64,000 nucleotides of DNA, taken from the NCBI RefSeq assembly GCF_025770765.1, contig NZ_JANZKY010000009.1, positions 62,001-126,000 of the forward strand, written 5' to 3'. Position numbers and translations under genes: made by a program. Positions within the stretch are counted from its first letter, which is position 1, and each line of letters opens with the position of its first letter. This document shows, piece by piece, positions 1 to 64,000 of the stretch. This DNA comes from Propionivibrio soli. GTDB lineage: Bacteria; Pseudomonadota; Gammaproteobacteria; Burkholderiales; Rhodocyclaceae. The notes beneath the pieces were generated by a model. The model saw nothing but the letters and a program-made list of their open reading frames with translations, was not told where the DNA came from and made no database searches.

Positions 1-49
1 CGGGCGCCCGGTCGCGTCAGATTCGGAGAGCGGTACGCGCTTGCGTTGC

Positions 50-871
50 TTACGTTCCGTTCCCCGCCCGCTTTCGCAACATCTCGATGATCAGCGATGC
101 CGTCTGCTCGATCGAACGTTGCGTGGCGTCAATTACCGGCCAGCCGCGCTGGATAAAAAGCCGGCGGGCTTCGAGCACTTCCTTGCGCAGGCATTCGAGG
201 TCGGCGTACTCGCTATTGCCGTCGTCATTGAGATCGCGCAGCCTGGCAGCGCGCACCATCGCTAGGCGTCCGGGGGTTACCGTCAAGCCGACGATCAAGG
301 GTTCTTTAGCTTGCAGCAGCGCGGGTGGCGGTGGAGTTCCCGGAACCAACGGCACGTTAGCGGCCTTGATGCCGCGCGATGCGAGGTACATGCAGGTCGG
401 CGTCTTGGTCGTACGCGAGACGCCAACAAGGACAACGTCGGCTCCCTCCAAGTGTTCGCTTTCCAGGCCGTCGTCATGTGAAAGCGTGAACTTCATCGCC
501 TCCACGCGCCGGTAGTAGTCTTCGTCGAACGCATCGCCGCTGCTGTTGTGCGTCTCGACCGGTGCGCCCGAATACTCCGACAGGCGGCTGACAAGCGGTT
601 CGAGCGCGTAATGGCATGGAACGCCGAGTTGCCGGCAGCCTTCTTCCAGCGCGCCGCGTACGTCGCTATGCGAAATGCTGTGCAGCACGTAGCCCGGTTC
701 GCTGGCGATCGTGCTCAGAATGTCGCCGAGTTGGTCGAGGCGGCGCACCATTTTCCACAACCGGCGTTTGACCTCGAGGTCCTCAAGCTGGGCGATCGAA
801 TTGCGGGCCAGCATTTCCACGAGTTCGCCGGAGGCGTGGGAAACCAGGTACATGACGATCGCCTTGCTCAT
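50..871 (-). CDS. ppsR: Kinase/pyrophosphorylase (DUF299), PEP synthase or PPDK regulatory protein
   Basis: This 273-residue protein belongs to the DUF299 family, bifunctional enzymes that inactivate PEP synthase or pyruvate phosphate dikinase by ADP-dependent phosphorylation and reactivate them by Pi-dependent dephosphorylation. The P-loop GVSRTTKTPT lies at residues 150-159 and is followed by RGIKAANVPLVPG. That segment resembles the dikinase-type (PDRP) branch seen in alphaproteobacteria and Firmicutes; the usual betaproteobacterial PpsR has GVSRSGKTPTS with a different continuation. Family membership is therefore firm, but the target enzyme (PpsA or PpdK) is inferred and no partner gene lies in the window. 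The ATG start is preceded by GAGGA at a normal distance. It is the last gene of a minus-strand run, 24 bases after the SDR gene. Confidence 0.85.
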   Translation of the reverse strand: MSKAIVMYLVSHASGELVEMLARNSIAQLEDLEVKRRLWKMVRRLDQLGDILSTIASEPGYVLHSISHSDVRGALEEGCRQLGVPCHYALEPLVSRLSEYSGAPVETHNSSGDAFDEDYYRRVEAMKFTLSHDDGLESEHLEGADVVLVGVSRTTKTPTCMYLASRGIKAANVPLVPGTPPPPALLQAKEPLIVGLTVTPGRLAMVRAARLRDLNDDGNSEYADLECLRKEVLEARRLFIQRGWPVIDATQRSIEQTASLIIEMLRKRAGNGT

Positions 872-895
872 CGGCGTATCCTCAGCATCGGCTTA

Positions 896-1648
896 TTAGC
901 GGTGGTACCCGCCGTCGAGGCGAAGCACGCTGCCGTTGATCATCACGTTCTTGATCACATGCAGGACAAGCATCGCGAATTCGGCGGGGTCGCCGAAACG
1001 GTGCGGAAACGGAATCTGCCGCGCGAGCCGCGAATCGAGATCCTTCTCGAGCGCGAACAATGTCTGCGTTCCGAACAGCCCGGGCGCGATGGCCACGACG
1101 CGAATCCCAAGCGGCCCGAGCTCACGTGCCGCCGGCAGAATCATGCTCACCACCCCGCCCTTGGAGGCGGCATAAGCGGCTTCGCCGACCTGACCTTCGT
1201 ACGCCGAAACCGATGCGGTGGACAGGATCAAGCCGCGCTCGCCGGTAAGCAGCGGCGGCAGCTTCGCCATGTCGGCCGCGGCGAGCCGCATCATGTTGAA
1301 CGTCGAGATCAGATTGACTTCGACGAGTTGCCGGAAGCTTTCGAGCGACATCGGGCCGTTGTCGCCGAAAATCGGCTCGAAATGGCCGCGCCCGACGCAA
1401 TTGACCAGCACTCTTGCAGGTCCGTGAGCCTCCCGCGCTTTGGCGAACGCCTGCTCGGCGGACGCCGAGTCCGCGACGTCGCATTGAATCGCCAGCGCAC
1501 CGATTTCGTCGGCGAGCTTCTGCATGCCTTCGGCGTCGATGTCGATCATCGCTACCTTCGCCCCGGCCTCAGCGAGATAGCGCGCCGTTTCCGCGCCAAG
1601 ACCCGAAGCCGCCCCGGTCACCACGGCCGGGCACTCCCACAAATCCAT
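896..1648 (-). CDS. SDR family oxidoreductase, 3-hydroxyacyl-CoA dehydrogenase type II-like
   Basis: This 250-residue short-chain dehydrogenase has the N-terminal NAD(P)-binding motif TGAASGLG, the acidic residue MIDID that favours NAD(H), the NCVG strand motif, and a catalytic Ser (STASVSAYEG) with YAASK downstream. The overall pattern, including the C-terminal LRLDGGYHR, resembles type II 3-hydroxyacyl-CoA dehydrogenases (HSD17B10-like) of fatty-acid or aromatic degradation. The substrate is inferred only. I place the start at the ATG at 1646-1648 because GGAG sits six bases upstream; a TTG one codon earlier is possible. It lies downstream of paaK and the ACT gene on the same strand, which fits a role in acyl-CoA metabolism. 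Confidence 0.8.
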   Translation of the reverse strand: MDLWECPAVVTGAASGLGAETARYLAEAGAKVAMIDIDAEGMQKLADEIGALAIQCDVADSASAEQAFAKAREAHGPARVLVNCVGRGHFEPIFGDNGPMSLESFRQLVEVNLISTFNMMRLAAADMAKLPPLLTGERGLILSTASVSAYEGQVGEAAYAASKGGVVSMILPAARELGPLGIRVVAIAPGLFGTQTLFALEKDLDSRLARQIPFPHRFGDPAEFAMLVLHVIKNVMINGSVLRLDGGYHR

Positions 1649-1794
1649 CAAATTCTCCAGTCGTTCGCCGCGGCCTCTCTGGCTCCACGGGCATCTTGAG
1701 GACGATTATGCGGGCTCTTGGCGCGACCCGCAAACCACACCGTCAAGCGATCCGCCGTGCGGTGCCTGGTGGGCAGAACGTCTATCGAATGAGA

Positions 1795-2211
1795 TCAGAG
1801 CGATGGCGCAGTGTTCGGCCCGTGGTCTTTGAGCACGCGCAGGCCGGTCGCCACGTCGGCCACTTTCACGACGATGACGGCCTTGTTTACCTTGTGCTCA
1901 AGCGAGGCGTACAGGTACTCGATGTCGATCCCCTGGTCGCGAAAAAGGCCCATGATGCGGGCGAGGGCACCCGGTTTGTCCGGCACTTCGACGGCGATCA
2001 CGTCGGTTTCGCGGGCAGTGAAGCCGGCATTCTTGAGCAGGGTCACGGCCTCGTCCGGTTTGTCAGCAACCATGCGCAGGATGCCGAAATCGGCGGTATC
2101 GGCCACTGAGATCGCGCGCAGGTTGATCTTTGCGTCGGCGAGCAGCTCGGTGATGTCAGCCAGTCGTCCGGCGCTGTTTTCCATGAAGATCGATATCTGC
2201 TTGATGATCAT
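1795..2211 (-). CDS. ACT-domain protein paired with phenylacetate-CoA ligase
   Basis: This 138-residue protein consists of two ACT repeats (about residues 3-70 and 71-135), recognisable by ENSAGRLADITELL and by VPDKPGALARIMGLF. ACT domains bind amino acids or similar small ligands and usually regulate an attached or neighbouring enzyme. The ATG shares its A with the paaK stop codon (TGATG), so translation is probably coupled to the ligase. ACT proteins of this kind are commonly found next to paaK-type ligases, where they may act as a ligand-sensing partner; that role is inferred. A much longer open frame covers this region, but only the part from this ATG gives a protein-like sequence. Confidence 0.85.
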   Translation of the reverse strand: MIIKQISIFMENSAGRLADITELLADAKINLRAISVADTADFGILRMVADKPDEAVTLLKNAGFTARETDVIAVEVPDKPGALARIMGLFRDQGIDIEYLYASLEHKVNKAVIVVKVADVATGLRVLKDHGPNTAPSL

Positions 2212-3515
2212 CAGATGGTCCTCCTGTCGATGATGCGCTGCGCCTTGCCCTCGCTGCGTGCGATCGTGCGAGGCTCGACGAGCTTGATGTTGGCCATGAT
2301 GCCGAGTTCGCTCTTCAGTTCGTTGCGAATGCGCTGCCGGAGTTGTTCCATCGCGCGTGTGACGTCGGAGAAAACCGCTTCCTCGACTTCCACCTGGATT
2401 TCGATTTCGTCGAGGTGCGTGGCACCGCGATCGATGACGATCTGATAGTGTGGCTGCGTTCCCTCGATGCGCATGAGCACGTTCTCGATCTGCGACGGGA
2501 AGCAGTTGACGCCGCGGATGATCATCATGTCGTCGGTGCGACCGAGCAGGCGGTGGATACGTACGGAGGTTCGTCCGCAAGCGCAGGTATCGCGCATCAG
2601 GTAGGTGATGTCGCGGGTACGGTAGCGCAGGAGCGGAGTCCCTTCGCGGCGCAAGGCGGTAATCACAAGTTCGCCCTTCTCGCCGTCGGGCAGGACCTCG
2701 CCCGTGTGTGGATCGATGATCTCGGGGTAGAAGCAGTCCTCGTTGAAGTGCTGGCCGTTTTTGTGCTCGCACTCGGCGGCGACACCGGGACCGATGAGTT
2801 CGGTGAGGCCGTAGATGTCGTGCGCGCTGATGTCGAGCTTGCTCTCGATCTCGACGCGCATGTTCTCGCTCCACGGCTCAGCGCCGAAACATCCGGCCTT
2901 GAGCGGGAGTTCGCGGAAGTCGATACCCTCCTCGTGCGCTGCCTCCGCCAAAAAGAGGGAGTACGAGGGCGTGCAGGTGAGCAGCGTTGCGCCGAAGTCG
3001 CGCATGACCTTCAATTGCCGGCGCGTATTACCGGAAGAAATCGGCAGGATGTTGGCGCCGATACGTCGCGCTCCGTAGTGGACGCCAAGACCGCCGGTGA
3101 ACAGGCCGTAGCCGTAACCGTTCTGCACCGTGTCGTCTTTCGTGCAGCCGGCCATCGACAGGGTGCGCGCCATGACGTCCGACCACATGTCGATGTCGGC
3201 TTCGGTATAGGCGCCGACCACCGGGGTGCCGGTGGTTCCGGACGAGGTGTGAATCTCCACCAGCTCGGAGCGGTCGCAAGCGAGCAACCCATAGGGGTAG
3301 GTCTGGCGAAGCTCGTCCTTGGTGGTGAACGGGATCTTCGCGATGTCCTTCAGGCTTGCGATCGTGTCTGGCGTGACGCCCGCGCCTTCCAACTTGTTGC
3401 GATAAAACGGTACCCGCGCGTAGACCCTTTCGACGGTCTTCTGCAAGCGTTCAAGCTGTAGTTTCCGGCGCGACTCGTGCGAAGCGCACTCGATTTCCTT
3501 GTTCCAGATCGGCAT
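2211..3515 (-). CDS. paaK: Phenylacetate-CoA ligase
   Basis: This 434-residue AMP-forming ligase activates phenylacetate, or a related aryl acid, to its CoA thioester with ATP. The adenylate-forming P-loop is HTSSGTTGTPVVG (about residues 89-101), the A5-type motif is YGLTELIGPG, and the adenylate-binding segment is YRTRDIT, followed by GRTDDMMIIRGVN and a C-terminal PaaK domain ending in EGKAQRIIDRR. Length and motifs match PaaK throughout. The ATG is preceded by GGGGAG. It lies 107 bases downstream of ubiT and overlaps the ACT gene. No paaABCDE ring-epoxidation genes are present here, so an anaerobic or indolepyruvate-linked role is as likely as the aerobic paa pathway. Confidence 0.92.
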   Translation of the reverse strand: MPIWNKEIECASHESRRKLQLERLQKTVERVYARVPFYRNKLEGAGVTPDTIASLKDIAKIPFTTKDELRQTYPYGLLACDRSELVEIHTSSGTTGTPVVGAYTEADIDMWSDVMARTLSMAGCTKDDTVQNGYGYGLFTGGLGVHYGARRIGANILPISSGNTRRQLKVMRDFGATLLTCTPSYSLFLAEAAHEEGIDFRELPLKAGCFGAEPWSENMRVEIESKLDISAHDIYGLTELIGPGVAAECEHKNGQHFNEDCFYPEIIDPHTGEVLPDGEKGELVITALRREGTPLLRYRTRDITYLMRDTCACGRTSVRIHRLLGRTDDMMIIRGVNCFPSQIENVLMRIEGTQPHYQIVIDRGATHLDEIEIQVEVEEAVFSDVTRAMEQLRQRIRNELKSELGIMANIKLVEPRTIARSEGKAQRIIDRRTI

Positions 3516-3622
3516 GCGATGACTCCCCTGATGGCGTAATTCTTTTCGTTCTCGCCGCCCACCTTACCTTTTATTCCAGTGGGGCCGGTGTCGCCCGCCG
3601 CTACAGCGCGGGTGGGTCCGCT

Positions 3623-4123
3623 TCAACGACTCGACGTGGCGAACCCCGGAAAGTGCGGCAGCTTCGGCCACTCGACCGCGTCGAGCATGTTCTTGACGAC
3701 GAGGCCGAGTTCCGTGTCGCCCTCGATCGTCAGCTGCCGATTGAAAAACAGCGTGTCGGGATCTTCCTGGCGCGCCACGAGCTGCAGGAAGGCTGACAGG
3801 TTGGCGCGGAACACGAGGTCGTCCACAACGGTCGCTCCCTCACTGGTGGCGGGGGAACCGGTTTTGAACAGCGGCCGGAACAATCCGCCGCGGAAGGTGA
3901 AGCGCGCATGGCTGCCGGTGTCGAGCACCTCGACGAGAAAAGTTTTGCCTTCGAGCAACTCGAGACTGTCCTCGGGCAGCAGTCTCATTTTTACCGCGGC
4001 GTTGAGCCCGGTGGTCAGGACGACGGCGTGCGGCCATTGCGGCAGTTTGGCGCCGACGGCCGAAACGAAGGTCGGGAGCTTGAAGCTCGGAATGGTGAAT
4101 GACTTCGGAAAGCTCTCGAACAT
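3623..4123 (-). CDS. ubiT: UbiT, SCP2-domain accessory factor for O2-independent ubiquinone synthesis
   Basis: This protein of about 166 residues carries an SCP2 lipid-binding domain (about residues 35-135, including FRGGLFRPLF and NRQLTIEGDTELGL). UbiT binds polyprenyl intermediates and is required with UbiU and UbiV for ubiquinone synthesis without oxygen. The start at MFESF is supported by a perfect AGGAGG five bases before the ATG; an upstream in-frame start adds eleven unlikely residues. It is the third gene of a tight minus-strand run ubiU-ubiV-ubiT (42 bases after ubiV). The assignment rests mainly on this context, because SCP2 domains alone are not specific; ubiJ, the other SCP2 member of the quinone pathway, is a separate gene near 54 kb. 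Confidence 0.9.
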   Translation of the reverse strand: MFESFPKSFTIPSFKLPTFVSAVGAKLPQWPHAVVLTTGLNAAVKMRLLPEDSLELLEGKTFLVEVLDTGSHARFTFRGGLFRPLFKTGSPATSEGATVVDDLVFRANLSAFLQLVARQEDPDTLFFNRQLTIEGDTELGLVVKNMLDAVEWPKLPHFPGFATSSR

Positions 4124-4165
4124 GTGTTCCTCCTTGCTTGGGCCGCGGCTTGTCACCGCCGCCCG

Positions 4166-5089
4166 TTATCGTTGTGCGTCTTGCAGTTCCGCGAGCGCCG
4201 CATGATGATGCGCGGCGATCCCCGCGTCGCCGAACCAATAGCCGTCAACCATACCCGCGTTCGCCCAGCCGCTCATGTCAGGGACAGTCGTTTCACCCCG
4301 ACGCGCGGCGTCAAAGGCGGCAACGACCTCGGCCGTGTGCTTCGGCTGCGGGCTGAGGCGGACGACGTCGATGCCCATCTGCAGCATGTCCGGGATCTCG
4401 GCCAGCAGATTATAGGTCTGTGCCGACATTGTCTGGATGCCGTTGATGGCGAGGAAGGGCTGGCCTTCGCGCGTCTTCAGCGTCATCGCCTCCGGATGGT
4501 CCAGGCACTTGAACTGACAGTCGTCCTTGTTGAGGTTGTAGTGACGCGCCGTGAAGCATCGTGCCGAAAATGCCAAGGGCAGCTTTCCGTAGGCGAACAC
4601 CTCGGTTTCCACTCCGGTCGGGCGACTCGCGTGCAGGGCCTCGATAAGTGATCGGCCGCTCTCCAGCGGCGGCACCCAACGGCGCAGTCCGTAGCGATGG
4701 AAGGTGGCGAGCGTCGCCGCGTTATAGATGTTGAGATGCGGGCCGGCGACGAATGGACGCCCGGCCGCTACGTTAACCGCGCCGAGATCGTTGGCTTCGA
4801 GGGTGCAGCCGTTCAACTCGCCGAGTTCGCCAATCACGCGCCGCAGCGCCTTGAGATCGCTTTCCGATTCGAGCAGGGCCTGGGCCGAGACGACGACTTC
4901 CTTGCCGGCGTCGGTCAAATCGCGCGCCAAGCCGATCCAGTCGGCGACACGCAGCTGCTGCCGGCGCGAGCAGACCACCTCGCCGACGTAAATAATGTCG
5001 ATGGCGTCGATCTGCGCCATCTCGGCGTAGAACTCGAGCACTTCCTGTTTAGGCCAGAAGTAGAGAAGGGGGCCGAGAGCGATTTTCAT
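4166..5089 (-). CDS. ubiV: UbiV, [4Fe-4S] U32-peptidase-like protein of anaerobic ubiquinone synthesis
   Basis: This 307-residue member of the U32 peptidase family (YhbV type) forms a heterodimer with UbiU that hydroxylates the ubiquinone ring without O2. Four cysteines, C40, C178, C191 and C195 (in [15 protein letters not shown] and DDCQFKC), are spaced as in E. coli UbiV, where four cysteines hold a [4Fe-4S] cluster. The start ATG is 19 bases after the ubiU stop, so the two are surely cotranscribed. Length is normal. No feature suggests peptidase activity. Expression is probably controlled from the FNR-type promoter upstream of ubiU. Confidence 0.95.
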
Positions 5090-5108
5090 GAGCGGGCTCC
5101 GGAGAGTA

Positions 5109-6122
5109 TCAGCGCCAAGGCCGGTTGTAGGCCCCGAGCGTCGCCTGAACGCCCTCGGAAACCTTGGCGAGCTCGGTTTGCCAAGTGGGCTTGACCTTGA
5201 AATGATCGACGTCGCGGCCGAGCTCGTCGAGTGCGGCGCGCAGCGTGCGCGTTACCTGTGCCACGTAGGCCGGACTGCGCTGGCGGCCCTCAACCTTGAT
5301 CGCCGAGACGCCGATCTTGACGATCTCGGGCAGGATTTCCAGCACGTTCAGGCTGGTCGGTTCTTCGAGCGCGTAGTACGTTTCGCCGTTGACCTCGAAG
5401 CGTCCCTTGCACAGCGTTGGGTAGCCGGCAGGCTCGTTGTCGTCGTAGCGGTCGATCAGGATGCCGTTGAGTCGGGTGTTCATCTGCCCAGGCGCCTTCT
5501 CCCACTTGACGAACTTGGCCGGCGAACACGCGCCGACCGTGTTCGGCGATTCGCCTGTGGCGTACGAGGAAAGCCAGCAGCGGCCCTCGTTCATCACGCA
5601 CAGGCTGCCAAAACCGAAGACTTCGATCTCGACGCTGGTGTTCTTGATGACGAGTTCGACCTGGGCGAGCGTGAGCACGCGTGGCAGCACGGCCCGCCGT
5701 ACGCCGAACTCGCGTTGGGCGAAGTTGACCGCCTCGTAACTCGTCGCCGACCCCTGCACGGAAAGATGTAGGCGCAGGTCAGGATGACGTTTACTGGCGT
5801 AATCAAGGAGCCCTACGTCGGCCAGGATCACGGCGTCGACCCCCAGATCGGCGGCGCCATCGACCGCGCGGCGCCATTCGGCTTCGCGGCCCGGCTGCGG
5901 GAACGTATTGATCGCCATGAGCACATGCCGGCCACGCGCATGCGCGTAGCGGATGCCTTCGATCATCGCTTTTTCGTCGAAATTGAGTCCCGCGAAGTTT
6001 CGCGCGTTGGTGCTGTTCTTGTAGCCGAAATAGACGGTGTCGGCGCCGTTGTCGACCGCGGCCTTGAGCGCCGGGAGGCTGCCGGCCGGGCACACGAGCT
6101 CGGGTAATTTGATTTGAGGCAT
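5109..6122 (-). CDS. ubiU: UbiU, [4Fe-4S] U32-peptidase-like protein of anaerobic ubiquinone synthesis
   Basis: This 337-residue YhbU-type U32 protein is the partner of UbiV. It starts [14 protein letters not shown] and contains C175, C182, C199 and C238 (in [17 protein letters not shown] and TLCKG), matching the four cluster ligands of E. coli UbiU with a constant offset of about six residues. I prefer the ATG at 6120-6122 over an open frame reaching 69 bases further upstream, because the extra residues are unlike the family and because the predicted promoter -10 element falls inside that extension. It is the first gene of the ubiUVT run; a FNR-like box and -10 element lie just upstream. Confidence 0.95.
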
Positions 6123-6143
6123 GAATGTTCTTCGCCTAGGGAA

Positions 6144-6191
6144 GCCTTCAAGTATACCGGCGGCCCACCGAAACCGCATGATTTCGATCAA
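6144..6191 (-). promoter_or_regulatory. FNR-type class II promoter of ubiUVT
   Basis: Seen: ATGAT-TTCG-ATCAA at 6178-6191 matches nine of ten defined positions of the FNR consensus TTGAT-N4-ATCAA. On the minus strand TATACT at 6156-6151 is a good -10 element. With a start point near 6144, the FNR dyad is centred about 41 bases upstream, the classical class II activator position, and no -35 hexamer is present there, as expected for an activator-dependent promoter. Known: in E. coli ubiUV is activated anaerobically by Fnr. Inferred: the same control here. Confidence 0.75.
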
Positions 6192-6496
6192 GTTTCGAGA
6201 GTTTTCGCGCGTATCCGCTGTCCCTCGACGGAAGATCGACAGCGGTTATGACGGTACATTCTGTACGGTAGTAGGCAAGGAGTTTTATGCAGGGAGGTCG
6301 TAGCACCTTGCCTTGCCGAATTGACGGGCCTGGAGGCCAGCCGTCTGGATGCCTAAATGAAACCGTATCGTATTTCCTGGATTTCGGCCGACTAATTGTT
6401 ATCCTTAATTCACGGGTACGAGAGACGCAGAAATCGAGTCGGCCGGAGGAAGCGCCGGGTGTGTCAGCCGGGCTCCGCGGGGCCAAGGAAGAAGCC
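6192..6496. other. Intergenic region between divergent ubiU and alcohol dehydrogenase genes
   Basis: About 300 bases with no convincing gene. It contains the short dyad GTACA-TTC-TGTAC near 6254-6266 and, nearer the dehydrogenase gene, AT-richer sequence around 6390-6415 that could hold its promoter; I could not identify a clear -35/-10 pair. In-frame sequence upstream of the dehydrogenase start is open but not protein-like. Confidence 0.5.
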
Positions 6497-7654
6497 ATGC
6501 CGCTATACGAATTGCGCAAGTTCGTGGTCCCCGAGTTCATCTTTGGCGTCGGAGCGCGATGGCGGCTCGGCTACTACGCGCGGACCATGATGGCGCGGCG
6601 CGTTTTCATCGTGAGCGATCCCGGAGTCATTGCAGCCGGGTGGACCCAACAGGTCCGCGACGCTTTGGCGGAGGTCGGGATCGCGTCGACTGTCTTCAGT
6701 GACGTCTCTCCCAACTCCAAAGACGACGAAGTCATGGCCGGGGCGGCCATGTATGCGGCCGAACGTTGCGACGTGATCGTCGCCGTGGGCGGCGGCAGTG
6801 TCATCGACTGTGCCAAAGCGATCGCGATCGTACATGCCAATAACTGCCATGTACGGGCTTTCGAAGGAGTCGATCGAGTTGAAAAGCCGGGTCCGCCCCT
6901 GATCTGCATTCCAACGACGGCCGGGGCGTCCGCCGACATTTCCCAGTTCTGCATCGTCCTGAACTCGGCCGAGCGGTACAAGATGGCGATCATCAGCAAG
7001 ACGGTGATTCCGGACGTCGCTCTTGTCGACCCGGAAACGACGGTCACGATGGATTCGTATCTGACCGCGTGTACCGGCATCGACGCCCTCACGCACGCGA
7101 TCGAAGCCTTTGCGTCCACCGCGAGTTCGCCGATCGCCGATGTGCATGCGCTGGCTGCGATCCGCCTTATTTGGGCCAACCTGGGGCAGGCCGTGCGCGA
7201 GCCGCATTTGATGCCGGCACGCGAGAACATGGCTTTGGGCAGCCTGCAAGCCGGGATCGCGTTTTCAAATGCCAGCCTTGGCGCCGTGCATGCGCTTGCC
7301 CATTCACTCGGCGGGTTCCTCGATCTGCCGCACGGCGAGTGCAACGCGCTATTGCTCGAGCACGTCGTTCGTTTCAATGCGCCAACGGCTCCGGAGCGTT
7401 ATCGGCAGATCGGCGAAGCGATGGAGCTTGATTTGCGCGGGGCGAGCAGCCAGATACTGACCGAGCAGGTCTCACAAGCTTTGTCGACGTTCCGAAATCG
7501 GGTCGGCATAGTCGGCGGGCTAGCGGCGCGAGGCGTGTCCGCGGCCGTCATTCCCGATCTTGCCGCTCACGCAGTCAAGGACGCGTGCATCGTCACCAAC
7601 CCGAAGTACGCGAACCTCGACGACGTCAAGGCCATTTATGGTGAAGCCCTCTGA
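6497..7654 (+). CDS. ercA: Iron-containing alcohol dehydrogenase, ErcA-like
   Basis: This 385-residue group III alcohol dehydrogenase begins MPLYELRKFVVPEFIFG, a start typical of ErcA-like proteins. The NAD-binding GGGSVIDCAK motif (about residues 97-106) and the metal-binding segment with DALTHAIEAF, HALAHSLGGFLDLPHGE and its histidines are intact. In Pseudomonas, ErcA belongs to a regulatory network of ethanol oxidation together with PAS sensor kinases. Here the stop codon overlaps the start of a PAS-GGDEF-EAL gene by 17 bases, so the pair is translationally linked. The start is chosen by homology at its N-terminus; an open frame extends further upstream. The native substrate is unknown. 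Confidence 0.85.
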   Translation: MPLYELRKFVVPEFIFGVGARWRLGYYARTMMARRVFIVSDPGVIAAGWTQQVRDALAEVGIASTVFSDVSPNSKDDEVMAGAAMYAAERCDVIVAVGGGSVIDCAKAIAIVHANNCHVRAFEGVDRVEKPGPPLICIPTTAGASADISQFCIVLNSAERYKMAIISKTVIPDVALVDPETTVTMDSYLTACTGIDALTHAIEAFASTASSPIADVHALAAIRLIWANLGQAVREPHLMPARENMALGSLQAGIAFSNASLGAVHALAHSLGGFLDLPHGECNALLLEHVVRFNAPTAPERYRQIGEAMELDLRGASSQILTEQVSQALSTFRNRVGIVGGLAARGVSAAVIPDLAAHAVKDACIVTNPKYANLDDVKAIYGEAL

Positions 7655-9839
7655 CCCTAACGACTGGGAAGCTCGGCGGACCGACATCGTCGGGCTTGGC
7701 GAGCGCTCGTTCCACAAGAGCTATTACCCCCAGTTGCGCGAGAATGTTGAGCGGTTGGAACGGTTTCGCGCACTGCTCGATCGCACGACGGACTTCGTGC
7801 TCCTCGTTGCTTTGCCGGAGGGCACGGTCACGGACGCCAATGCGGCCGTCGGCGGACTGCTGGGCGAGCCCGTCGAGGCACTAATCGGGCGTCCGGTGGC
7901 GGCGCTCGGCTTGGGCGACGGCCTGCAGATCCTCAATGTCCTCAAGCGCGAGACCGAGCGGTCCGGCACCGATTACGAGGCGCCCAGCCATTCGGTGGCC
8001 GTCCGCTTTATCCCGCCCCAAGCGGAAGCGGCGGTCCGTCTCGAATTCACGTATCGGGTGGCGGTCGTCGACGGCCGTCCATATGGTGTCATGGTCGGCC
8101 GTGACGTTACCGAGCGCGAACGCCACCATGAGATGGTGACTGCGTTACTGGCGGAAAAGGAGGCGCTGCTCGAAAACGCCCTGGTCGGCATCATCATGGT
8201 TCAACAACGGCGGATTGTTTCGGCCAACCGGCGCTTCGCCGAGATCTTCGGCTACGCGCCGGCCGAGCTCATCGGCCGGTCGACCCGCCTGCTCTTCGAG
8301 TCGGAAGAGGCTTTCGCGGCCTTCGGTGTTGAAGCCTACCGTTCGCTGATCGGCGGGCAAAGCCTGACCGCCTCCGTTTCGATGCGACGCGCCGACGGCC
8401 GGCAATTCTGGTGCGAGCTGACGGGCAGCGCGCTTGATCCTCTGCAGCCGGAGGAAGCGAGCATCTGGATTTTTACCGACATCACCGAACGCAAACTCGC
8501 CGAGGAACGCGCCAATTTCCTCTCCTACCACGACACGATGACCGGCCTGCCCAACCAGGCGTTACTGCAGGACCGCCTGCAGCAGGCGATCGCGTTCGCC
8601 CACCGCAGCGGTACGAAAGTGGCGCTGATGGTTCTCGACATGGACCGCTTCAAGGCGGTCAACGATTTTCTCGGGCATACGGCAGGCAATACGGCGCTGA
8701 TTGCGGTTGCCGATCGACTCAAGAACGCCGTGCGCGGTTCAGACACCATCAGCCGCCAAGGCGGCGATGAATTCCTGCTGCTGCTCACCAACCTGGCGCA
8801 ACCCGACGCGATCGTTACCTTTCTTGGGGAATTGGCGGCGACGTTCCGCGAGCCGTTCAGGATCGAGGGCCACAGCATTGCGATCACGGCGTCGGTCGGT
8901 GTCGCCGTGTACCCGGAGGATGGCGCAGACTTTGCGACGCTGCACCGCAAGGCCGACATGGCGATGTATCGCGCCAAGGAGGCCGGGCGCAACGCCTACC
9001 GTTTCTTCAACGAAGAAATGAACGATGCGGTGGTCGAGCAAGCCGCCTTGTACTCGGGGTTGCTGCGTGCACTGGAAATGCATCAGTTCGTGCTCTGCTT
9101 CCAGCCGCAGATCGACATCGCTACCGGCAATCTCGTTGCTGCCGAGGCTCTCATTCGGTGGAATCATCCCGATCTTGGGCTGGTCTCGCCGGGCCGCTTT
9201 ATTCCGGTGGCCGAGGAGACGGGTCTGATCGTCGATATCGGCGCTTGGGTGCTGCGCGAAGCTTGCGTTGAGGCCGCCCGCTGGCGCGAATCGGGATTCA
9301 CGCATCCGGTGGTGGCGGTTAACTTGTCGGCGTTGCAGTTCAAGCGTGGCGATATCGAGCGTGCGGTCAGCGAGGCGCTGGAGGCTTCAGGATTGCAGCC
9401 GGAAATGCTTGAACTCGAGCTCACCGAATCGATCCTGATCAGCGATACCGAGAACGTTCTCTCTACGGTCAAGCGCTTGAAGCAGCTCGGGATCCGCTTG
9501 TCGATCGACGATTTCGGCACCGGTTACTCGAGTCTTTCGTACCTCAAGCGCTTCGAGGTCGACAAGCTCAAGATCGACCAGTCTTTCATACGCGATCTCG
9601 CCTCCAACTCCGAGGACGCCGCCATTGTGCGCGCGGTGATCCAGATGGCGCATGGCCTGGGGCTGCGCACGGTGGCTGAAGGTGTAGAGACCGACGCCGT
9701 ACTCGAGTACTTGCGCGCGATTCAATGCGATGAATCGCAAGGCTATCTGCATGCCCGGCCGATGCCGGCGGCAGACTTTATCGCCTATTGCCGGGCGCAC
9801 AACGGCGTGCCGCTTGGCGACGACGGGGAGACGGACTAG
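7638..9839 (+). CDS. PAS-PAS-GGDEF-EAL signalling protein with a NahK/ErcS-like N-terminus
   Basis: This 733-residue cytoplasmic protein has an N-terminal segment (residues 1-50, DPNDWEARR and LGERSFHKSYYPQL) like that of the NahK/ErcS sensor kinases, then two PAS domains (about 45-160 and 175-300), a GGDEF domain and an EAL domain. The cyclase motif GGDEF is intact with an RGSD inhibitory site five residues before it. The phosphodiesterase motif EALIRW, the DDFGTGYSSL loop, the NLS and LELTES motifs and EGVET are all present, so both activities are possible. There is no transmembrane helix. It overlaps the ErcA-like dehydrogenase gene, suggesting that c-di-GMP turnover responds to the state sensed with that enzyme. 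Confidence 0.9.
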   Translation: MVKPSDPNDWEARRTDIVGLGERSFHKSYYPQLRENVERLERFRALLDRTTDFVLLVALPEGTVTDANAAVGGLLGEPVEALIGRPVAALGLGDGLQILNVLKRETERSGTDYEAPSHSVAVRFIPPQAEAAVRLEFTYRVAVVDGRPYGVMVGRDVTERERHHEMVTALLAEKEALLENALVGIIMVQQRRIVSANRRFAEIFGYAPAELIGRSTRLLFESEEAFAAFGVEAYRSLIGGQSLTASVSMRRADGRQFWCELTGSALDPLQPEEASIWIFTDITERKLAEERANFLSYHDTMTGLPNQALLQDRLQQAIAFAHRSGTKVALMVLDMDRFKAVNDFLGHTAGNTALIAVADRLKNAVRGSDTISRQGGDEFLLLLTNLAQPDAIVTFLGELAATFREPFRIEGHSIAITASVGVAVYPEDGADFATLHRKADMAMYRAKEAGRNAYRFFNEEMNDAVVEQAALYSGLLRALEMHQFVLCFQPQIDIATGNLVAAEALIRWNHPDLGLVSPGRFIPVAEETGLIVDIGAWVLREACVEAARWRESGFTHPVVAVNLSALQFKRGDIERAVSEALEASGLQPEMLELELTESILISDTENVLSTVKRLKQLGIRLSIDDFGTGYSSLSYLKRFEVDKLKIDQSFIRDLASNSEDAAIVRAVIQMAHGLGLRTVAEGVETDAVLEYLRAIQCDESQGYLHARPMPAADFIAYCRAHNGVPLGDDGETD

Positions 9840-10627
9840 AGAACGCGCGGCTTGCGCGGAGCGTTGGCGAACAGGCGGTCGTACACGGCGTTCGGCAACA
9901 GACGCAGAAACTTGGCGACGATCCCCATTTGCCAAGGGATGACCGCATAGCTTACGCCGCGCTCGATGGCACGCGCGAAACGTCGTGCAGCCTCGTCGGC
10001 GGGTAGCAAGAAGGGCATCGGATACGGGTTGACCGCCGTCATCGGCGTCCGAATGTAGCCCGGCGCGATCGTCACCACCTTGATCCCCGAGGGGCGCATT
10101 TCGAGGCGCAGGCTTTCCAAATACGTAATGGCGGCCGATTTCGAGGCGCTATAGGCTTCGGCACCGGGCAATCCACGAATCCCCGCGACCGATGCGATGC
10201 CGACCAAGCGTCCCGGAAGGCCGGCCCGCGCTTTCTCCCGCATGGCTTCGATGAACGGCGCGAACGTTGCCGCCATGCCATAGACGTTGGTATCGAAGAT
10301 GCGCCGGATGATGGCCAGATCTTCCTTGCATTCGGTGAGCGTCCCGGACGACACGCCGGCGTTGGCGATGACAATGTCCGGGATGCCGGTGGTAGCAATG
10401 AAGTCAACCGCCGCCGCGTCGAGTGCGGCAGCGTCCGCGACATCGAGGGGATAGCAGGCGACCCGCTGAGCACCCAGCTGCATCAGTTTTCCAGATAGGG
10501 TCTGTAGCGTCTCGCTACGCCTTGCCGCCAGACCGAGTACCGCGCCGTGCGCCGCATAGTGGCTCGCCAGCGCCTCGCCGATTCCAGACGAGGCGCCGGT
10601 GATAAAGACGATCGGAGAAGCAGCCAC
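9836..10627 (-). CDS. SDR family oxidoreductase
   Basis: This 263-residue short-chain dehydrogenase has TGASSGIG, an AARR segment that favours NADPH, IANAGVS, catalytic Ser in GIASVAGI, and YSASKSA. The C-terminal region AVIPWQMGIVAKFLRLLP resembles the DltE/YdfG-like SDRs of cell-envelope or lipid metabolism; the substrate is unknown. The start is GTG. Its 3' end overlaps the last codon of the convergent PAS-GGDEF-EAL gene by four bases. It follows the dsbA-like gene by 29 bases and is probably cotranscribed with it. Confidence 0.82.
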   Translation of the reverse strand: MAASPIVFITGASSGIGEALASHYAAHGAVLGLAARRSETLQTLSGKLMQLGAQRVACYPLDVADAAALDAAAVDFIATTGIPDIVIANAGVSSGTLTECKEDLAIIRRIFDTNVYGMAATFAPFIEAMREKARAGLPGRLVGIASVAGIRGLPGAEAYSASKSAAITYLESLRLEMRPSGIKVVTIAPGYIRTPMTAVNPYPMPFLLPADEAARRFARAIERGVSYAVIPWQMGIVAKFLRLLPNAVYDRLFANAPRKPRVL

Positions 10628-10656
10628 GTGCGCGGCCGGATTCCGGCTCCGGCTTC

Positions 10657-11382
10657 CTATTTCTTGCCGGCCGCAACCGGGGCGCCGGAACCGCCTGACT
10701 TGCCGGTTCCCGCCGCCGTATTGCGGTCCGCGCGTGCTTTGGCGACGACGCGATCGGTAAGCGCAAGGAGGTCGGGGAAGTTCTTCACATCCTGCCCAGT
10801 GACCAGGTAACGACCGTCGACGACCAGGGCGGGAACGCCCCGAATTCGTGCCGCCTGGGCCAGCTGATCGCCCCGCTTGGCTTTACTGACGACCCCGAAC
10901 GAGTTGTAGGCCGCCGTGAATTTCTTCTCGTCGATACCCTGCGACGTGGCCCATTGAATGATGCTCTTGTCGTCGATCAGCTTCAGGCCCTGTTCATGGA
11001 TCGCCTTGAAGACCGCGGCGTCGAGCCGCTCCAGTTCGCCGACCGCTTCCAGCGTGTAATAGAGTTTGGCCATCAGTTGGTAGAACGGATTGCCGAAACC
11101 GACCGGGACCCGCCGCAACGTCACGTCGGCGGGCAGCTTTCCAGCCCAGCGCACCAAGTGCGGATTGAGCTCGGCGCAATGTGGGCAAGCATATGAGAAA
11201 AACTCGAGAACCTCGATCTTCGAGGGGTCATCGGTCGGTTGCACGGGGTCGACGAGCACGTAGTCGCGACCGACCGTCAGTTGCTGGGCCGTGGCGGGGA
11301 CGGCGCCGAGCAGCAGGAGCACGGCTCCGAGCCACATCAGGGGCAGGCTTACGAACCACCGGGACACACGCGTACGCATCAT
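10657..11382 (-). CDS. dsbA: Periplasmic thiol:disulfide interchange protein DsbA
   Basis: This 241-residue exported protein begins with a signal peptide (hydrophobic stretch about residues 8-31, probable cleavage after ATA or nearby). The mature thioredoxin fold carries the catalytic CPHC motif in FSYACPHCAEL and the cis-Pro loop RGVPALVV. These match DsbA, which introduces disulfides into periplasmic proteins. A Gly/Ala/Lys-rich tail follows the domain. AAGGAG lies eight bases before the chosen ATG; a TTG one codon upstream is an alternative. Its DsbB partner is not in the window. Neighbours in the same direction are a SPOR protein and argS upstream, an order often found in betaproteobacteria. 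Confidence 0.92.
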   Translation of the reverse strand: MMRTRVSRWFVSLPLMWLGAVLLLLGAVPATAQQLTVGRDYVLVDPVQPTDDPSKIEVLEFFSYACPHCAELNPHLVRWAGKLPADVTLRRVPVGFGNPFYQLMAKLYYTLEAVGELERLDAAVFKAIHEQGLKLIDDKSIIQWATSQGIDEKKFTAAYNSFGVVSKAKRGDQLAQAARIRGVPALVVDGRYLVTGQDVKNFPDLLALTDRVVAKARADRNTAAGTGKSGGSGAPVAAGKK

Positions 11383-11533
11383 CAATCTCTCTCCTTCGAA
11401 GCCAATTCAAATATAAAGTGTCCGAGCGGGCCGCCGATCTCGCCAGCGTACCCTCCGTTGGACTTTCAATCCCCGGTGTTTGGCCCTTTATCCTGCGGTT
11501 CCCATTGCTCCAAGACCGCTTGTTGTTCGTCTC

Positions 11534-12175
11534 TCAATCCTTCTTCACGACGTTGGCGTCTATTCCCTGCTTGGCGAGGTCCGAGCGAACGCTGTTTACC
11601 TCCTCCATCCGCTTGAAGGGGCCGATGCGTACGCGGTACCACGTCTTATCCTGCAGCATCACCTGCTGAACCGACGCTTCGACGCCGGCGAGGGCCAGCT
11701 TGGCCTTCTGGTTGTCCGCATCCGATGCATTCTGGAAGGAACCGGTTTGCAGATACAGCGGCTCCTTCAGCACGTCATCTTTGCCTTTGACCGCGGCCGG
11801 CTGCTTTTGATCGGTGGGTTTGGCGTCGGCCGCTTTCGGGTCAGGAATCGCCTCGGCATTGCCGGGGAGAATCTTGTAGAAATCGAAGCGTGGCTTGTCG
11901 CCATTCTGCGGAACGGGGTCGCCGGGCTTGCCCGGGAGGGCGGCCGGATTCTGGGCGACCGGCTGTTTCGGGGCCGTCGTTGGCGGTGCCACCGGCGGAC
12001 TCGGTTGTCCCTTGTTGCTGAACGGCATCGGTGTCTTGAAGATGTACCAGACGACGCCGGCCGCAACCAAAACGCCAATGACAAGACCGACAAAAAGGCC
12101 GACCAGCGTGCCGCCGCCTGAGCGGCTACGGGTTGTTGCTCCCCGGCTCTTGCGGGGTTTCATGTCGCGACTCAT
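11534..12175 (-). CDS. SPOR-domain inner-membrane protein
   Basis: This 213-residue protein has a basic cytoplasmic tail, one transmembrane helix (about residues 24-46), a long Pro/Ala/Lys-rich periplasmic linker and a C-terminal SPOR domain (about residues 138-211, with YLQTGSF, ADNQKAKLAL and YRVRIGPF). SPOR domains bind denuded septal peptidoglycan, and this layout is that of FtsN-like cell-division proteins. It lies directly downstream of argS (25 bases), as ftsN-like genes often do. Whether it is the essential FtsN is not shown by sequence alone. Confidence 0.85.
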   Translation of the reverse strand: MSRDMKPRKSRGATTRSRSGGGTLVGLFVGLVIGVLVAAGVVWYIFKTPMPFSNKGQPSPPVAPPTTAPKQPVAQNPAALPGKPGDPVPQNGDKPRFDFYKILPGNAEAIPDPKAADAKPTDQKQPAAVKGKDDVLKEPLYLQTGSFQNASDADNQKAKLALAGVEASVQQVMLQDKTWYRVRIGPFKRMEEVNSVRSDLAKQGIDANVVKKD

Positions 12176-12200
12176 GGGTTCTCTCTATTGAGGTAGCGGC

Positions 12201-13973
12201 TTACATCGACTCAGGGCAACTGACGCCGAGAAGCGCCAAGCCGTTCCGGATTACCTGGCGCACCGCGGCCGCGAGAGCGACACGAGCGGTTCTTAAGGCC
12301 ACGTCGTCGACCAGCATGCGCTCCGCATTGTAATAACTGTGGAATTCGGCGGCCAAATCCTTGAGGTAGAAAGCCACCATGTGCGGTGCCAGATCTTCCG
12401 CCGCGGATTCGATGATTTCGGGAAACTCGCTGAGCTTGGCGGCAAGCGCGAGTTCGCGCGGGTTATCCAGACGGGAGAAATCGGCGTCGCGCAGCGCGGC
12501 TTCGGCTTCCGCGTCGCCTCCCCATTGTGCAAGCACTGAGCAGACGCGCGCATGGGCGTACTGAATGTAGTACACGGGGTTCTCGTTGGTCTGGCTTTTC
12601 GCCAGGTCGAGGTCGAAGTCGAGATGCTGGTCCGACTTGCGCAGCACGTAGAAGAAGCGGCAGGCGTCATTGCCCACTTCATCGCGCAACGTACGCAGCG
12701 TGACGAATTCGCCCGACCGCGTCGACATCGATGCTTTCTGCCCATTGCGATAGAGGACGGCGAACTGAACCAGCGCGACGTCGAGGACGTCCGGGTCGAG
12801 TTCGAGCGCCGCCAGCGCGCCCTTTACCCGCGGAATGTAACCATGGTGGTCGGCGCCCCAGATGTTGATGATGCGCTCGAAGCCGCGCTCGTATTTGTTC
12901 AGGTGGTAAGCGATGTCGGAGGCGAAGTAGGTGTACAGGCCGTTGTCGCGTTGAACGACGCGGTCCTTCTCGTCGCCGAAGGCGGTCGATTTGAACCACT
13001 TGGCGCCGTTCTGTTCGTACAGGTGGCCCGCTTTATCCAGGCGGTCGATGCAACGTTCGACGAGGCCGGTTTCGAACAACGACATTTCGGAGAACCAGAC
13101 ATCGTAGTGCACGCCGAACTCCTCGAGATCGCTGCGGCAGTCCTCGAGTTGCTCGTTGAGCACATGGTCGTGCACGTAGGCCCAATCGTCACCGAGGAGC
13201 TTCTTGGCGTTGGCAATCAGCGTGTCGAGATGGACTTCGCGCTGCGCCTTGGCCTCGTCGTCGCCGCGCGACGCGTCTGGCAGGCCCGGCGTTCCTTGCG
13301 TTACGGCGGAAGCGGCACGTACGAATTTGTTGCCGTGAGCGGCCCTCATCTGCTCGGCCATTGCAATGACGTAATCGCCCTGGTACGCATTGGGCGGGAA
13401 CTGAATGCGCTCTCCGTACGAGTCGAGATAGCGCAACCACGCGGAGACCGCGAGGATGTCCATCTGGCGCCCGGCGTCGTTTACGTAGTACTCGCGCGTC
13501 ACGTCCCAGCCGGCGTAAGCCATCAGGCTTGAGAGACTGGCGCCGTAAGCCGCGCCGCGCCCGTGACCGACATGCAGTGGCCCGGTCGGATTGGCGGAAA
13601 CGAATTCGATTTGCAGCTTCTTGTTGCCGCCTGCCTGCGAACGCCCGAAGACATCGCCGAGCGTCAGTACGCTGCGTACCACTTCGAGTTTGGCCGCTGG
13701 CAGGAGGTGAAAGTTGATAAACCCGGCGCCGGCGATTTCGGCTTTGGCGACGAACGGCGAGCTAGGAATTTCGCCGAGCAGCAGTTTTGCCAGATCGCGC
13801 GGGCTACGCTTCATCGCGCGCGCCAATTGCATCGCGAGATTGCAGGCGAAATCGCCGTGTGCGGCCTGTTTCGGACGTTCGATAACGATGGCCGTGTCAG
13901 CTTGATCGGGCGCCACGCTGAGCAGCGCCGTGTGCATCAGATCGGCGAGATGGGCTTTGATGTCGTGAGTCAT
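12201..13973 (-). CDS. argS: Arginyl-tRNA synthetase
   Basis: This 590-residue class I synthetase charges tRNA-Arg. The HIGH signature appears as HVGH in NPTGPLHVGHGRGAAYG, the KMSKS counterpart as KASMSTRSG, and the C-terminal DALR anticodon-binding domain starts around residue 470 (YIQYAHARV). The length fits bacterial ArgS. The ATG start is followed by an N-terminal domain typical of ArgS. It is the first gene of a minus-strand group with the SPOR and DsbA genes. Confidence 0.97.
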   Translation of the reverse strand: MTHDIKAHLADLMHTALLSVAPDQADTAIVIERPKQAAHGDFACNLAMQLARAMKRSPRDLAKLLLGEIPSSPFVAKAEIAGAGFINFHLLPAAKLEVVRSVLTLGDVFGRSQAGGNKKLQIEFVSANPTGPLHVGHGRGAAYGASLSSLMAYAGWDVTREYYVNDAGRQMDILAVSAWLRYLDSYGERIQFPPNAYQGDYVIAMAEQMRAAHGNKFVRAASAVTQGTPGLPDASRGDDEAKAQREVHLDTLIANAKKLLGDDWAYVHDHVLNEQLEDCRSDLEEFGVHYDVWFSEMSLFETGLVERCIDRLDKAGHLYEQNGAKWFKSTAFGDEKDRVVQRDNGLYTYFASDIAYHLNKYERGFERIINIWGADHHGYIPRVKGALAALELDPDVLDVALVQFAVLYRNGQKASMSTRSGEFVTLRTLRDEVGNDACRFFYVLRKSDQHLDFDLDLAKSQTNENPVYYIQYAHARVCSVLAQWGGDAEAEAALRDADFSRLDNPRELALAAKLSEFPEIIESAAEDLAPHMVAFYLKDLAAEFHSYYNAERMLVDDVALRTARVALAAAVRQVIRNGLALLGVSCPESM

Positions 13974-14116
13974 CGCTTGTTTGCTTTAGTGTGAATGGAG
14001 CGAACCGGAGATTATACGATGCCCCGCGCAACCGGCGTCCGGGGCGGGGACGAACGGCGCAAGCTGGCATCGGGCAGAGAGCAGTCTCTCAATCGCCGAG
14101 GGGAACGTAGTCTCGC

Positions 14117-14719
14117 TCACTGCCCGAAATAACGACCGGGTCGGTGATTAATGGTGAGAACCATGTTGAGTGCGAGTACGCCAAGAATCGACAAGGCGAC
14201 CCGCAGCGGCGAAACGACGAACAAGGCGCCGCCAACGATCAGGGCATCGGCGATCATTTGCAGGGTCCCGGCACGCCAGCCGCGTCTTTTTTGCAGATAA
14301 AACGCCAGGACGCCAATACCGCCGAGGCTGGCCTGATGCCGGATCAGCATCAGCAAGCCGGCGCCGGCGAGCAACCCGCCGAGAACCGCGGCGAAAGTAG
14401 GGTTGATGCTCGCGATGTCGATCCAGTGCGGTAGCCATTCGCTGTAGAGCGAGAGGAGGGCTACCGCGCAGAACGTCTTGATCGTGAACGTTCTGCCCAT
14501 CGCCAGCAGGCCGAAGACGTAGAACGGAATGTTGATGACGAAATAGAGCAGGCCAAACGACATTCCGGTTGCATAGTGGGCAAGAAATGCGAGTCCCGGC
14601 GAACCGCCCGTGAGCAGTCCGGCTTGCTTGAAGAGAACGATGGCGAACGCGACAAGCAGCGTACCGGTGAGCAGCGCCTGAGCGTCTTCGAGCAGCGAAT
14701 GGGCGGGTTGGTGAGTCAT
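14117..14719 (-). CDS. YitT-family integral membrane protein
   Basis: This 200-residue protein has five to six hydrophobic segments (for example LLTGTLLVAFAIVLFKQAG, FGLLYFVINIPFYVFGLLA and the pair near residues 120-135 and 160-190). The segment TGGSPGLAFLAHY with NIPFY is typical of the YitT/DUF161 membrane family, whose function is unknown. The start at MTHQPAHS is chosen because upstream in-frame residues are Pro-rich and not membrane-like. It lies 134 bases downstream of argD on the same strand. Confidence 0.75.
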   Translation of the reverse strand: MTHQPAHSLLEDAQALLTGTLLVAFAIVLFKQAGLLTGGSPGLAFLAHYATGMSFGLLYFVINIPFYVFGLLAMGRTFTIKTFCAVALLSLYSEWLPHWIDIASINPTFAAVLGGLLAGAGLLMLIRHQASLGGIGVLAFYLQKRRGWRAGTLQMIADALIVGGALFVVSPLRVALSILGVLALNMVLTINHRPGRYFGQ

Positions 14720-14853
14720 CTTGGAATCGTACGGGAATGCGGGGCCGTGCGGCGGAGCCGGGAGCGTAGAGCACCCGGGCCGCTTCGGCAAGCGCCTTGT
14801 CGACCGAAGCGGCTATCCCACGAAAACACCACGCTAGCCTGTATGCACCGTCG

Positions 14854-16062
14854 TCAAGGAACATCCGCGGTCGCCTCTTCGGCGAGGATTTCGCTCAATA
14901 CGTCGTCGAGGATGCGTATTCCCTCATCGATTTCCTCGTGCGTTGAATTGAGGGCCGGCATGAAACGCAGACTGTGGGCGCGCGGGGCATTGAGCAGGAG
15001 GCCGGCTTTCCGGGCCCGGATGACGGCATCGTAGGCACACTCGCGGCCGAGTTCGAGCGCGAGGAGGAGTCCATTGCCGCGTACTTCGCCGAGCCCGAGC
15101 CCATTGGATAACGAGGTTAGACGTTCAGCGAAATAGAGACCGGTTTCGCGCACCCGTGGGAGAAACTCCGGCGCGAGGAGCGCCTGCATCACGGCGAGCC
15201 CGACGGCGCAGATGAGCGGATTGCCGCAAAAAGTACCCCCCTGGTCGCCCGGATCGAAACAGCTGATCTCGCGTCGCGCGAGAAGCGCCGACAATGGCGT
15301 CCCGCCGCCGATCCCCTTGCCGAGTGTCATGATGTCGGGCTCCACGCCAAACTGCTCGTAGGCGAACAAGGTCCCGGTACGCCCGCAGCCGGTTTGGACT
15401 TCATCAACGATGAGCAGAAGACGCTCTTGCTTGCACAGGGCAGCGATCTCCTGGACGAACGCGGGTGTTGCGGGAATCACGCCAGCTTCTCCCTGGACGG
15501 GTTCGAACATGACAGCCGCCGTCTCGGGACCGACGAGGGCGCGCACCGAATCGACATCGTTCAACAACGCCTTTGGAAAACCATCCACTTGGGGCGCAAA
15601 GAGGCGATCCCAGCCCGGTTTGCCGCTCGCCGACATCGTCGCCAGCGTACGGCCGTGGAAGGCGTTCTTCATGGTGATGATCTGATAAGCGCCATTTTTG
15701 TGTTTCTGCCCCCACCGGCGGGCGAGCTTGATAGCGCCCTCGTTGGCCTCGGCGCCAGAATTAGCGAAGAACACTTCGTCGAAGACGCTGTTCTTGGTGA
15801 GCAATGTCGCGAGTTCGAGCGCCGGACGGTTGTAGAACGCCGGGCTGGGATTGATCAACGTGTTTGCCTGCCGGTTGAGCGCTTCGGCGACGGCCGCTGG
15901 CGAGTGCCCGAGGCAATTGACTGCCCAGCCCTGGACCCAATCCAGATAACGTCGATCTTCGCCATCGAAAAGATAGCTTCCCTGACCACGCTCGAACACG
16001 AGTGATGGACGCGGGGTGATCGGCATGATCGGCGCATAACAACTGGAATGGTCTTGATTCAC
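14854..16062 (-). CDS. argD: Acetylornithine aminotransferase
   Basis: This 402-residue class III PLP aminotransferase carries out the fourth step of arginine synthesis, N-acetylornithine:2-oxoglutarate transamination. The PLP-binding lysine is in LGKGIGGG, the ring-stacking segment in [14 protein letters not shown], and the cofactor-binding aspartate in [12 protein letters not shown]. Other class III aminotransferases share these motifs, but the arginine-rich leader ORF upstream supports ArgD. The start is GTG, with a perfect AGGAGG six bases before it. An intrinsic terminator ends directly upstream of that ribosome-binding site, and the promoter and leader ORF lie 90-220 bases further upstream. 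Confidence 0.92.
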
Positions 16063-16080
16063 GAGTTACCTCCTGAAAAT

Positions 16081-16108
16081 AAAAAAGCCACGGAAGACCG
16101 TGGCTTTT
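16081..16108 (-). terminator. Intrinsic terminator in the argD leader (candidate attenuator)
   Basis: Read on the minus strand, AAAAGCCACGG pairs perfectly with CCGTGGCTTTT around a TCTT loop and runs straight into TTTTTT-ATTTT. The argD ribosome-binding site (AGGAGG, 16069-16074) begins within two bases of this tract. Because the only good promoter seen for argD lies upstream of it, transcripts must pass this terminator to reach argD. The sequence CGTGGC inside the leader ORF (16188-16193) is complementary to the first arm and could form an antiterminator. Confidence 0.85.
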
Positions 16109-16154
16109 GTCGAAGAACCCTAGGGATGGGGCGCTAGCTGATTGTCCCTGCTTT

Positions 16155-16250
16155 CTATCTGCCCGCACCGCTCGAACTTCGCGACGTGCCACGTGCCGCC
16201 GGAAATTGGCGTCGGTTCTCACGATGGCGTCGGATGAAATGAGCAGTCAT
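16155..16250 (-). CDS. Arginine-rich leader peptide of argD
   Basis: A 31-codon ORF starts with ATG at the predicted transcription start and ends at TAG, 46 bases before the attenuator hairpin. Eight codons encode arginine: positions 7, 8, 10, 13, 14, 20, 24 and 31, with two adjacent pairs (CGA-CGC twice) and one rare AGA. Clusters of codons for the end product are the hallmark of leader peptides that control amino-acid operons. The mRNA would be leaderless, which is unusual for this phylum but known for leader peptides elsewhere. I infer a regulatory rather than a structural role. Confidence 0.7.
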   Translation of the reverse strand: MTAHFIRRHRENRRQFPAARGTSRSSSGAGR

Positions 16251-16256
16251 GCACGG

Positions 16257-16285
16257 ATTGTCGGGCGAGGCGCGGTTTCGGTCAA
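16257..16285 (-). promoter_or_regulatory. Promoter of the argD leader
   Basis: On the minus strand TTGACC (16285-16280), a 17-base spacer and GACAAT (16262-16257) match sigma-70 consensus at five and four of six positions. The start point seven bases downstream coincides with the A of the leader ATG at 16250. Confidence 0.75.
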
Positions 16286-16300
16286 CGCCTAAATGCGGGG

Positions 16301-16342
16301 AACGAAGAAAAGCAGAGTGGACGACGGTGCGGTCCACTCTGC
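16301..16342 (-). terminator. Intrinsic terminator after dctM
   Basis: GCAGAGTGGAC (16312-16322) pairs perfectly with GTCCACTCTGC (16332-16342) around a nine-base loop, and on the minus strand the stem is followed by TTTTCTT. It lies ten bases after the dctM stop codon and ends the TRAP operon before the argD promoter. Confidence 0.85.
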
Positions 16343-16351
16343 CCAGGAACG

Positions 16352-17629
16352 CTAACGGAATAGCGCTGGAACGTAAGTCGTAAGCGCTGGAACGACGGAG
16401 GTCGCGACCAAGACCGCGAACAACGGCCAGAGGAATGGCAAAGTCGCCTTGCATACCTTATCGAAGGGCAAATCGGCCACCCGTGCCGTGATGAACAGGA
16501 CGATGCCAACGGGAGGCGTGATCGTACCGATCATCAGATTGAGGACAACGACGACACCGAACTGAGTCGGATCGATTCCTAGCGCCATTGCGGGCGGGAC
16601 CAGAATCGGAATCAGGATCAGCATTGCCGAGATCGCCTCCATGAAGCAGCCGACGATGAGCAACATGATGTTCACCATCAAGAGGTAGCCCATCTTGGAG
16701 GAGAGATTTCCCGTCAACCAGCCACCAAACTCCTGCGGTAGGCGGGACATCGACAAGGCATAGCCGAGCAGGGCCGCACTCATCACCAGGGCCATCAACA
16801 CCCCGGTGGTTTCCACCGTTTCCAGGACAACACGAGGAATGTCCCGCAAGCGGATATCGCGATACCAGATGCCGACGACGAGCGCGTAAAAGGCTGCCAC
16901 CGCCGCCGCTTCGGTGGGAGTGAAGAAGCCCGTCATCATGCCGCCGAAAAGCACCACCGGGCACATGAGCGCCGGGAACGCACCGGTAAAGGCTTCCCAG
17001 ATTTCCTGCATGCCGGGGACCGGGGCGCTGGGAAGGTTCTTGCGGATCGCGAGCGCGCGCACCATGACCATGAGCGCGAGAGCCATCAGCAGGCCCGGCA
17101 CGACACCGCCGAGGAACAAGTCCCCGATCGACGTCTCCGCCGATACGCCGTAGATGATCATCGGCAGTGACGGTGGAATGATCGGCCCGATGGTGGCCGA
17201 GGCGGCCGTGATCGCGGCGGCGGTTTCTCCGTCGTAGCCTGCGTCGCGCATGGCTTTGATTTCGATCACGCCAATCCCACCGGCATCGGCCACGGCCGAT
17301 CCGCTCATGCCAGCGAAGATGACGCTGCCGAGAATGTTGGCATGGCACAGGCCGCCTTTCCACCAACCGACGCACACCGTGGCGAACCTGAAAATCCGGA
17401 CCGTCACGCCCGATGAGTTCATCAGGCTACCCATCAGGATGTACATCGGGGCGGCGAGCAATGGGAAACTATCGGCTGCTTTGGTGAATTTCTGGGGAAC
17501 GACGATCAGATCGATTCCCGCGACGTAGGCGAAGGCGGCACCGGCGAGTGCCATCATCACGTAGATCGGCGCGCCGGAGAATAGCGCCACGAACCATACC
17601 GCGAGGATGATCAGCATGACAGAGGTCAT
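16352..17629 (-). CDS. dctM: TRAP transporter large membrane subunit DctM
   Basis: This 425-residue protein is the main channel subunit of a tripartite ATP-independent periplasmic transporter for organic acids. It is hydrophobic throughout, with about twelve membrane segments, and shows DctM family motifs such as FAGMSGSAVADAGGIG, GPIIPPSLPMIIYGV and TPTEAAAVAAFYAL. The start MTSVMLII overlaps the dctQ stop by four bases (ATGA). A terminator follows immediately. The substrate is unknown. Confidence 0.93.
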   Translation of the reverse strand: MTSVMLIILAVWFVALFSGAPIYVMMALAGAAFAYVAGIDLIVVPQKFTKAADSFPLLAAPMYILMGSLMNSSGVTVRIFRFATVCVGWWKGGLCHANILGSVIFAGMSGSAVADAGGIGVIEIKAMRDAGYDGETAAAITAASATIGPIIPPSLPMIIYGVSAETSIGDLFLGGVVPGLLMALALMVMVRALAIRKNLPSAPVPGMQEIWEAFTGAFPALMCPVVLFGGMMTGFFTPTEAAAVAAFYALVVGIWYRDIRLRDIPRVVLETVETTGVLMALVMSAALLGYALSMSRLPQEFGGWLTGNLSSKMGYLLMVNIMLLIVGCFMEAISAMLILIPILVPPAMALGIDPTQFGVVVVLNLMIGTITPPVGIVLFITARVADLPFDKVCKATLPFLWPLFAVLVATSVVPALTTYVPALFR

Positions 17630-18117
17630 AGCACGACCTCCTTGTTGCGCGCCGTGCCAGCCAGATTGGCCAGCAAGCCGCACGTCGCAATCACGATCGT
17701 GGCGATCGCCGAAATGGGAACGATCAGGTAGACGACCCAGAACCCGAAGAACAACGTTACCGTCTCGATATCCAGATTGTTGTTCACCAGACGCCAGCCG
17801 TTGAGGGCGAAGATCAGCGCAAAGACAATGACCGCCACGTCCCCGAATACGCCGAGCGCGGTCTTCAAGCGAGGGCCCGCCCGATCCGTAACGAGCGAAA
17901 TCCGGATATGCGATTTGCGTTCGGTACTGATCACCCAGCCGATGAAGCACACCCAGATGAAGGTATAGCGGGCAAGTTCTTCGCTCCACACGAGCGGCTC
18001 GAAGAATTTTCTCGCCACTACCTGGGCGAGGACCAGGAGGCACATGCCAATGAACAACACCACCCCTGTCCCGTGCAGCACGCGTACGGCCGCACGGGAT
18101 GTACGAGTCGTTCCCAT
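17626..18117 (-). CDS. dctQ: TRAP transporter small membrane subunit DctQ
   Basis: This 163-residue protein has four membrane segments (about residues 14-32, 47-65, 88-108 and 125-150) and the DctQ pattern WSEELARYTFIW. It joins DctM and receives substrate from DctP. The start at MGTTRTS is 11 bases after the dctP stop; an upstream in-frame start would overlap dctP and add non-membrane residues. Confidence 0.9.
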   Translation of the reverse strand: MGTTRTSRAAVRVLHGTGVVLFIGMCLLVLAQVVARKFFEPLVWSEELARYTFIWVCFIGWVISTERKSHIRISLVTDRAGPRLKTALGVFGDVAVIVFALIFALNGWRLVNNNLDIETVTLFFGFWVVYLIVPISAIATIVIATCGLLANLAGTARNKEVVL

Positions 18118-18128
18118 GAACCCCCCGC

Positions 18129-19109
18129 TTACTTCATGTTGGCGATCGAATCGAACGTGCCTTTGCCCCACTTGGCTTCGAACTTCGCCGGAACGACGGC
18201 GAGCGTCGCCTTGCGGAACGACTCGACGTCCGGTTGCACGATCGTTACGCCCGCGGCCTTGAACTCATCGAGCAGCGCCACTTCCTGCTTCTGGATTTCC
18301 GCGTCGGCCCACGCCATATGCGTCTTCAGCGCGTCTTCGACGATCTTGCGGTCGGCGGCGGGCACCTTTTGCCAGAACGCGTCGTTGACCACCACCAGAC
18401 GCGGGGTCATCACGTGCCCGGTGAGAATAATGAACTTCTGTACCTCATGGAACTTGCCCGACTTGATTGTCGGCAAGGGGTTTTCCTGCCCGTCGACGGT
18501 GCCCGTCTTCAGCGCCAGGTAAAGCTCGTTGAAGTTCATCGGCGTCGGCTTGGCTCCCCAGCTTTCGGCCATCGCCTTGAAGACGTCATTCTCGGGGACC
18601 CGAACCTTCAAGCCCTTCGCTTCGTCGACGGTCTTGATCGGCCGGTTGGAGGTTGTCAGATGACGCGTGCCGTAATAGACGGCACCGAGAATCCGCATGC
18701 CGCGCGCCTTGATCAACTGCTCGTTGTATTTTTCCAGCAGCGGGCCGTTCAGCGCGTTGATGAGATGTGCCGGGCTCTTCCAAATGAAAGGCGCTTCGGT
18801 GACCGAAATCGACGGAATCCACGCGCCGAAATTGGCCGCGCCTTCGGTGACCAACTGTTGCGTGCCGTTGGAGACCGCTTCGATCATATCGCGCGAGCTG
18901 CCGATCTGGCCGTTGGGGAACGGCTGGATGTCGATACGTCCGTTCGTCTTGGCTTTTACGTCGGCAGCGACCCGATCCATCATCACGACTTGCGGATGGC
19001 CGCCGGCGACAACGTCACCCCAACGCATCACAATCGGCTGCTGCGCAAACGCGCCGGCCGTCAGACCCATTCCAACAACGAGAGCTAGACAACGTGTTCT
19101 GGCAAACAT
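18129..19109 (-). CDS. dctP: TRAP transporter substrate-binding protein DctP
   Basis: This 326-residue periplasmic protein has a signal peptide (residues 1-22, probable cleavage AFA/QQ). Family features include the substrate carboxylate-binding arginine in GLKVRVPEN and the segment MNFNELYLALKTGTVDGQENPL. It captures an organic acid for DctQM. AAGGAGG lies before the ATG. It is the first gene of the dctPQM operon; its promoter must lie in the 329-base gap shared with divergent ubiB. The ligand cannot be read from the sequence. Confidence 0.93.
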   Translation of the reverse strand: MFARTRCLALVVGMGLTAGAFAQQPIVMRWGDVVAGGHPQVVMMDRVAADVKAKTNGRIDIQPFPNGQIGSSRDMIEAVSNGTQQLVTEGAANFGAWIPSISVTEAPFIWKSPAHLINALNGPLLEKYNEQLIKARGMRILGAVYYGTRHLTTSNRPIKTVDEAKGLKVRVPENDVFKAMAESWGAKPTPMNFNELYLALKTGTVDGQENPLPTIKSGKFHEVQKFIILTGHVMTPRLVVVNDAFWQKVPAADRKIVEDALKTHMAWADAEIQKQEVALLDEFKAAGVTIVQPDVESFRKATLAVVPAKFEAKWGKGTFDSIANMK

Positions 19110-19438
19110 GGACCCCTCCTTGGTTTTGTCGACACACCACGAATGGAGCGCCGCCCCCCGCTAAGGTAGGTTTCGCCCTTCTCATCGGGAAGATCCCAAC
19201 GGAAGATCTTGTTTCTTCTCTACGCGTCGCGGAAAGTGCTGCGCCTCTCAACTAACACGATTTAGCAAATTTCGGCAAATCCTAGCGAACCGCACGCGCA
19301 ATTGCAAGTGGCATTCGTGGCAATCGCCAAAATTGTTAGGTAAATTCAGTCCGGCTAACCTTCGAACCGAGCCTGGTGTTCTGCGTGGATTCCGATTCGG
19401 GATAGACTCACGTTTTTGTTCCCTTGCCTGCATCGCGC
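19110..19438. promoter_or_regulatory. Divergent promoter region between dctP and ubiB
   Basis: No gene seen. On the plus strand TTGTTA (19333-19338), 17 bases and TAACCT (19356-19361) form a weak candidate promoter for ubiB. The stretch 19260-19320 holds repeated GCAAAT elements and an ATTGC...GCAAT dyad near 19301-19323 that could serve a regulator of the TRAP operon. None of these is strong evidence. Confidence 0.4.
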
Positions 19439-20971
19439 ATGCGCCTTTTCCGCCTCGCCAAAATTCTCAGTATCGCGAGCCGCTTCGGTATCGACGAAAT
19501 GATTCTCGAGCACGAGCCGACGGGGCGCCTCGCGGCTCTATGGCGTTCGGTCCATTTCTGGCGTAGGTTCGACTCGCCACGCGCGGTTCGCCTGCGCCTG
19601 GCGTTGGAGGCCCTGGGGCCGATCTTCGTCAAATTCGGCCAAGTGCTGTCGACCCGGCGTGACCTCCTGCCGCTCGACATCGCGGACGAGCTCGCCAAGC
19701 TGCAGGACCGTGTGCCGCCATTCTCGGCCGAGGTGGCCCTTGCCGAAATCGAAGCGGCTTATGGACGACCGGCGAGCGAAGTTTTCGCGGAGTTTGATGC
19801 GACGCCGGTGGCGAGCGCATCGGTGGCGCAAGTACACCTCGCGCGACTGCGTCCGGAGGACGGTGGCCACGAGGTGGCGGTGAAGATCCTGCGGCCGAAC
19901 ATGCTTAGCGTTATTGAGCACGACCTCGCTTTGCTCGAAACGCTTGCGGGCCTGCTGGAAAAATTGTGGGCGGACGGCAAGCGCCTAAAACCGCGCGAAG
20001 TCGTGGCCGAGTTCGCCAAGTACCTGCATGACGAGCTGGATCTCATGCGCGAGGCCGCGAATTGCTCGCAGTTGCGGCGCAACTTCACCGGCTCGACGCT
20101 GTTGCTGGTCCCCGAGGTTTACTGGGATCACTGCACGACGACGGTGATGGTCATGGAGCGCATGCGCGGCATCCCGATCAGCCAGATCGACGCGCTTGTG
20201 GCGACGGGAATCGATCTTAAATCGCTGTCGCGTGCCGGTGTCGAAATTTTCTTCACCCAGGTTTTCCGGGACGGCTTTTTCCACGCCGATATGCACCCCG
20301 GCAACATCTTCGTGGCCACCGAAGGCGAAAACAGGGGCAAATACATCGCCCTGGACTTCGGTATCGTGGGCACGTTGAACGATGACGACAAGGATTACTT
20401 GGCGCAAAACTTCCTGGCGTTTTTCCGCCGCGACTACAAGCGCGTTGCGATGGCGCACGTCGAGGCCGGGTGGGCGCCCGCCGATACGCGGATCGACGAG
20501 TTCGAAGCGGCGATCCGCGCCGTCTGCGAGCCGATTTTCGACCGGCCGCTACGCGAAATCTCGTTCGGCCGGGTGTTGCTGCGCCTGTTCCAGACGTCCC
20601 GCCGTTTCAATGTCGAAATCCAGCCGCAACTGGTCATGCTGCAGAAAACCCTGCTCAACGTCGAAGGCCTCGGACGTCAGCTCGATCCCGACCTCGACCT
20701 TTGGACCACAGCCAAGCCCTTCCTTGAGCGCTGGATGAAGAATCAAGTGGGCTGGCGCGCCTTTGTCCGTGCCGCGCAGCAAGAGGCGCCGGGTTGGGCG
20801 CGAACCCTGCCGCAACTGCCCCGCCTCGTCCATCGCGCTCTTGTTCGCGAGCCGGGTGCGGACATCGCGCTGGTTCTCGCCGATCTGGCCGTCACCCAAC
20901 GCCGGCAGAACCGGCTGCTCTTCGTCGTCGCCGCGCTGTTGCTCGCCCTGCTCGCCTTCCAGTATTTTTGA
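19439..20971 (+). CDS. ubiB: UbiB, ABC1/ADCK-family protein of ubiquinone biosynthesis
   Basis: This 510-residue atypical kinase-like protein is needed for ubiquinone synthesis. It has the KxGQ motif ([16 protein letters not shown]), the Ala-rich nucleotide loop ASASVAQVH, the catalytic segment HADMHPGN and the metal-binding LDFG. One or two hydrophobic helices end the protein ([18 protein letters not shown]), as in other UbiB proteins. The start is chosen at [10 protein letters not shown] by homology. It stands apart from ubiE and ubiJ, which lie near 54-56 kb, and is divergent from dctP. Confidence 0.95.
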
Positions 20972-20980
20972 CCCGTTCTT

Positions 20981-20998
20981 GACCGTTGCGCGACGGTC
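20981..20998 (+). other. Short hairpin between ubiB and rep
   Basis: GACCGT and ACGGTC pair around a six-base loop, ten bases after the ubiB stop, with only a weak T-tract. It could reduce read-through into rep or protect the ubiB transcript. Confidence 0.4.
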
Positions 20999-21058
20999 TT
21001 GCCGCGACGGAACTCCGCCGCACTTGCCGTTGTGAAACATTTTCCCCGTTTCCTATCG

Positions 21059-23056
21059 ATGTCCGCTTTACTTAATGCTCCCCAACGCGAAGCCATCTGC
21101 TATCTCGATGGCCCTTTGCTCGTTCTCGCCGGTGCCGGTTCCGGCAAGACGCGGGTCATCACGCAGAAGATCGCCTATTTGATCGAAGACTGCGGCTTCG
21201 CGCCGTCGGCCATCGCCGCGATTACGTTCACCAACAAGGCCGCGCGCGAAATGCAGGAGCGCGTCGGCAAGCTGCTTAAGACTCAGCCCACCGGGCTCAC
21301 GATTTCCACCTTCCATTCGCTTGGCGTACGCATTCTGCGCGAAGAGGCCAAGGCGCTTGGTTATAAGCCGCGCTTTTCGATTTTCGATGCAACCGATTGC
21401 TACGGCATCATCTCCGACCTCTCTGGAAGCGTGGACAAAGCGACGATCCGTCGGCTGCAAACACTGATCTCGAACTGGAAGAACGCCCTCGTGTCGCCCG
21501 AACAGGCATTGAAGGACGCTCAGAATGACACCGAAAAGCTCGCCGCCCAGGCTTTCGCGAGCTATGCGGCAACGCTGAAGGCTTATCAGGCGGTCGACTT
21601 CGACGACCTGATCGCGCTTCCTGTGCGGCTGTTCGAGGAACACCCGACGGTTCTCGAAAAATGGCAGAACCGATTGCGCTACCTGCTCGTCGACGAGTAC
21701 CAGGACACCAACGCCTGCCAGTATCGCATGCTCAAGCAACTGGCCGGCGTACGTGCCGCTTTCACGGCGGTTGGCGACGACGACCAGGCGATCTACGGAT
21801 GGCGCGGTGCCGATATCGCGAACCTCCGCAACCTTCCTCAGGACTATCCTCGGCTGAAAGTGATCAAGCTCGAACAGAATTACCGTTCGACGGTACGTAT
21901 CCTCAAAGCGGCGAACACCTTGATCGCGCACAACGAGAAGCTGTTCGACAAACGGCTGTGGTCCGATCTCGGGCAGGGCGACCCGATCACCGTAACCGTA
22001 TGCAAGGACAACGAAAAGGAAGCCGAAAGCGTCGTCATGAAGCTACAGGCGCACAAGTTCGAGCACCGCGCCGAATACCGCGACTACGCGATCCTGTACC
22101 GCGGCAACTTCCAGGCGCGCGCGCTCGAGCAGCATCTGCGCGATCAACGTGTTCCGTATCTCCTGTCCGGCGGCCAGTCGTTCTTCGACAAAGCGGAGAT
22201 CAAGGACATCACGTCCTACCTCAGGCTCCTGGCCAATAACGACGACGATCCCGCGTTCATTCGCGCCGTCACCACGCCGAAGCGCGGAGTCGGCGGCACG
22301 ACGCTGGAAGCGCTGGGTACTTACGCAGGCGAGCGGCACCTTTCGCTCTTTGCCGCCGCCTTCGAGGAAGGCTTCGCGCACCGCGTGCAAGCGAGGCAAC
22401 TCGCGCCATTGCTCGAATTCTGCGAGTTTATCAACCGTTTCGAGCACCGCGCGGCGCGCGAGCCGGCGGGGCAGGTGATCGAGGATTTGCTGGCGGCCAT
22501 CGGCTACGAACTCTGGCTTCACGATGAGGACGACAAGCGCGTCGCCGCGGCGCGCTGGGAGAACGTGCAAGAACTCGTCAAGTGGCTGGCGACGAAGGGC
22601 GAGGAGGAAGGCAAGTCCCTGATCGAGCTGACGCAGACGATCGCGTTGATCAACCTCCTGGACAAACAGGAGGACGGCAACCGCCCTGACGCCGTTCAAT
22701 TGTCGACGCTGCATGCGGCGAAAGGGCTTGAGTTCAAACATGTCTTCCTCATCGGCGTCGAAGAAGGCGTGCTGCCGCACCGCGAATCGCTCGAACCGGC
22801 CAAAATCGAGGAAGAACGGCGCCTCATGTACGTCGGTGTGACGCGGGCGCAACGCTCGCTCCATTTGAGTTACAGCGAAAAACGCAAGCAGGGGCGGGAA
22901 CTCATTCCGTGCGAGCCGTCACGATTCATCGCTGAAATGGGCAAGGACGACCTGCGTTTTTCTGGCGGCAAGGCAGACAGCACGCCGGACAAAGCCAGCG
23001 GTGCCGCGCGACTTGCCGCGATGCGAGCTATGCTGTCGGCAAAAGGAGGCGGTTAA
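21059..23056 (+). CDS. rep: ATP-dependent DNA helicase Rep
   Basis: This 665-residue superfamily 1A helicase unwinds DNA 3' to 5' and helps replication forks past obstacles. Walker A is AGAGSGKT in LVLAGAGSGKTR, motif II is VDEYQDTN, motif III GDDDQAIYGWRGAD, and motif VI is VGVTRAQRSLHLSY. The length and the lack of the longer C-terminus of UvrD favour Rep. The start MSALLNAPQ is chosen because helicase homology starts there; further upstream residues are unlikely. Confidence 0.94.
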   Translation: MSALLNAPQREAICYLDGPLLVLAGAGSGKTRVITQKIAYLIEDCGFAPSAIAAITFTNKAAREMQERVGKLLKTQPTGLTISTFHSLGVRILREEAKALGYKPRFSIFDATDCYGIISDLSGSVDKATIRRLQTLISNWKNALVSPEQALKDAQNDTEKLAAQAFASYAATLKAYQAVDFDDLIALPVRLFEEHPTVLEKWQNRLRYLLVDEYQDTNACQYRMLKQLAGVRAAFTAVGDDDQAIYGWRGADIANLRNLPQDYPRLKVIKLEQNYRSTVRILKAANTLIAHNEKLFDKRLWSDLGQGDPITVTVCKDNEKEAESVVMKLQAHKFEHRAEYRDYAILYRGNFQARALEQHLRDQRVPYLLSGGQSFFDKAEIKDITSYLRLLANNDDDPAFIRAVTTPKRGVGGTTLEALGTYAGERHLSLFAAAFEEGFAHRVQARQLAPLLEFCEFINRFEHRAAREPAGQVIEDLLAAIGYELWLHDEDDKRVAAARWENVQELVKWLATKGEEEGKSLIELTQTIALINLLDKQEDGNRPDAVQLSTLHAAKGLEFKHVFLIGVEEGVLPHRESLEPAKIEEERRLMYVGVTRAQRSLHLSYSEKRKQGRELIPCEPSRFIAEMGKDDLRFSGGKADSTPDKASGAARLAAMRAMLSAKGGG

Positions 23057-23221
23057 ACACCGAAGCAGATACCAGAATCGCGGCGTCTGCTCTTCTGGAT
23101 GGTAAAGTGGGCGCGCGGCGGACCGGGAACTCGAACATTAACCGGTACGTCCCCATGCCCCAAGCGGGATTCAGCCAAGCTACCGGTTTGCGGCACGGTC
23201 CAATTTCGATGGCCTAACGCA

Positions 23222-25255
23222 ATGGATTTTTCGTTGATACGCTGGCGCTCGTTGAAGACCCGAGTGACGCTATTTACACTCGCTATTTTCCTGGCCGGGA
23301 CGTGGGCGCTTGTGATCTATGTCAGCGGGGCCTTACGGAACGATATGGAAAGGCTGCTGGCTCGGCAGCAGTTTTCCTTCGCGTCGTTCATGGCGGCCGA
23401 CGCGGACAGAGAGTTGAACGAGCGACTTCTGTCGTTGGGCAGGACAGCGGGGCTGCTGTCCCCAAAGGAAATACACGATCCCGCCGCTCTGGCCTCGTTT
23501 CTTGAAGAGCGCCCGGTTCTCGTTGTTCAGTTCAACGCCGGCGTGAGTGTCGTTGGCACGGATGGCAAAATCATCGCCGGAACACCGGGATCGGGAAGGT
23601 TGGGGCTCAGTTACGCTGGTCTCGATACGGTGGATGCCGCGCTCAAGGGAGGGCGGTCGACCATCGGGCAGCCCGTCCGCGATCAGACGCTTGATACGCC
23701 AATGTTCAGCATGGCCGTTCCAATCCGCGGCGAGACGAGCGAAGTGATCGGCGCGCTGGTGGGGTTCACTGACCTCAGCCGGGAGAGCTTTCTTGACCAG
23801 ATTACCGGCCGCTACTATGGCCGTACCGGATATTTCTTGCTGGTTTCCGAAGCCAGCCGGATGGTCGTTTCGACGACCGGCCGGGAACGCGTCCTAACGC
23901 CTTTGTCGCCACCCGGGAGCAACGCGCTCTTCGATCGGTTTGCCGAGGGGTTTGACGAAACCGGCATTGCCATTGACGTAACAGGGGCCGAGATCATGGC
24001 GTCGGCGCGTCGCGTGCCTTCCGCTCGCTGGTTCATCGTTGCCGCGTTGCCTGCCGACGAAGCATTTGAAGCCATTCGCGACATGCGCCACCTGATGTTC
24101 GGCTCGGCGCTCGTGCTGACGATCCTCGCGGCGGCGCTGACCTCATGGATGCTGCGCCGCGAACTGGAACCGATGCTGACGGCGATCCGTACGCTGACCA
24201 CGCTTTCCACTCGCGACGAGCCGCCGTTGCCGCTGCCCGTCCCGCGTAGCTACGAAATTGGCCGCCTGATTGAGGGATTCAACCGCTTACTGGAAACGCT
24301 GGCCCAGCGTGAGCGCGCGCTGCGCGAAAGCGAGGCGCGGTTCCGCGCGCTGGATGACGCCTCGTTTGGCGGCATCGCCATCCATGACCGCGGTCGGATC
24401 GTCGACTGCAACCGCGGCCTATCGACATTGACCGGCTATCCGATCGAGGAACTGATCGGCATGGACGTCTTCGACCTGCTTACGCCCGAATCGCGCGAGA
24501 GCTTTGCAGACTACGTCGAGTCGAGAATCGACCATCGGCGTCATGACGCGCTGGGCGTGCGCAAGGACGGGACTCGTTTCCACCTCAGCTTGAGTTCGAA
24601 GGACATCCCCTACCGTGGGCAAGTCCTGCGCGTGTTCGAGTTCCGTGACATCACCGAACGCAAGCAGATGGAAGAACTCGTTCGTCAGCAGGCCCTGCAT
24701 GACAGCCTTACGCAGTTGCCGAACCGCCGCCTGCTGGCTGACCGGCTTGGCCAGGCGATGGCGGCGAGTAAACGCAGTGGCACGTACGGTGCGCTGTTGT
24801 TTCTGGACCTCGACAATTTCAAGCCGCTGAACGACATGCACGGCCACGAAGTCGGCGATTTGCTACTCGTTGAAGCGGCCTCGCGCCTGCGTAGCTGCGT
24901 ACGGGAAAGCGACACCGTGGCTCGCTTCGGCGGCGACGAATTCGTCGTTGTCCTTACTTCGTTGGCCGCGAACGAAGCGGCATCTGTCTTGCAGGCCGAG
25001 GCTGTTGCGGAAAAGATCCGTGCCGTTCTCGGCGAACCGTATCGATTGAAGGTCGGCCGCAACGGCAAGGTTGACGTCATCGTCAAGCACCGCTGCACCG
25101 CGAGTATCGGCATCGCCCTGTTCCATGATCTTGACGTCACTCAGGACGAGGTGCTGAAGCGCGCGGATACCGCAATGTACGAGGCGAAGGATGCGGGAGC
25201 GAACGAAATCCGTTTTCACCGACCGCCGGATGGCGGCGCGCAAGTCCAGGCGTAG
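23222..25255 (+). CDS. Membrane diguanylate cyclase with periplasmic sensor, HAMP-like linker and PAS domain
   Basis: This 677-residue protein has an N-terminal transmembrane helix (about residues 12-35), a periplasmic sensor of dCache type (about 36-290), a second helix (about 293-312), a linker helix, a PAS domain (about 375-490) and a GGDEF domain. The GGDEF signature is intact and preceded by RESD, the product-inhibition site, so it is probably an active, feedback-controlled diguanylate cyclase. The sensed ligand is unknown. It stands alone between rep and an Ldh2-type dehydrogenase. The start at MDFSLIRW is inferred from the membrane-protein-like N-terminus. Confidence 0.9.
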   Translation: MDFSLIRWRSLKTRVTLFTLAIFLAGTWALVIYVSGALRNDMERLLARQQFSFASFMAADADRELNERLLSLGRTAGLLSPKEIHDPAALASFLEERPVLVVQFNAGVSVVGTDGKIIAGTPGSGRLGLSYAGLDTVDAALKGGRSTIGQPVRDQTLDTPMFSMAVPIRGETSEVIGALVGFTDLSRESFLDQITGRYYGRTGYFLLVSEASRMVVSTTGRERVLTPLSPPGSNALFDRFAEGFDETGIAIDVTGAEIMASARRVPSARWFIVAALPADEAFEAIRDMRHLMFGSALVLTILAAALTSWMLRRELEPMLTAIRTLTTLSTRDEPPLPLPVPRSYEIGRLIEGFNRLLETLAQRERALRESEARFRALDDASFGGIAIHDRGRIVDCNRGLSTLTGYPIEELIGMDVFDLLTPESRESFADYVESRIDHRRHDALGVRKDGTRFHLSLSSKDIPYRGQVLRVFEFRDITERKQMEELVRQQALHDSLTQLPNRRLLADRLGQAMAASKRSGTYGALLFLDLDNFKPLNDMHGHEVGDLLLVEAASRLRSCVRESDTVARFGGDEFVVVLTSLAANEAASVLQAEAVAEKIRAVLGEPYRLKVGRNGKVDVIVKHRCTASIGIALFHDLDVTQDEVLKRADTAMYEAKDAGANEIRFHRPPDGGAQVQA

Positions 25256-25274
25256 GCCGCGTACGCACCTCGAA

Positions 25275-25302
25275 TTCCCAGTTTCCAGTTCCCAATTCCC
25301 AC
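25275..25302 (+). repeat. Four tandem heptamers upstream of the Ldh2-type gene
   Basis: TTCCCAG, TTTCCAG, TTCCCAA and TTCCCAC follow one another without a gap, 32 bases before the next start codon. Function unknown. Confidence 0.7.
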
Positions 25303-25333
25303 TCGCAAGTTGAAACAGAACATGGAGAAACAA

Positions 25334-26386
25334 ATGACTATGCCGCGTTATCGCCCCGAATTCCTCGAGATGCTCGCTCGTGAGTTGTTTTCGGCCGCCG
25401 GCATGGACGAAGAAAAGGCGGTATGCGTCGCGAATGTGCTGGTAACCGCCGACAAAATGGGGGCTCGCACGCACGGTATCGCGCTCTGTCCGAAATACAT
25501 CGACGAAATCGAGAAAGGGCTGATGGCCACGCGCGGCCTGCCCGAGGTCACCCGCGATCATGGCGCGACGCTGGTATGGGACGGCAACTATCTCCCGGGC
25601 CCGTGGCTCGTCGACCGGGCGATCGCGAGCGGCAGCGAGCGCGTGGCTGAGTTCGGCGTGGTCACGACCGTCATTCGCCGCAGCCACCATATTGCGTGTC
25701 TGTCGGCGCTGATCAAACGCGCGACCGAGAGAGGCCTGGTTGCGATTCTTGCCTCTTCCGATCCCGCGTTCGGATTCATCGCCCCGTTTGGCGGTAAGGA
25801 AGGATTGCTCACACCCAATCCCATCGCTGTGGGATATCCCGGCGAGGTACCCGTGTGGATTGACGTCAGCACGTCGATTACCACTGTCGGCATGGCGCGC
25901 CAGAAAGCGGCGGCGGATACGCTGTTCGAACATCCGTGGATGATGGACGGCTATGGTTCGCCGACGAACGATCCCCGCGTTCTCGACGCCACTCCCGCTG
26001 GCACATTGCTCCCTCTCGGCGGTCGCGAATATGGCCACAAGGGATTTGGTCTCGCGCTGATGATTGAAATGCTCACCCAAGGCCTGGCAGGTTTCGGGCG
26101 CCAGGATGTGGAGAAACGCTGGGGCGCTAACGTATTCCTGCAGTTGCTCGATCCGGATGCGTTCGCTGGCCGGGAGGCGTTCGCGCGGCAAATGGGGTTT
26201 CTCACGGCGAGTTGTCACGCCAATGCGCCTATCGATCCCCTGCAGCCTGTCCGCATGCCCGGGGAGGGTGCGCAAGCGCGCATGAAGTCCGCCGAGGAAA
26301 CCGGCCTGGAGCTTTCTCCCGCGATGGTGGAAGCCTTGCGCGCAAAAGCGCTGCGCGCCGGAGTCCGGCTACCCGATCCGATCTGA
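25334..26386 (+). CDS. Ldh2/malate dehydrogenase-family NAD(P)-dependent oxidoreductase
   Basis: This 350-residue protein belongs to the Ldh2 family, which reduces 2-oxo acids or oxidises 2-hydroxy acids (malate, sulfolactate, ureidoglycolate and others). Family signatures are RTHGIALCP near the N-terminus, the SHHIACL segment containing the likely catalytic histidine, and the C-terminal GGREYGHKGFGLALMIEML. The usual HFGAAG sequence is replaced, so the substrate may differ from malate. The ATG at 25334 has GGAG six bases upstream; two flanking ATGs are possible. The gene is not close to other pathway genes. Confidence 0.82.
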   Translation: MTMPRYRPEFLEMLARELFSAAGMDEEKAVCVANVLVTADKMGARTHGIALCPKYIDEIEKGLMATRGLPEVTRDHGATLVWDGNYLPGPWLVDRAIASGSERVAEFGVVTTVIRRSHHIACLSALIKRATERGLVAILASSDPAFGFIAPFGGKEGLLTPNPIAVGYPGEVPVWIDVSTSITTVGMARQKAAADTLFEHPWMMDGYGSPTNDPRVLDATPAGTLLPLGGREYGHKGFGLALMIEMLTQGLAGFGRQDVEKRWGANVFLQLLDPDAFAGREAFARQMGFLTASCHANAPIDPLQPVRMPGEGAQARMKSAEETGLELSPAMVEALRAKALRAGVRLPDPI

Positions 26387-26424
26387 TGTTCTCCTCCTCT
26401 GGCTTACGGCAATTCGGCCTTTAC

Positions 26425-26478
26425 AACGCGTTACAACTGTTACCGAGTTGCTGACATCAGCCGGTGTAACGGCGCGTT
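26425..26478. promoter_or_regulatory. Interrupted inverted repeat upstream of the Ala/Pro/Lys-rich protein gene
   Basis: AACGCGTTACA (26425-26435) pairs with TGTAA plus CGCGTT (26465-26478) with a three-base bulge, and the inner sequence has GTTAC twice (nine bases apart). It could be an operator or an RNA hairpin. It lies 76 bases before the next start codon. Confidence 0.4.
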
Positions 26479-26553
26479 AAAGCAATCAAGGCCGCAACGT
26501 TTCCTGGCGAAAGCGACCGAGTGCCAAACAAACGTTACTTTGAGGAAATCATC

Positions 26554-26886
26554 ATGCTGAAGACCGTTCTTGCATTGACCATGGCCACCGTTTTCGGTAC
26601 AGCCGCCTACGCACAAAATGCCGCGACGCCGGCCACCCCCGCCAAGCCAGCCGAACCGGCCGCTGCTGCCCCGGCAGCACCGGCTGCGACACCCGCTGTC
26701 CCGGCCGCGAAAGAAGGTACGAAGGCCACCACCCACAGCGACAAGAAGGTAGTGAAGAAAACGACTAATAAGAAAGCGAAGGCAGTTAAGACACCGGGTA
26801 GCGCAGCATCCGACGCCGCTACGCCGGCGACGGCGGCAACTCCTGCCACCCCGGCAGCGCCGGCTGCCGAACCGGCGAAGAAGTAA
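26554..26886 (+). CDS. Small exported Ala/Pro/Lys-rich protein
   Basis: This 110-residue protein has a signal peptide (MLKTVLALTMATVFGTAAYA, cleavage before QN) followed by low-complexity sequence rich in Ala, Pro, Thr and, in the middle, Lys (KKVVKKTTNKK). I do not recognise a domain. The composition recalls the enterobacterial acid-shock protein Asr, which is likewise exported and rich in Ala, Lys, Pro and Thr, but this is only compositional similarity. GAGG precedes the ATG. A strong terminator follows, so it is a monocistronic, probably well-expressed gene. Confidence 0.7.
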   Translation: MLKTVLALTMATVFGTAAYAQNAATPATPAKPAEPAAAAPAAPAATPAVPAAKEGTKATTHSDKKVVKKTTNKKAKAVKTPGSAASDAATPATAATPATPAAPAAEPAKK

Positions 26887-26913
26887 GTCTCGCTTTCAGC
26901 CTGTTCCTGAAGC

Positions 26914-26946
26914 AAGAAAGGGAGGCCATGCCTCCCTTTCTTTTGT
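26914..26946 (+). terminator. Intrinsic terminator after the Ala/Pro/Lys-rich protein gene
   Basis: A 13-base perfect stem (GGGAGGC / GCCTCCC core, 26914-26926 and 26930-26942) with a three-base loop is followed by TTTT. It sits between convergent genes and may work in both directions. Confidence 0.9.
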
Positions 26947-26962
26947 TGCATCGTTATCGCAG

Positions 26963-27406
26963 CTACTTCGCTTGCGATACGAGATAGTCCACGACGCTCT
27001 TGAGTTCGGCGTCGCTCAGGTCGGCGGCGCCTCCCTTGGGCGGCATCGCTCCCTTGCCGTTAGTTGCATTCTTCAGCAGCGTTTCCATACCCTGCGCGAT
27101 GCGGGGCGCCCAAGCGGCCTTGTCGCCTGTCTTCGGTGCCCCCGCGGCGCCGGTACCGTGGCAGGCGACGCAAACGCCGTTGTAAATCGACGCCGCGTCA
27201 CGCGCCTTCCCATCGCTGGCCGGTGCGGCCTTCTTCATCTCCACCCGGGCGACAGGTTGAATCCGCAGCTCGGCTTCGTCGCCGCTGGCGCTACTCGGGT
27301 CGCCCTTGCCGATCATCGACAGGGGCCAGATGATCACCGTCAACACGATGGCCACAGCGATGGTAATCATCATGATCGTTCGTGAAGAGAATTGTTTATT
27401 AGCCAT
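26963..27406 (-). CDS. Membrane-anchored cytochrome c (class I, cytochrome c5-like)
   Basis: This 147-residue protein has one N-terminal membrane helix (about residues 9-31) and a periplasmic domain with a single haem-binding motif, CVACH (in GVCVACHGTGAAGAPK). The distal methionine ligand is probably in GAMPPKGG. The pattern is that of cytochrome c5/c555, which carries electrons to terminal oxidases. It is convergent with the Ala/Pro/Lys-rich gene. No oxidase genes are near. Confidence 0.9.
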   Translation of the reverse strand: MANKQFSSRTIMMITIAVAIVLTVIIWPLSMIGKGDPSSASGDEAELRIQPVARVEMKKAAPASDGKARDAASIYNGVCVACHGTGAAGAPKTGDKAAWAPRIAQGMETLLKNATNGKGAMPPKGGAADLSDAELKSVVDYLVSQAK

Positions 27407-27477
27407 GACGTGATTCCTGTGATTGGTCTTGTCTGTTCAAAACGACGGGACTGTCTGGTTCAACCGGCCGCGTTCCT

Positions 27478-28059
27478 TCATGTGCCGGCTTCGTGCACCA
27501 AGTGGCGATACTGACCGCCGTGGAATACCAGAGGCTCGGCCGTTTCCCCAACGGCAAACCGTTCAACCCGGCCGAGGAAGATCAAGTGGTCTCCTCCGGG
27601 ATAGTGGGCGGCGTTGCTGCATTCGAACCATGCGCAACAGCCTTCGAGTACCGGCACGTTGTCGAGCCCGCCATGCTGCGCCAAGCCGGCAAAGCGGTCC
27701 TCATTGCGGGCGGCGAAACGGTCCGAGATATCGCGCTGCCCCGCGGACAGCACGTTCACTACGTATCGGTCGGCGTCGCGGAACGCTTCGAGTTTCGGCG
27801 AGTTCAACGACAGGCTCCAGAGGATGAGCTGCGGTTCGAGCGAGACCGAGTTGAACGAGCTGATCGTCACGCCGATCGGCAGGCGGTCGGGCGTGAGGGC
27901 GGTAACGACAGTGACGCCCGTGGCAAAGCGGCTCAGCGCAAAGCGGAACTCCCGTTCGCGAGAGACGGCCGGAGCGGCGGCCGCGACTTCGGGTACAGGT
28001 GGGCCGGCATCTGCCGGCGGCAGTTCGGGCGCCTCCACGGAAGGAAGAGGGGCGGTCAT
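27478..28059 (-). CDS. Flavin reductase-like FMN-binding protein
   Basis: This 193-residue protein has a flavin reductase-like domain (about residues 38-190), recognised by FRFALSRFATGVTVVTA, IGVTISSFNSVSLEPQLILWSL and GGDHLIFLGRVE. Members reduce flavin with NAD(P)H, often for a partner monooxygenase. A Pro/Ala-rich N-terminal extension of about 33 residues is longer than usual and probably disordered. No partner monooxygenase gene lies close by. It is 71 bases downstream of the cytochrome c gene. Confidence 0.87.
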   Translation of the reverse strand: MTAPLPSVEAPELPPADAGPPVPEVAAAAPAVSREREFRFALSRFATGVTVVTALTPDRLPIGVTISSFNSVSLEPQLILWSLSLNSPKLEAFRDADRYVVNVLSAGQRDISDRFAARNEDRFAGLAQHGGLDNVPVLEGCCAWFECSNAAHYPGGDHLIFLGRVERFAVGETAEPLVFHGGQYRHLVHEAGT

Positions 28060-28128
28060 TTCGAGGTCAGGAGCGAATGTGATGGCATGCTAAGATCGGT
28101 CGTCCTTGCAGAAGTTCAGGAGCTGCCA

Positions 28129-28272
28129 ATGCCGGCAGGTTGCCCCGGCTGCGTTTGTCATTCCCCCGCGACAGTCGTCATCGCGCGGTATTTGCGGCCG
28201 ATTATCGCTTTGCCCGCGCAGCGTGTCGAGCGGCCCCGGATGGCCAGCTCGCGTCAAGAAGGAACCCGATGA
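28129..28272 (+). CDS. Possible small ORF coupled to mutY
   Basis: This 47-codon ORF (MPAGCPGCVC...) has AGGAG six bases before its ATG and its TGA overlaps the mutY ATG (ATGA). It contains three cysteines in CPGCVC. It fills most of the gap between divergent genes. The composition is unlike a well-folded protein and no family is recognised, so it may be a chance ORF or a short upstream ORF that couples translation to mutY. Confidence 0.25.
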   Translation: MPAGCPGCVCHSPATVVIARYLRPIIALPAQRVERPRMASSRQEGTR

Positions 28273-29318
28273 GCGACTTTTCCGCCCGCCTGGTGGCATG
28301 GCAGCGTCGGCATGGACGGCATGATCTGCCTTGGCAAAGGACGCGCGACCCCTATCGGATCTGGTTGTCGGAGATCATGTTGCAGCAAACGCAGGTGGCG
28401 ACGGTCATCCCTTACTATCAGCGTTTCCTAGACCGCTTTCCCACGATAGAGGCGCTGGCTGGAGCTCCGGTCGAAACCGTGCTGGAGCTATGGGCTGGCC
28501 TCGGCTACTACGCGCGAGCCCGTAACCTGCATCGTTGCGCGCAGATCCTCGCTTCTCAGCACGGCGGCCGGTTTCCGGCGGACCCGGTCGCCATTGCCGA
28601 ACTCCCGGGGATTGGCTTTTCGACTGCGGCAGCCATTGCGGCCTTTGCGTTCGGTACGCGCGCCGCGATCCTGGATGGCAACGTCAAGCGGGTGCTCGCA
28701 CGCTGTTTCGGCATCGAAGGCTTTCCGGGGGCCGCGCGTACCGAGCCGCAAATGCGGGAACTGGCCGAATCGCTGCTGCCGGAAGAGAGCATTGAAGCGT
28801 ATACACAAGGGTTGATGGATCTCGGCGCGACCTTGTGTGTGCGCAGCAAGCCGCTATGTACCGCGTGCCCGATGTACGACGTTTGCGTTGCCCGCCGCGA
28901 CGGAAGGCAAAGCGAACTGCCCGTGGCTCGCCCTAAGAAGGTGCTTCTGGAACGCGAAACAACGGTTCTTCTCCTGACAGACGGAGAGCGCGTTCTGGTT
29001 GAGCGCCGCCCGGCCGCCGGAATCTGGGGCGGGCTACTGGTGCTTCCCGAAGGTGGAGTTGCCGAGGCACGAGCTTTCGCCAGCCGCGTCGGGTGCCGGT
29101 TGCTTGATATGCGGCCCCTCTCGCCTCTGAAACACACGTTCAGCCACTTCCGGCTGAATATCACGACGCTGCTGTGCCGAGTCGAGCGCCTGCAGTCGAT
29201 GGTTGCGGAAGCAGATTGGCAATGGCTCGCGCGGGAGGAAATCGAAACCGCGGCTTTGCCGACCCCAATGCGTCAGCTGTTGCGCGTTGGAGTTAAAACG
29301 TCGTACGACTTGAGTTAG
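28269..29318 (+). CDS. mutY: A/G-specific adenine DNA glycosylase MutY
   Basis: This 349-residue base-excision enzyme removes adenine paired with 8-oxoguanine. It has the catalytic glutamate in LSEIMLQQTQV, the helix-hairpin-helix LPGIGFSTAAAIAAF with the catalytic aspartate in LDGNVKRVL, and the [4Fe-4S] motif C-x6-C-x2-C-x5-C (CVRSKPLCTACPMYDVC). A C-terminal NUDIX-like recognition domain follows. AAGGA precedes the ATG. Its 3' end overlaps the convergent GntR gene by four bases. Confidence 0.96.
   Translation: MSDFSARLVAWQRRHGRHDLPWQRTRDPYRIWLSEIMLQQTQVATVIPYYQRFLDRFPTIEALAGAPVETVLELWAGLGYYARARNLHRCAQILASQHGGRFPADPVAIAELPGIGFSTAAAIAAFAFGTRAAILDGNVKRVLARCFGIEGFPGAARTEPQMRELAESLLPEESIEAYTQGLMDLGATLCVRSKPLCTACPMYDVCVARRDGRQSELPVARPKKVLLERETTVLLLTDGERVLVERRPAAGIWGGLLVLPEGGVAEARAFASRVGCRLLDMRPLSPLKHTFSHFRLNITTLLCRVERLQSMVAEADWQWLAREEIETAALPTPMRQLLRVGVKTSYDLS
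29301..29310. promoter_or_regulatory. Second copy of the GTCGTACGAC palindrome
   Basis: The 10-base perfect palindrome GTCGTACGAC at the end of mutY is identical to the core of the gar operator at 30174-30183. The pair brackets the GntR gene. It may be an auxiliary site or coincidence, since it also encodes MutY residues. Confidence 0.4.
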
Positions 29319-30091
29319 GATTCCGCGGTCGGGTCTTTGCCCTTCGTTCCCTCTTGGCTCTTTTCTTCCGCCTGTTCGCTTGCTCGTTTCAACCGTTCGC
29401 TGCTGTTGGACAGATGCATACGCATGCTGGCCCTCGCCATCTCTGGGTCTTTGCGCTCGATCGCGCTCAGGATGTATTCATGTTCGCGATTGGCGCGGAA
29501 CATGTAGTTAGGCGCGGGTTCCGCTGAAAGCTGTGGAGTATCAAGGCGATCGCGCGGAATCGTGGCTGTGCCGAGGTGACGGTAAAAGTCTTCGAAGTAC
29601 TTGTTGCCGGTCGCTTGCGCGATTTGCAGATGGAATTGGAAATCCGCATCTACCGAGCGCTCGCCTTTCGAAATATTCTCGTTGATCGTCTCGATGGCAC
29701 GGTGCATGCGCGCGAGTTGCTCGGGCGTACGCCGCAACGCTGCGAGCCCGGCAGCTTCGGTCTCGATGCTGATCCGCAACTCGAGCATGGCCAGAATGTC
29801 GCGGATCGTGACGACCGTCATCAGGTCAAGGCCGGCTGGCTTGGGCGGTAAGACGAAAGTGCCGATGCCATGACGCGTTTCGACGAGGCCGGCCGCCTGC
29901 AAGCGCGACATCGCTTCTCGCACGACGGTGCGGCTAACGCCTTGTTCCGCCATGACTTCGGGTTCTGTGGGCAGCTTGTCTCCGGGGCGGTAGACACCGC
30001 TGCGAATCTTCTCGGAAAGGTCATTCATGACCTCCTGAGCGAGGCTGCGGGAGCGCCGCCGGGGCAGCGAAGGCGCGTTGACGTGGTCCAT
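29315..30091 (-). CDS. GntR/FadR-family regulator of the aldarate operon
   Basis: This 258-residue protein has an N-terminal winged helix (about residues 14-80, with GDKLPTEPEVMAEQGVSRTVVREAMSRL) and a C-terminal FCD all-helical ligand-binding domain. FCD regulators usually bind organic acids through a metal site; here the ligand is likely an aldarate or a breakdown product such as 5-keto-4-deoxyglucarate. It is divergent from garL, and the intervening region holds a FadR-type operator over the garL start point, consistent with repression. The start at MDHVNAPS is preferred; 17 more residues are possible. Confidence 0.88.
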   Translation of the reverse strand: MDHVNAPSLPRRRSRSLAQEVMNDLSEKIRSGVYRPGDKLPTEPEVMAEQGVSRTVVREAMSRLQAAGLVETRHGIGTFVLPPKPAGLDLMTVVTIRDILAMLELRISIETEAAGLAALRRTPEQLARMHRAIETINENISKGERSVDADFQFHLQIAQATGNKYFEDFYRHLGTATIPRDRLDTPQLSAEPAPNYMFRANREHEYILSAIERKDPEMARASMRMHLSNSSERLKRASEQAEEKSQEGTKGKDPTAES

Positions 30092-30136
30092 TTCGGATGC
30101 CTGTCGTAACGGGTGGCAGAAGGGTGCGAGTTTCGC

Positions 30137-30164
30137 TTGCAAAAATCAATGCGGTCATTATACT
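30137..30164 (+). promoter_or_regulatory. Promoter of the gar operon
   Basis: TTGCAA (30137-30142), a 16-base spacer and TATACT (30159-30164) form a good sigma-70 promoter upstream of garL. The regulator operator begins eight bases after the -10 element. Confidence 0.7.
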
Positions 30165-30171
30165 CACAAGC

Positions 30172-30188
30172 CAGTCGTACGACGACTG
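30172..30188. promoter_or_regulatory. FadR-type operator (CAGTCGT-ACG-ACGACTG)
   Basis: Two seven-base arms form a perfect inverted repeat with a three-base centre. The inner part TCGTACGACGA fits the FadR-subfamily consensus TNGTNNNACNA. It covers the predicted garL transcription start, where a bound repressor would block initiation. Confidence 0.7.
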
Positions 30189-30297
30189 ATTTTAAGCCGA
30201 CGAGCTAAAGATTACCTAAGTAACGTCACCGGCGAAGATCGGAAGCGGTGTCGATGCGGCGACAAAGATCAATCATGGGAACAGGCAGGAACAACAA

Positions 30298-31074
30298 ATG
30301 AGCGAAACGGCGTACTGCGCATTACCGAACCGGTTCCGTCAGGACCTGGCGGCCGGAAAGCGGCTGATCGGTTGCTGGTGTTCGCTGGGGAGTCCGATCA
30401 CCACGGAAATCATGGGGCTGGCGGGTTTCGATTGGCTATTGCTGGATGGCGAGCATGCGCCGAACGATGTGTTGTCATTCATTCCCCAGCTAATGGCGCT
30501 CAAGGACAGCGTCAGCGCACCGGTTGTGCGGCCACCTTGGAACGACCCCGTCGTCATCAAGCGGCTGCTCGACATCGGTTTTTACAACTTCCTGGTGCCT
30601 TTCGTCGAATCCGCGGAGGATGCTCAGCGTGCCGTCGCTTCTACCCGCTACCCGCCGCAGGGAATGCGCGGTGTTTCGGTCGGTCACCGCAGCAATCGTT
30701 ACGGTGCGGTGAAGGACTATATGCAGGTGATCAACGACAACATCGCCGTCATCGTACAGATCGAGAGCCGCAAGGCGGTGGAGGCGATCGATGAAATCTG
30801 TGCCGTCGATGGCGTCGATTGTTTGTTCGTCGGCCCCTCGGATCTCGCCGCCGCGTACGGCCAACTCGGGAATGCCGCGCATCCGGAGGTCCAGGACGCG
30901 ATGCAGAGGGTATTCGCCGCGGCCAAGGCGCACGGCAAACCGGCGGGTATCCTCGCCCCGGCGGAGGCGGACGCGCGGCGCTATCTGGAGATGGGCGTGA
31001 CCTTCGTTGCGGTGGGCAGTGATCTTGGCCTCTTCCGCGGCGCTTCGCTGACCCTGTGCAACAAGTACAAATGA
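30298..31074 (+). CDS. garL: 5-keto-4-deoxy-D-glucarate aldolase (HpcH/HpaI family)
   Basis: This 258-residue class II aldolase cleaves 5-keto-4-deoxyglucarate to pyruvate and tartronate semialdehyde. Visible active-site features are the catalytic histidine in [10 protein letters not shown], the arginine in VVRPPWND, the metal-binding glutamate in VQIESR and the aspartate in VGPSDLAA. The HpaI family includes other 2-keto acid aldolases, but linkage to garR, a glycerate kinase and garD supports GarL. It is the first gene of the operon. Confidence 0.9.
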
Positions 31075-31172
31075 TCTGCCGCCAAATACGGATGAATTAG
31101 TAGACGGGAGCCGCGGCAACCGACAAAGAAGCGAGGCTGTCCGGCCGCCAGAGAGAACGTAAAGGAGAAACG

Positions 31173-32063
31173 ATGAGCAAAGTAGGCTTCGTAGGACTGG
31201 GGATCATGGGCACGCCGATGGCCGAACACCTGATCCAGGCCGGGCATGAGGTGTTTCTGTACAGTATCCCGAGCATTCCGGAGCGTCTCGTGCAGGCGGG
31301 CGGCAAAGCCTGCGCCTGTGGCAAAGAAGTGGCGCAACAGGCCGAAGTGATCATCACCATGGTCCCCGACACCCCGCATGTGGCCAGTGCCCTCTTCGAC
31401 CCGAACGGGATTGCCGAAGGCCTCACCCCCGGCAAGATCGTCGTCGACATGAGCTCGATCTCGCCTATCGAGACCAAGGAGTTCGCCCAGAAGATCAATG
31501 CCTTGGGCTGCCAATACCTTGACGCTCCGGTCTCCGGGGGGGAAGTCGGCGCCAAGAACGCCACCCTGTCGATCATGGTCGGCGGCGGCGAAGCCACCTT
31601 TGAGAAGGTGAAGCCGCTCTTCGAACTCATGGGCAAGAACATCACCCTCGTCGGCGGCAACGGCGACGGGCAGACGGCCAAGGTCGCCAACCAGATCATC
31701 GTGGCGCTGACCATCGAAGCGGTGGGCGAAGCCTTGCTCTTCGCGTCCAAGGCCGGGGCCGACCCGGCCAAGGTCCGGGCGGCGCTGATGGGCGGTTTCG
31801 CGTCGTCGAAGATTCTCGAGGTGCACGGCGAACGCATGGTCAAGCGCACGTTCAACCCGGGCTTCCGCATCGAACTGCATCAGAAGGACTTGAACCTCGC
31901 GCTCTCGTCGGCGCGCAAGCTCGGGGTGTCGTTGCCCAATACGGCCACGTGTCAGGAGCTGTTCAACGCCTGTGCGGCCCACGGCGGTTCGGCCTGGGAT
32001 CACTCGGCCATGGTCCGCGCCCTCGAAATCCTCGCTCACTTCGAGATCGGACAGAAGGCCTGA
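31173..32063 (+). CDS. garR: Tartronate semialdehyde reductase (2-hydroxy-3-oxopropionate reductase)
   Basis: This 296-residue beta-hydroxyacid dehydrogenase reduces tartronate semialdehyde to D-glycerate with NAD(P)H. It has the dinucleotide motif VGLGIMGTPMA, the substrate-binding DAPVSGGEVGA and the catalytic lysine in GQTAKVANQ, all typical of GarR/GlxR. AAAGGAG is well placed before the ATG. The 98-base gap after garL has no clear terminator, so the genes are likely cotranscribed. Confidence 0.94.
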   Translation: MSKVGFVGLGIMGTPMAEHLIQAGHEVFLYSIPSIPERLVQAGGKACACGKEVAQQAEVIITMVPDTPHVASALFDPNGIAEGLTPGKIVVDMSSISPIETKEFAQKINALGCQYLDAPVSGGEVGAKNATLSIMVGGGEATFEKVKPLFELMGKNITLVGGNGDGQTAKVANQIIVALTIEAVGEALLFASKAGADPAKVRAALMGGFASSKILEVHGERMVKRTFNPGFRIELHQKDLNLALSSARKLGVSLPNTATCQELFNACAAHGGSAWDHSAMVRALEILAHFEIGQKA

Positions 32064-32079
32064 GACGAATAAGCCCGCC

Positions 32080-33381
32080 ATGACGACGACCGCCGCCGTG
32101 AATCCACGCGAACTGCTGCAGAAGATGTTTGCCGCCGCCATCGAAGCGGCGCAGCCTGCTCATGGCGTTCCGCTTTACCTGCCGGAGCCGCCCAAAGGCC
32201 GCCTGGTCGTCATCGGTGCGGGCAAAGCGTCGGCAGCAATGGCTCAAGTCGTCGAGAAATACTGGCCGGAATCGTTGTCGGGAATCGTCGTCACGCGCTA
32301 TGGCTACGCGGTTCCGTGTCAGCGTATTGAGATCGTTGAGGCGGCACATCCTGTTCCTGACGCCGCGGGCCTGGAAGCGGCTCGGCGCATCAAGCGTCTG
32401 GTTAGTGATTTGACGGCAGACGATACCGTCCTGTGTCTGATTTCGGGCGGCGGATCCGCTCTCCTGCCCTTGCCGCTCGATGGACTGACGCTCGAAGACA
32501 AGCAGGCTGTGAACCGCGAACTGCTCAAATCCGGCGCCAGCATCGGCGAGATGAATTGCGTACGGCGCCATCTATCTGCGATCAAGGGAGGCCGTCTGGC
32601 GGCGGCCTGCCATCCGGCACGTTTGGTGACGCTGTTGATATCCGATGTTCCGGGCGATAACCCTTGCGATATCGCCTCTGGGCCCACCGTCGGCGATCCG
32701 ACAACCTGCGAGGATGCGCTCTCCATCGTTCGGCGCTACGGCATTGCCTTGCCGACCCATGTGCGCGAAGTCCTGGAAAGTGGCCGCGGAGAATCAGTCA
32801 AGCCGGATGATCCACGCCTGGCCGGCAGTGAGACACACCTTATCGCGACGCCGCAAATGGCATTGGAAGCCGCGGCCAGAGTGGCTCAGGCGGCCGGGGT
32901 GACGGCGCATATTCTCGGTGACAGCATTGAAGGTGAAGCGCGTGACGTCGGCAAAGTGATGGCCGGCTTCGTTCGCCAAGTAGCGACCCACCAGCAGCCC
33001 TTTACGCCGCCGTGCATTCTCCTTTCCGGGGGCGAAACCACGGTGACGGTGCGCGGCACGGGCCGGGGCGGGCGCAACGTCGAGTTTCTGCTCTCCCTCG
33101 GCGTGGCTCTCGATGGCCTGCCCGGTGTGCACGCCCTTGCTGGCGACACCGACGGCGTGGATGGCGTTGAGGAAATTGCCGGCGCTTATCTCGCGCCGGA
33201 CTCGCTGTCGCGGGCCTGGGCCAAGAATATCCGGCCCAAGGATTCCCTTGCCAACAACGACGGACATGGCTTTTTCAGCGCTCTCGACGATTCCATTGTC
33301 ACCGGGCCGACGCTAACCAACGTGAATGACTTCCGGGCGATTTTCATTGAACAGTCCCGTCGGGGAGTGCCATCGACTTGA
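32080..33381 (+). CDS. garK: Glycerate 2-kinase (MOFRL family, TtuD/GckA type)
   Basis: This 433-residue protein belongs to the MOFRL family of glycerate kinases, formerly annotated hydroxypyruvate reductase TtuD. It has the N-terminal domain motif VIGAGKASAAMA, the SGGGSALLPLP loop, and the MOFRL segment ILLSGGETTVTVRGTGRGGRN. It phosphorylates glycerate to 2-phosphoglycerate, completing aldarate conversion to a glycolytic intermediate. It is not homologous to the enterobacterial GarK fold, so the symbol here refers to function. The ATG is 17 bases after garR; a longer upstream frame is open but overlaps garR. Confidence 0.88.
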   Translation: MTTTAAVNPRELLQKMFAAAIEAAQPAHGVPLYLPEPPKGRLVVIGAGKASAAMAQVVEKYWPESLSGIVVTRYGYAVPCQRIEIVEAAHPVPDAAGLEAARRIKRLVSDLTADDTVLCLISGGGSALLPLPLDGLTLEDKQAVNRELLKSGASIGEMNCVRRHLSAIKGGRLAAACHPARLVTLLISDVPGDNPCDIASGPTVGDPTTCEDALSIVRRYGIALPTHVREVLESGRGESVKPDDPRLAGSETHLIATPQMALEAAARVAQAAGVTAHILGDSIEGEARDVGKVMAGFVRQVATHQQPFTPPCILLSGGETTVTVRGTGRGGRNVEFLLSLGVALDGLPGVHALAGDTDGVDGVEEIAGAYLAPDSLSRAWAKNIRPKDSLANNDGHGFFSALDDSIVTGPTLTNVNDFRAIFIEQSRRGVPST

Positions 33382-33467
33382 GACGCAAAAAGGTAGCCGA
33401 AGACTAGGCGAACAAATAACTAAGTCGGAACGAACCGGCAGGTGCGGCGGTGATTCCGGCCATAAAA

Positions 33468-33493
33468 GCGCATTTTGTGTCCCGAGAATGCGC
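33468..33493 (+). other. Intercistronic hairpin between the glycerate kinase gene and tctC
   Basis: GCGCATT and AATGCGC pair around a 12-base loop, with no T-tract. It could set mRNA stability so that the solute-binding protein gene downstream is expressed more than its neighbours; this is inferred from position only. Confidence 0.4.
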
Positions 33494-33532
33494 GAAGAAT
33501 AAACGGGATTACTTTACAGAGAGGAGAAGCTC

Positions 33533-34495
33533 ATGATGAAAAAGACAATCACGGCTCTGCTGGCGGGGCTCGTCCTGGCTGCGGGTGCGCAGGCGGCCTA
33601 CCCCGACAAACCGGTGACGATTATCGTGCCGTTCCCGCCTGGTGGTTCAACAGATATGTTGGCGCGCATCATGACTCCGAAGATGTCCGAAAAGCTCGGG
33701 CAGCCGGTCGTCGTCGAAAACAAGCCGGGTGCGACCGGCGCAATCGGAGCCACACAGGTCAAGCGGGCGGCGCCGGATGGCTACACGGTCCTCTGCGCCT
33801 CCATCGGCATGTGGGCCGCGAACCCATTCCTGCAGAAAAATCTGGCTTACGACCCGGCCAAAGATTTCGATCTGCTGACCGTCGCCGTCAAGTCGCCCAA
33901 CGTCCTGGTGACCAACCCGAATGTCCCAGCCAAGGACGTCAAGGAGTTGGTCGCTTATTTGAAGCAGAAACCGAACAAGGTCACCTTCCCGTCTTCGGGC
34001 GCCGGCTCTTCCGATCACCTATCAATCGCCTTGTTCTGGATGCTGACCGACACCACCGGCATTCACGTCCCGTACAAGGGCGGCGGCCCGGCCATCGCCG
34101 ACTTGGTGGCCGGCCACGCGGAGGTATCTTTCCAAAACCTGAACAACGTCATCGGCCACATCAAGGCCGGCAAGTTGCGGGCGCTCGCAGTGACTAGCGA
34201 GAAGCGCGCCGCGCTTCTACCCGATGTACCGACCATGGTTGAGCTCGGCTACAAGGACATGGTGGTCACGTCCTGGCAAGCGCTCGGGGCGCCCAAGGGG
34301 CTGCCGGCAGACGTGAAGAATACCCTGCATGCCGCGATGATGGCCGCGCTCAAGGATCCAGAGACGGCCAAGAAGTTGACCGACCCGGGATTCGAGGTAA
34401 CGGCGTCCACTCCGGAGGAGTTTGAGAAGTTCCTGCAATCCGAGTTGGCCAAGTGGAAGCACGTCATCGAAGTCGGCAAGATCACTTTGGATTGA
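33533..34495 (+). CDS. tctC: Tripartite tricarboxylate transporter solute-binding protein (TctC/Bug family)
   Basis: This 320-residue periplasmic protein has a signal peptide (residues 1-22, cleavage near AQA/AYP) and the Bug-family start YPDKPVTIIVPFPPGGSTD, with VPYKGGGPAIADLVAGH later. It binds a carboxylic acid for the TctAB membrane subunits; with the flanking gar genes, galactarate or glucarate is the likely ligand. GAGAGGAG precedes the ATG. Confidence 0.93.
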   Translation: MMKKTITALLAGLVLAAGAQAAYPDKPVTIIVPFPPGGSTDMLARIMTPKMSEKLGQPVVVENKPGATGAIGATQVKRAAPDGYTVLCASIGMWAANPFLQKNLAYDPAKDFDLLTVAVKSPNVLVTNPNVPAKDVKELVAYLKQKPNKVTFPSSGAGSSDHLSIALFWMLTDTTGIHVPYKGGGPAIADLVAGHAEVSFQNLNNVIGHIKAGKLRALAVTSEKRAALLPDVPTMVELGYKDMVVTSWQALGAPKGLPADVKNTLHAAMMAALKDPETAKKLTDPGFEVTASTPEEFEKFLQSELAKWKHVIEVGKITLD

Positions 34496-34624
34496 TCTTT
34501 CGATCGCTCGAGCGTTAGCCAGCCAAGAACAACAATACGGGAGAGGGGCATTGGCGGCGGAGAGGCATTACGAACTCTGACCGCCGCCGGCCGCTCATTT
34601 GAGAAGGCGAGTTGAGGACCGCAA

Positions 34625-35086
34625 ATGAGTTCGTTGATCAAACACCCGAGGGATTTTTACGCCGGGTTGATGTACTCCGCCGTCGGCCTCGGTGCAATCA
34701 TCATCGCCCGGGATTACAACATGGGCACCAGCGTGCGCATGGGCCCAGGCTACTTTCCCACGATGCTCGGCGGATTGCTCGTCCTCGTGGGCGCCATCTC
34801 GATGGTGCGCTCCTTTTTTAATAAAGGCGAAGGCATCCCAGCTTTCTCATGGAAGGAAATCGTGCTCGTGCTCGGCAGCGTCGTCCTGTTCGGCGTGCTT
34901 GTGCGGGGAGCGGGCCTTGTGCCTTCGTTGATCCTTCTGGTCATCGTTAGCGCGTGGGCGAGCGATCAGTTTCGCCTGAAAACGGCCCTGCTACTGGCCG
35001 TCCTGACCAGCGTCTTCAGCGCTTTGGTCTTCGTGAAGGGGCTGGGGCTACCGTTTGCCATCATCGGCCCCTGGTTCGGTATCTAG
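34625..35086 (+). CDS. tctB: Tripartite tricarboxylate transporter small subunit TctB
   Basis: This 153-residue protein has four membrane segments (about residues 14-32, 40-58, 77-98 and 118-145) and the TctB-like RMGPGYFPTMLGGLL segment. It works with TctA. The 129-base gap after tctC has no recognised gene. Confidence 0.9.
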   Translation: MSSLIKHPRDFYAGLMYSAVGLGAIIIARDYNMGTSVRMGPGYFPTMLGGLLVLVGAISMVRSFFNKGEGIPAFSWKEIVLVLGSVVLFGVLVRGAGLVPSLILLVIVSAWASDQFRLKTALLLAVLTSVFSALVFVKGLGLPFAIIGPWFGI

Positions 35087-35108
35087 CGAAAGCGAATAAG
35101 AGAGCCCC

Positions 35109-36608
35109 ATGGACATCTTGGCAAATCTGTCACTTGGCTTCAGCACGGCGTTTTCGCTAGCCAACCTCTTCTACTGTTTCGTCGGCGTTGTACTCGGCAC
35201 GCTGATCGGTGTTTTGCCAGGGCTTGGACCTGTGGCTACGATCGCCATGCTGCTGCCGGTGACGTTCAGCTTTCAGCCGGTCACGGCATTGATCATGCTG
35301 GCCGGCATTTTCTACGGCGCCCAATACGGCGGCTCGACCACAGCCATCCTGGTGAACCTCCCGGGTGAAGCGTCCTCGGTGATCACCGCGCTGGACGGCC
35401 ACGCGATGGCTAAACGCGGCGAAGCAGGGAAAGCGCTGGCGACAGCAGCGATCGGCTCGTTCATTGCCGGAACGATCGCCACGTTCCTGATCGCGCTCTT
35501 CGCGCCGCCGCTCGCCGAAATGGCGCTGAAGTTCGGCCCGGCGGAATACTTCTCGCTGCTCGTACTGGGGCTTGTCGTATCCATCGTGCTCGCGCACGGC
35601 TCGCTGCTTCACGCGCTCGGGATGATCTTTCTGGGGTTGCTGCTCGGCATCATCGGTACCGACGTGAACTCCGGCGCAGAACGCTTCACCTTCGGCGCTC
35701 CGTGGCTAGCCGATGGCGTCAACTTCGTCGTGCTGGCCATGGGCATGTACGGTCTTGGCGAAATCATCAACAATCTAGAGAAGAAGGACAAGCGCGACCT
35801 GATGCTCAAGTCCGTCTCTGGACTCCGCCTGTCGTGGGCCGAATTCAAGCATATTCTTCCGTCCGTGTTGCGCGGCACGACGGTCGGCTCGTTCCTCGGC
35901 ATCCTGCCCGGAGGCGGCGCGGTACTTTCGTCCTTTGCCTCCTACGCGGTTGAGAAAAAGGTCGCAAAAAGCACCGTACCATTCGGCGAGGGTGCCATCG
36001 AAGGTGTCGCGGGGCCTGAATCTGCGAACAATGCCGGATCGCAGACCTCATTCATCCCGATGCTGACCCTCGGCATTCCGTCGAATCCGACCATGGCCAT
36101 CATGATCGGCGCGATGATGATCCATAGCATCCAGCCAGGGCCGTCGGTTTTGTCGGAGCAACCGGCGCTGTTCTGGGGCCTGATCGCTTCGATGTGGATC
36201 GGCAACCTCTTCTTGATCGTACTGAACCTGCCTTTGATCGGGCTTTGGGTGAAACTGATCACCGCCCCCTACCATCTAATGTTCCCGGTGATCATCGTCT
36301 TCTGTGCCATCGGCGTCATCAGCATCAACAACACCGAGTGGGATGTCTTCATGATGGCGTTCTTCGGTTTGGCGGGTTATGTGTTCAGCAAGCTTGAATG
36401 CGAACCGGCGCCCATGCTGCTTGGATTCATCCTCGGTCCGATGATGGAAGAATACCTGCGGCGCGCGCTGTTGATGTCCTCGGGGGACTTCTCGGTGTTC
36501 TTTACTCGCCCGCTCAGCGCAACCTTGCTTGTCGTTGCGGCCGTCGCGATGGTCGTTGTGCTGATGCCGTCGATCAGCAAGAAACGCGAGGAAACGTTCA
36601 AGGAGTAA
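35109..36608 (+). CDS. tctA: Tripartite tricarboxylate transporter large subunit TctA
   Basis: This 499-residue protein has about twelve membrane segments. Family motifs include GTLIGVLPGLGPVATIAMLLP and the repeated GSFLGILPGGGAVLSSFASY, plus YGGSTTAILVNLPGE. It forms the transport channel. The gene is 22 bases after tctB and 9 bases before garD. Confidence 0.95.
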   Translation: MDILANLSLGFSTAFSLANLFYCFVGVVLGTLIGVLPGLGPVATIAMLLPVTFSFQPVTALIMLAGIFYGAQYGGSTTAILVNLPGEASSVITALDGHAMAKRGEAGKALATAAIGSFIAGTIATFLIALFAPPLAEMALKFGPAEYFSLLVLGLVVSIVLAHGSLLHALGMIFLGLLLGIIGTDVNSGAERFTFGAPWLADGVNFVVLAMGMYGLGEIINNLEKKDKRDLMLKSVSGLRLSWAEFKHILPSVLRGTTVGSFLGILPGGGAVLSSFASYAVEKKVAKSTVPFGEGAIEGVAGPESANNAGSQTSFIPMLTLGIPSNPTMAIMIGAMMIHSIQPGPSVLSEQPALFWGLIASMWIGNLFLIVLNLPLIGLWVKLITAPYHLMFPVIIVFCAIGVISINNTEWDVFMMAFFGLAGYVFSKLECEPAPMLLGFILGPMMEEYLRRALLMSSGDFSVFFTRPLSATLLVVAAVAMVVVLMPSISKKREETFKE

Positions 36609-36617
36609 ACGCATTCC

Positions 36618-38174
36618 ATGTCCGCCGAATCTCAAGTCGGAAAGCCACTGCGCATCAAGGTTCACGATGCCGATAACGTAGCGATTGTCGTCAATTCCGG
36701 TGGCTTGGCCACAGGCACTGTTTTCGACGACGGACTGACCCTGCGCGAGCACGTTCCACAAGGGCACAAGGTGGCGCTTTCCGACTTGCCCGAAGGCGCG
36801 CCGATCGTACGCTACGGTGAAATCATCGGCTATGCGGTGAAACCAATTCCTCTGGGAAGTTGGGTCGAAGAGTCGCTCGTGCGTCTGCCCGAAGCCCCGG
36901 CGCTCGATAGCCTCCCGCTGGCGACCCGCGTGCCGCCGCCCTTACCACCGCTCGAAGGTTACACCTTCGAAGGGTACCGGAACCCCGATGGTTCGGTGGG
37001 CACGAAGAATCTGCTGGCGATCACCACCAGTGTGCAGTGCGTCGCGGGGGTCGTCGATTACGTCGTGAAACGGATCAAAGCCGAACTCCTGCCGAAGTAT
37101 CCGAATGTGGACGGTGTGGTGGGCCTGAACCATATCTATGGATGCGGGGTGGCGATCAACGCGCCGGCGGCGATCATCCCCATACGAACCGTTCATAACC
37201 TGGCGCTCAATCCGAACTTCGGCAACGAGGTCATGGTGATCAGCCTAGGCTGCGAAAAGCTGACGCCCGACCGATTGCTCAAGGAAGGTGGCATACCGAT
37301 CAAGGTCGCTTCCGACGACATCGTCTGCCTGCAGGACGAAAAGTTCATAGGTTTCATGTCGATGGTCGACGCGATCATGGCGCAAGCCGAGAAGCATCTT
37401 GAGAAACTCAACTTACGGCGTCGTGAAACGTGCCCGGCATCGGATCTCGTGGTCGGCGTTCAATGTGGCGGCAGCGATGCATTTTCGGGCGTAACCGCCA
37501 ATCCCGCGGTGGGTCATGCCGCCGACCTACTGGTACGCGCAGGGGCTACCGTCATGTTCTCCGAAGTCACCGAAGTGCGCGATGCGATCCATTTGCTCAC
37601 GCCGCGTGCAGCGGACGCGGAGGTCGGCCACGCCTTGCTGCGCGAGATGGCGTGGTACGACAACTACCTGGCCCTCGGACAAACTGACCGAGCAGCCAAT
37701 CCGTCGCCCGGTAACAAGAAGGGCGGCTTGGCGAATGTCGTCGAGAAAGCGCTGGGGTCGATCGCGAAGTCAGGCAAGAGCGCGATTGCGGGTGTGCTGG
37801 GGCCGGGCGAGAAGGTGAACCGGAAGGGCCTCATCTTTGCGGCGACGCCGGCCAGTGATTTCGTCTGCGGCACCGAGCAGCTTGCTTCGGGAATGACCTT
37901 GCAGGTGTTCACGACTGGTCGCGGTACGCCCTATGGGCTTGAGGCCGCACCGGTCATCAAGGTGGCCACGCGTTCCGGCCTCGCCGCACGCTGGCATGAC
38001 CTGATGGAAGTGGACGCCGGGCGGATCGCGACCGGTGAGGCGACGATCGAGGACGTCGGCCAGGAAATCTTCCAACTCATTCTCGATGTTGCGAGCGGGC
38101 GCAAGAAGACATGGTCCGACCGCTGGGGGCTGTACAACGACTTGGCCATTTTCAACCCGGCGCCGGTGACCTAA
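36618..38174 (+). CDS. garD: Galactarate dehydratase (UxaA/GarD family)
   Basis: This 518-residue enzyme dehydrates galactarate to 5-keto-4-deoxyglucarate, the first step of the pathway. An N-terminal SAF domain (about residues 10-95, with [15 protein letters not shown]) precedes the catalytic core with [41 protein letters not shown] and the C-terminal [10 protein letters not shown]. Altronate dehydratases share the family, but the neighbours support galactarate. It is the last gene of the operon and converges on the response-regulator gene; I see no terminator in the 65-base gap. Confidence 0.92.
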
Positions 38175-38239
38175 AGCGGTGCGACTGCAGCGGCTATAGT
38201 TCGGCAGGGAATGGGCCGGCAACGTTTCGGCATCTAGTC

Positions 38240-39988
38240 TCAGCTCGCGCGCGCAGGGAGAGCGCCAGACGCATTTTTCTCGCGCGGCGACCGGATTCCT
38301 CCCTGCACGATTTCGATTCCGTATTTGCGTGCGACCTGGTGGCAGAGCTCGCGCGCGGATATGACTTTCGGATTGCGTTCTTCCTTGCTCTGCGCCATCT
38401 CGAGATAGCGGAGGCCCCGAATCGCGAGGGGTTCGTTCCAACCCTTGCGATCGATGAGCGTGAAGATGGCCTTCGTCGCGTTGACCAGGAATTGCAGATT
38501 GGGAACGCGCTCGGCCGCCTCGATCAGCATCTGCACAGAGCCTTCGAGGTTGCCGCTGCGCGCCGCGAGCACGCCACGGTTGTTGAGCTCCACGATCTCG
38601 CGACTGACCTTGGCGAGCAATGTCTGCCCAGCCTCTTCCTTGCCCGTCTTGCTGAACACACCCCGGATCTGCGCGATCATGCCGCGGTCTTCGTTGTACT
38701 CGGCGGCGACTTTGCCCAGGATTTCCTGGGCCGTCGCCTCATCGCCGTTGGCAAGGCAGGCGTGCGCCAGGTCGACCGCGATCTTCTGTGAAAACTCGCC
38801 AGCGAGGCCGTCGTTACGCAGTTCGTTATGCAGTTCGAGCGCTTTCTCCAGCGACTGTTTTGCCTTCGCCGGCTCGCCTTCCTTGTCGGCGCAGAGACTA
38901 TCCATGATCAGTGCCGCGAGCTCGCCCTGCCGACTGCCACGCCAGTCGCGTCGCAATTCCTGGGTGACACGGCGAGCTCCTTCGGTATGCCCATTGCCGA
39001 GCATGACGCGGCTCAGGTTCGTATAGTCGTCGATGACTCGCAGCGACGAGCCGCGGCGCCGTTCGAGCACCTTGCTGTAGGCCCGCTCCGCCGCGTCGAG
39101 GTCGTCGTTGCGCATCGCTACGTCGCCGATCATGCGTTGCCGGGCCGAGTTGTTCGGCGACCGTTCCGACGCCTTCAGCAAGGCTTCCTGCGCCTCAGGG
39201 AGCTTACCCATCTCCTCGCGCACGCTGGCGACGAAGTCGTAGGCCGCGAGGTATTGCGGGAACTCCTCGATCAATTCGGCGCCGATCGCCTCCGCCTCAT
39301 CGAGATTGTCCATGCCGCGTAGCGCAACCGCCAGGCCCATACGGGCCCAGGGCACCATGGCGTTGTCCAGAACCTCCTGATACACCGCCTTCGCCTCGTC
39401 GTAACGGCCCAGAACGTTGAGGATTTCGCCTTTGAAGCGCAGCGTGTCGTAATGAAACAACTCTTCCTGCCCCTGCAGCGCTTCGCAGGCGGCGAGGGCA
39501 TCGAGGTAGGCGCCGTTGTCCAGATGCTCGAACACCCGCGCGAAGAAGCGCTTCTTGTACAGCGCACGCGCCAGCCGGCTTTGCAGCTGATCAGCGGTAA
39601 AGGGCTTGATCAGGTAGTCATCGGGCGCCAATTCGGCGACCGAGACGACGTTCTGATAGGCGCGCTCGGCCGTAATCACCATGTATACAGTAGAAAGCGG
39701 GATTAGGTGCTTCTGTCGCAATTCCTCGAGGAGCTGCTGGCCATCACGGCCGTCTTCCAGATGGTAGTCGGCGAAAATGATGTCGAAGGGAAACCCCTTC
39801 ACCTGCCGCAACACCTCCGCCGTGCTGCCCGCATTGTGAATGGCTGTGACACCGAGCGTCGAGAGAATGACGCGTAGGCTGTTGCGGGCGCTCGAATGGC
39901 GGTCGACGAGCAGGACGCGCATGCGCGTCAACTCCCTTCCCATCTTCTTGAGCACTTCCGTCGAGTTGAGTTGTTCAGCCACGGCCAT
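38240..39988 (-). CDS. Response regulator with C-terminal TPR repeats
   Basis: This 582-residue protein has a receiver domain (about residues 24-145) with phospho-acceptor D74 in FADYHLEDG and the conserved lysine in LIKPF. The first acidic pair is changed to Asp-Arg (VLLVDRHSS). The rest, about residues 150-540, is a series of TPR-like helical repeats (for example ALQGQEELFHYDTLRFKGEIL and PEAQEALLKASERSPNN), with no DNA-binding or enzymatic output. It probably acts by protein binding. No histidine kinase gene is adjacent. AAGGTG supports the start at MAVAEQ. Confidence 0.85.
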   Translation of the reverse strand: MAVAEQLNSTEVLKKMGRELTRMRVLLVDRHSSARNSLRVILSTLGVTAIHNAGSTAEVLRQVKGFPFDIIFADYHLEDGRDGQQLLEELRQKHLIPLSTVYMVITAERAYQNVVSVAELAPDDYLIKPFTADQLQSRLARALYKKRFFARVFEHLDNGAYLDALAACEALQGQEELFHYDTLRFKGEILNVLGRYDEAKAVYQEVLDNAMVPWARMGLAVALRGMDNLDEAEAIGAELIEEFPQYLAAYDFVASVREEMGKLPEAQEALLKASERSPNNSARQRMIGDVAMRNDDLDAAERAYSKVLERRRGSSLRVIDDYTNLSRVMLGNGHTEGARRVTQELRRDWRGSRQGELAALIMDSLCADKEGEPAKAKQSLEKALELHNELRNDGLAGEFSQKIAVDLAHACLANGDEATAQEILGKVAAEYNEDRGMIAQIRGVFSKTGKEEAGQTLLAKVSREIVELNNRGVLAARSGNLEGSVQMLIEAAERVPNLQFLVNATKAIFTLIDRKGWNEPLAIRGLRYLEMAQSKEERNPKVISARELCHQVARKYGIEIVQGGIRSPREKNASGALPARAS

Positions 39989-40087
39989 GACAATCACCTT
40001 ACGCGGTTGAATCGCGCCGAGCAAGCGGCGCTGGACGTTTCCCCAAACATCACTGCGGCCGGCCGATCTCCGTCGGTTGCCGGCACC

Positions 40088-41965
40088 CTACCGCGTTTCT
40101 CCACGTAGCGCGAGGACACCTTGCGCGAGGCCGTCGGGCGTCGCTTGCTTCGCTGGCATCGGCATGCCGACGGTGACGCCGACCGCGCGCATCGGACGCA
40201 AGCCGGTCAGGCGCCGTGGCCCGTTCTCCGCATGCCGGGAAAACACGCTGCCCCAGAGCCCGGAGACGGCGACCGGAATGACCGGGACCGGGGCGCCGTC
40301 GAGAATCTCGCTCAACCAAGGCTGGAAGTTCCGCAGATCGCCGTCAGCCGTGATGTCGCCTTCCGGAAATAAGGCGATCAGTTCGCCGGCATCGAGAGCA
40401 CTCCGGATATCGGCGAGTGTCCGTGAATCCGGAAACCCGGCGGCATCGCGTGCGTTAAAGGGGATCGCCCGCCCGGCCTTGAGCAGGCTGTGCAGTAGCG
40501 GCATCGCGAAGAAGCGCTCATTGATCACGAAGCGGATGGGCCGCCGGCTGGCCGCGGCGATTACCAGCGAATCGACATAGCTCACGTGGTTGCAAACGAG
40601 GACGGCGGCCCCTTCCAGCGGGATGCGCTCGGTGTCTCGCTTCTCCAGGCGATAAACCGAATGCACGAGCATCCAGATGACGAAGCGCAACAGGAATTCC
40701 GGAACGAGGGTATAGATATAGACGGCGACGATCGCGTTAAACAGCGCGGCGATGCCAAACAGCGCCGGGATCGAAAGGCCATACAACAATAGCCCGGCCG
40801 CCACGAGCGCGCCGACGACCATGAATAGGGCATTGACGATATTGTTCGCGGCAATGATGCGCGCCCGGTGATTGAGGCTCGAGCGAATCTGCATCAGTGC
40901 ATAGAGCGGAACGATGAAGAAGCCGCCGAAAAGGCCGATGGCGAAGAGGTCGGCAAGCACGTGCAACGTGCCGCCCGTGGCAAGGAGGGGCAGAATCCCC
41001 AAGGGAGCTCCCGACGAACCCGCTGGCGTGACGAAGGCGAGGTCGAGGCAGAACACGGTCAGACCGATCGAACCGAAGGGCACCAGACCGATCTCGACCT
41101 GCTTGGCCGATAGCCGTTCGCATAACAGCGACCCGGTGCCGATGCCGAGCGTGAATGTGCCGAGGAGCAAGGTAACACTGGATTCGGTGCCGCCGAGAAC
41201 GTTCTTCGCGTACGCCGGGAACTGCGCAAGCAACAAGGCACCGAGCAACCAGAACCAGGAAATGCCGAGGATCGACAGGAAGACCGTGCGGTTCTCCCGC
41301 GCGAAGCCTATATTGCGCCACGTCTCCGTGATCGGGTTCGGATTGATCCGGAGTCCCGGTTCAGGCGCAGGCGCCGAAGGAATCCTCCGGCTGGTGGCAT
41401 AACCTGCAAGGGCGGTGAGCAGGCAGCCGGCGCTGATCCACGCCTTGCCGCCCTCCATTCCCGCGAGCAAACCGCCCACAAGCGTACCGAGGAGAATGGC
41501 CACAAAAGTGCCGGCTTCCACGAGGGCGTTGCCGCCGACCAGTTCATCCTCTGCAAGATGCTGCGGAAGAATCGCGTACTTGACGGGCCCAAACAGCGTT
41601 GAGTGCAGGCCCAGCAGGAACAACGCCCCCAACAGAACGTTGAGGCTGTGGAGCCAGAAGCCCGTACCGGCAACGAGCACAATGCCGATTTCAAGCACTT
41701 TGACGGTTCTCGCCAGGCGTGCCCGGTCCACCTTGTCGGCAAGCTGTCCTGACGTGGCCGAGAAAAGGAAGAACGGGAGGATGAAAATACCCGCTGCAAG
41801 GTTGGCGAGCAGTTCGGGTTTCAGCGTTGTCCACTGAGCGGCCTGGAAGGTCAGCAACACCAGCAGCGCGTTCTTGAAGAGGTTGTCGTTGAAAGCGCCG
41901 AGAAACTGGGTTGCAAAGAAGGGGCCGAAGCGGCGGGCTTTAAGCAGCGAGAATTGCGAGCTCAT
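40088..41965 (-). CDS. MFS transporter-acyltransferase fusion (LplT/PlsC-like)
   Basis: This 625-residue protein fuses a major facilitator domain (about residues 1-410, starting FFATQFLGAFNDNLFKNAL, typical of LplT lysophospholipid flippases) to a PlsC-type acyltransferase domain (about 440-600). The acyltransferase HX4D motif is NHVSYVD and the glycerol-phosphate binding motif FPEGDITADGDL. It probably brings lysophospholipids inward and re-acylates them, as E. coli LplT plus Aas do; the AMP-ligase part of Aas is missing. The start MSSQFSLL is chosen by homology. Confidence 0.87.
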   Translation of the reverse strand: MSSQFSLLKARRFGPFFATQFLGAFNDNLFKNALLVLLTFQAAQWTTLKPELLANLAAGIFILPFFLFSATSGQLADKVDRARLARTVKVLEIGIVLVAGTGFWLHSLNVLLGALFLLGLHSTLFGPVKYAILPQHLAEDELVGGNALVEAGTFVAILLGTLVGGLLAGMEGGKAWISAGCLLTALAGYATSRRIPSAPAPEPGLRINPNPITETWRNIGFARENRTVFLSILGISWFWLLGALLLAQFPAYAKNVLGGTESSVTLLLGTFTLGIGTGSLLCERLSAKQVEIGLVPFGSIGLTVFCLDLAFVTPAGSSGAPLGILPLLATGGTLHVLADLFAIGLFGGFFIVPLYALMQIRSSLNHRARIIAANNIVNALFMVVGALVAAGLLLYGLSIPALFGIAALFNAIVAVYIYTLVPEFLLRFVIWMLVHSVYRLEKRDTERIPLEGAAVLVCNHVSYVDSLVIAAASRRPIRFVINERFFAMPLLHSLLKAGRAIPFNARDAAGFPDSRTLADIRSALDAGELIALFPEGDITADGDLRNFQPWLSEILDGAPVPVIPVAVSGLWGSVFSRHAENGPRRLTGLRPMRAVGVTVGMPMPAKQATPDGLAQGVLALRGETR

Positions 41966-42243
41966 GCGGGCTTCCGTGGTCGAATGGGTCTTCTTGTTTG
42001 CCTCAACGGCGGGAGAGCTGGTGTCCCGCGTATGGTAACAGCGCTGTAGCGGTAGCCAGAAGCCAACGGTTAAAAGTGAGTTGAACGTGCCACTCGAGCC
42101 CGCCCGCGGCATGTCGTCCGGTGCCCGAAGGCCGCTTTCCGGAGTCCGATTTGAGCGAAAACAAACGGTGAAACCTGTTATCTTTCAGCGAATTGCCTTA
42201 AAATCCGCATCCCTCCTGCGTTCCCAAGATCGTGATTCTCTCA

Positions 42244-44151
42244 ATGCTGTATCCAGATCGTTTTGACGTCATTGTGGTCGGCGGCGGCCATGCCGGCACC
42301 GAGGCGGCTCTTGCCAGCGCGCGAATCGGCGCCAAGACCCTGCTCCTGACGCACAGTCTAGATACGTTGGGCACGATGAGTTGCAATCCGTCGATCGGCG
42401 GCATCGGCAAGGGTCACCTCGTCAAGGAAGTGGACGCGCTTGACGGCGCTATGGCGGCGGCTACCGATGAGGCGGGAATCCAGTTCCGCATCCTCAACTC
42501 AAGCAAGGGACCCGCCGTGCGCGCGACGCGTGCGCAGGCCGACCGCGTGCTTTACCGGCAAGCGATTCGCCGCCGGCTGGAGAATCAGCCGAACCTCACT
42601 TTGTTTGCGCAAGCCTGCGACGACTTGCTCGTCGAAGGCGACCGGGTCGTCGGTGCGGTGACCCAGCTCGGCGTCAGTTTTGCCGCAGACGCGGTCGTGC
42701 TTACCGCCGGCACCTTCCTCAACGGCTTGATCCACGTCGGCCTTGCCAATACCAAGGGCGGGCGCATGGGCGACATGCCCTCGGTATCTCTAGCGGCCCG
42801 CCTGCGTGAGCTCAAACTGCCCGTCGGTCGTTTGAAGACCGGCACGCCGCCGCGGCTGGACGGCAAGACGATCGATTTCTCGGTCATGGAGGAGCAGTAT
42901 TCGGACGATCCTCTGCCGGTGTTCTCGTTCCTCGGCGATGCGAGTCAGCATCCCCGGCAATTGCCCTGCTGGATCACGAACACCAACGAGCGTACGCACG
43001 ACATCATCCGGGCCAATCTCGATCGTTCGCCAATGTACACGGGCGTCATCGAAGGTGTGGGGCCGCGCTACTGCCCGTCGATCGAAGACAAGATCCACCG
43101 TTTTGCCTCCAAGACAAGCCATAACGTCTTCCTCGAGCCGGAAGGCCTGACGACGCACGAAATCTATCCGAACGGGATTTCGACCAGCCTGCCGTTCGAC
43201 GTCCAGTTGGCCGTCGTGCGTTCGATGCGTGGGCTGGAAAACTGCCATATCCTGCGGCCGGGCTACGCGATCGAGTACGACTATTTCGATCCCACGGGCC
43301 TCAGGTCCTCGCTTGAAACCAAGGCCATCGGCGGCCTTTTCTTTGCCGGGCAGATCAACGGCACGACGGGCTACGAAGAAGCCGCCGCGCAGGGACTGCT
43401 CGCCGGCGCCAACGCCGCATTGCAGACGCAGGGTAAAGCCTCCTGGACGCCGCGTCGTGACGAAGCCTACCTCGGCGTACTCGTTGACGACCTGATCACG
43501 CGCGGTGTCTCCGAACCCTACCGCATGTTTACGAGCCGCGCCGAATTCCGTCTGTCGTTGCGCGAGGACAACGCCGACATGCGCCTGACAGAACAGGGGC
43601 GCGAACTGGGACTCGTCGGCGACGAGCGTTGGCAGGCTTTCTGCGAAAAGCGCGAGGCCATCGCCCGCGAACAGGAGCGTCTACGTTCGACGTGGGTGCA
43701 TCCGACGCGGGTGAGCGCCGAAGAAGCCACGCGAGTGCTCGGTAAGCCGATGGAGCGCGAATATACCTTGTACGATTTCTTGCGCCGTCCCGACGTGAAT
43801 TACGCCAACCTGATGACGCTGCGCGTCGGCGACGCCTCGGTTGACGCCGGAGTTGCGGACCCGGCGGTCATCGAGCAGGTCGAGATTCAGGCCAAGTACC
43901 AGGGGTACATCGATCGCCAAGCCGAGGAAGTGGCGAAGAGTCTGGAGAACGAGGAAACCGAGCTGCCGGAAACGATCGACTACAGCCGAATCAGCGGCCT
44001 TTCGGCCGAAATCCGCCAGAAGCTTACCCGCCATCGCCCGCAGACGATTGGCCAGGCATCGCGCATCCAAGGCATGACGCCGGCAGCGATTTCGATCCTG
44101 CTCGTCCATTTGAAACGCGCCGGCCTCGAAGCCGCGCGGCGGAGCGCATGA
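42244..44151 (+). CDS. mnmG: tRNA uridine-5-carboxymethylaminomethyl modification enzyme MnmG
   Basis: This 635-residue FAD protein, with MnmE, makes the cmnm5 modification at the tRNA wobble uridine. The FAD-binding motif [14 protein letters not shown], the segment [16 protein letters not shown] and the second motif with [22 protein letters not shown] are intact, followed by the C-terminal helical domain. The start [11 protein letters not shown] matches family N-termini; a GTG 12 bases upstream is possible. TAAAAT at 42199-42204 may be its -10 element. It overlaps rsmG by four bases. Confidence 0.97.
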
Positions 44152-44819
44152 GCACCTCCGCCCGGCTTGCGCAGGGACTGGCCGAACTCGGTATCGAGTT
44201 GCCGGTAGCGGCGCAGGAAAAGCTGCTTGCCTATCTCGCGCTGCTCAACAAATGGAATGCGACATATAGCCTGACGGCGCTACGCGATCAGGAAAAAGGC
44301 GTCAGCCACCACTTGCTCGACTCCTTGGCGGTGCTGCCCTACGTTCCAGCCGGATCGCTGCTCGACGTCGGCAGTGGCGGCGGCATGCCGGGAATCCCGT
44401 TCGCTATTGCCCGGCCGGATCTGACGGTTACGCTGCTCGACAGCAATTCAAAGAAAGCGGCTTTCCTGCGCCAAGCGATCATTGAGCTGGCACTTCCGAA
44501 CGCTGCCGTTCACTGCGGGCGGGTCGAACAGTATCATCCGTCGGTTGGCTTTACGGCGATCACGTCGCGGGCCTTTTCGGAACTGGCGAATTTCGTTGCC
44601 CTGTCCCGACACCTGCTCGCTGAAGGCGGGTGCTGGCTAGCGATGAAAGGCGCCTTGCCGAGCGCTGAAATCGCGCAATTGCCCGCTGACGTACGGGTTG
44701 AAGCGGCGCATGCGTTATCCGTGCCGGGAGTTGACGCCGAGCGTCACGTGATTGTCTTGCGGCCGGACGATGCGGACGCCGAGTGCAAAAAACCGGATGA
44801 GAGCACCAGGGAGAATTGA
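44148..44819 (+). CDS. rsmG: 16S rRNA (guanine527-N7)-methyltransferase RsmG
   Basis: This 223-residue SAM-dependent methyltransferase modifies G527 of 16S rRNA. The SAM-binding motif [17 protein letters not shown] and the N-terminal [16 protein letters not shown] are typical. ATGA overlap with mnmG indicates coupled translation. A SD sequence for parA lies at its 3' end. Confidence 0.96.
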
Positions 44820-44820
44820 G

Positions 44821-45621
44821 TTGGCAAGAATACTGGCGGTAACGAACCAGAAGGGCGGCGTCGGCAAGACGACCACGGCGGTCAACCTTTCCGCCTGCCT
44901 CTCGGCTCTCGGTCAGCGCGTGCTGATGATCGATCTCGATCCGCAAGGGAATGCGACGACTGGCTGTGGCGTCATCAAACGCGAGGCGTTGCCCACGGTG
45001 TATCAGATACTAATCGGCCGTTCGACGCTGGCCGATGCGCGCATCAAGACGGAATTCGGTTTCGACATCCTGCCGGCGAATCGCGAGCTCGCGGGGGCCG
45101 AAGTCGAATTGATCGAAATCAACGGGCGCGAGTACCGGCTGCGTGCGGCCCTGGAACCGGCGTTGGGCGACTACGATTTCGTGCTCATGGACTGTCCGCC
45201 GGCGCTCAATATGTTGACGGTCAATGGATTAGCGGCCGCCCACGCGGTGATGATTCCGATGCAGTGCGAGTACTACGCGCTCGAGGGACTGACCGACCTG
45301 GTTGCCACGCTGAAGAAGGTGCGTGCCAATCTGAATTCCCGGCTCGAAATCGAAGGATTGCTGCGCACTTTGTTCGATCCGCGTTCGACGCTCACGCAAC
45401 AGGTTTCGGGCGAACTCGTCGATCATTTCGGCGACAAGGTCTACCGTACGATCATCCCGCGCAACGTCCGTCTCGCGGAGGCGCCTTCGTACGGAAAGCC
45501 GGTGATCGCGTTCGACCGGCTGTCGAAGGGGGCACAAGCGTATATGGCCCTGGCACAGGAAATCCTCGACCGGCGGGACGCCCTCGCGAATGCAGCCGAG
45601 GCACAAGGAGCACAAGCATGA
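44821..45621 (+). CDS. parA: Chromosome partitioning ATPase ParA (Soj)
   Basis: This 266-residue ATPase begins LARILAVTNQ from a TTG start, one base after the rsmG stop, with GGGAG seven bases upstream. It has the deviant Walker A KGGVGKTT, the switch motif DLDPQGNATTG, and the later MDCPPAL. With ParB it segregates the chromosome origin. It overlaps parB by ATGA. An in-frame ATG upstream is inside rsmG and unlikely. Confidence 0.96.
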   Translation: MARILAVTNQKGGVGKTTTAVNLSACLSALGQRVLMIDLDPQGNATTGCGVIKREALPTVYQILIGRSTLADARIKTEFGFDILPANRELAGAEVELIEINGREYRLRAALEPALGDYDFVLMDCPPALNMLTVNGLAAAHAVMIPMQCEYYALEGLTDLVATLKKVRANLNSRLEIEGLLRTLFDPRSTLTQQVSGELVDHFGDKVYRTIIPRNVRLAEAPSYGKPVIAFDRLSKGAQAYMALAQEILDRRDALANAAEAQGAQA

Positions 45622-46460
45622 AACTCAAGGGACTCGGCCGCGGCCTCGACGCGCTGCTTGCCGGCAACGAAACGCAGATCCGGGAGCAGCAGCGCGCCTT
45701 GCCCGTTGGTAGCTTGCAGCCGGGGAAATACCAGCCGCGGACGCGCATGGACAGCGCCTCACTTGAGGAATTGGCGGCCTCGATCCGTGCCCAGGGACTG
45801 ATGCAACCGATCCTGGTCCGACCGCTCGGCAACGGCGAGGAGAGGTATGAAATCGTCGCCGGTGAGCGGCGTTGGCGCGCAGCGCAGATCGCCGGCCTCT
45901 CCGAAGTCGCTACGCTGATCCGTGAAATTCCGGACGAGTCGGCACTGGCGATGGCGCTGATCGAGAACATCCAGCGCGAGAACCTGAACCCGCTCGAAGA
46001 GGCGCAGGGTCTGCAACGGCTGATCGATGAATTCTCGATGACACACCAACAGGCGGCCGATGCCGTGGGGCGTTCGCGTCCGGCGGCGTCGAATTTGCTG
46101 CGTCTGTTACAACTTGCTGCGCCGGTTCAGGAACTTTTAATGAGCGGCGCGATCGATATGGGCCACGCCAGGGCGCTGCTCCCTTTATCGGGAGCTTTGC
46201 AGGTGCAGTTGGCTCAGCGCGTGGTGCAGAAAGGGCTCTCCGTCCGTGAAACGGAACGGCTCGCCCAGAATGCATTGAAGCCGGCAAAGGAAGTAGAAGC
46301 CAGGAAGCCCGACCGGGATGTCCTGCGCTTACAAGAAGAGCTTTCGGATCTGCTCGGAGCCCAGGTTGAAATCCGGACCAACAAGAAGGGCGCTGGCAAG
46401 ATTCAGATCGACTTTGGTAATCTCGACCAACTGGAAGGCATTTTGCAACGCCTGCGTTAA
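45618..46460 (+). CDS. parB: Chromosome partitioning protein ParB (Spo0J)
   Basis: This 280-residue protein binds parS sites and spreads as a CTP-dependent clamp. It has the N-terminal GLGRGLDALL motif that stimulates ParA, the arginine-rich CTPase motif GERRWRAA and ENIQRENLNPLEEA, the HTH (about residues 140-190, MTHQQAADAVGRSRPAASNLL) and a C-terminal dimerisation domain. AAGGAG precedes the ATG. I could not find a parS site in the window. Confidence 0.96.
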   Translation: MKLKGLGRGLDALLAGNETQIREQQRALPVGSLQPGKYQPRTRMDSASLEELAASIRAQGLMQPILVRPLGNGEERYEIVAGERRWRAAQIAGLSEVATLIREIPDESALAMALIENIQRENLNPLEEAQGLQRLIDEFSMTHQQAADAVGRSRPAASNLLRLLQLAAPVQELLMSGAIDMGHARALLPLSGALQVQLAQRVVQKGLSVRETERLAQNALKPAKEVEARKPDRDVLRLQEELSDLLGAQVEIRTNKKGAGKIQIDFGNLDQLEGILQRLR

Positions 46461-46617
46461 GCTCGCCGGTGGGGCGGAAGCCTTGAGCAGCTTAGTGGAG
46501 CAGGAGCGGACGGAACGACGGTAACATTAAAAAGATAGTATAGTATTCGGCGCTGGCGGCGGCACCGAACCTTGCGTGGAATAGCTGAGTGGCTGAGTGC
46601 CGACGACGGTACATAAA

Positions 46618-46959
46618 ATGTTTCGGGCGATTCTTTTGCAGGTCATCGTAACGCTGATCGTCGTCGCTGTGGCGGGTCTGGTGGTAGGAATTCGGGGGGC
46701 TGTGTCCGCCTTTTTGGGTGGGGCGGCCTGCATTATCCCCAACGCGTTGTTCGCATTACGTCTGCGTGCGGTAGCTAACCGTCGCGGCGCGTCTTATCCA
46801 TTGAATTTTTTCGTCGGTGAGCTGGCCAAGGTCCTCCTCACGATTGCGTTTTTGTTTCTGGCTGCGCGAATTTATGCCGATTTGCATTGGCCTTCGATGC
46901 TGATCGGCTTGGGGCTTGCGTTGCAAGCGATGTTTCTGGCTTTCTGGAAAACGAAATAA
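46618..46959 (+). CDS. atpI: ATP synthase subunit I
   Basis: This 113-residue membrane protein has four hydrophobic segments and the AtpI-like segment GAVSAFLGGAACIIPNALFA. AtpI helps c-ring assembly. It is the first gene of the atp operon, two bases before atpB. A GTG seven codons upstream is an alternative start. The 157-base region before it contains AT-rich sequence (46520-46546) that may hold the operon promoter. Confidence 0.88.
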   Translation: MFRAILLQVIVTLIVVAVAGLVVGIRGAVSAFLGGAACIIPNALFALRLRAVANRRGASYPLNFFVGELAKVLLTIAFLFLAARIYADLHWPSMLIGLGLALQAMFLAFWKTK

Positions 46960-46961
46960 CT

Positions 46962-47831
46962 ATGTCGACGGGTCATGAAGCGGCTGAGCAAGCTCCGAAT
47001 GCCGGCGCGTATGTGCTGCACCATCTGGGCAACCTGAATTCCGCCGGGCATCCGCAAACCGCGATTGTCGATTTCTCGATCATCAACTTCGACACGCTTT
47101 TTTTCGCGATCCTGCTCGGATCCGCCGGCATCTTTTTGCTCTGGCGGGTGGCGCGCGTGGCGACAGCGGGTGTTCCGGGCCGGGCGCAGGCCGCGCTCGA
47201 AATCCTGATCGAGATGGTCGGTAATCAGGCCAAAGGGATTGTTCATAACGAACAATCGCGGCGTTTCGTGGCGCCGCTCGCGTTGACTGTGTTCGTCTGG
47301 GTGTTCTTGATGAACTCGATGGACTTCCTGCCCGTCGATCTGCTGCCTGCTCTATGGCAAAAAATATCAGGGAATCCGCACGCCTATCTGCGTGTGGTGC
47401 CAACGGCCGATTTGAATGGAACACTGGGACTCTCCGTTGGCGTGCTGCTCCTTTGTTTCTTCTACAACATCAAGGTCAAGGGCTTGGGCGGGTGGGTGCA
47501 CGAACTCTTTACGGCGCCTTTCGGCAACCATCCGCTGCTTTACATCCCCAATCTGGCAATTCAGATCATCGAGTTCATGGCCAAAACCGTCTCGCACGGC
47601 ATGCGGCTGTGGGGAAACATGTACGCCGGAGAGTTGCTCTTCCTGCTCATCGCGCTGATGGGCATGGCCTTCCCGTCGCTGCCGATTTTCGGAGGCTCAC
47701 TGCTCTGGCTGGGACACTTGATCACAGGGACGCTGTGGGCGCTGTTTCACATTTTTATCGTCGTGCTGCAGGCATTCATCTTCATGATGCTTACGCTCGT
47801 GTATATCGGTCAGGCACACGAAAGCCACTGA
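46962..47831 (+). CDS. atpB: ATP synthase Fo subunit a
   Basis: This 289-residue protein forms the proton half-channels next to the c ring. The essential arginine is in the fourth conserved helix segment, KTVSHGMRLWGNMYAGELL, and the last helices contain IVVLQAFIFMMLTLVYIG. The start MSTGHEAAEQ is favoured because upstream in-frame residues overlap atpI. Confidence 0.95.
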   Translation: MSTGHEAAEQAPNAGAYVLHHLGNLNSAGHPQTAIVDFSIINFDTLFFAILLGSAGIFLLWRVARVATAGVPGRAQAALEILIEMVGNQAKGIVHNEQSRRFVAPLALTVFVWVFLMNSMDFLPVDLLPALWQKISGNPHAYLRVVPTADLNGTLGLSVGVLLLCFFYNIKVKGLGGWVHELFTAPFGNHPLLYIPNLAIQIIEFMAKTVSHGMRLWGNMYAGELLFLLIALMGMAFPSLPIFGGSLLWLGHLITGTLWALFHIFIVVLQAFIFMMLTLVYIGQAHESH

Positions 47832-48137
<306 letters not shown>

Positions 48138-48184
48138 CGCGCACTCGGGGTACGTGCCATCCATTCAATGGAAAGGTATCTAAC

Positions 48185-48655
48185 GTGTATCTGAACGCTA
48201 CGCTATTTGCACAGCTCGCGGTCTTCCTCATTCTTGCGCTGTTCACTATGAAGTACGTCTGGCCGCCCATCGTAAAGGCGCTTGACGAGCGTGCGGCGAA
48301 GATCGCGGAAGGTTTGGCGGCGGCGGAACGCGGCCGGCAAAGCCTGGATCTTGCGGCCAAACGCTCGGCCGAGGCCGTGCGTGAAGGCAAGGAGAAGGCG
48401 GCGGATGTCATCGCGCAAGCCGAAAAACGCGCGGAGCAGATCATCGAGCAGGCCAAGGATCAGGCCCGGGTCGAAGCAGATCGCATCATTGCTGCGGCCA
48501 AGGGCGAAATCGAGCAGGAAGCCATGCGTGCCAAGGAGGACCTGCGTGAACGGGTCGCCGAACTGGCGGTTTCCGGTGCCGAGAAGATCTTGCGGCGCGA
48601 GATCGACGCCAAGGCGCATGCCGAGATGTTGAGCTCGATCGGGCGAGATCTGTAA
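48185..48655 (+). CDS. atpF: ATP synthase Fo subunit b
   Basis: This 156-residue stator protein has one N-terminal membrane helix (about residues 4-22) followed by a long charged coiled coil rich in Ala, Glu and Lys. The start is GTG ([10 protein letters not shown] by family comparison). It links Fo to F1 through the delta subunit. Confidence 0.95.
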
Positions 48656-48659
48656 TCCC

Positions 48660-49196
48660 ATGGCCGAATTCGTCACTATCGCGCGCCCCTACGCTCAGGC
48701 TGTGTACCGCTTGGCGCGGGAAGCCAAGACGCAAGATCTCTGGCTCGAACGGTTGAAACGCCTCAGCGTCATCGTGCAGGACCCGGAGATGGCCGGCGTC
48801 ATCGGTAACCCCAAATTCTCCGCCAAGCAGATCGCCGACGTCGTCTTGTCCTTATCCGAGGAGCCGGGAGACCGGGAGCTGGCCTCGTTTCTCGGCGTTC
48901 TGGCTGAAAACGAGAGGCTGGCGGTACTGCCGCAGATCGAGGAGCTTTTCGCGCAACTTAAAAGCGAAGACGAGCAGATCAAGGAAGCCGTGGTCAGCAC
49001 ACCGTATCCGCTTGACGAAGCCCAGCTCAAGAATCTGATGACCCAGCTCGAGCCATACTTCGGCAGCAAACTCCAACCACGCGTCGAACTGGACGAGACG
49101 CTGATCGGTGGCGTGAAGATCACCGTCGGCGACCAAGTACTGGATGCCTCCGTCCGCGGCAAACTCGAAGCGATGGCCGTAGCGCTCAAGAATTAG
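48660..49196 (+). CDS. atpH: ATP synthase F1 subunit delta
   Basis: This 178-residue subunit begins MAEFVTIARPYAQAVYRLA, the standard AtpH N-terminus, and ends with LDETLIGGVKITVGDQVLDASVRGKL. It fixes the stator to the top of F1. It starts four bases after atpF. Confidence 0.96.
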   Translation: MAEFVTIARPYAQAVYRLAREAKTQDLWLERLKRLSVIVQDPEMAGVIGNPKFSAKQIADVVLSLSEEPGDRELASFLGVLAENERLAVLPQIEELFAQLKSEDEQIKEAVVSTPYPLDEAQLKNLMTQLEPYFGSKLQPRVELDETLIGGVKITVGDQVLDASVRGKLEAMAVALKN

Positions 49197-49207
49197 GAGA
49201 ATTTTGA

Positions 49208-50746
49208 ATGCAATTGAATCCTTCCGAGATCAGCGAGCTGATCAAGAGCAAGATTCAGAATCTGGATACCGGGGCTGAAACGCGGACGCAGGGAACCGTC
49301 GTATCGGTGACCGACGGCATCTGCCGTGTGCATGGGCTAGCCGACGTGATGCAGGGCGAAATGCTTGAATTCCCCGGCGGTTCGTATGGCATGGCACTCA
49401 ACCTGGAGCGCGACTCCGTCGGAGCGGTCGTGCTTGGCGAGTATGAGCACATCACCGAGGGCGACACGGTTAAAACGACCGGCCGCATTCTCGAAGTCCC
49501 GGTTGGTCCCGAGCTGCTCGGCCGGGTCGTGAATTCGCTGGGTCAGCCGATTGACGGCAAAGGCCCGGTGAACGCCAAGCTGACGGACAAGATCGAAAAG
49601 GTCGCGCCCGGCGTCATCTGGCGCAAGTCGGTATCGCAGCCGGTACAGACGGGTCTGAAGTCGATCGACTCGATGGTCCCGATCGGCCGCGGCCAGCGTG
49701 AGTTGATCATCGGTGACCGGCAGACCGGCAAGACGGCCGTTGCCGTCGACACCATCATCAACCAAAAGGGTAAGGACCTCATTTGTATCTACGTCGCGGT
49801 CGGGCAGAAAGCATCGACGGTGGCGAACGTCGTGCGCCGGCTTGAAGAGCATGGCGCGATGCACTACACCATCGTCGTGGCGGCGACGGCGTCCGAATCG
49901 GCGGCCCTGCAGTTCATCGCGCCGTATGCGGGCTGCACGATGGGCGAGTATTTCCGCGACCGCGGCCAAGATGCGCTGATCATTTACGACGATCTGACCA
50001 AACAGGCATGGGCGTACCGTCAGGTTTCGCTGTTGCTGCGGCGCCCGCCGGGGCGTGAAGCGTATCCGGGCGACGTCTTCTACCTGCACTCCCGCCTTCT
50101 CGAACGCGCGGCGCGGGTCAACGAGGAATACGTCGAGAAATTCACCAACGGCGCAGTCAAAGGCAAGACGGGGTCGCTGACCGCGTTGCCCGTGATCGAA
50201 ACGCAGGCCGGCGACGTTTCCGCCTTCGTTCCGACGAACGTCATCTCGATTACCGACGGCCAGATCTTCCTCGACACGGACCTCTTCAATGCCGGTGTCC
50301 GTCCGGCCATCGACGCCGGTATTTCGGTGTCGCGGGTGGGCGGCGCGGCGCAGACCAAGGTGATCAAGAAGCTCGGCGGCGGCGTACGTCTCGCCCTGGC
50401 GCAGTATCGCGAGCTGGCAGCATTCGCGCAGTTCGCTTCCGACCTCGACGAAGCGACACGCAAGCAGCTCGACCGTGGCCGCCTAGTCACCGAGTTGATG
50501 AAGCAGCCACAGTATTCGCCGATGGCCGTCGCCGAAATGGCGATCACCCTGCATGCGGTGAACAAGGGCTTTTTCGACGACGTGGACGTCAAGAAAGCTT
50601 TGGCTGTTGAAAGCCAGATGCAAAGCTACATCAAGCAGAAGCACCCGGCCGTCGTCGAGAAGATCGAGACGACGAAAGAACTTGATGCTGATGCTGAGCA
50701 GGCGCTCACCAAGGCCATCGAGGAGTTCAAGGCCACGTTGGCCTGA
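49208..50746 (+). CDS. atpA: ATP synthase F1 subunit alpha
   Basis: This 512-residue subunit has Walker A GDRQTGKT, the conserved [13 protein letters not shown] start and the arginine finger region [19 protein letters not shown]. It forms the non-catalytic nucleotide sites. It lies 11 bases after atpH. Confidence 0.98.
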
Positions 50747-50763
50747 GCGACCAGGGAGACGCC

Positions 50764-51627
50764 ATGGCGAGCGGCAAGGAAATACGCAACAAGATCAAGA
50801 GCGTCGAAAGCACGCGCAAGATCACCAAGGCAATGGAAATGGTGGCTGCGTCCAAGATGCGCAAGGCGCAGGACCGCATGCGGGCGGCGCGCCCGTACGG
50901 CGAAAAGATCCGCCGTGTTGCCGGCAACCTGTCGCATGCGCTGACCGACTATAGCCACCCGTTTCTTACCAAACGCGACGAGGTAAAAGCCGTCGGCCTG
51001 ATCGTAGTGACGTCGGACAAGGGGCTGTGCGGTGGTCTCAACACCAACGTGCTGCGGCTGGCGCTGACCCGCATGAAGGAGTGGGATGCCGAGGGCAAGA
51101 AGCTGCAGGTGACAGCCATCGGTAACAAAGGCCTCGGATTCATGCTACGCGCCGGCGCGACGCTGGTTTCGCAAGTCGTTGCACTCGGTGACACGCCGCG
51201 GCTCGAGAAACTGATTGGCCCGGCGAAAGTGCAGTTCGACGCCTATATCAACGGCGAGATCGATGTCCTGTACATCGCCTACACGCGCTTCATCAACACC
51301 ATGAAGCAGGAGCCGGTGGTCGAGCAGCTGCTGCCGTTGTCCGGCGATTTGATTGGCGGTGGCGCGCATGGTTGGGATTACATCTACGAGCCCGACGCGA
51401 AGGTCGTGATCGACGATCTGCTCGTGCGCTACGTCGAAGCCGTGCTGTACCAGGCCGTCGCGGAAAATATGGCCTCCGAGCAAAGCGCGCGGATGGTGGC
51501 GATGAAGTCGGCGTCGGATAACGCCAAGAACGTGATCGGCGAACTCAGGCTGATGTACAACAAGGCGCGTCAAGCGGCGATTACCAAGGAACTCTCGGAA
51601 ATCGTCGGCGGCGCAGCGGCCGTTTGA
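50764..51627 (+). CDS. atpG: ATP synthase F1 subunit gamma
   Basis: This 287-residue rotor subunit begins with the coiled-coil motif [20 protein letters not shown] and ends with [17 protein letters not shown], the two helices that form the central stalk. Length and ends are normal. Confidence 0.97.
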
Positions 51628-53064
<1,437 letters not shown>

Positions 53065-53121
53065 ACCGGACGGCGCGGCCTGCGTCCTCCGGATGCAGCC
53101 GCCGCGCGGGGAAGAAAACCT

Positions 53122-53547
53122 ATGCCACTCAGAGTACATGTCGATGTCGTCAGTGCCGAGGAACTCATTTTCTCGGGGCAGACGGACTTTGCGGTGTTTC
53201 CTGGCGAGGCCGGCGAACTGGGCATCTATCCGCGTCACGCGCCGCTGCTGACGCGCATCAAGCCCGGTACCGTGCGCCTGAAAGTGCCGGATCGCGACGA
53301 ATACGAGCTTGTTTATGTTTCGGGCGGGATACTCGAAGTCCAGCCGGCGATGATCACCGTTCTCGCCGACACGGCGATCCGGGCGCATGACCTCGATGAA
53401 GCGAAGTCGATCGAAGCCAAGCAACGTGCCGAGGAAGCCTTGCGCAACCGTTCGTCCGACGTCAACTACGCGGCGGCCGAATCTGAGCTCGCACAGGCCA
53501 TTGCTCAGCTGCAGACGATCAAGCGTATCCGCAAGCCCAACCGCTGA
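53122..53547 (+). CDS. atpC: ATP synthase F1 subunit epsilon
   Basis: This 141-residue subunit has the beta-sandwich domain ([34 protein letters not shown]) and a C-terminal helical hairpin that can inhibit ATP hydrolysis. It is the last gene of the operon and is followed by a strong terminator. Confidence 0.97.
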
Positions 53548-53573
53548 ACGCCTCAAGCAGCAGGTAGCCGACT

Positions 53574-53604
53574 AAAGGGCAGGTTTCGACCTGCCCTTTG
53601 TTTT
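53574..53604 (+). terminator. Intrinsic terminator of the atp operon
   Basis: AAAGGGCAGGT pairs perfectly with ACCTGCCCTTT around a stable TTCG loop, followed by GTTTTC. It lies 26 bases after the atpC stop. Confidence 0.93.
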
Positions 53605-53766
53605 CATGGCGATCGCCGTGTTTCCGGCTCCCGGAACAAGCCGGATCCACGGATTACCTTGGCGTTACGGCGATTCCTTTCGGGGGCATCAGTTCCCACG
53701 CTTGGGCCAAGGAGTCTGCCGACCTACAACGTAATGCGGGCATGTGCTCGCGGCGTCTACCCGGCG

Positions 53767-54336
53767 TCAGTGTTCCAGTTGAGCGATGCGCTGTTCAAGC
53801 TTTGCCAACGTGTCGCGTACGCCGGCTACGTCACAGCAGAACCCGGCGATTTCGGAACGCCCGGCGACCGCTCGCTTCTCGTGGGTGAGATACTCGGCGA
53901 CATTCATAGCCAAGTTTGTTGCCTGCTCCTGTTGCAACGAAAGGAAGCGCCGGCCGACTTGGGTAAGGCGCCGTGCCGGAATGTCGCCGACAACACGCGA
54001 AAGCTCGGCTTCGACATCCCAACGCAAATGACGGAAAACGAATCCGATCGTTTCTGCCAAATCCGCTGGTCCGCTGATACGCGCCGATGCGAGAACCGAC
54101 GGCCGATCCGTGAGGCCACGCAATAAGGCGTCCGGAGGAAGGTTGATTTCGACATCCGGCTGGGCGTCGGCGGCGGCACGTTTGAAAAGGCCGGCCTCGG
54201 TGATCTCCAATGGCCACGAGAACGGACCCACTTCGAACTTCACTGTTCGCCCAACGAACCCCCGCAAGCGCTCGCTTGCCCAGTCTTCTTCACCTAGCAG
54301 GTGGTTGAGCGCCCGAAGCGCGGCTGCCGTCAGCAT
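53767..54336 (-). CDS. ubiJ: UbiJ, SCP2-domain ubiquinone biosynthesis accessory factor
   Basis: This 189-residue protein has an SCP2-like N-terminal domain (about residues 15-110, with FEVGPFSWPLEITEAG and ALLRGLTDRPSVLASARISGPADL) and a C-terminal helical tail with a coiled-coil end (VRDTLAKLEQRIAQLE). UbiJ organises the soluble ubiquinone-synthesis complex. It is close to ubiE, as ubiJ usually is, but ubiB is not adjacent here. It is the last gene of a minus-strand run and converges on the atp operon. Confidence 0.88.
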   Translation of the reverse strand: MLTAAALRALNHLLGEEDWASERLRGFVGRTVKFEVGPFSWPLEITEAGLFKRAAADAQPDVEINLPPDALLRGLTDRPSVLASARISGPADLAETIGFVFRHLRWDVEAELSRVVGDIPARRLTQVGRRFLSLQQEQATNLAMNVAEYLTHEKRAVAGRSEIAGFCCDVAGVRDTLAKLEQRIAQLEH

Positions 54337-54358
54337 CCTCGGCTCCTAGGGCAGCCGT

Positions 54359-55204
54359 TCAGTTAACTTGCTGAATTCCCGCGACTGTCCAGCCGCGGCT
54401 GCCATCCACCGGCTTGGCCAGGTGCCAAACCTCATCGAACGGCGCCGCCGCGGCACCTTCCATCTCGCGGATCATGCCGCCAAAACGGACGCTGGCAATG
54501 TGCCGGTCGCCTTCCGTGACCACTTCGAGCAGTTCCGCATCAAGCGTGACGACGTCGGTTTTTTGTTCCGCCTGACCCCGTTCATCCATTTGCATCTTGA
54601 TCTCGGCGAAAAGCTCTGGGCTCACGAATTCGCGGATATCGGCAAGATTGCGTGCGTCGTTGGCCGCTTGCAGGCGGATGAAGTTGAGTTTTGCCACTCG
54701 CAGAAAGGCCTCACGGTCGAAGCCAGCGGGAACGTTGCCGCCAGTCGGAGCGGTGGAGTTGGTGCTCGCTGCAGAGACGGGCTCCATCGCTGCATACTGC
54801 GTTGGCTGATTTGGGTAAGTCGCGGGGCGTGCATTTCCATTTTGCGGCCGAGTCAGCAATCGCAAAAGGAACATGCCGCCCATGACGAGCAGGACAATCA
54901 TCAGAAAGTCGCCCATCGCGGGGGCCAACCCGAAATGCGAAAGCAGAGCGCCGAGCCCGAGACCCGCGGCCAGGCCAGCCAACGGTCCCATCCAACTCCG
55001 CCTCGGCGTACCGACCGGCGTTCCGGGTTGTTGGGGTGTGGCGGGCGCGGGAGCTGCCTGTGTGGGACTCAAGGGCCGCGGCGCTACGGCTTGGCGTTGC
55101 ATGCCGAACGACCGGCCGCCACCGAGGCGAGCCGCTTCGGCGTCGCCGACGCTCAGGCCAAGCGCCAGAACCGAGAGAAAAACCGCCATGAAAATGCTTT
55201 TCAT
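54359..55204 (-). CDS. Tim44-like domain membrane protein
   Basis: This 281-residue protein has a signal peptide or N-terminal helix (residues 1-24), a Pro/Ala-rich stretch, two membrane segments (about 75-95 and 100-118) and a C-terminal Tim44-like domain (about 160-280, FDREAFLRVAKLNFIRLQAAND). The function of bacterial Tim44-like proteins is not established. GAGGA precedes the ATG. It lies 11 bases after ubiE and 22 before ubiJ. Confidence 0.85.
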   Translation of the reverse strand: MKSIFMAVFLSVLALGLSVGDAEAARLGGGRSFGMQRQAVAPRPLSPTQAAPAPATPQQPGTPVGTPRRSWMGPLAGLAAGLGLGALLSHFGLAPAMGDFLMIVLLVMGGMFLLRLLTRPQNGNARPATYPNQPTQYAAMEPVSAASTNSTAPTGGNVPAGFDREAFLRVAKLNFIRLQAANDARNLADIREFVSPELFAEIKMQMDERGQAEQKTDVVTLDAELLEVVTEGDRHIASVRFGGMIREMEGAAAAPFDEVWHLAKPVDGSRGWTVAGIQQVN

Positions 55205-55215
55205 CTGTTTCCTCG

Positions 55216-55956
55216 TCAGAATTTGAAACCGCGATGCAGGGCAACGACGCCCAACGTCAGGTTGAAATAGTCCACTTTTTCGAGCCCGGCCTGCTCCATC
55301 ATCGCCTTTAGCGTTTCCTGGTCTGGATGGACACGGATGGACTCGGCGAGATAGCGATAGCTCGCTTCGTCTTTCGTTATCGCTTCTCCAATGCGCGGAA
55401 TGATCTTGAACGAATAGAAGTCGTAGATCGGTGAGAGCGGCTTCCAGACATGCGAGAACTCAAGAACGAGCAGCCGTCCGCCAGGGCGCAGCACGCGGTG
55501 CATTTCGGCAAGCGCGACATCCTTGTGCGTCATGTTGCGCAATCCGAAGGCAACCGTCACGCAATCGAAGTAATCGTCGGGGAAAGGCAGCTTCTCGGCG
55601 TCACACTGCGCGACGGGAATCAGAAAGCCCTTATCGCACAGCCGGTCCCGACCGTTGGTCAGCATGGCGTTGTTGATGTCGGTCAGCCAAACTTGGCCAG
55701 TCTTGCCCACCCGCCGCGCGAAGGCCAACGATAAATCGCCGGTGCCCCCGGCTACGTCGAGCACGCGCGATCCTTCGCGTACTCCGCTCTGGCCGATCGT
55801 GAACGACTTCCAGAGACGATGCAGCCCGCCCGACATGAGGTCGTTCATGATGTCGTAGCGTTGGGCCACGGAATCGAAAACACGGGCGACGCGCTGAGCC
55901 TTCTCAGCCTCCGATACTTGCTCGTAGCCGAAATGCGTGGTCGGTTGAGGTTCCAT
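55216..55956 (-). CDS. ubiE: Ubiquinone/menaquinone C-methyltransferase UbiE
   Basis: This 246-residue SAM-dependent enzyme methylates carbon 2 of the quinone ring. It has motif [16 protein letters not shown], the signature [17 protein letters not shown] and the second signature [21 protein letters not shown]. The start [14 protein letters not shown] fits the family (TTHFGY is conserved) and has GGTG upstream; a start four codons earlier is possible. Confidence 0.97.
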
Positions 55957-56001
55957 AGTGATCACCAAATGGGGGCGACACCCCCGAGTTTCAACCGCGC
56001 T

Positions 56002-56433
56002 TCAATTCTTGCGCGGGCCGCAGGAAGGCGCGGGTTTGGGCGGAGGAGGCGGGCACTCGGCCGGATCACGGCTTCCACCTTCTTCTTGCAGCCTGTCGAG
56101 ATAAGCCTGCCATAGCTCGTCGCGGTGCTCGCACAGTCCGTGCAGAATGTCCCATGAGTAGAGACCGCTATCGTGCCCGTCGGAGAAAATCGGCCGGATA
56201 GCGTAGTTCCCTACCGGCTCGATGCTCAAGATGGTCACATCGCGCTTGCCGACTTGGAGCGTTTCTTGCCCCGGGCCGTGGCCCCGGGCTTCCGCGGACG
56301 GAGTAAAAACGCGCAGAAACTCGTAGGTGAGTTCGTAACGTTCGCCGTTCTCGAAAGCGAGTTCGAGAACGCGCGACTTCTGATGTTGCTTGATTTCAGT
56401 CGGAATCGGCGTGTCGGGGTGCAGTCCTGCCAT
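56002..56433 (-). CDS. DUF971-domain protein
   Basis: This 143-residue protein has a DUF971/GBBH-like N-terminal domain (about residues 10-105, with LELAFENGERYELTYEFLRVF, VGNYAIRPIFSDGHDSGLYSWDIL). Such domains occur at the N-terminus of gamma-butyrobetaine hydroxylases and in Fe-S assembly proteins; the free-standing form often precedes ubiE. The function is unknown. A Pro-rich tail with one cysteine follows. The start at MAGLHPDT is chosen because the 43 upstream codons are unlike the family. Confidence 0.82.
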   Translation of the reverse strand: MAGLHPDTPIPTEIKQHQKSRVLELAFENGERYELTYEFLRVFTPSAEARGHGPGQETLQVGKRDVTILSIEPVGNYAIRPIFSDGHDSGLYSWDILHGLCEHRDELWQAYLDRLQEEGGSRDPAECPPPPPKPAPSCGPRKN

Positions 56434-56630
56434 GGCTACCTTAGTGATGAGCGCTACCAGCGAACGCGTATCATAGCGCAACCCCGTCCGCCGGACCGAC
56501 CCTCTGTCCCAGGCGAGATATGGCCAGAGGTAGCGCGACCCGTGTGAGGTACGCGTTGACATGAAGCATGGATGCTATCGAGAGGCTCATCGCGGGACCC
56601 TCCCTCTTTCAGATCTCAATCTCGCGCAAG

Positions 56631-56662
56631 TTGTCATCGTTCTGTAACCTTACGTTCATAAG
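56631..56662 (+). promoter_or_regulatory. Candidate PHO box and -10 of phoBR
   Basis: Three seven-base units, TTGTCAT, CTGTAAC and CGTTCAT, are each separated by four bases and match the PHO repeat CTGTCAT at six, five and five positions. CATAAG (56657-56662) is a possible -10 element. It lies 33 bases before the phoB start, where PhoB would autoregulate. Confidence 0.6.
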
Positions 56663-56694
56663 CTACGCCGGCGAACCGAATGAAGGACTGCGAA

Positions 56695-57387
56695 ATGCCC
56701 GCGAACATCCTTGTCGTCGAAGACGAGCCCTCGATCCAGGAGCTGATCGCCGCGAGCTTGCACCATGCCGGCCACCGGGTGTTGCGAGCCGACAGCGCGG
56801 AAGAGGCCGCCCACCTCGTAAACCAGACGCTCCCCGATGTGATCCTGCTTGACTGGATGCTTCCCGGGATAAGCGGCGTGCAATATGCGCGGCGGTTGCG
56901 GGCCGAAGAACGAACGCGCGACCTGCCGGTCATTTTGCTCACTGCCCGTGGGGAAGAGCATGACAAGGTGGCCGGGCTCGAAGCCGGAGCCGACGATTAC
57001 TTGACCAAGCCGTTTTCTCCCAAGGAACTGCTGGCACGGATAAAGGCCGTGCTGCGCCGCCGGGCGCCGCAGATGACCGAAGACTGCGTCGACGTCGACG
57101 GCCTGCGCGTCGATCCCATAACGCATCGAGTCTACGGCAACGGACGTCCGCTCGATCTCGGTCCGACCGAATTCCGCCTTCTTCACTTCTTCATGACGCA
57201 CCCGGAACGTGTCCATAGCCGAGCCATGCTGCTCGACCAGGTTTGGGGCGACCACATTTTTGTCGAGGAACGGACCGTGGATGTGCACATCCGGCGTTTG
57301 CGGGCTTCGCTCGAACCCACTGGCCATGACCGGCTGATCCAGACCGTACGTGGCAGCGGCTACCGTTTTTCGACGCAGCCTGAATGA
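56695..57387 (+). CDS. phoB: Phosphate response regulator PhoB
   Basis: This 230-residue OmpR-family regulator starts MPANILVVEDEPSIQ, with the phosphorylation aspartate in ILLDWMLPGISG and the lysine in DYLTKPFSPKELLARI, and a winged-helix DNA-binding domain (about residues 135-228). AAGGAC upstream favours this ATG over one five codons earlier. The start, the DWMLPG motif and adjacent phoR support PhoB. The stop is 28 bases before phoR. Confidence 0.94.
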   Translation: MPANILVVEDEPSIQELIAASLHHAGHRVLRADSAEEAAHLVNQTLPDVILLDWMLPGISGVQYARRLRAEERTRDLPVILLTARGEEHDKVAGLEAGADDYLTKPFSPKELLARIKAVLRRRAPQMTEDCVDVDGLRVDPITHRVYGNGRPLDLGPTEFRLLHFFMTHPERVHSRAMLLDQVWGDHIFVEERTVDVHIRRLRASLEPTGHDRLIQTVRGSGYRFSTQPE

Positions 57388-57415
57388 GAAAGAAAGACGC
57401 GATCGGGTGCAGCCA

Positions 57416-58756
57416 ATGAGTGCTCTCTGGAGCCGTACGTTATGGCTGCTGGTCGCGATTGCCTGCTTCGTTTTCCTGCCGGTGCTCATCATTTCCGGGG
57501 TGGCATGGGCGCTCGTTGCCGTGTTGATTTGCGTGTTGGCGATGCTTGCCTGGCACCTCACGCTGCTCAGTCAGCTGATGAAGTGGCTCGAAGGGCCTCT
57601 CGACGCCCGGTTACCGCGTGGTCGCGGCGTATGGGAAATCGCCTTTGCCGGATTGCACCGGCGCGTTCGTATCCGCCTCGGCCAGCACCGGGCGCTTTCC
57701 GATACGCTCGAGCGCTTCATGCGCGTCTTTCAGGCATTGCCGGACGGCGTTATCGCGTTCGACAGGCACCGGCACATCGACTGGATCAACGAACGTGCTG
57801 AAGCGCATTTTGCGCTGTCGGCGAAGACCGACCGCGGACAGGCGCTCACGAATCTGATCCGCCATCCCGATTTTGTGAGCTATCTCGAAGCCGGAAACTA
57901 CGACGAACCCCTCATCTATCGAGGCGGCCGTGTCGAAGGGCTCACGCTTTTGCTGCAGGTGATTCCGTACGGCGACGAACAAAGCCTGCTGGTATCTCGC
58001 GATATCAGCCAGATCGAACGGACCGAGCGGATGCGCCGGGATTTCATCGCCAACGTGTCGCACGAACTCAAAACACCGTTGACGGTGGTCGCCGGCTTTT
58101 CGGAAATGCTGACCGAAGGATACGAAGACTACGATGACGCCGAGATTAAGCACTATCTCGGGCTCATCTATGAGCAGACTGCTCGCATGCAGCGCTTGAT
58201 CCAGGACCTGCTCACGCTGTCGGCGCTTGAATCGGGAGCGCCGACACCAATCGAGGAACGCGTCGAACTCGAACCGATGTTGCGCAGCATTCTCGCCGAC
58301 GCACAGGCCCTGTCTGCCGGAACTCACGAGATTGTCCTCGACATGGCGACACCATCGATCCTGTCCGGTTGTGCGAACGAACTGCGCAGCGCTTTTGCCA
58401 ACCTGGCGGGCAACGCGGTTCGCTATACCCCGCCTGGCGGTCGGATCGAGATAGCGTGGCGGGCAGACGAAACGGGCGGAGCGTTTTCAGTCGCCGACAC
58501 CGGTATCGGCATCGCGGCCGAGCATTTGCCGCGGCTGACCGAACGCTTCTACCGCGTTGATCGAAGCCGCTCACGCGAAACAGGAGGGACCGGCCTCGGT
58601 CTGGCGATCGTCAAGCACGTCCTGACGCGTCACCACGCAACACTGGAAATCGAGAGCGAGCCGGGCAAGGGAAGCCGGTTTACGGCGCGCTTTCCCGCCG
58701 ACCGGTTGCTCGAACCCGCCCATCCGTTGCGCCAAGCACTTCCGTCAGCGATTTGA
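57416..58756 (+). CDS. phoR: Phosphate sensor histidine kinase PhoR
   Basis: This 446-residue kinase has two N-terminal membrane helices (about residues 9-28 and 30-48) with almost no periplasmic loop, a PAS domain (about 100-200), and a HisKA domain with phosphorylated H216 in FIANVSHELKTPL. The HATPase N-box (LAGNAVRY), G1 (DTGIGIAAEH) and G2 (GTGLGLAIVKH) motifs are intact. This layout without a periplasmic sensor is typical of PhoR, which takes its signal from the Pst transporter. No pst genes are present in the window. Confidence 0.94.
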   Translation: MSALWSRTLWLLVAIACFVFLPVLIISGVAWALVAVLICVLAMLAWHLTLLSQLMKWLEGPLDARLPRGRGVWEIAFAGLHRRVRIRLGQHRALSDTLERFMRVFQALPDGVIAFDRHRHIDWINERAEAHFALSAKTDRGQALTNLIRHPDFVSYLEAGNYDEPLIYRGGRVEGLTLLLQVIPYGDEQSLLVSRDISQIERTERMRRDFIANVSHELKTPLTVVAGFSEMLTEGYEDYDDAEIKHYLGLIYEQTARMQRLIQDLLTLSALESGAPTPIEERVELEPMLRSILADAQALSAGTHEIVLDMATPSILSGCANELRSAFANLAGNAVRYTPPGGRIEIAWRADETGGAFSVADTGIGIAAEHLPRLTERFYRVDRSRSRETGGTGLGLAIVKHVLTRHHATLEIESEPGKGSRFTARFPADRLLEPAHPLRQALPSAI

Positions 58757-58799
58757 CCGCGTCCGCCGAATCCGCGTACCGCAGGTGAGCCCGCACTCA

Positions 58800-58841
58800 T
58801 TGACGTTCCCGGCGGCGTCAAGGATACTGCCTCGTTATAGT
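58800..58841 (+). promoter_or_regulatory. Inverted repeat and -10-like element upstream of the oadA-like gene
   Basis: TTGACG (58800-58805) and CGTCAA (58816-58821) form a perfect six-base dyad, and TATAGT (58836-58841) follows at a distance that could serve as a -10 element. It might be an operator plus promoter. Confidence 0.4.
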
Positions 58842-58945
58842 TGCGCAGCGCAAAACGGGCTGGGACCCGCCGCCTTTGATTGTTCCGTCGTCCCCCGTTT
58901 GCTCCTTGCGCCAACGCAGGTTTCACTTACTTACGCAGGATGATC

Positions 58946-60487
58946 ATGACCAAGAAGATTCTGTTCCAAGACACCAGCTTCCGCGACGGATTCCAGTCGA
59001 TTTTCGGCGCCCGGGCGTTGACGAAGGATTTCATTCCAGCGGTCGAGGCAGCGGTTGCTGCCGGCATAACGCACTTTGAAGCCGGTGGCGGTGCGCGGTT
59101 TCAAGCGCCGTTCCTGTACTGCGGTGAGTCGGCCTTCGACATGATGGACGCCTTCCGCAAGGCGGTCGGGCCGGATATCAAGCTGCAGACGCTGGCCCGG
59201 GGTATCAATGTCGTCGCGCTCGAACAGCAGCCGGCCGACATGATCGATCTCCACGCCAAGATGTTCAAGAAGCATGGCATGACGCGCATCCGCAATTTCG
59301 ACGCGCTGAACGATGTGAACAACCTCATTTACTCCGGCCAATGCATTCACGATGCCGGCCTCGAGCACGAGGTCGTGGTGACGATGATGGAACTGCCGCG
59401 CGGGTGCTCGGGTGCTCATGATCCGGAGTTCTACACCAAGACGCTGCGCAACATTCTCGATTCCGGCGTGCCGTTCTCCAGCGTGTGCTTTAAGGACGCG
59501 TCGGGAACATCGAATCCGCGCAAGGTCTACGAGACCTTCAAACAAGCGCGCAAGCTACTGGGCGACAAGGTCGAACTGCGCATGCATACGCACGACACCT
59601 GCGGCACCGGCGTCGCTCAGTATGTGGCGGCAATCGAAGCCGGCTGCGACGGCGTCTGTCTCGGCCGGGCGCCATTAAGCGGCGGCACGGCGCAGCCCGA
59701 TCTCTTTTCGCTCTGGCACGCATTGAAGGGCACCGACTATACCCTCGACATCGATGTAGAGAAGATCATGGAGGCCAACGAGGTCGCCAAGGAATGCCTG
59801 GGCGACTACGAATTCCCGCCGGAAGCCTTGGGCATCGATACCGAAGTCATCTTCAGCCCGATGCCGGGTGGTGCGCTCACGGCCAACACGCTGATGATGC
59901 GTGAGAACAAAACCTTCCATAAGTATCCGGAAGTCATCAAGGCGATGGCCGAGTGCGTGGCGCGTGGCGGGTATGGTACGTCGGTCACCCCGGTGTCCCA
60001 GTTCTACTTCCAGCAAGCCTATGCAAACGTGATGATGGGACCGTGGAAGAAGATCACCGAGGGCTACGGTAATATGGTGCTCGGCTATTTCGGCAAGACG
60101 CCGGTCGAGCCGGACCCGGAGATCGTGAAGATCGCCGCCGAGCAGATGAAGAAACCCGTCTTTAGCGGCGATCCGATCAAACACTTGGAGCCGGGCATTC
60201 CGAAGGCGAAGAAAATCCTTGAGGAGAACGGTCTGCCGGTAACCGACGAGAACATTTTCACCATCGGCGCGTTGGCGACGAAGGGCGGCAACAAAGGCCT
60301 GGACTTCCTGAAGGGCAACTTCAAGATCTCCGTCCCCAAGAAAAAGAAGGAAGCGGCTGCTGCGGCGCCGGCTCCTGCGGCGGTTGCCCCGTCCACGGCA
60401 TCGGGTTCCGCTCCGGCCGGGACGAAGCGCGCTTACCGCATCGCCGTCGGCGCACAGTCCTTCGAGGTGAACGTCGAACATATTTGA
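58946..60487 (+). CDS. oadA: OadA/PycB-like carboxyltransferase lacking its biotin-carrier domain
   Basis: This 513-residue protein has a TIM-barrel carboxyltransferase domain (about residues 5-280) with FQDTSFRDGFQS, the catalytic lysine in VCFKDASG and the metal-binding HTHDTCGTG, followed by the PYC/OadA conserved domain (about 300-430). An Ala/Pro linker (about 455-485) leads to AYRIAVGAQSFEVNVEHI, the start of a biotinyl domain, and then the stop codon. The AMKM biotinylation motif is absent and no frameshift continuation is visible downstream. The signature RDGFQS replaces the common RDAHQS. It probably works with a carrier encoded elsewhere; the acceptor acid is unknown. AGGA lies five bases before the ATG. 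Confidence 0.8.
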   Translation: MTKKILFQDTSFRDGFQSIFGARALTKDFIPAVEAAVAAGITHFEAGGGARFQAPFLYCGESAFDMMDAFRKAVGPDIKLQTLARGINVVALEQQPADMIDLHAKMFKKHGMTRIRNFDALNDVNNLIYSGQCIHDAGLEHEVVVTMMELPRGCSGAHDPEFYTKTLRNILDSGVPFSSVCFKDASGTSNPRKVYETFKQARKLLGDKVELRMHTHDTCGTGVAQYVAAIEAGCDGVCLGRAPLSGGTAQPDLFSLWHALKGTDYTLDIDVEKIMEANEVAKECLGDYEFPPEALGIDTEVIFSPMPGGALTANTLMMRENKTFHKYPEVIKAMAECVARGGYGTSVTPVSQFYFQQAYANVMMGPWKKITEGYGNMVLGYFGKTPVEPDPEIVKIAAEQMKKPVFSGDPIKHLEPGIPKAKKILEENGLPVTDENIFTIGALATKGGNKGLDFLKGNFKISVPKKKKEAAAAAPAPAAVAPSTASGSAPAGTKRAYRIAVGAQSFEVNVEHI

Positions 60488-60543
60488 TTCAGCCAACGTT
60501 TCCCGTTCGCTGGCGCCTGACGCGGACGGGAATGACCCCATTG

Positions 60544-60581
60544 AACCGCTCCCGGGCTTCGTCTCGCGGGGCGGTTTTTTC
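60544..60581 (+). terminator. Intrinsic terminator after the oadA-like gene
   Basis: AACCGCTCC pairs with GGGGCGGTT (one G-T pair) and is followed by TTTTTT. It lies 56 bases after the stop, showing that transcription ends there and the gene is complete. Confidence 0.85.
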
Positions 60582-60709
60582 TTTCGGGATAATGAGTGGG
60601 ACGGCGTTTCAGGCGAATGGCATGGCGTGCGATGCGCCGGACTCTCGCCCAGTACACCGGCAAGCGGGCTACCCGCATGAATTCGCTTTAGTTTAGCCGT
60701 GCTTGTTGG

Positions 60710-62311
60710 TCAGGCGGCAACGAAACTGACGCGTTCGAAATCCACGCCGTCTTCAAGCATGTGGACAAGCTGCACACGCTTTGGCGTATCGATGAAAAGA
60801 TCGAGCAAACGTTCCCGGCGGTACCACCCGCGTGGCAGCACCAATGACGCGTCCGCGCTTACGGCGGGTACGGCTGGGAGAAGAAAGGCGCGGTGATACC
60901 GGCCATCCTGTACCGCCGCTGGTTCTACGGGACGCGCGGCGATGGCGCTCGGCAAGCCGGGGAGCGCCATCAGACCGGCGATCAAACCACCGCCTTTTTC
61001 CTGCATCAGCCAGACGTTGCGAGCAAGCAGGAAGCGACCGCCGTCGTGCGGACACAAAGCAACCAATTGATCATGCGCCATGCTCTTGCCAACCGCGCTG
61101 CGGACGAGGCGGAATCCGTTTGCCGACTGGTTGACGATCTCCCACGTATCGACGCGGTATGCCAGCCGCTCTTCACGATACTTGAGGGCCTCTTGCGGAT
61201 TCTCCTGATGCCGGAAGGCGAACAGGCTCTCGAATTCATGCCGCGAATAGACGCGCGCATTCTCCGGCTGTTCGAACTCCTTGCCGGAAACGAAGTAATG
61301 AATCTCGTCGAAACCCGTGCACAAGCGCGCCGTCCCTGATGTGGCGTGGCGTTTGAAACGGCGTGGCGCCTGCACTTGCGACCAAGGTCGGGAGAGTCGG
61401 TGGAGCAGCCGGTTGCACTGCCCGGCCGTACAATCCTCGCCCAACGCCAACTGGGCGGGCGGAATACGCTCGTGCAGTTGCTGGCGGATGTGCACCATGT
61501 GCATCGCCAGCCGCGATGTGTCCAGGCGGCGGACGTTCTCGGTCTGTAGGCACATGGCAACAGGGCGCAGCGCCACGTCCTGCATGAGGTCGATGACGAA
61601 AGGCGGCAGCGTATCGCCCGGGCGGGCACGGTGTATTCCAACCAGCGGCGCCCAATAGGTCGCCCAGCGGCGGACTAGCCGTTGTTCTCGCACCGGCAAG
61701 CCGTAACCCCCGGCCATTTCGACGAGAATGAAGCTCACGTAGGCGGCGGTGCAATGCACGGCCCGACCGAGCGGATCGAGCGGATCGGCAACCGCGAGGG
61801 TCGCAATGTCCCAATCCTCGGCGGAACCGAAGTAGCCATGCAAATCGAGCCAAAGGCCCCAAGGCAACTCCCGGCGAGCCTGCTGGTGCTCGAGTATTGC
61901 CATGCCGACGTGGTAGATGCATCGGTGCAGGACGACCGCGAGGCGCGCGGGGCGCGCCGGGTCGTCCTCGTCGACGCGTTCATGATCCAGGCAATGAGCG
62001 TAAGCGCGCGCGGTTTTCAGCCAGAGGGCGATGACGCGCTGGAATGTTTTTTCTTCAAGCTCCGCGAGCGGCAGCGTTTTGTTCAGATAACGCTTGGCAA
62101 GTTCTTCTTGAACGAAGCAGATCGGTACTCGGGCGTGTTCAAGCAACCGAAAGTAGATTTCCCCGTCGGGCGGCGCGGCGAGCAGGCTGTCAAGAAAGGC
62201 GTCGAGTTCTCCCGCGGCCTGCCAGGGATTGGCGAGCGAAATGCGCGCCAGGAGCTCGCACCCGGTCTTCAGATCCCGTACGGTGAAAGGAAATGGCAGG
62301 GGGGTCGTCAT
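60710..62311 (-). CDS. Hypothetical protein, 533 residues, possibly PilZ-like at its C-terminus
   Basis: I do not recognise the first 300 residues, which are mostly helical by composition. The C-terminal part (about residues 315-470) has RRFKR, later WEIVNQSANGFRL, and then LVALCPHDGGRFLLARNVWLMQ. This resembles the RxxxR ... N/D-x-S-x-x-G pattern of c-di-GMP-binding PilZ domains, but the two motifs are about 75 residues apart instead of the usual 20-30, so the assignment is uncertain. It has no signal peptide or membrane helix. It stands alone between the oadA-like gene (convergent) and the DUF3683 gene. Confidence 0.55.
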   Translation of the reverse strand: MTTPLPFPFTVRDLKTGCELLARISLANPWQAAGELDAFLDSLLAAPPDGEIYFRLLEHARVPICFVQEELAKRYLNKTLPLAELEEKTFQRVIALWLKTARAYAHCLDHERVDEDDPARPARLAVVLHRCIYHVGMAILEHQQARRELPWGLWLDLHGYFGSAEDWDIATLAVADPLDPLGRAVHCTAAYVSFILVEMAGGYGLPVREQRLVRRWATYWAPLVGIHRARPGDTLPPFVIDLMQDVALRPVAMCLQTENVRRLDTSRLAMHMVHIRQQLHERIPPAQLALGEDCTAGQCNRLLHRLSRPWSQVQAPRRFKRHATSGTARLCTGFDEIHYFVSGKEFEQPENARVYSRHEFESLFAFRHQENPQEALKYREERLAYRVDTWEIVNQSANGFRLVRSAVGKSMAHDQLVALCPHDGGRFLLARNVWLMQEKGGGLIAGLMALPGLPSAIAARPVEPAAVQDGRYHRAFLLPAVPAVSADASLVLPRGWYRRERLLDLFIDTPKRVQLVHMLEDGVDFERVSFVAA

Positions 62312-62677
62312 GGCGCCGGACGAGGGGGCTGATGCGGCCGGTCAGCCGCGCTGCGCGCACAGCAAGCGTCCCGGGCAGGCGCGATCCTCGGTGGACCACC
62401 GCTGGCCGCTACTTCGCACTTCGCGCGACGCAAGGACTTCGGCCATTATTCTCCACCCCCAAAGGTTGCTGTTTCTCAGGCCGCCGATTTTCGCCTTCAG
62501 CTTACGGAGTTTGCTCGATCTTTCAAGGCACTATGTCACACAAGTATTTCCAATTGAATGTGTGCGGAAGACGGAGCGCACGATAAGGCAAAGAACCACC
62601 GGATACAACAGGCGGCTCCCCGTCCACACTTCCTGCCCGGCCAAGCGATACGTCGCGCCGGTCGGATCTCGCCCTGG
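62312..62677. other. Intergenic region without a recognised gene
   Basis: This 366-base gap lies between the DUF3683 gene and the unknown 533-residue gene on the minus strand. I saw no protein-like ORF, no terminator hairpin with a T-tract and no RNA gene. The AT-richer part 62515-62560 may hold a promoter for the downstream gene, but no strong -35/-10 pair is visible. Confidence 0.4.
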
Positions 62678-64000
62678 CTAGAGCAGGACGCGCTCGATGC
62701 CGCCGTCGTTCGCCTGCCGAACGTAATTCTCCAGCCAGTCGGGCCCAAGCAGTCTCTTGGCCATCTCGACGACGATGTAGTCCGCCTGCGTCCCTGCATC
62801 TCCGTTGTAGCGTGATAACCCTTGCAGGCATGACGGACATGAGGTCAGCAACTTGATCTCGCCGGCAAACCCATCGTCGCGCAAACGGTTGGCACCCTTC
62901 TCGATTTCTTCCTGCTTGCGGAAGCGCACCTGCGTCGAGATGTCGGGCCGCGTGACCGAGAGCGTGCCCGACTCGCCGCAGCAGCGGTCTGAAAGATCGA
63001 CACGCTGGCCCATCAGGGCAGTAGCGGCCTTGATTCCGGAGATGGTCTGCATGGGAGCATGGCACGGTTCGTGGTACATGTAGCGGACGCCACTGACCTC
63101 GTCACCGGATAGTTTCACGCCTTTTTCAAGAAGATATTCATGGATGTCGAGCAACCTGCAACCAGGAAATATCTTGTCGAACTGGTATTGCAGCAACTGG
63201 TCCATGCACGTGCCGCAGGAGACGATCACCGTGTTGATGTCGAGGTAGTTAAGGGTGTTCGCCACACGGTGGAAAAGAACGCGGTTATCGGTGATGATCT
63301 TCTGCCCTTGGTCGGCGTCGCCGGCCGCCGTCTGCGGATAGCCGCAACACAGATAGCCGGGTGGCAGAACGGTCTGGGCGCCGATCTCATAGAGCATGGC
63401 CTGCGTTGCCAGGCCAACCTGCGAGAACAGGCGTTCCGATCCGCAGCCGGGGAAGTAGAAGACGGCGTCGCCGTCATAATCCGGCTCGCCGATTTTGCGC
63501 GGGTCGCGGATCACCGGAACGATTGTGTTGTCTTCGATATCAAGCAGTGCCCGCGACGTACGCTTGGGTAGCCCGCCGGGCATCGGCTTGTTGATGAAGT
63601 GGATGATCTGCGCGCGCAACGGCGGTTGCCCGACAGTCGACGGCGGTTGCCGTGTCTGGCGCTGGGCGAGACCCACGGCGCGAGCGACCTTGTGCGCCCA
63701 CCGCTGACCAGCGTACCCCCACTCGATCATCGTCTTGCGCACGAGGCGAATGGTCGCCGGGTCGGTCATCGACAGGAAGGCCATTGCCGCCGCCTTCGCC
63801 GGCACGATTTTTCGCTTGCCCTGCTCGCGCAAGAAGTTGCGCATGCGAATCGAGACGTCGCCAAAATCGATATCGACCGGGCATGGCTTGACGCACTTGT
63901 GGCAAATCGTGCAGTGGTCAGCAACGTCGTTGAACTCGTCGAAATGCTTGAGCGAAATACCGCGCCGTGTTTGCTCTTCGTATAGGAAGGCCTCGATCAG
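62678..64000 (-). CDS. DUF3683-family FAD/Fe-S oxidoreductase, C-terminal part (cut by window edge)
   Basis: The frame is open to the end of the window, so only the last 440 codons are visible. The visible part starts with a ferredoxin-type cluster motif, CTICHKCVKPCPVD, and ends with CCG domains of heterodisulfide-reductase type: PGCGSERLF, LCCGYPQ, SCGTCMDQL, HEPCHAPM, DRCCGESGT, SCPSCLQGL. The pattern matches the C-terminus of the large DUF3683 proteins of betaproteobacteria, in which an FAD-linked oxidase domain precedes this Fe-S part, as in D-lactate or glycolate dehydrogenases. The substrate is unknown, and the flavin domain is outside the window. Confidence 0.85.
   Translation of the reverse strand: MIEAFLYEEQTRRGISLKHFDEFNDVADHCTICHKCVKPCPVDIDFGDVSIRMRNFLREQGKRKIVPAKAAAMAFLSMTDPATIRLVRKTMIEWGYAGQRWAHKVARAVGLAQRQTRQPPSTVGQPPLRAQIIHFINKPMPGGLPKRTSRALLDIEDNTIVPVIRDPRKIGEPDYDGDAVFYFPGCGSERLFSQVGLATQAMLYEIGAQTVLPPGYLCCGYPQTAAGDADQGQKIITDNRVLFHRVANTLNYLDINTVIVSCGTCMDQLLQYQFDKIFPGCRLLDIHEYLLEKGVKLSGDEVSGVRYMYHEPCHAPMQTISGIKAATALMGQRVDLSDRCCGESGTLSVTRPDISTQVRFRKQEEIEKGANRLRDDGFAGEIKLLTSCPSCLQGLSRYNGDAGTQADYIVVEMAKRLLGPDWLENYVRQANDGGIERVLL

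Follow-up and report, generated by a model that had tools for sequence, protein, structure and literature searches.

In the 64,000-nt stretch of Propionivibrio soli DNA considered here (the window), the minus strand carries argD, which encodes an acetylornithine transaminase, and directly before it a leader region. The elements are listed in the direction of transcription, with the basis of each assignment in parentheses where it applies.

16312–16342, minus strand: 11-bp terminator-like hairpin closing the upstream transporter gene (sequence)
16280–16285, minus strand: −35 element TTGACC (sequence, promoter scan)
16257–16262, minus strand: −10 element GACAAT, 17-nt spacer from the −35 element (sequence, promoter scan)
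16155–16250, minus strand: Arg-rich leader ORF, predicted to be leaderless, 31 codons followed by TAG, ATG at 16250 (sequence and conservation)
16227–16232, minus strand: first Arg pair, CGA CGC, codons 7–8 (sequence)
16209–16214, minus strand: second Arg pair, CGA CGC, codons 13–14, predicted control codons (folding model)
16187–16198, minus strand: predicted antiterminator segment within the ORF, core CGTGGC at 16193–16188 (duplex tests, folding model)
16083–16108, minus strand: intrinsic terminator hairpin, perfect 11-bp stem and 4-nt loop (5' arm 16108–16098, 3' arm 16093–16083)
16076–16082, minus strand: T-rich tract 3' of the terminator stem (sequence)
16069–16074, minus strand: argD Shine-Dalgarno sequence AGGAGG (sequence)
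14854–16062, minus strand: argD, acetylornithine transaminase, GTG start at 16062 (NF002985/PRK03715, 616.9 bits, cut-off 568)

The leader ORF encodes MTAHFIRRHRENRRQFPAARGTSRSSSGAGR and includes eight Arg codons, four of which form the two pairs. The core CGTGGC is complementary to GCCACG of the first terminator arm, and this arm can alternatively pair with the antiterminator segment. The original prediction had placed five elements before argD, i.e., a promoter, a start point on the ATG of the 31-codon ORF, the Arg codons within it, the intrinsic terminator and the argD ribosome-binding site with its GTG, and the sequence bears out each position, that of the start point as a prediction from promoter spacing. 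The transporter gene upstream is followed by a hairpin of its own, so that transcription of argD probably enters from the leader promoter. Because the leader ATG lies 6 nt past the −10 element, the transcript is predicted to begin on or next to this ATG.

The model that identifies the argD product, NF002985, is an equivalog, and against the wider TIGR00707 the protein scores 395.9 bits, i.e., under the cut-off of 410.05. By this assignment the product belongs to the arginine pathway, i.e., that of the amino acid thought to be sensed. A second argD, of another type, is found elsewhere in the genome (G000:C9:85377-86531), where it is adjoined by a putative argF (recognised by eye); the window argD represents a separate clade. 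Among 63 genomes of the order with an argD of the window type, 23 also give a strong match (E ≤ 1e-130) to the other type. In six genomes (G192, G348, G212, G243, G273 and G361) the window type is the sole match at E ≤ 1e-60 and is therefore probably the main ArgD; the leader is present in all six, those of G192 and G348 being of the Cupriavidus type. Judged by eye, there is no simple link between the presence of the leader and that of the second type of ArgD. Downstream of argD, also on the minus strand, are genes for a YitT-family membrane protein (14117–14791) and for arginyl-tRNA synthetase (argS, 12201–13973), the latter with its own TATAAT-like element just upstream.

Taken singly, the elements are unremarkable. 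One promoter-like site is found in the region (shuffle mean 0.5), as is one terminator-like site (shuffle mean 1.3). Nor does the fold of the complete leader stand out (z −1.36; 18 of 200 shuffles are equally or more stable). No Rfam 15 family matches the window over its gathering score, and the 31-residue leader peptide matches no Pfam family at E ≤ 0.001, the speF leader family DUF2618/PF10940 included, in a search that has low power at such a length. The combination of elements was found only at the argD leader when both strands of the entire window were scanned.

Conservation of the leader among argD orthologues

Orthologous loci were gathered from relatives, from a named genome collection (80 loci) and from 399 genomes of the order; 152 loci of the argD clade (NF002985/PRK03715) exceeded the bit-score cut, and 140 distinct upstream regions were counted. 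A strict rule was applied, i.e., a promoter, an ATG 4–10 nt after the −10 element, an ORF of 9–60 codons with at least three Arg codons, and a terminator. The control set comprised 570 upstream regions from the same loci, each preceding another long open frame; some of these frames are perhaps not genes. The strict rule selected 62 of the 140 orthologous regions, none of 2,800 dinucleotide shuffles and none of the 570 other upstream regions. When the Arg requirement was dropped, 63 of the 140 regions passed, i.e., at least three Arg codons are present in 62 of 63. The strict terminator rule alone was satisfied by 75 of 140 regions, compared to 6 of 2,800 shuffles. The relaxed and strict rules joined select 78 of 140 (the relaxed rule is satisfied by one of 1,400 shuffles), while 62 regions show no such element even under the relaxed rule.

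The near-random single scans and the ordinary fold of the leader are what an accidental alignment would give, given that Arg codons are frequent in GC-rich DNA. An explanation by chance is rendered extremely improbable by the outcome of the combined rule in orthologues, shuffles and other upstream regions, and by the fact that the conservation extends to divergent relatives. It is this conservation, and not any single element, that carries the weight of the evidence for a functional leader. An alignment of the regions upstream of argD had been proposed together with the original prediction; in the present comparison, both the Arg-rich ORF and the hairpin are kept in near and far relatives.

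The leader was found at 50 of the 80 loci of the named set and at 27 of 64 places of the order sample (two of the 64, L162 and L178, are under the bit-score cut and were left out). The carriers include Burkholderia, Paraburkholderia, Caballeronia, Cupriavidus, Ralstonia, Pandoraea, Herbaspirillum, Herminiimonas, Undibacterium, Collimonas, Propionivibrio and Bradyrhizobium, as well as metagenome-assembled genomes named Dechloromonas, Hylemonella and Marinobacterium. Upstream of argD, G005, marked as belonging to the window's genus, is identical to the Propionivibrio dicarboxylicus locus L036. None of the argD loci of Achromobacter, Bordetella, Pelistega and Polynucleobacter was selected by the rules. 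A sample of the phylum holds the window-type argD in 33 of 398 genomes, and in further groups, e.g., L233–L235, Arg-rich leaders are seen by eye near a TTGAC-like element, with a hairpin in L234 and L235. The leaders of Bradyrhizobium (L090–L113, 13 loci; also L207–L220) have 28–30 codons with up to 12 Arg, a conserved end of the RHVRRRR type and a GGCCGCACC hairpin, and their T tract is weaker than that of the betaproteobacterial leaders. The argD orthologues at L009, L010, L037, L059, L085 and L093 have no leader; some of these loci, e.g., L010 (G012) and L009 (G028), come from the GTDB genus or family to which the window belongs, which indicates that loss or replacement of the switch has occurred even in closely related genomes.

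On a quick tree built from the proteins of the 140 loci, leader presence must change at least 12 times, compared to 46 with shuffled labels; the starred branches of the argD tree force eight changes, and the leader is found on either side of the midpoint root. The changes are probably overcounted because the strict rule misses leaders that are visible by eye, i.e., L051, L119, L163 and L096, which were scored as having none. An old element with several losses (e.g., in Alcaligenaceae and Polynucleobacter) fits these data best; horizontal transfer of the leader is an alternative history that is not favoured over it.

The evidence concerns argD alone. A leader scan around the argC and argJ matches of 11 genomes and around other argD-like matches, 52 loci in all, revealed no true leader within the 1,500 bases on either side that were covered, a span that would miss a more distant operon start. 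The lone hit among these loci, L034, is devoid of an Arg pair and was judged to be unrelated. The argC model TIGR01850 exceeded its cut-off in only seven of the 11 genomes. The matches were weaker, about 160–169 bits, in the window's own genome (G000:C35), G005, G319 and G348, which suggests another type of ArgC there.

A predicted switch between antiterminator and terminator

When complementarity to the terminator 5' arm was sought within the ORF alone, it was significant at only five of the 62 loci, a weak outcome explained by the fact that the antiterminator of the Burkholderia group begins at about, or after, the stop codon. Once this result was known, the entire spacer was included in the search. 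In the wider search, the terminator 5' arm and loop paired with the spacer downstream of the Arg pair better than with shuffled spacers at 30 of 62 loci (p ≤ 0.05; p ≤ 0.01 at 12), while at 32 loci p exceeded 0.05; the duplex of the window itself is modestly better than its shuffles (p 0.035). For 19 divergent representatives, at most 75% identical to each other, own partners gave a mean of −18.72 kcal/mol, compared to −15.97 (sd 0.55) when partners were swapped, and none of 5,000 permutations was as low; against shuffles, nine of the 19 had p ≤ 0.05 (Fisher 3e-8). The antiterminator pairing proposed in the original prediction is thus supported at the level of the family, where terminators are on average matched better by their own leaders than by those of other species.

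Folding was also modelled for the RNA as it stands prior to synthesis of the terminator 3' arm. Sequestration of the 5' arm reached 0.86 when the ribosome was placed at the Arg pair, compared to 0.38 at the stop codon; without a ribosome, the value was 0.39. The value at the stall exceeded that at the stop codon by at least 0.2 at 52 of 62 loci and in 17 of 19 representatives, and the reverse was seen in none; a shuffled control reached this contrast in 114 of 380 cases (30%). The contrast is robust to footprints of 9–17 nt (45–54 of the 62 loci). It was absent at 10 of the 62 loci, e.g., at L080 (Cupriavidus), where the modelled arm remains 0.98 sequestered with the ribosome at the stop codon. 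For the window, sequestration is 0.84–0.87 at codons 6–14, codon 14 being the last Arg codon of the second pair, and drops to 0.02 at codon 19; it returns to 0.4–0.6 at codons 21–25 and 28–31, is 0.25 at the stop codon and 0.61 without a ribosome. A stall at codons 13–14 had been put forward as the control point, and the switch point of the model falls just after codon 14. An alignment of 19 Burkholderiaceae leaders yielded with RNAalifold a weak consensus (−2.8 kcal/mol), in which the antiterminator was not recovered. Between the antiterminator and the terminator, the Burkholderiaceae alignments A3 and A4 contain a hairpin of highly variable length, the arms of which, by eye, seem to co-vary, e.g., GCGCGTTG with CAACGC.

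The explanation that fits these data best is ribosome-mediated transcription attenuation of argD in response to arginine, sensed most likely via charging of Arg-tRNA, a reading to which we assign a probability of about 0.88. The original prediction is thereby supported in every part that can be tested computationally. According to this model, transcription would start on or next to the ATG of the leaderless 31-codon ORF, as suggested by the promoter spacing. With charged Arg-tRNA in short supply, the ribosome would stall at the CGA-CGC pairs (codons 7–8 and 13–14), the segment 16198–16187 would pair with the terminator 5' arm, and the polymerase would read through into argD. When arginine is plentiful, the ribosome would pass across 16198–16187 to the stop codon, such that the terminator could form and a terminated transcript of about 175 nt would be released.

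The same terminated transcript would result if the hairpin were simply a terminator and its product, either a small RNA or a small Arg-rich protein, acted in trans, with read-through that does not respond to arginine. There is a precedent in Sinorhizobium meliloti, where the trp leader RNA and peptide are described to act in trans in the available parts of PMC10117765 and PMC7298713. Such a product would leave unexplained the base pairing between the terminator arm and the leader, the presence of an Arg pair at the edge of the switch, and the finding that the strict scan hits argD and not argC or argJ of 11 genomes, and we consider it highly improbable as the sole function of the leader.

Predicted leaderless start and codon choice

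In a search of the 0–90 nt upstream, the distance from the end of the best promoter to the leader ATG is 6 or 7 nt at 51 of 62 loci and 9 nt at one; at the other 10, no promoter was found at the higher threshold. Because the loci were preselected by the 4–10 nt rule, the evidence resides in the narrow peak inside this range and in the lack of better promoters outside it. Shine-Dalgarno-like 4-mers precede the leader ATG at two of the 62 loci. Transcription is therefore predicted to begin at the leader AUG, and the leaderless position of the ORF, pointed out for the window in the original prediction, appears to be a conserved property.

The Arg codons of the runs follow a distinct pattern. In 55 distinct leader ORFs, these are CGC (82), CGA (76), CGT (38) and CGG (3), with no AGA or AGG. 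The rare codon CGA, which supplies 36 of 1,120 Arg codons in the corresponding 62 argD genes, is the first codon in 65 of 70 Arg runs, and among the 19 divergent representatives 17 first Arg pairs begin with it. The his leader of Salmonella offers a comparison: CGA, which shares its tRNAs with CGC and CGU, is read there at a lower rate than those two codons and increases de-attenuation (PMC4046918, available in part); a theory of codon choice in attenuators is found in PMC1183508, also available in part. By analogy, slow reading of CGA may influence stalling in the argD leader.

An Arg pair could also act at the level of the peptide, i.e., the RNA switch would be the same, but arrest of the nascent chain would sense free arginine or ornithine instead of a shortage of charged tRNA. 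The speF leader, which likewise carries an Arg pair, is such a case of nascent-peptide arrest, sensing ornithine. Ornithine and arginine both regulate this leader according to the available part of PMC6386406. As judged by eye, the argD leader peptides of different groups share little beyond the Arg run, and the features that are conserved, such as CGA in the first position, are found at the codon level, where a peptide-based arrest would not need them. Peptide arrest is thus improbable, and ribosome stalling for lack of charged Arg-tRNA remains the preferred explanation.

Relation to known leaders and significance

Ribosome-mediated attenuators are known for the his, trp, thr, leu, ilv and phe operons. 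Like these classical systems, the argD leader combines an ORF rich in codons of the pathway's amino acid, an intrinsic terminator, a predicted, mutually exclusive antiterminator and a gene of the same pathway, and the folding model shows the corresponding effect of ribosome position at most loci. Unlike these systems, it is predicted to sense arginine, to have a leaderless start and to use CGA-first runs, and it precedes a single gene, argD. As far as can be read from sequence, the mechanism is a known one; its amino-acid specificity would be new, and it is marked by a conserved, predicted leaderless start and a striking CGA-first codon rule.

Some of these properties have partial parallels in other systems. 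A leaderless leader ORF within an attenuator is found in trpL/rnTrpL of S. meliloti, the transcript of which starts with the AUG; this system differs in that it involves tryptophan and trpE, and the available text of PMC10117765 holds no arginine codon rule. In speF ORF34 of Salmonella, a pair of adjacent Arg codons early in a short ORF senses arginine through pausing of the ribosome, but the gene encodes ornithine decarboxylase and control involves Rho-dependent termination, RNA folding and RNase G; ORF34 has a Shine-Dalgarno sequence, unlike the argD leader, and the available portion of PMC6386406 describes no intrinsic terminator switch. The rbfL leader of Staphylococcus aureus is a short ORF with rare Arg codons that senses arginine limitation; here, a biofilm regulator is controlled at translation and lowered when arginine is scarce, and no terminator switch appears in the accessible part of PMC13009471. 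In Pseudomonas, carAB, which serves both arginine and pyrimidine synthesis, is likewise preceded by a leader peptide and a predicted attenuator, but attenuation there is linked to pyrimidines, with ArgR acting at the promoter; the carAB leader of P. syringae DC3000 is without a start codon (PMC4997734, available in part). The literature search, which covered few subscription papers and, of the comparative attenuator surveys of 2004–2010, only PMC2965389, yielded no report of an arginine attenuator for argD; the words "arginine" and "argD" are absent from the main text of PMC2965389, a broad survey of premature terminators.

With regard to the regulatory setting, the arginine repressor family PF01316 exceeded its cut-off in none of 120 genomes of the order (one match was below it), while as a positive control it was matched in nine of 14 control genomes. 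We regard as possible, though on balance doubtful, a wider reading in which the leaderless, CGA-first attenuator is a widespread arginine sensor of proteobacteria without ArgR. The leader would then replace the repressor at argD, slow CGA would tune the place and ease of stalling, and the released RNA or peptide may act in trans.

If the attenuator functions as proposed, the list of amino acids that control a biosynthetic gene through classical transcription attenuation would be extended to arginine, and the leader would help to explain the control of arginine synthesis in an order in which the PF01316 repressor family exceeded its cut-off in none of the 120 sampled genomes. The leader could also serve as a natural test case for leaderless initiation and CGA-first codon choice in attenuators, and it is present in tractable genera, e.g., Cupriavidus, Herbaspirillum, Paraburkholderia and Bradyrhizobium.
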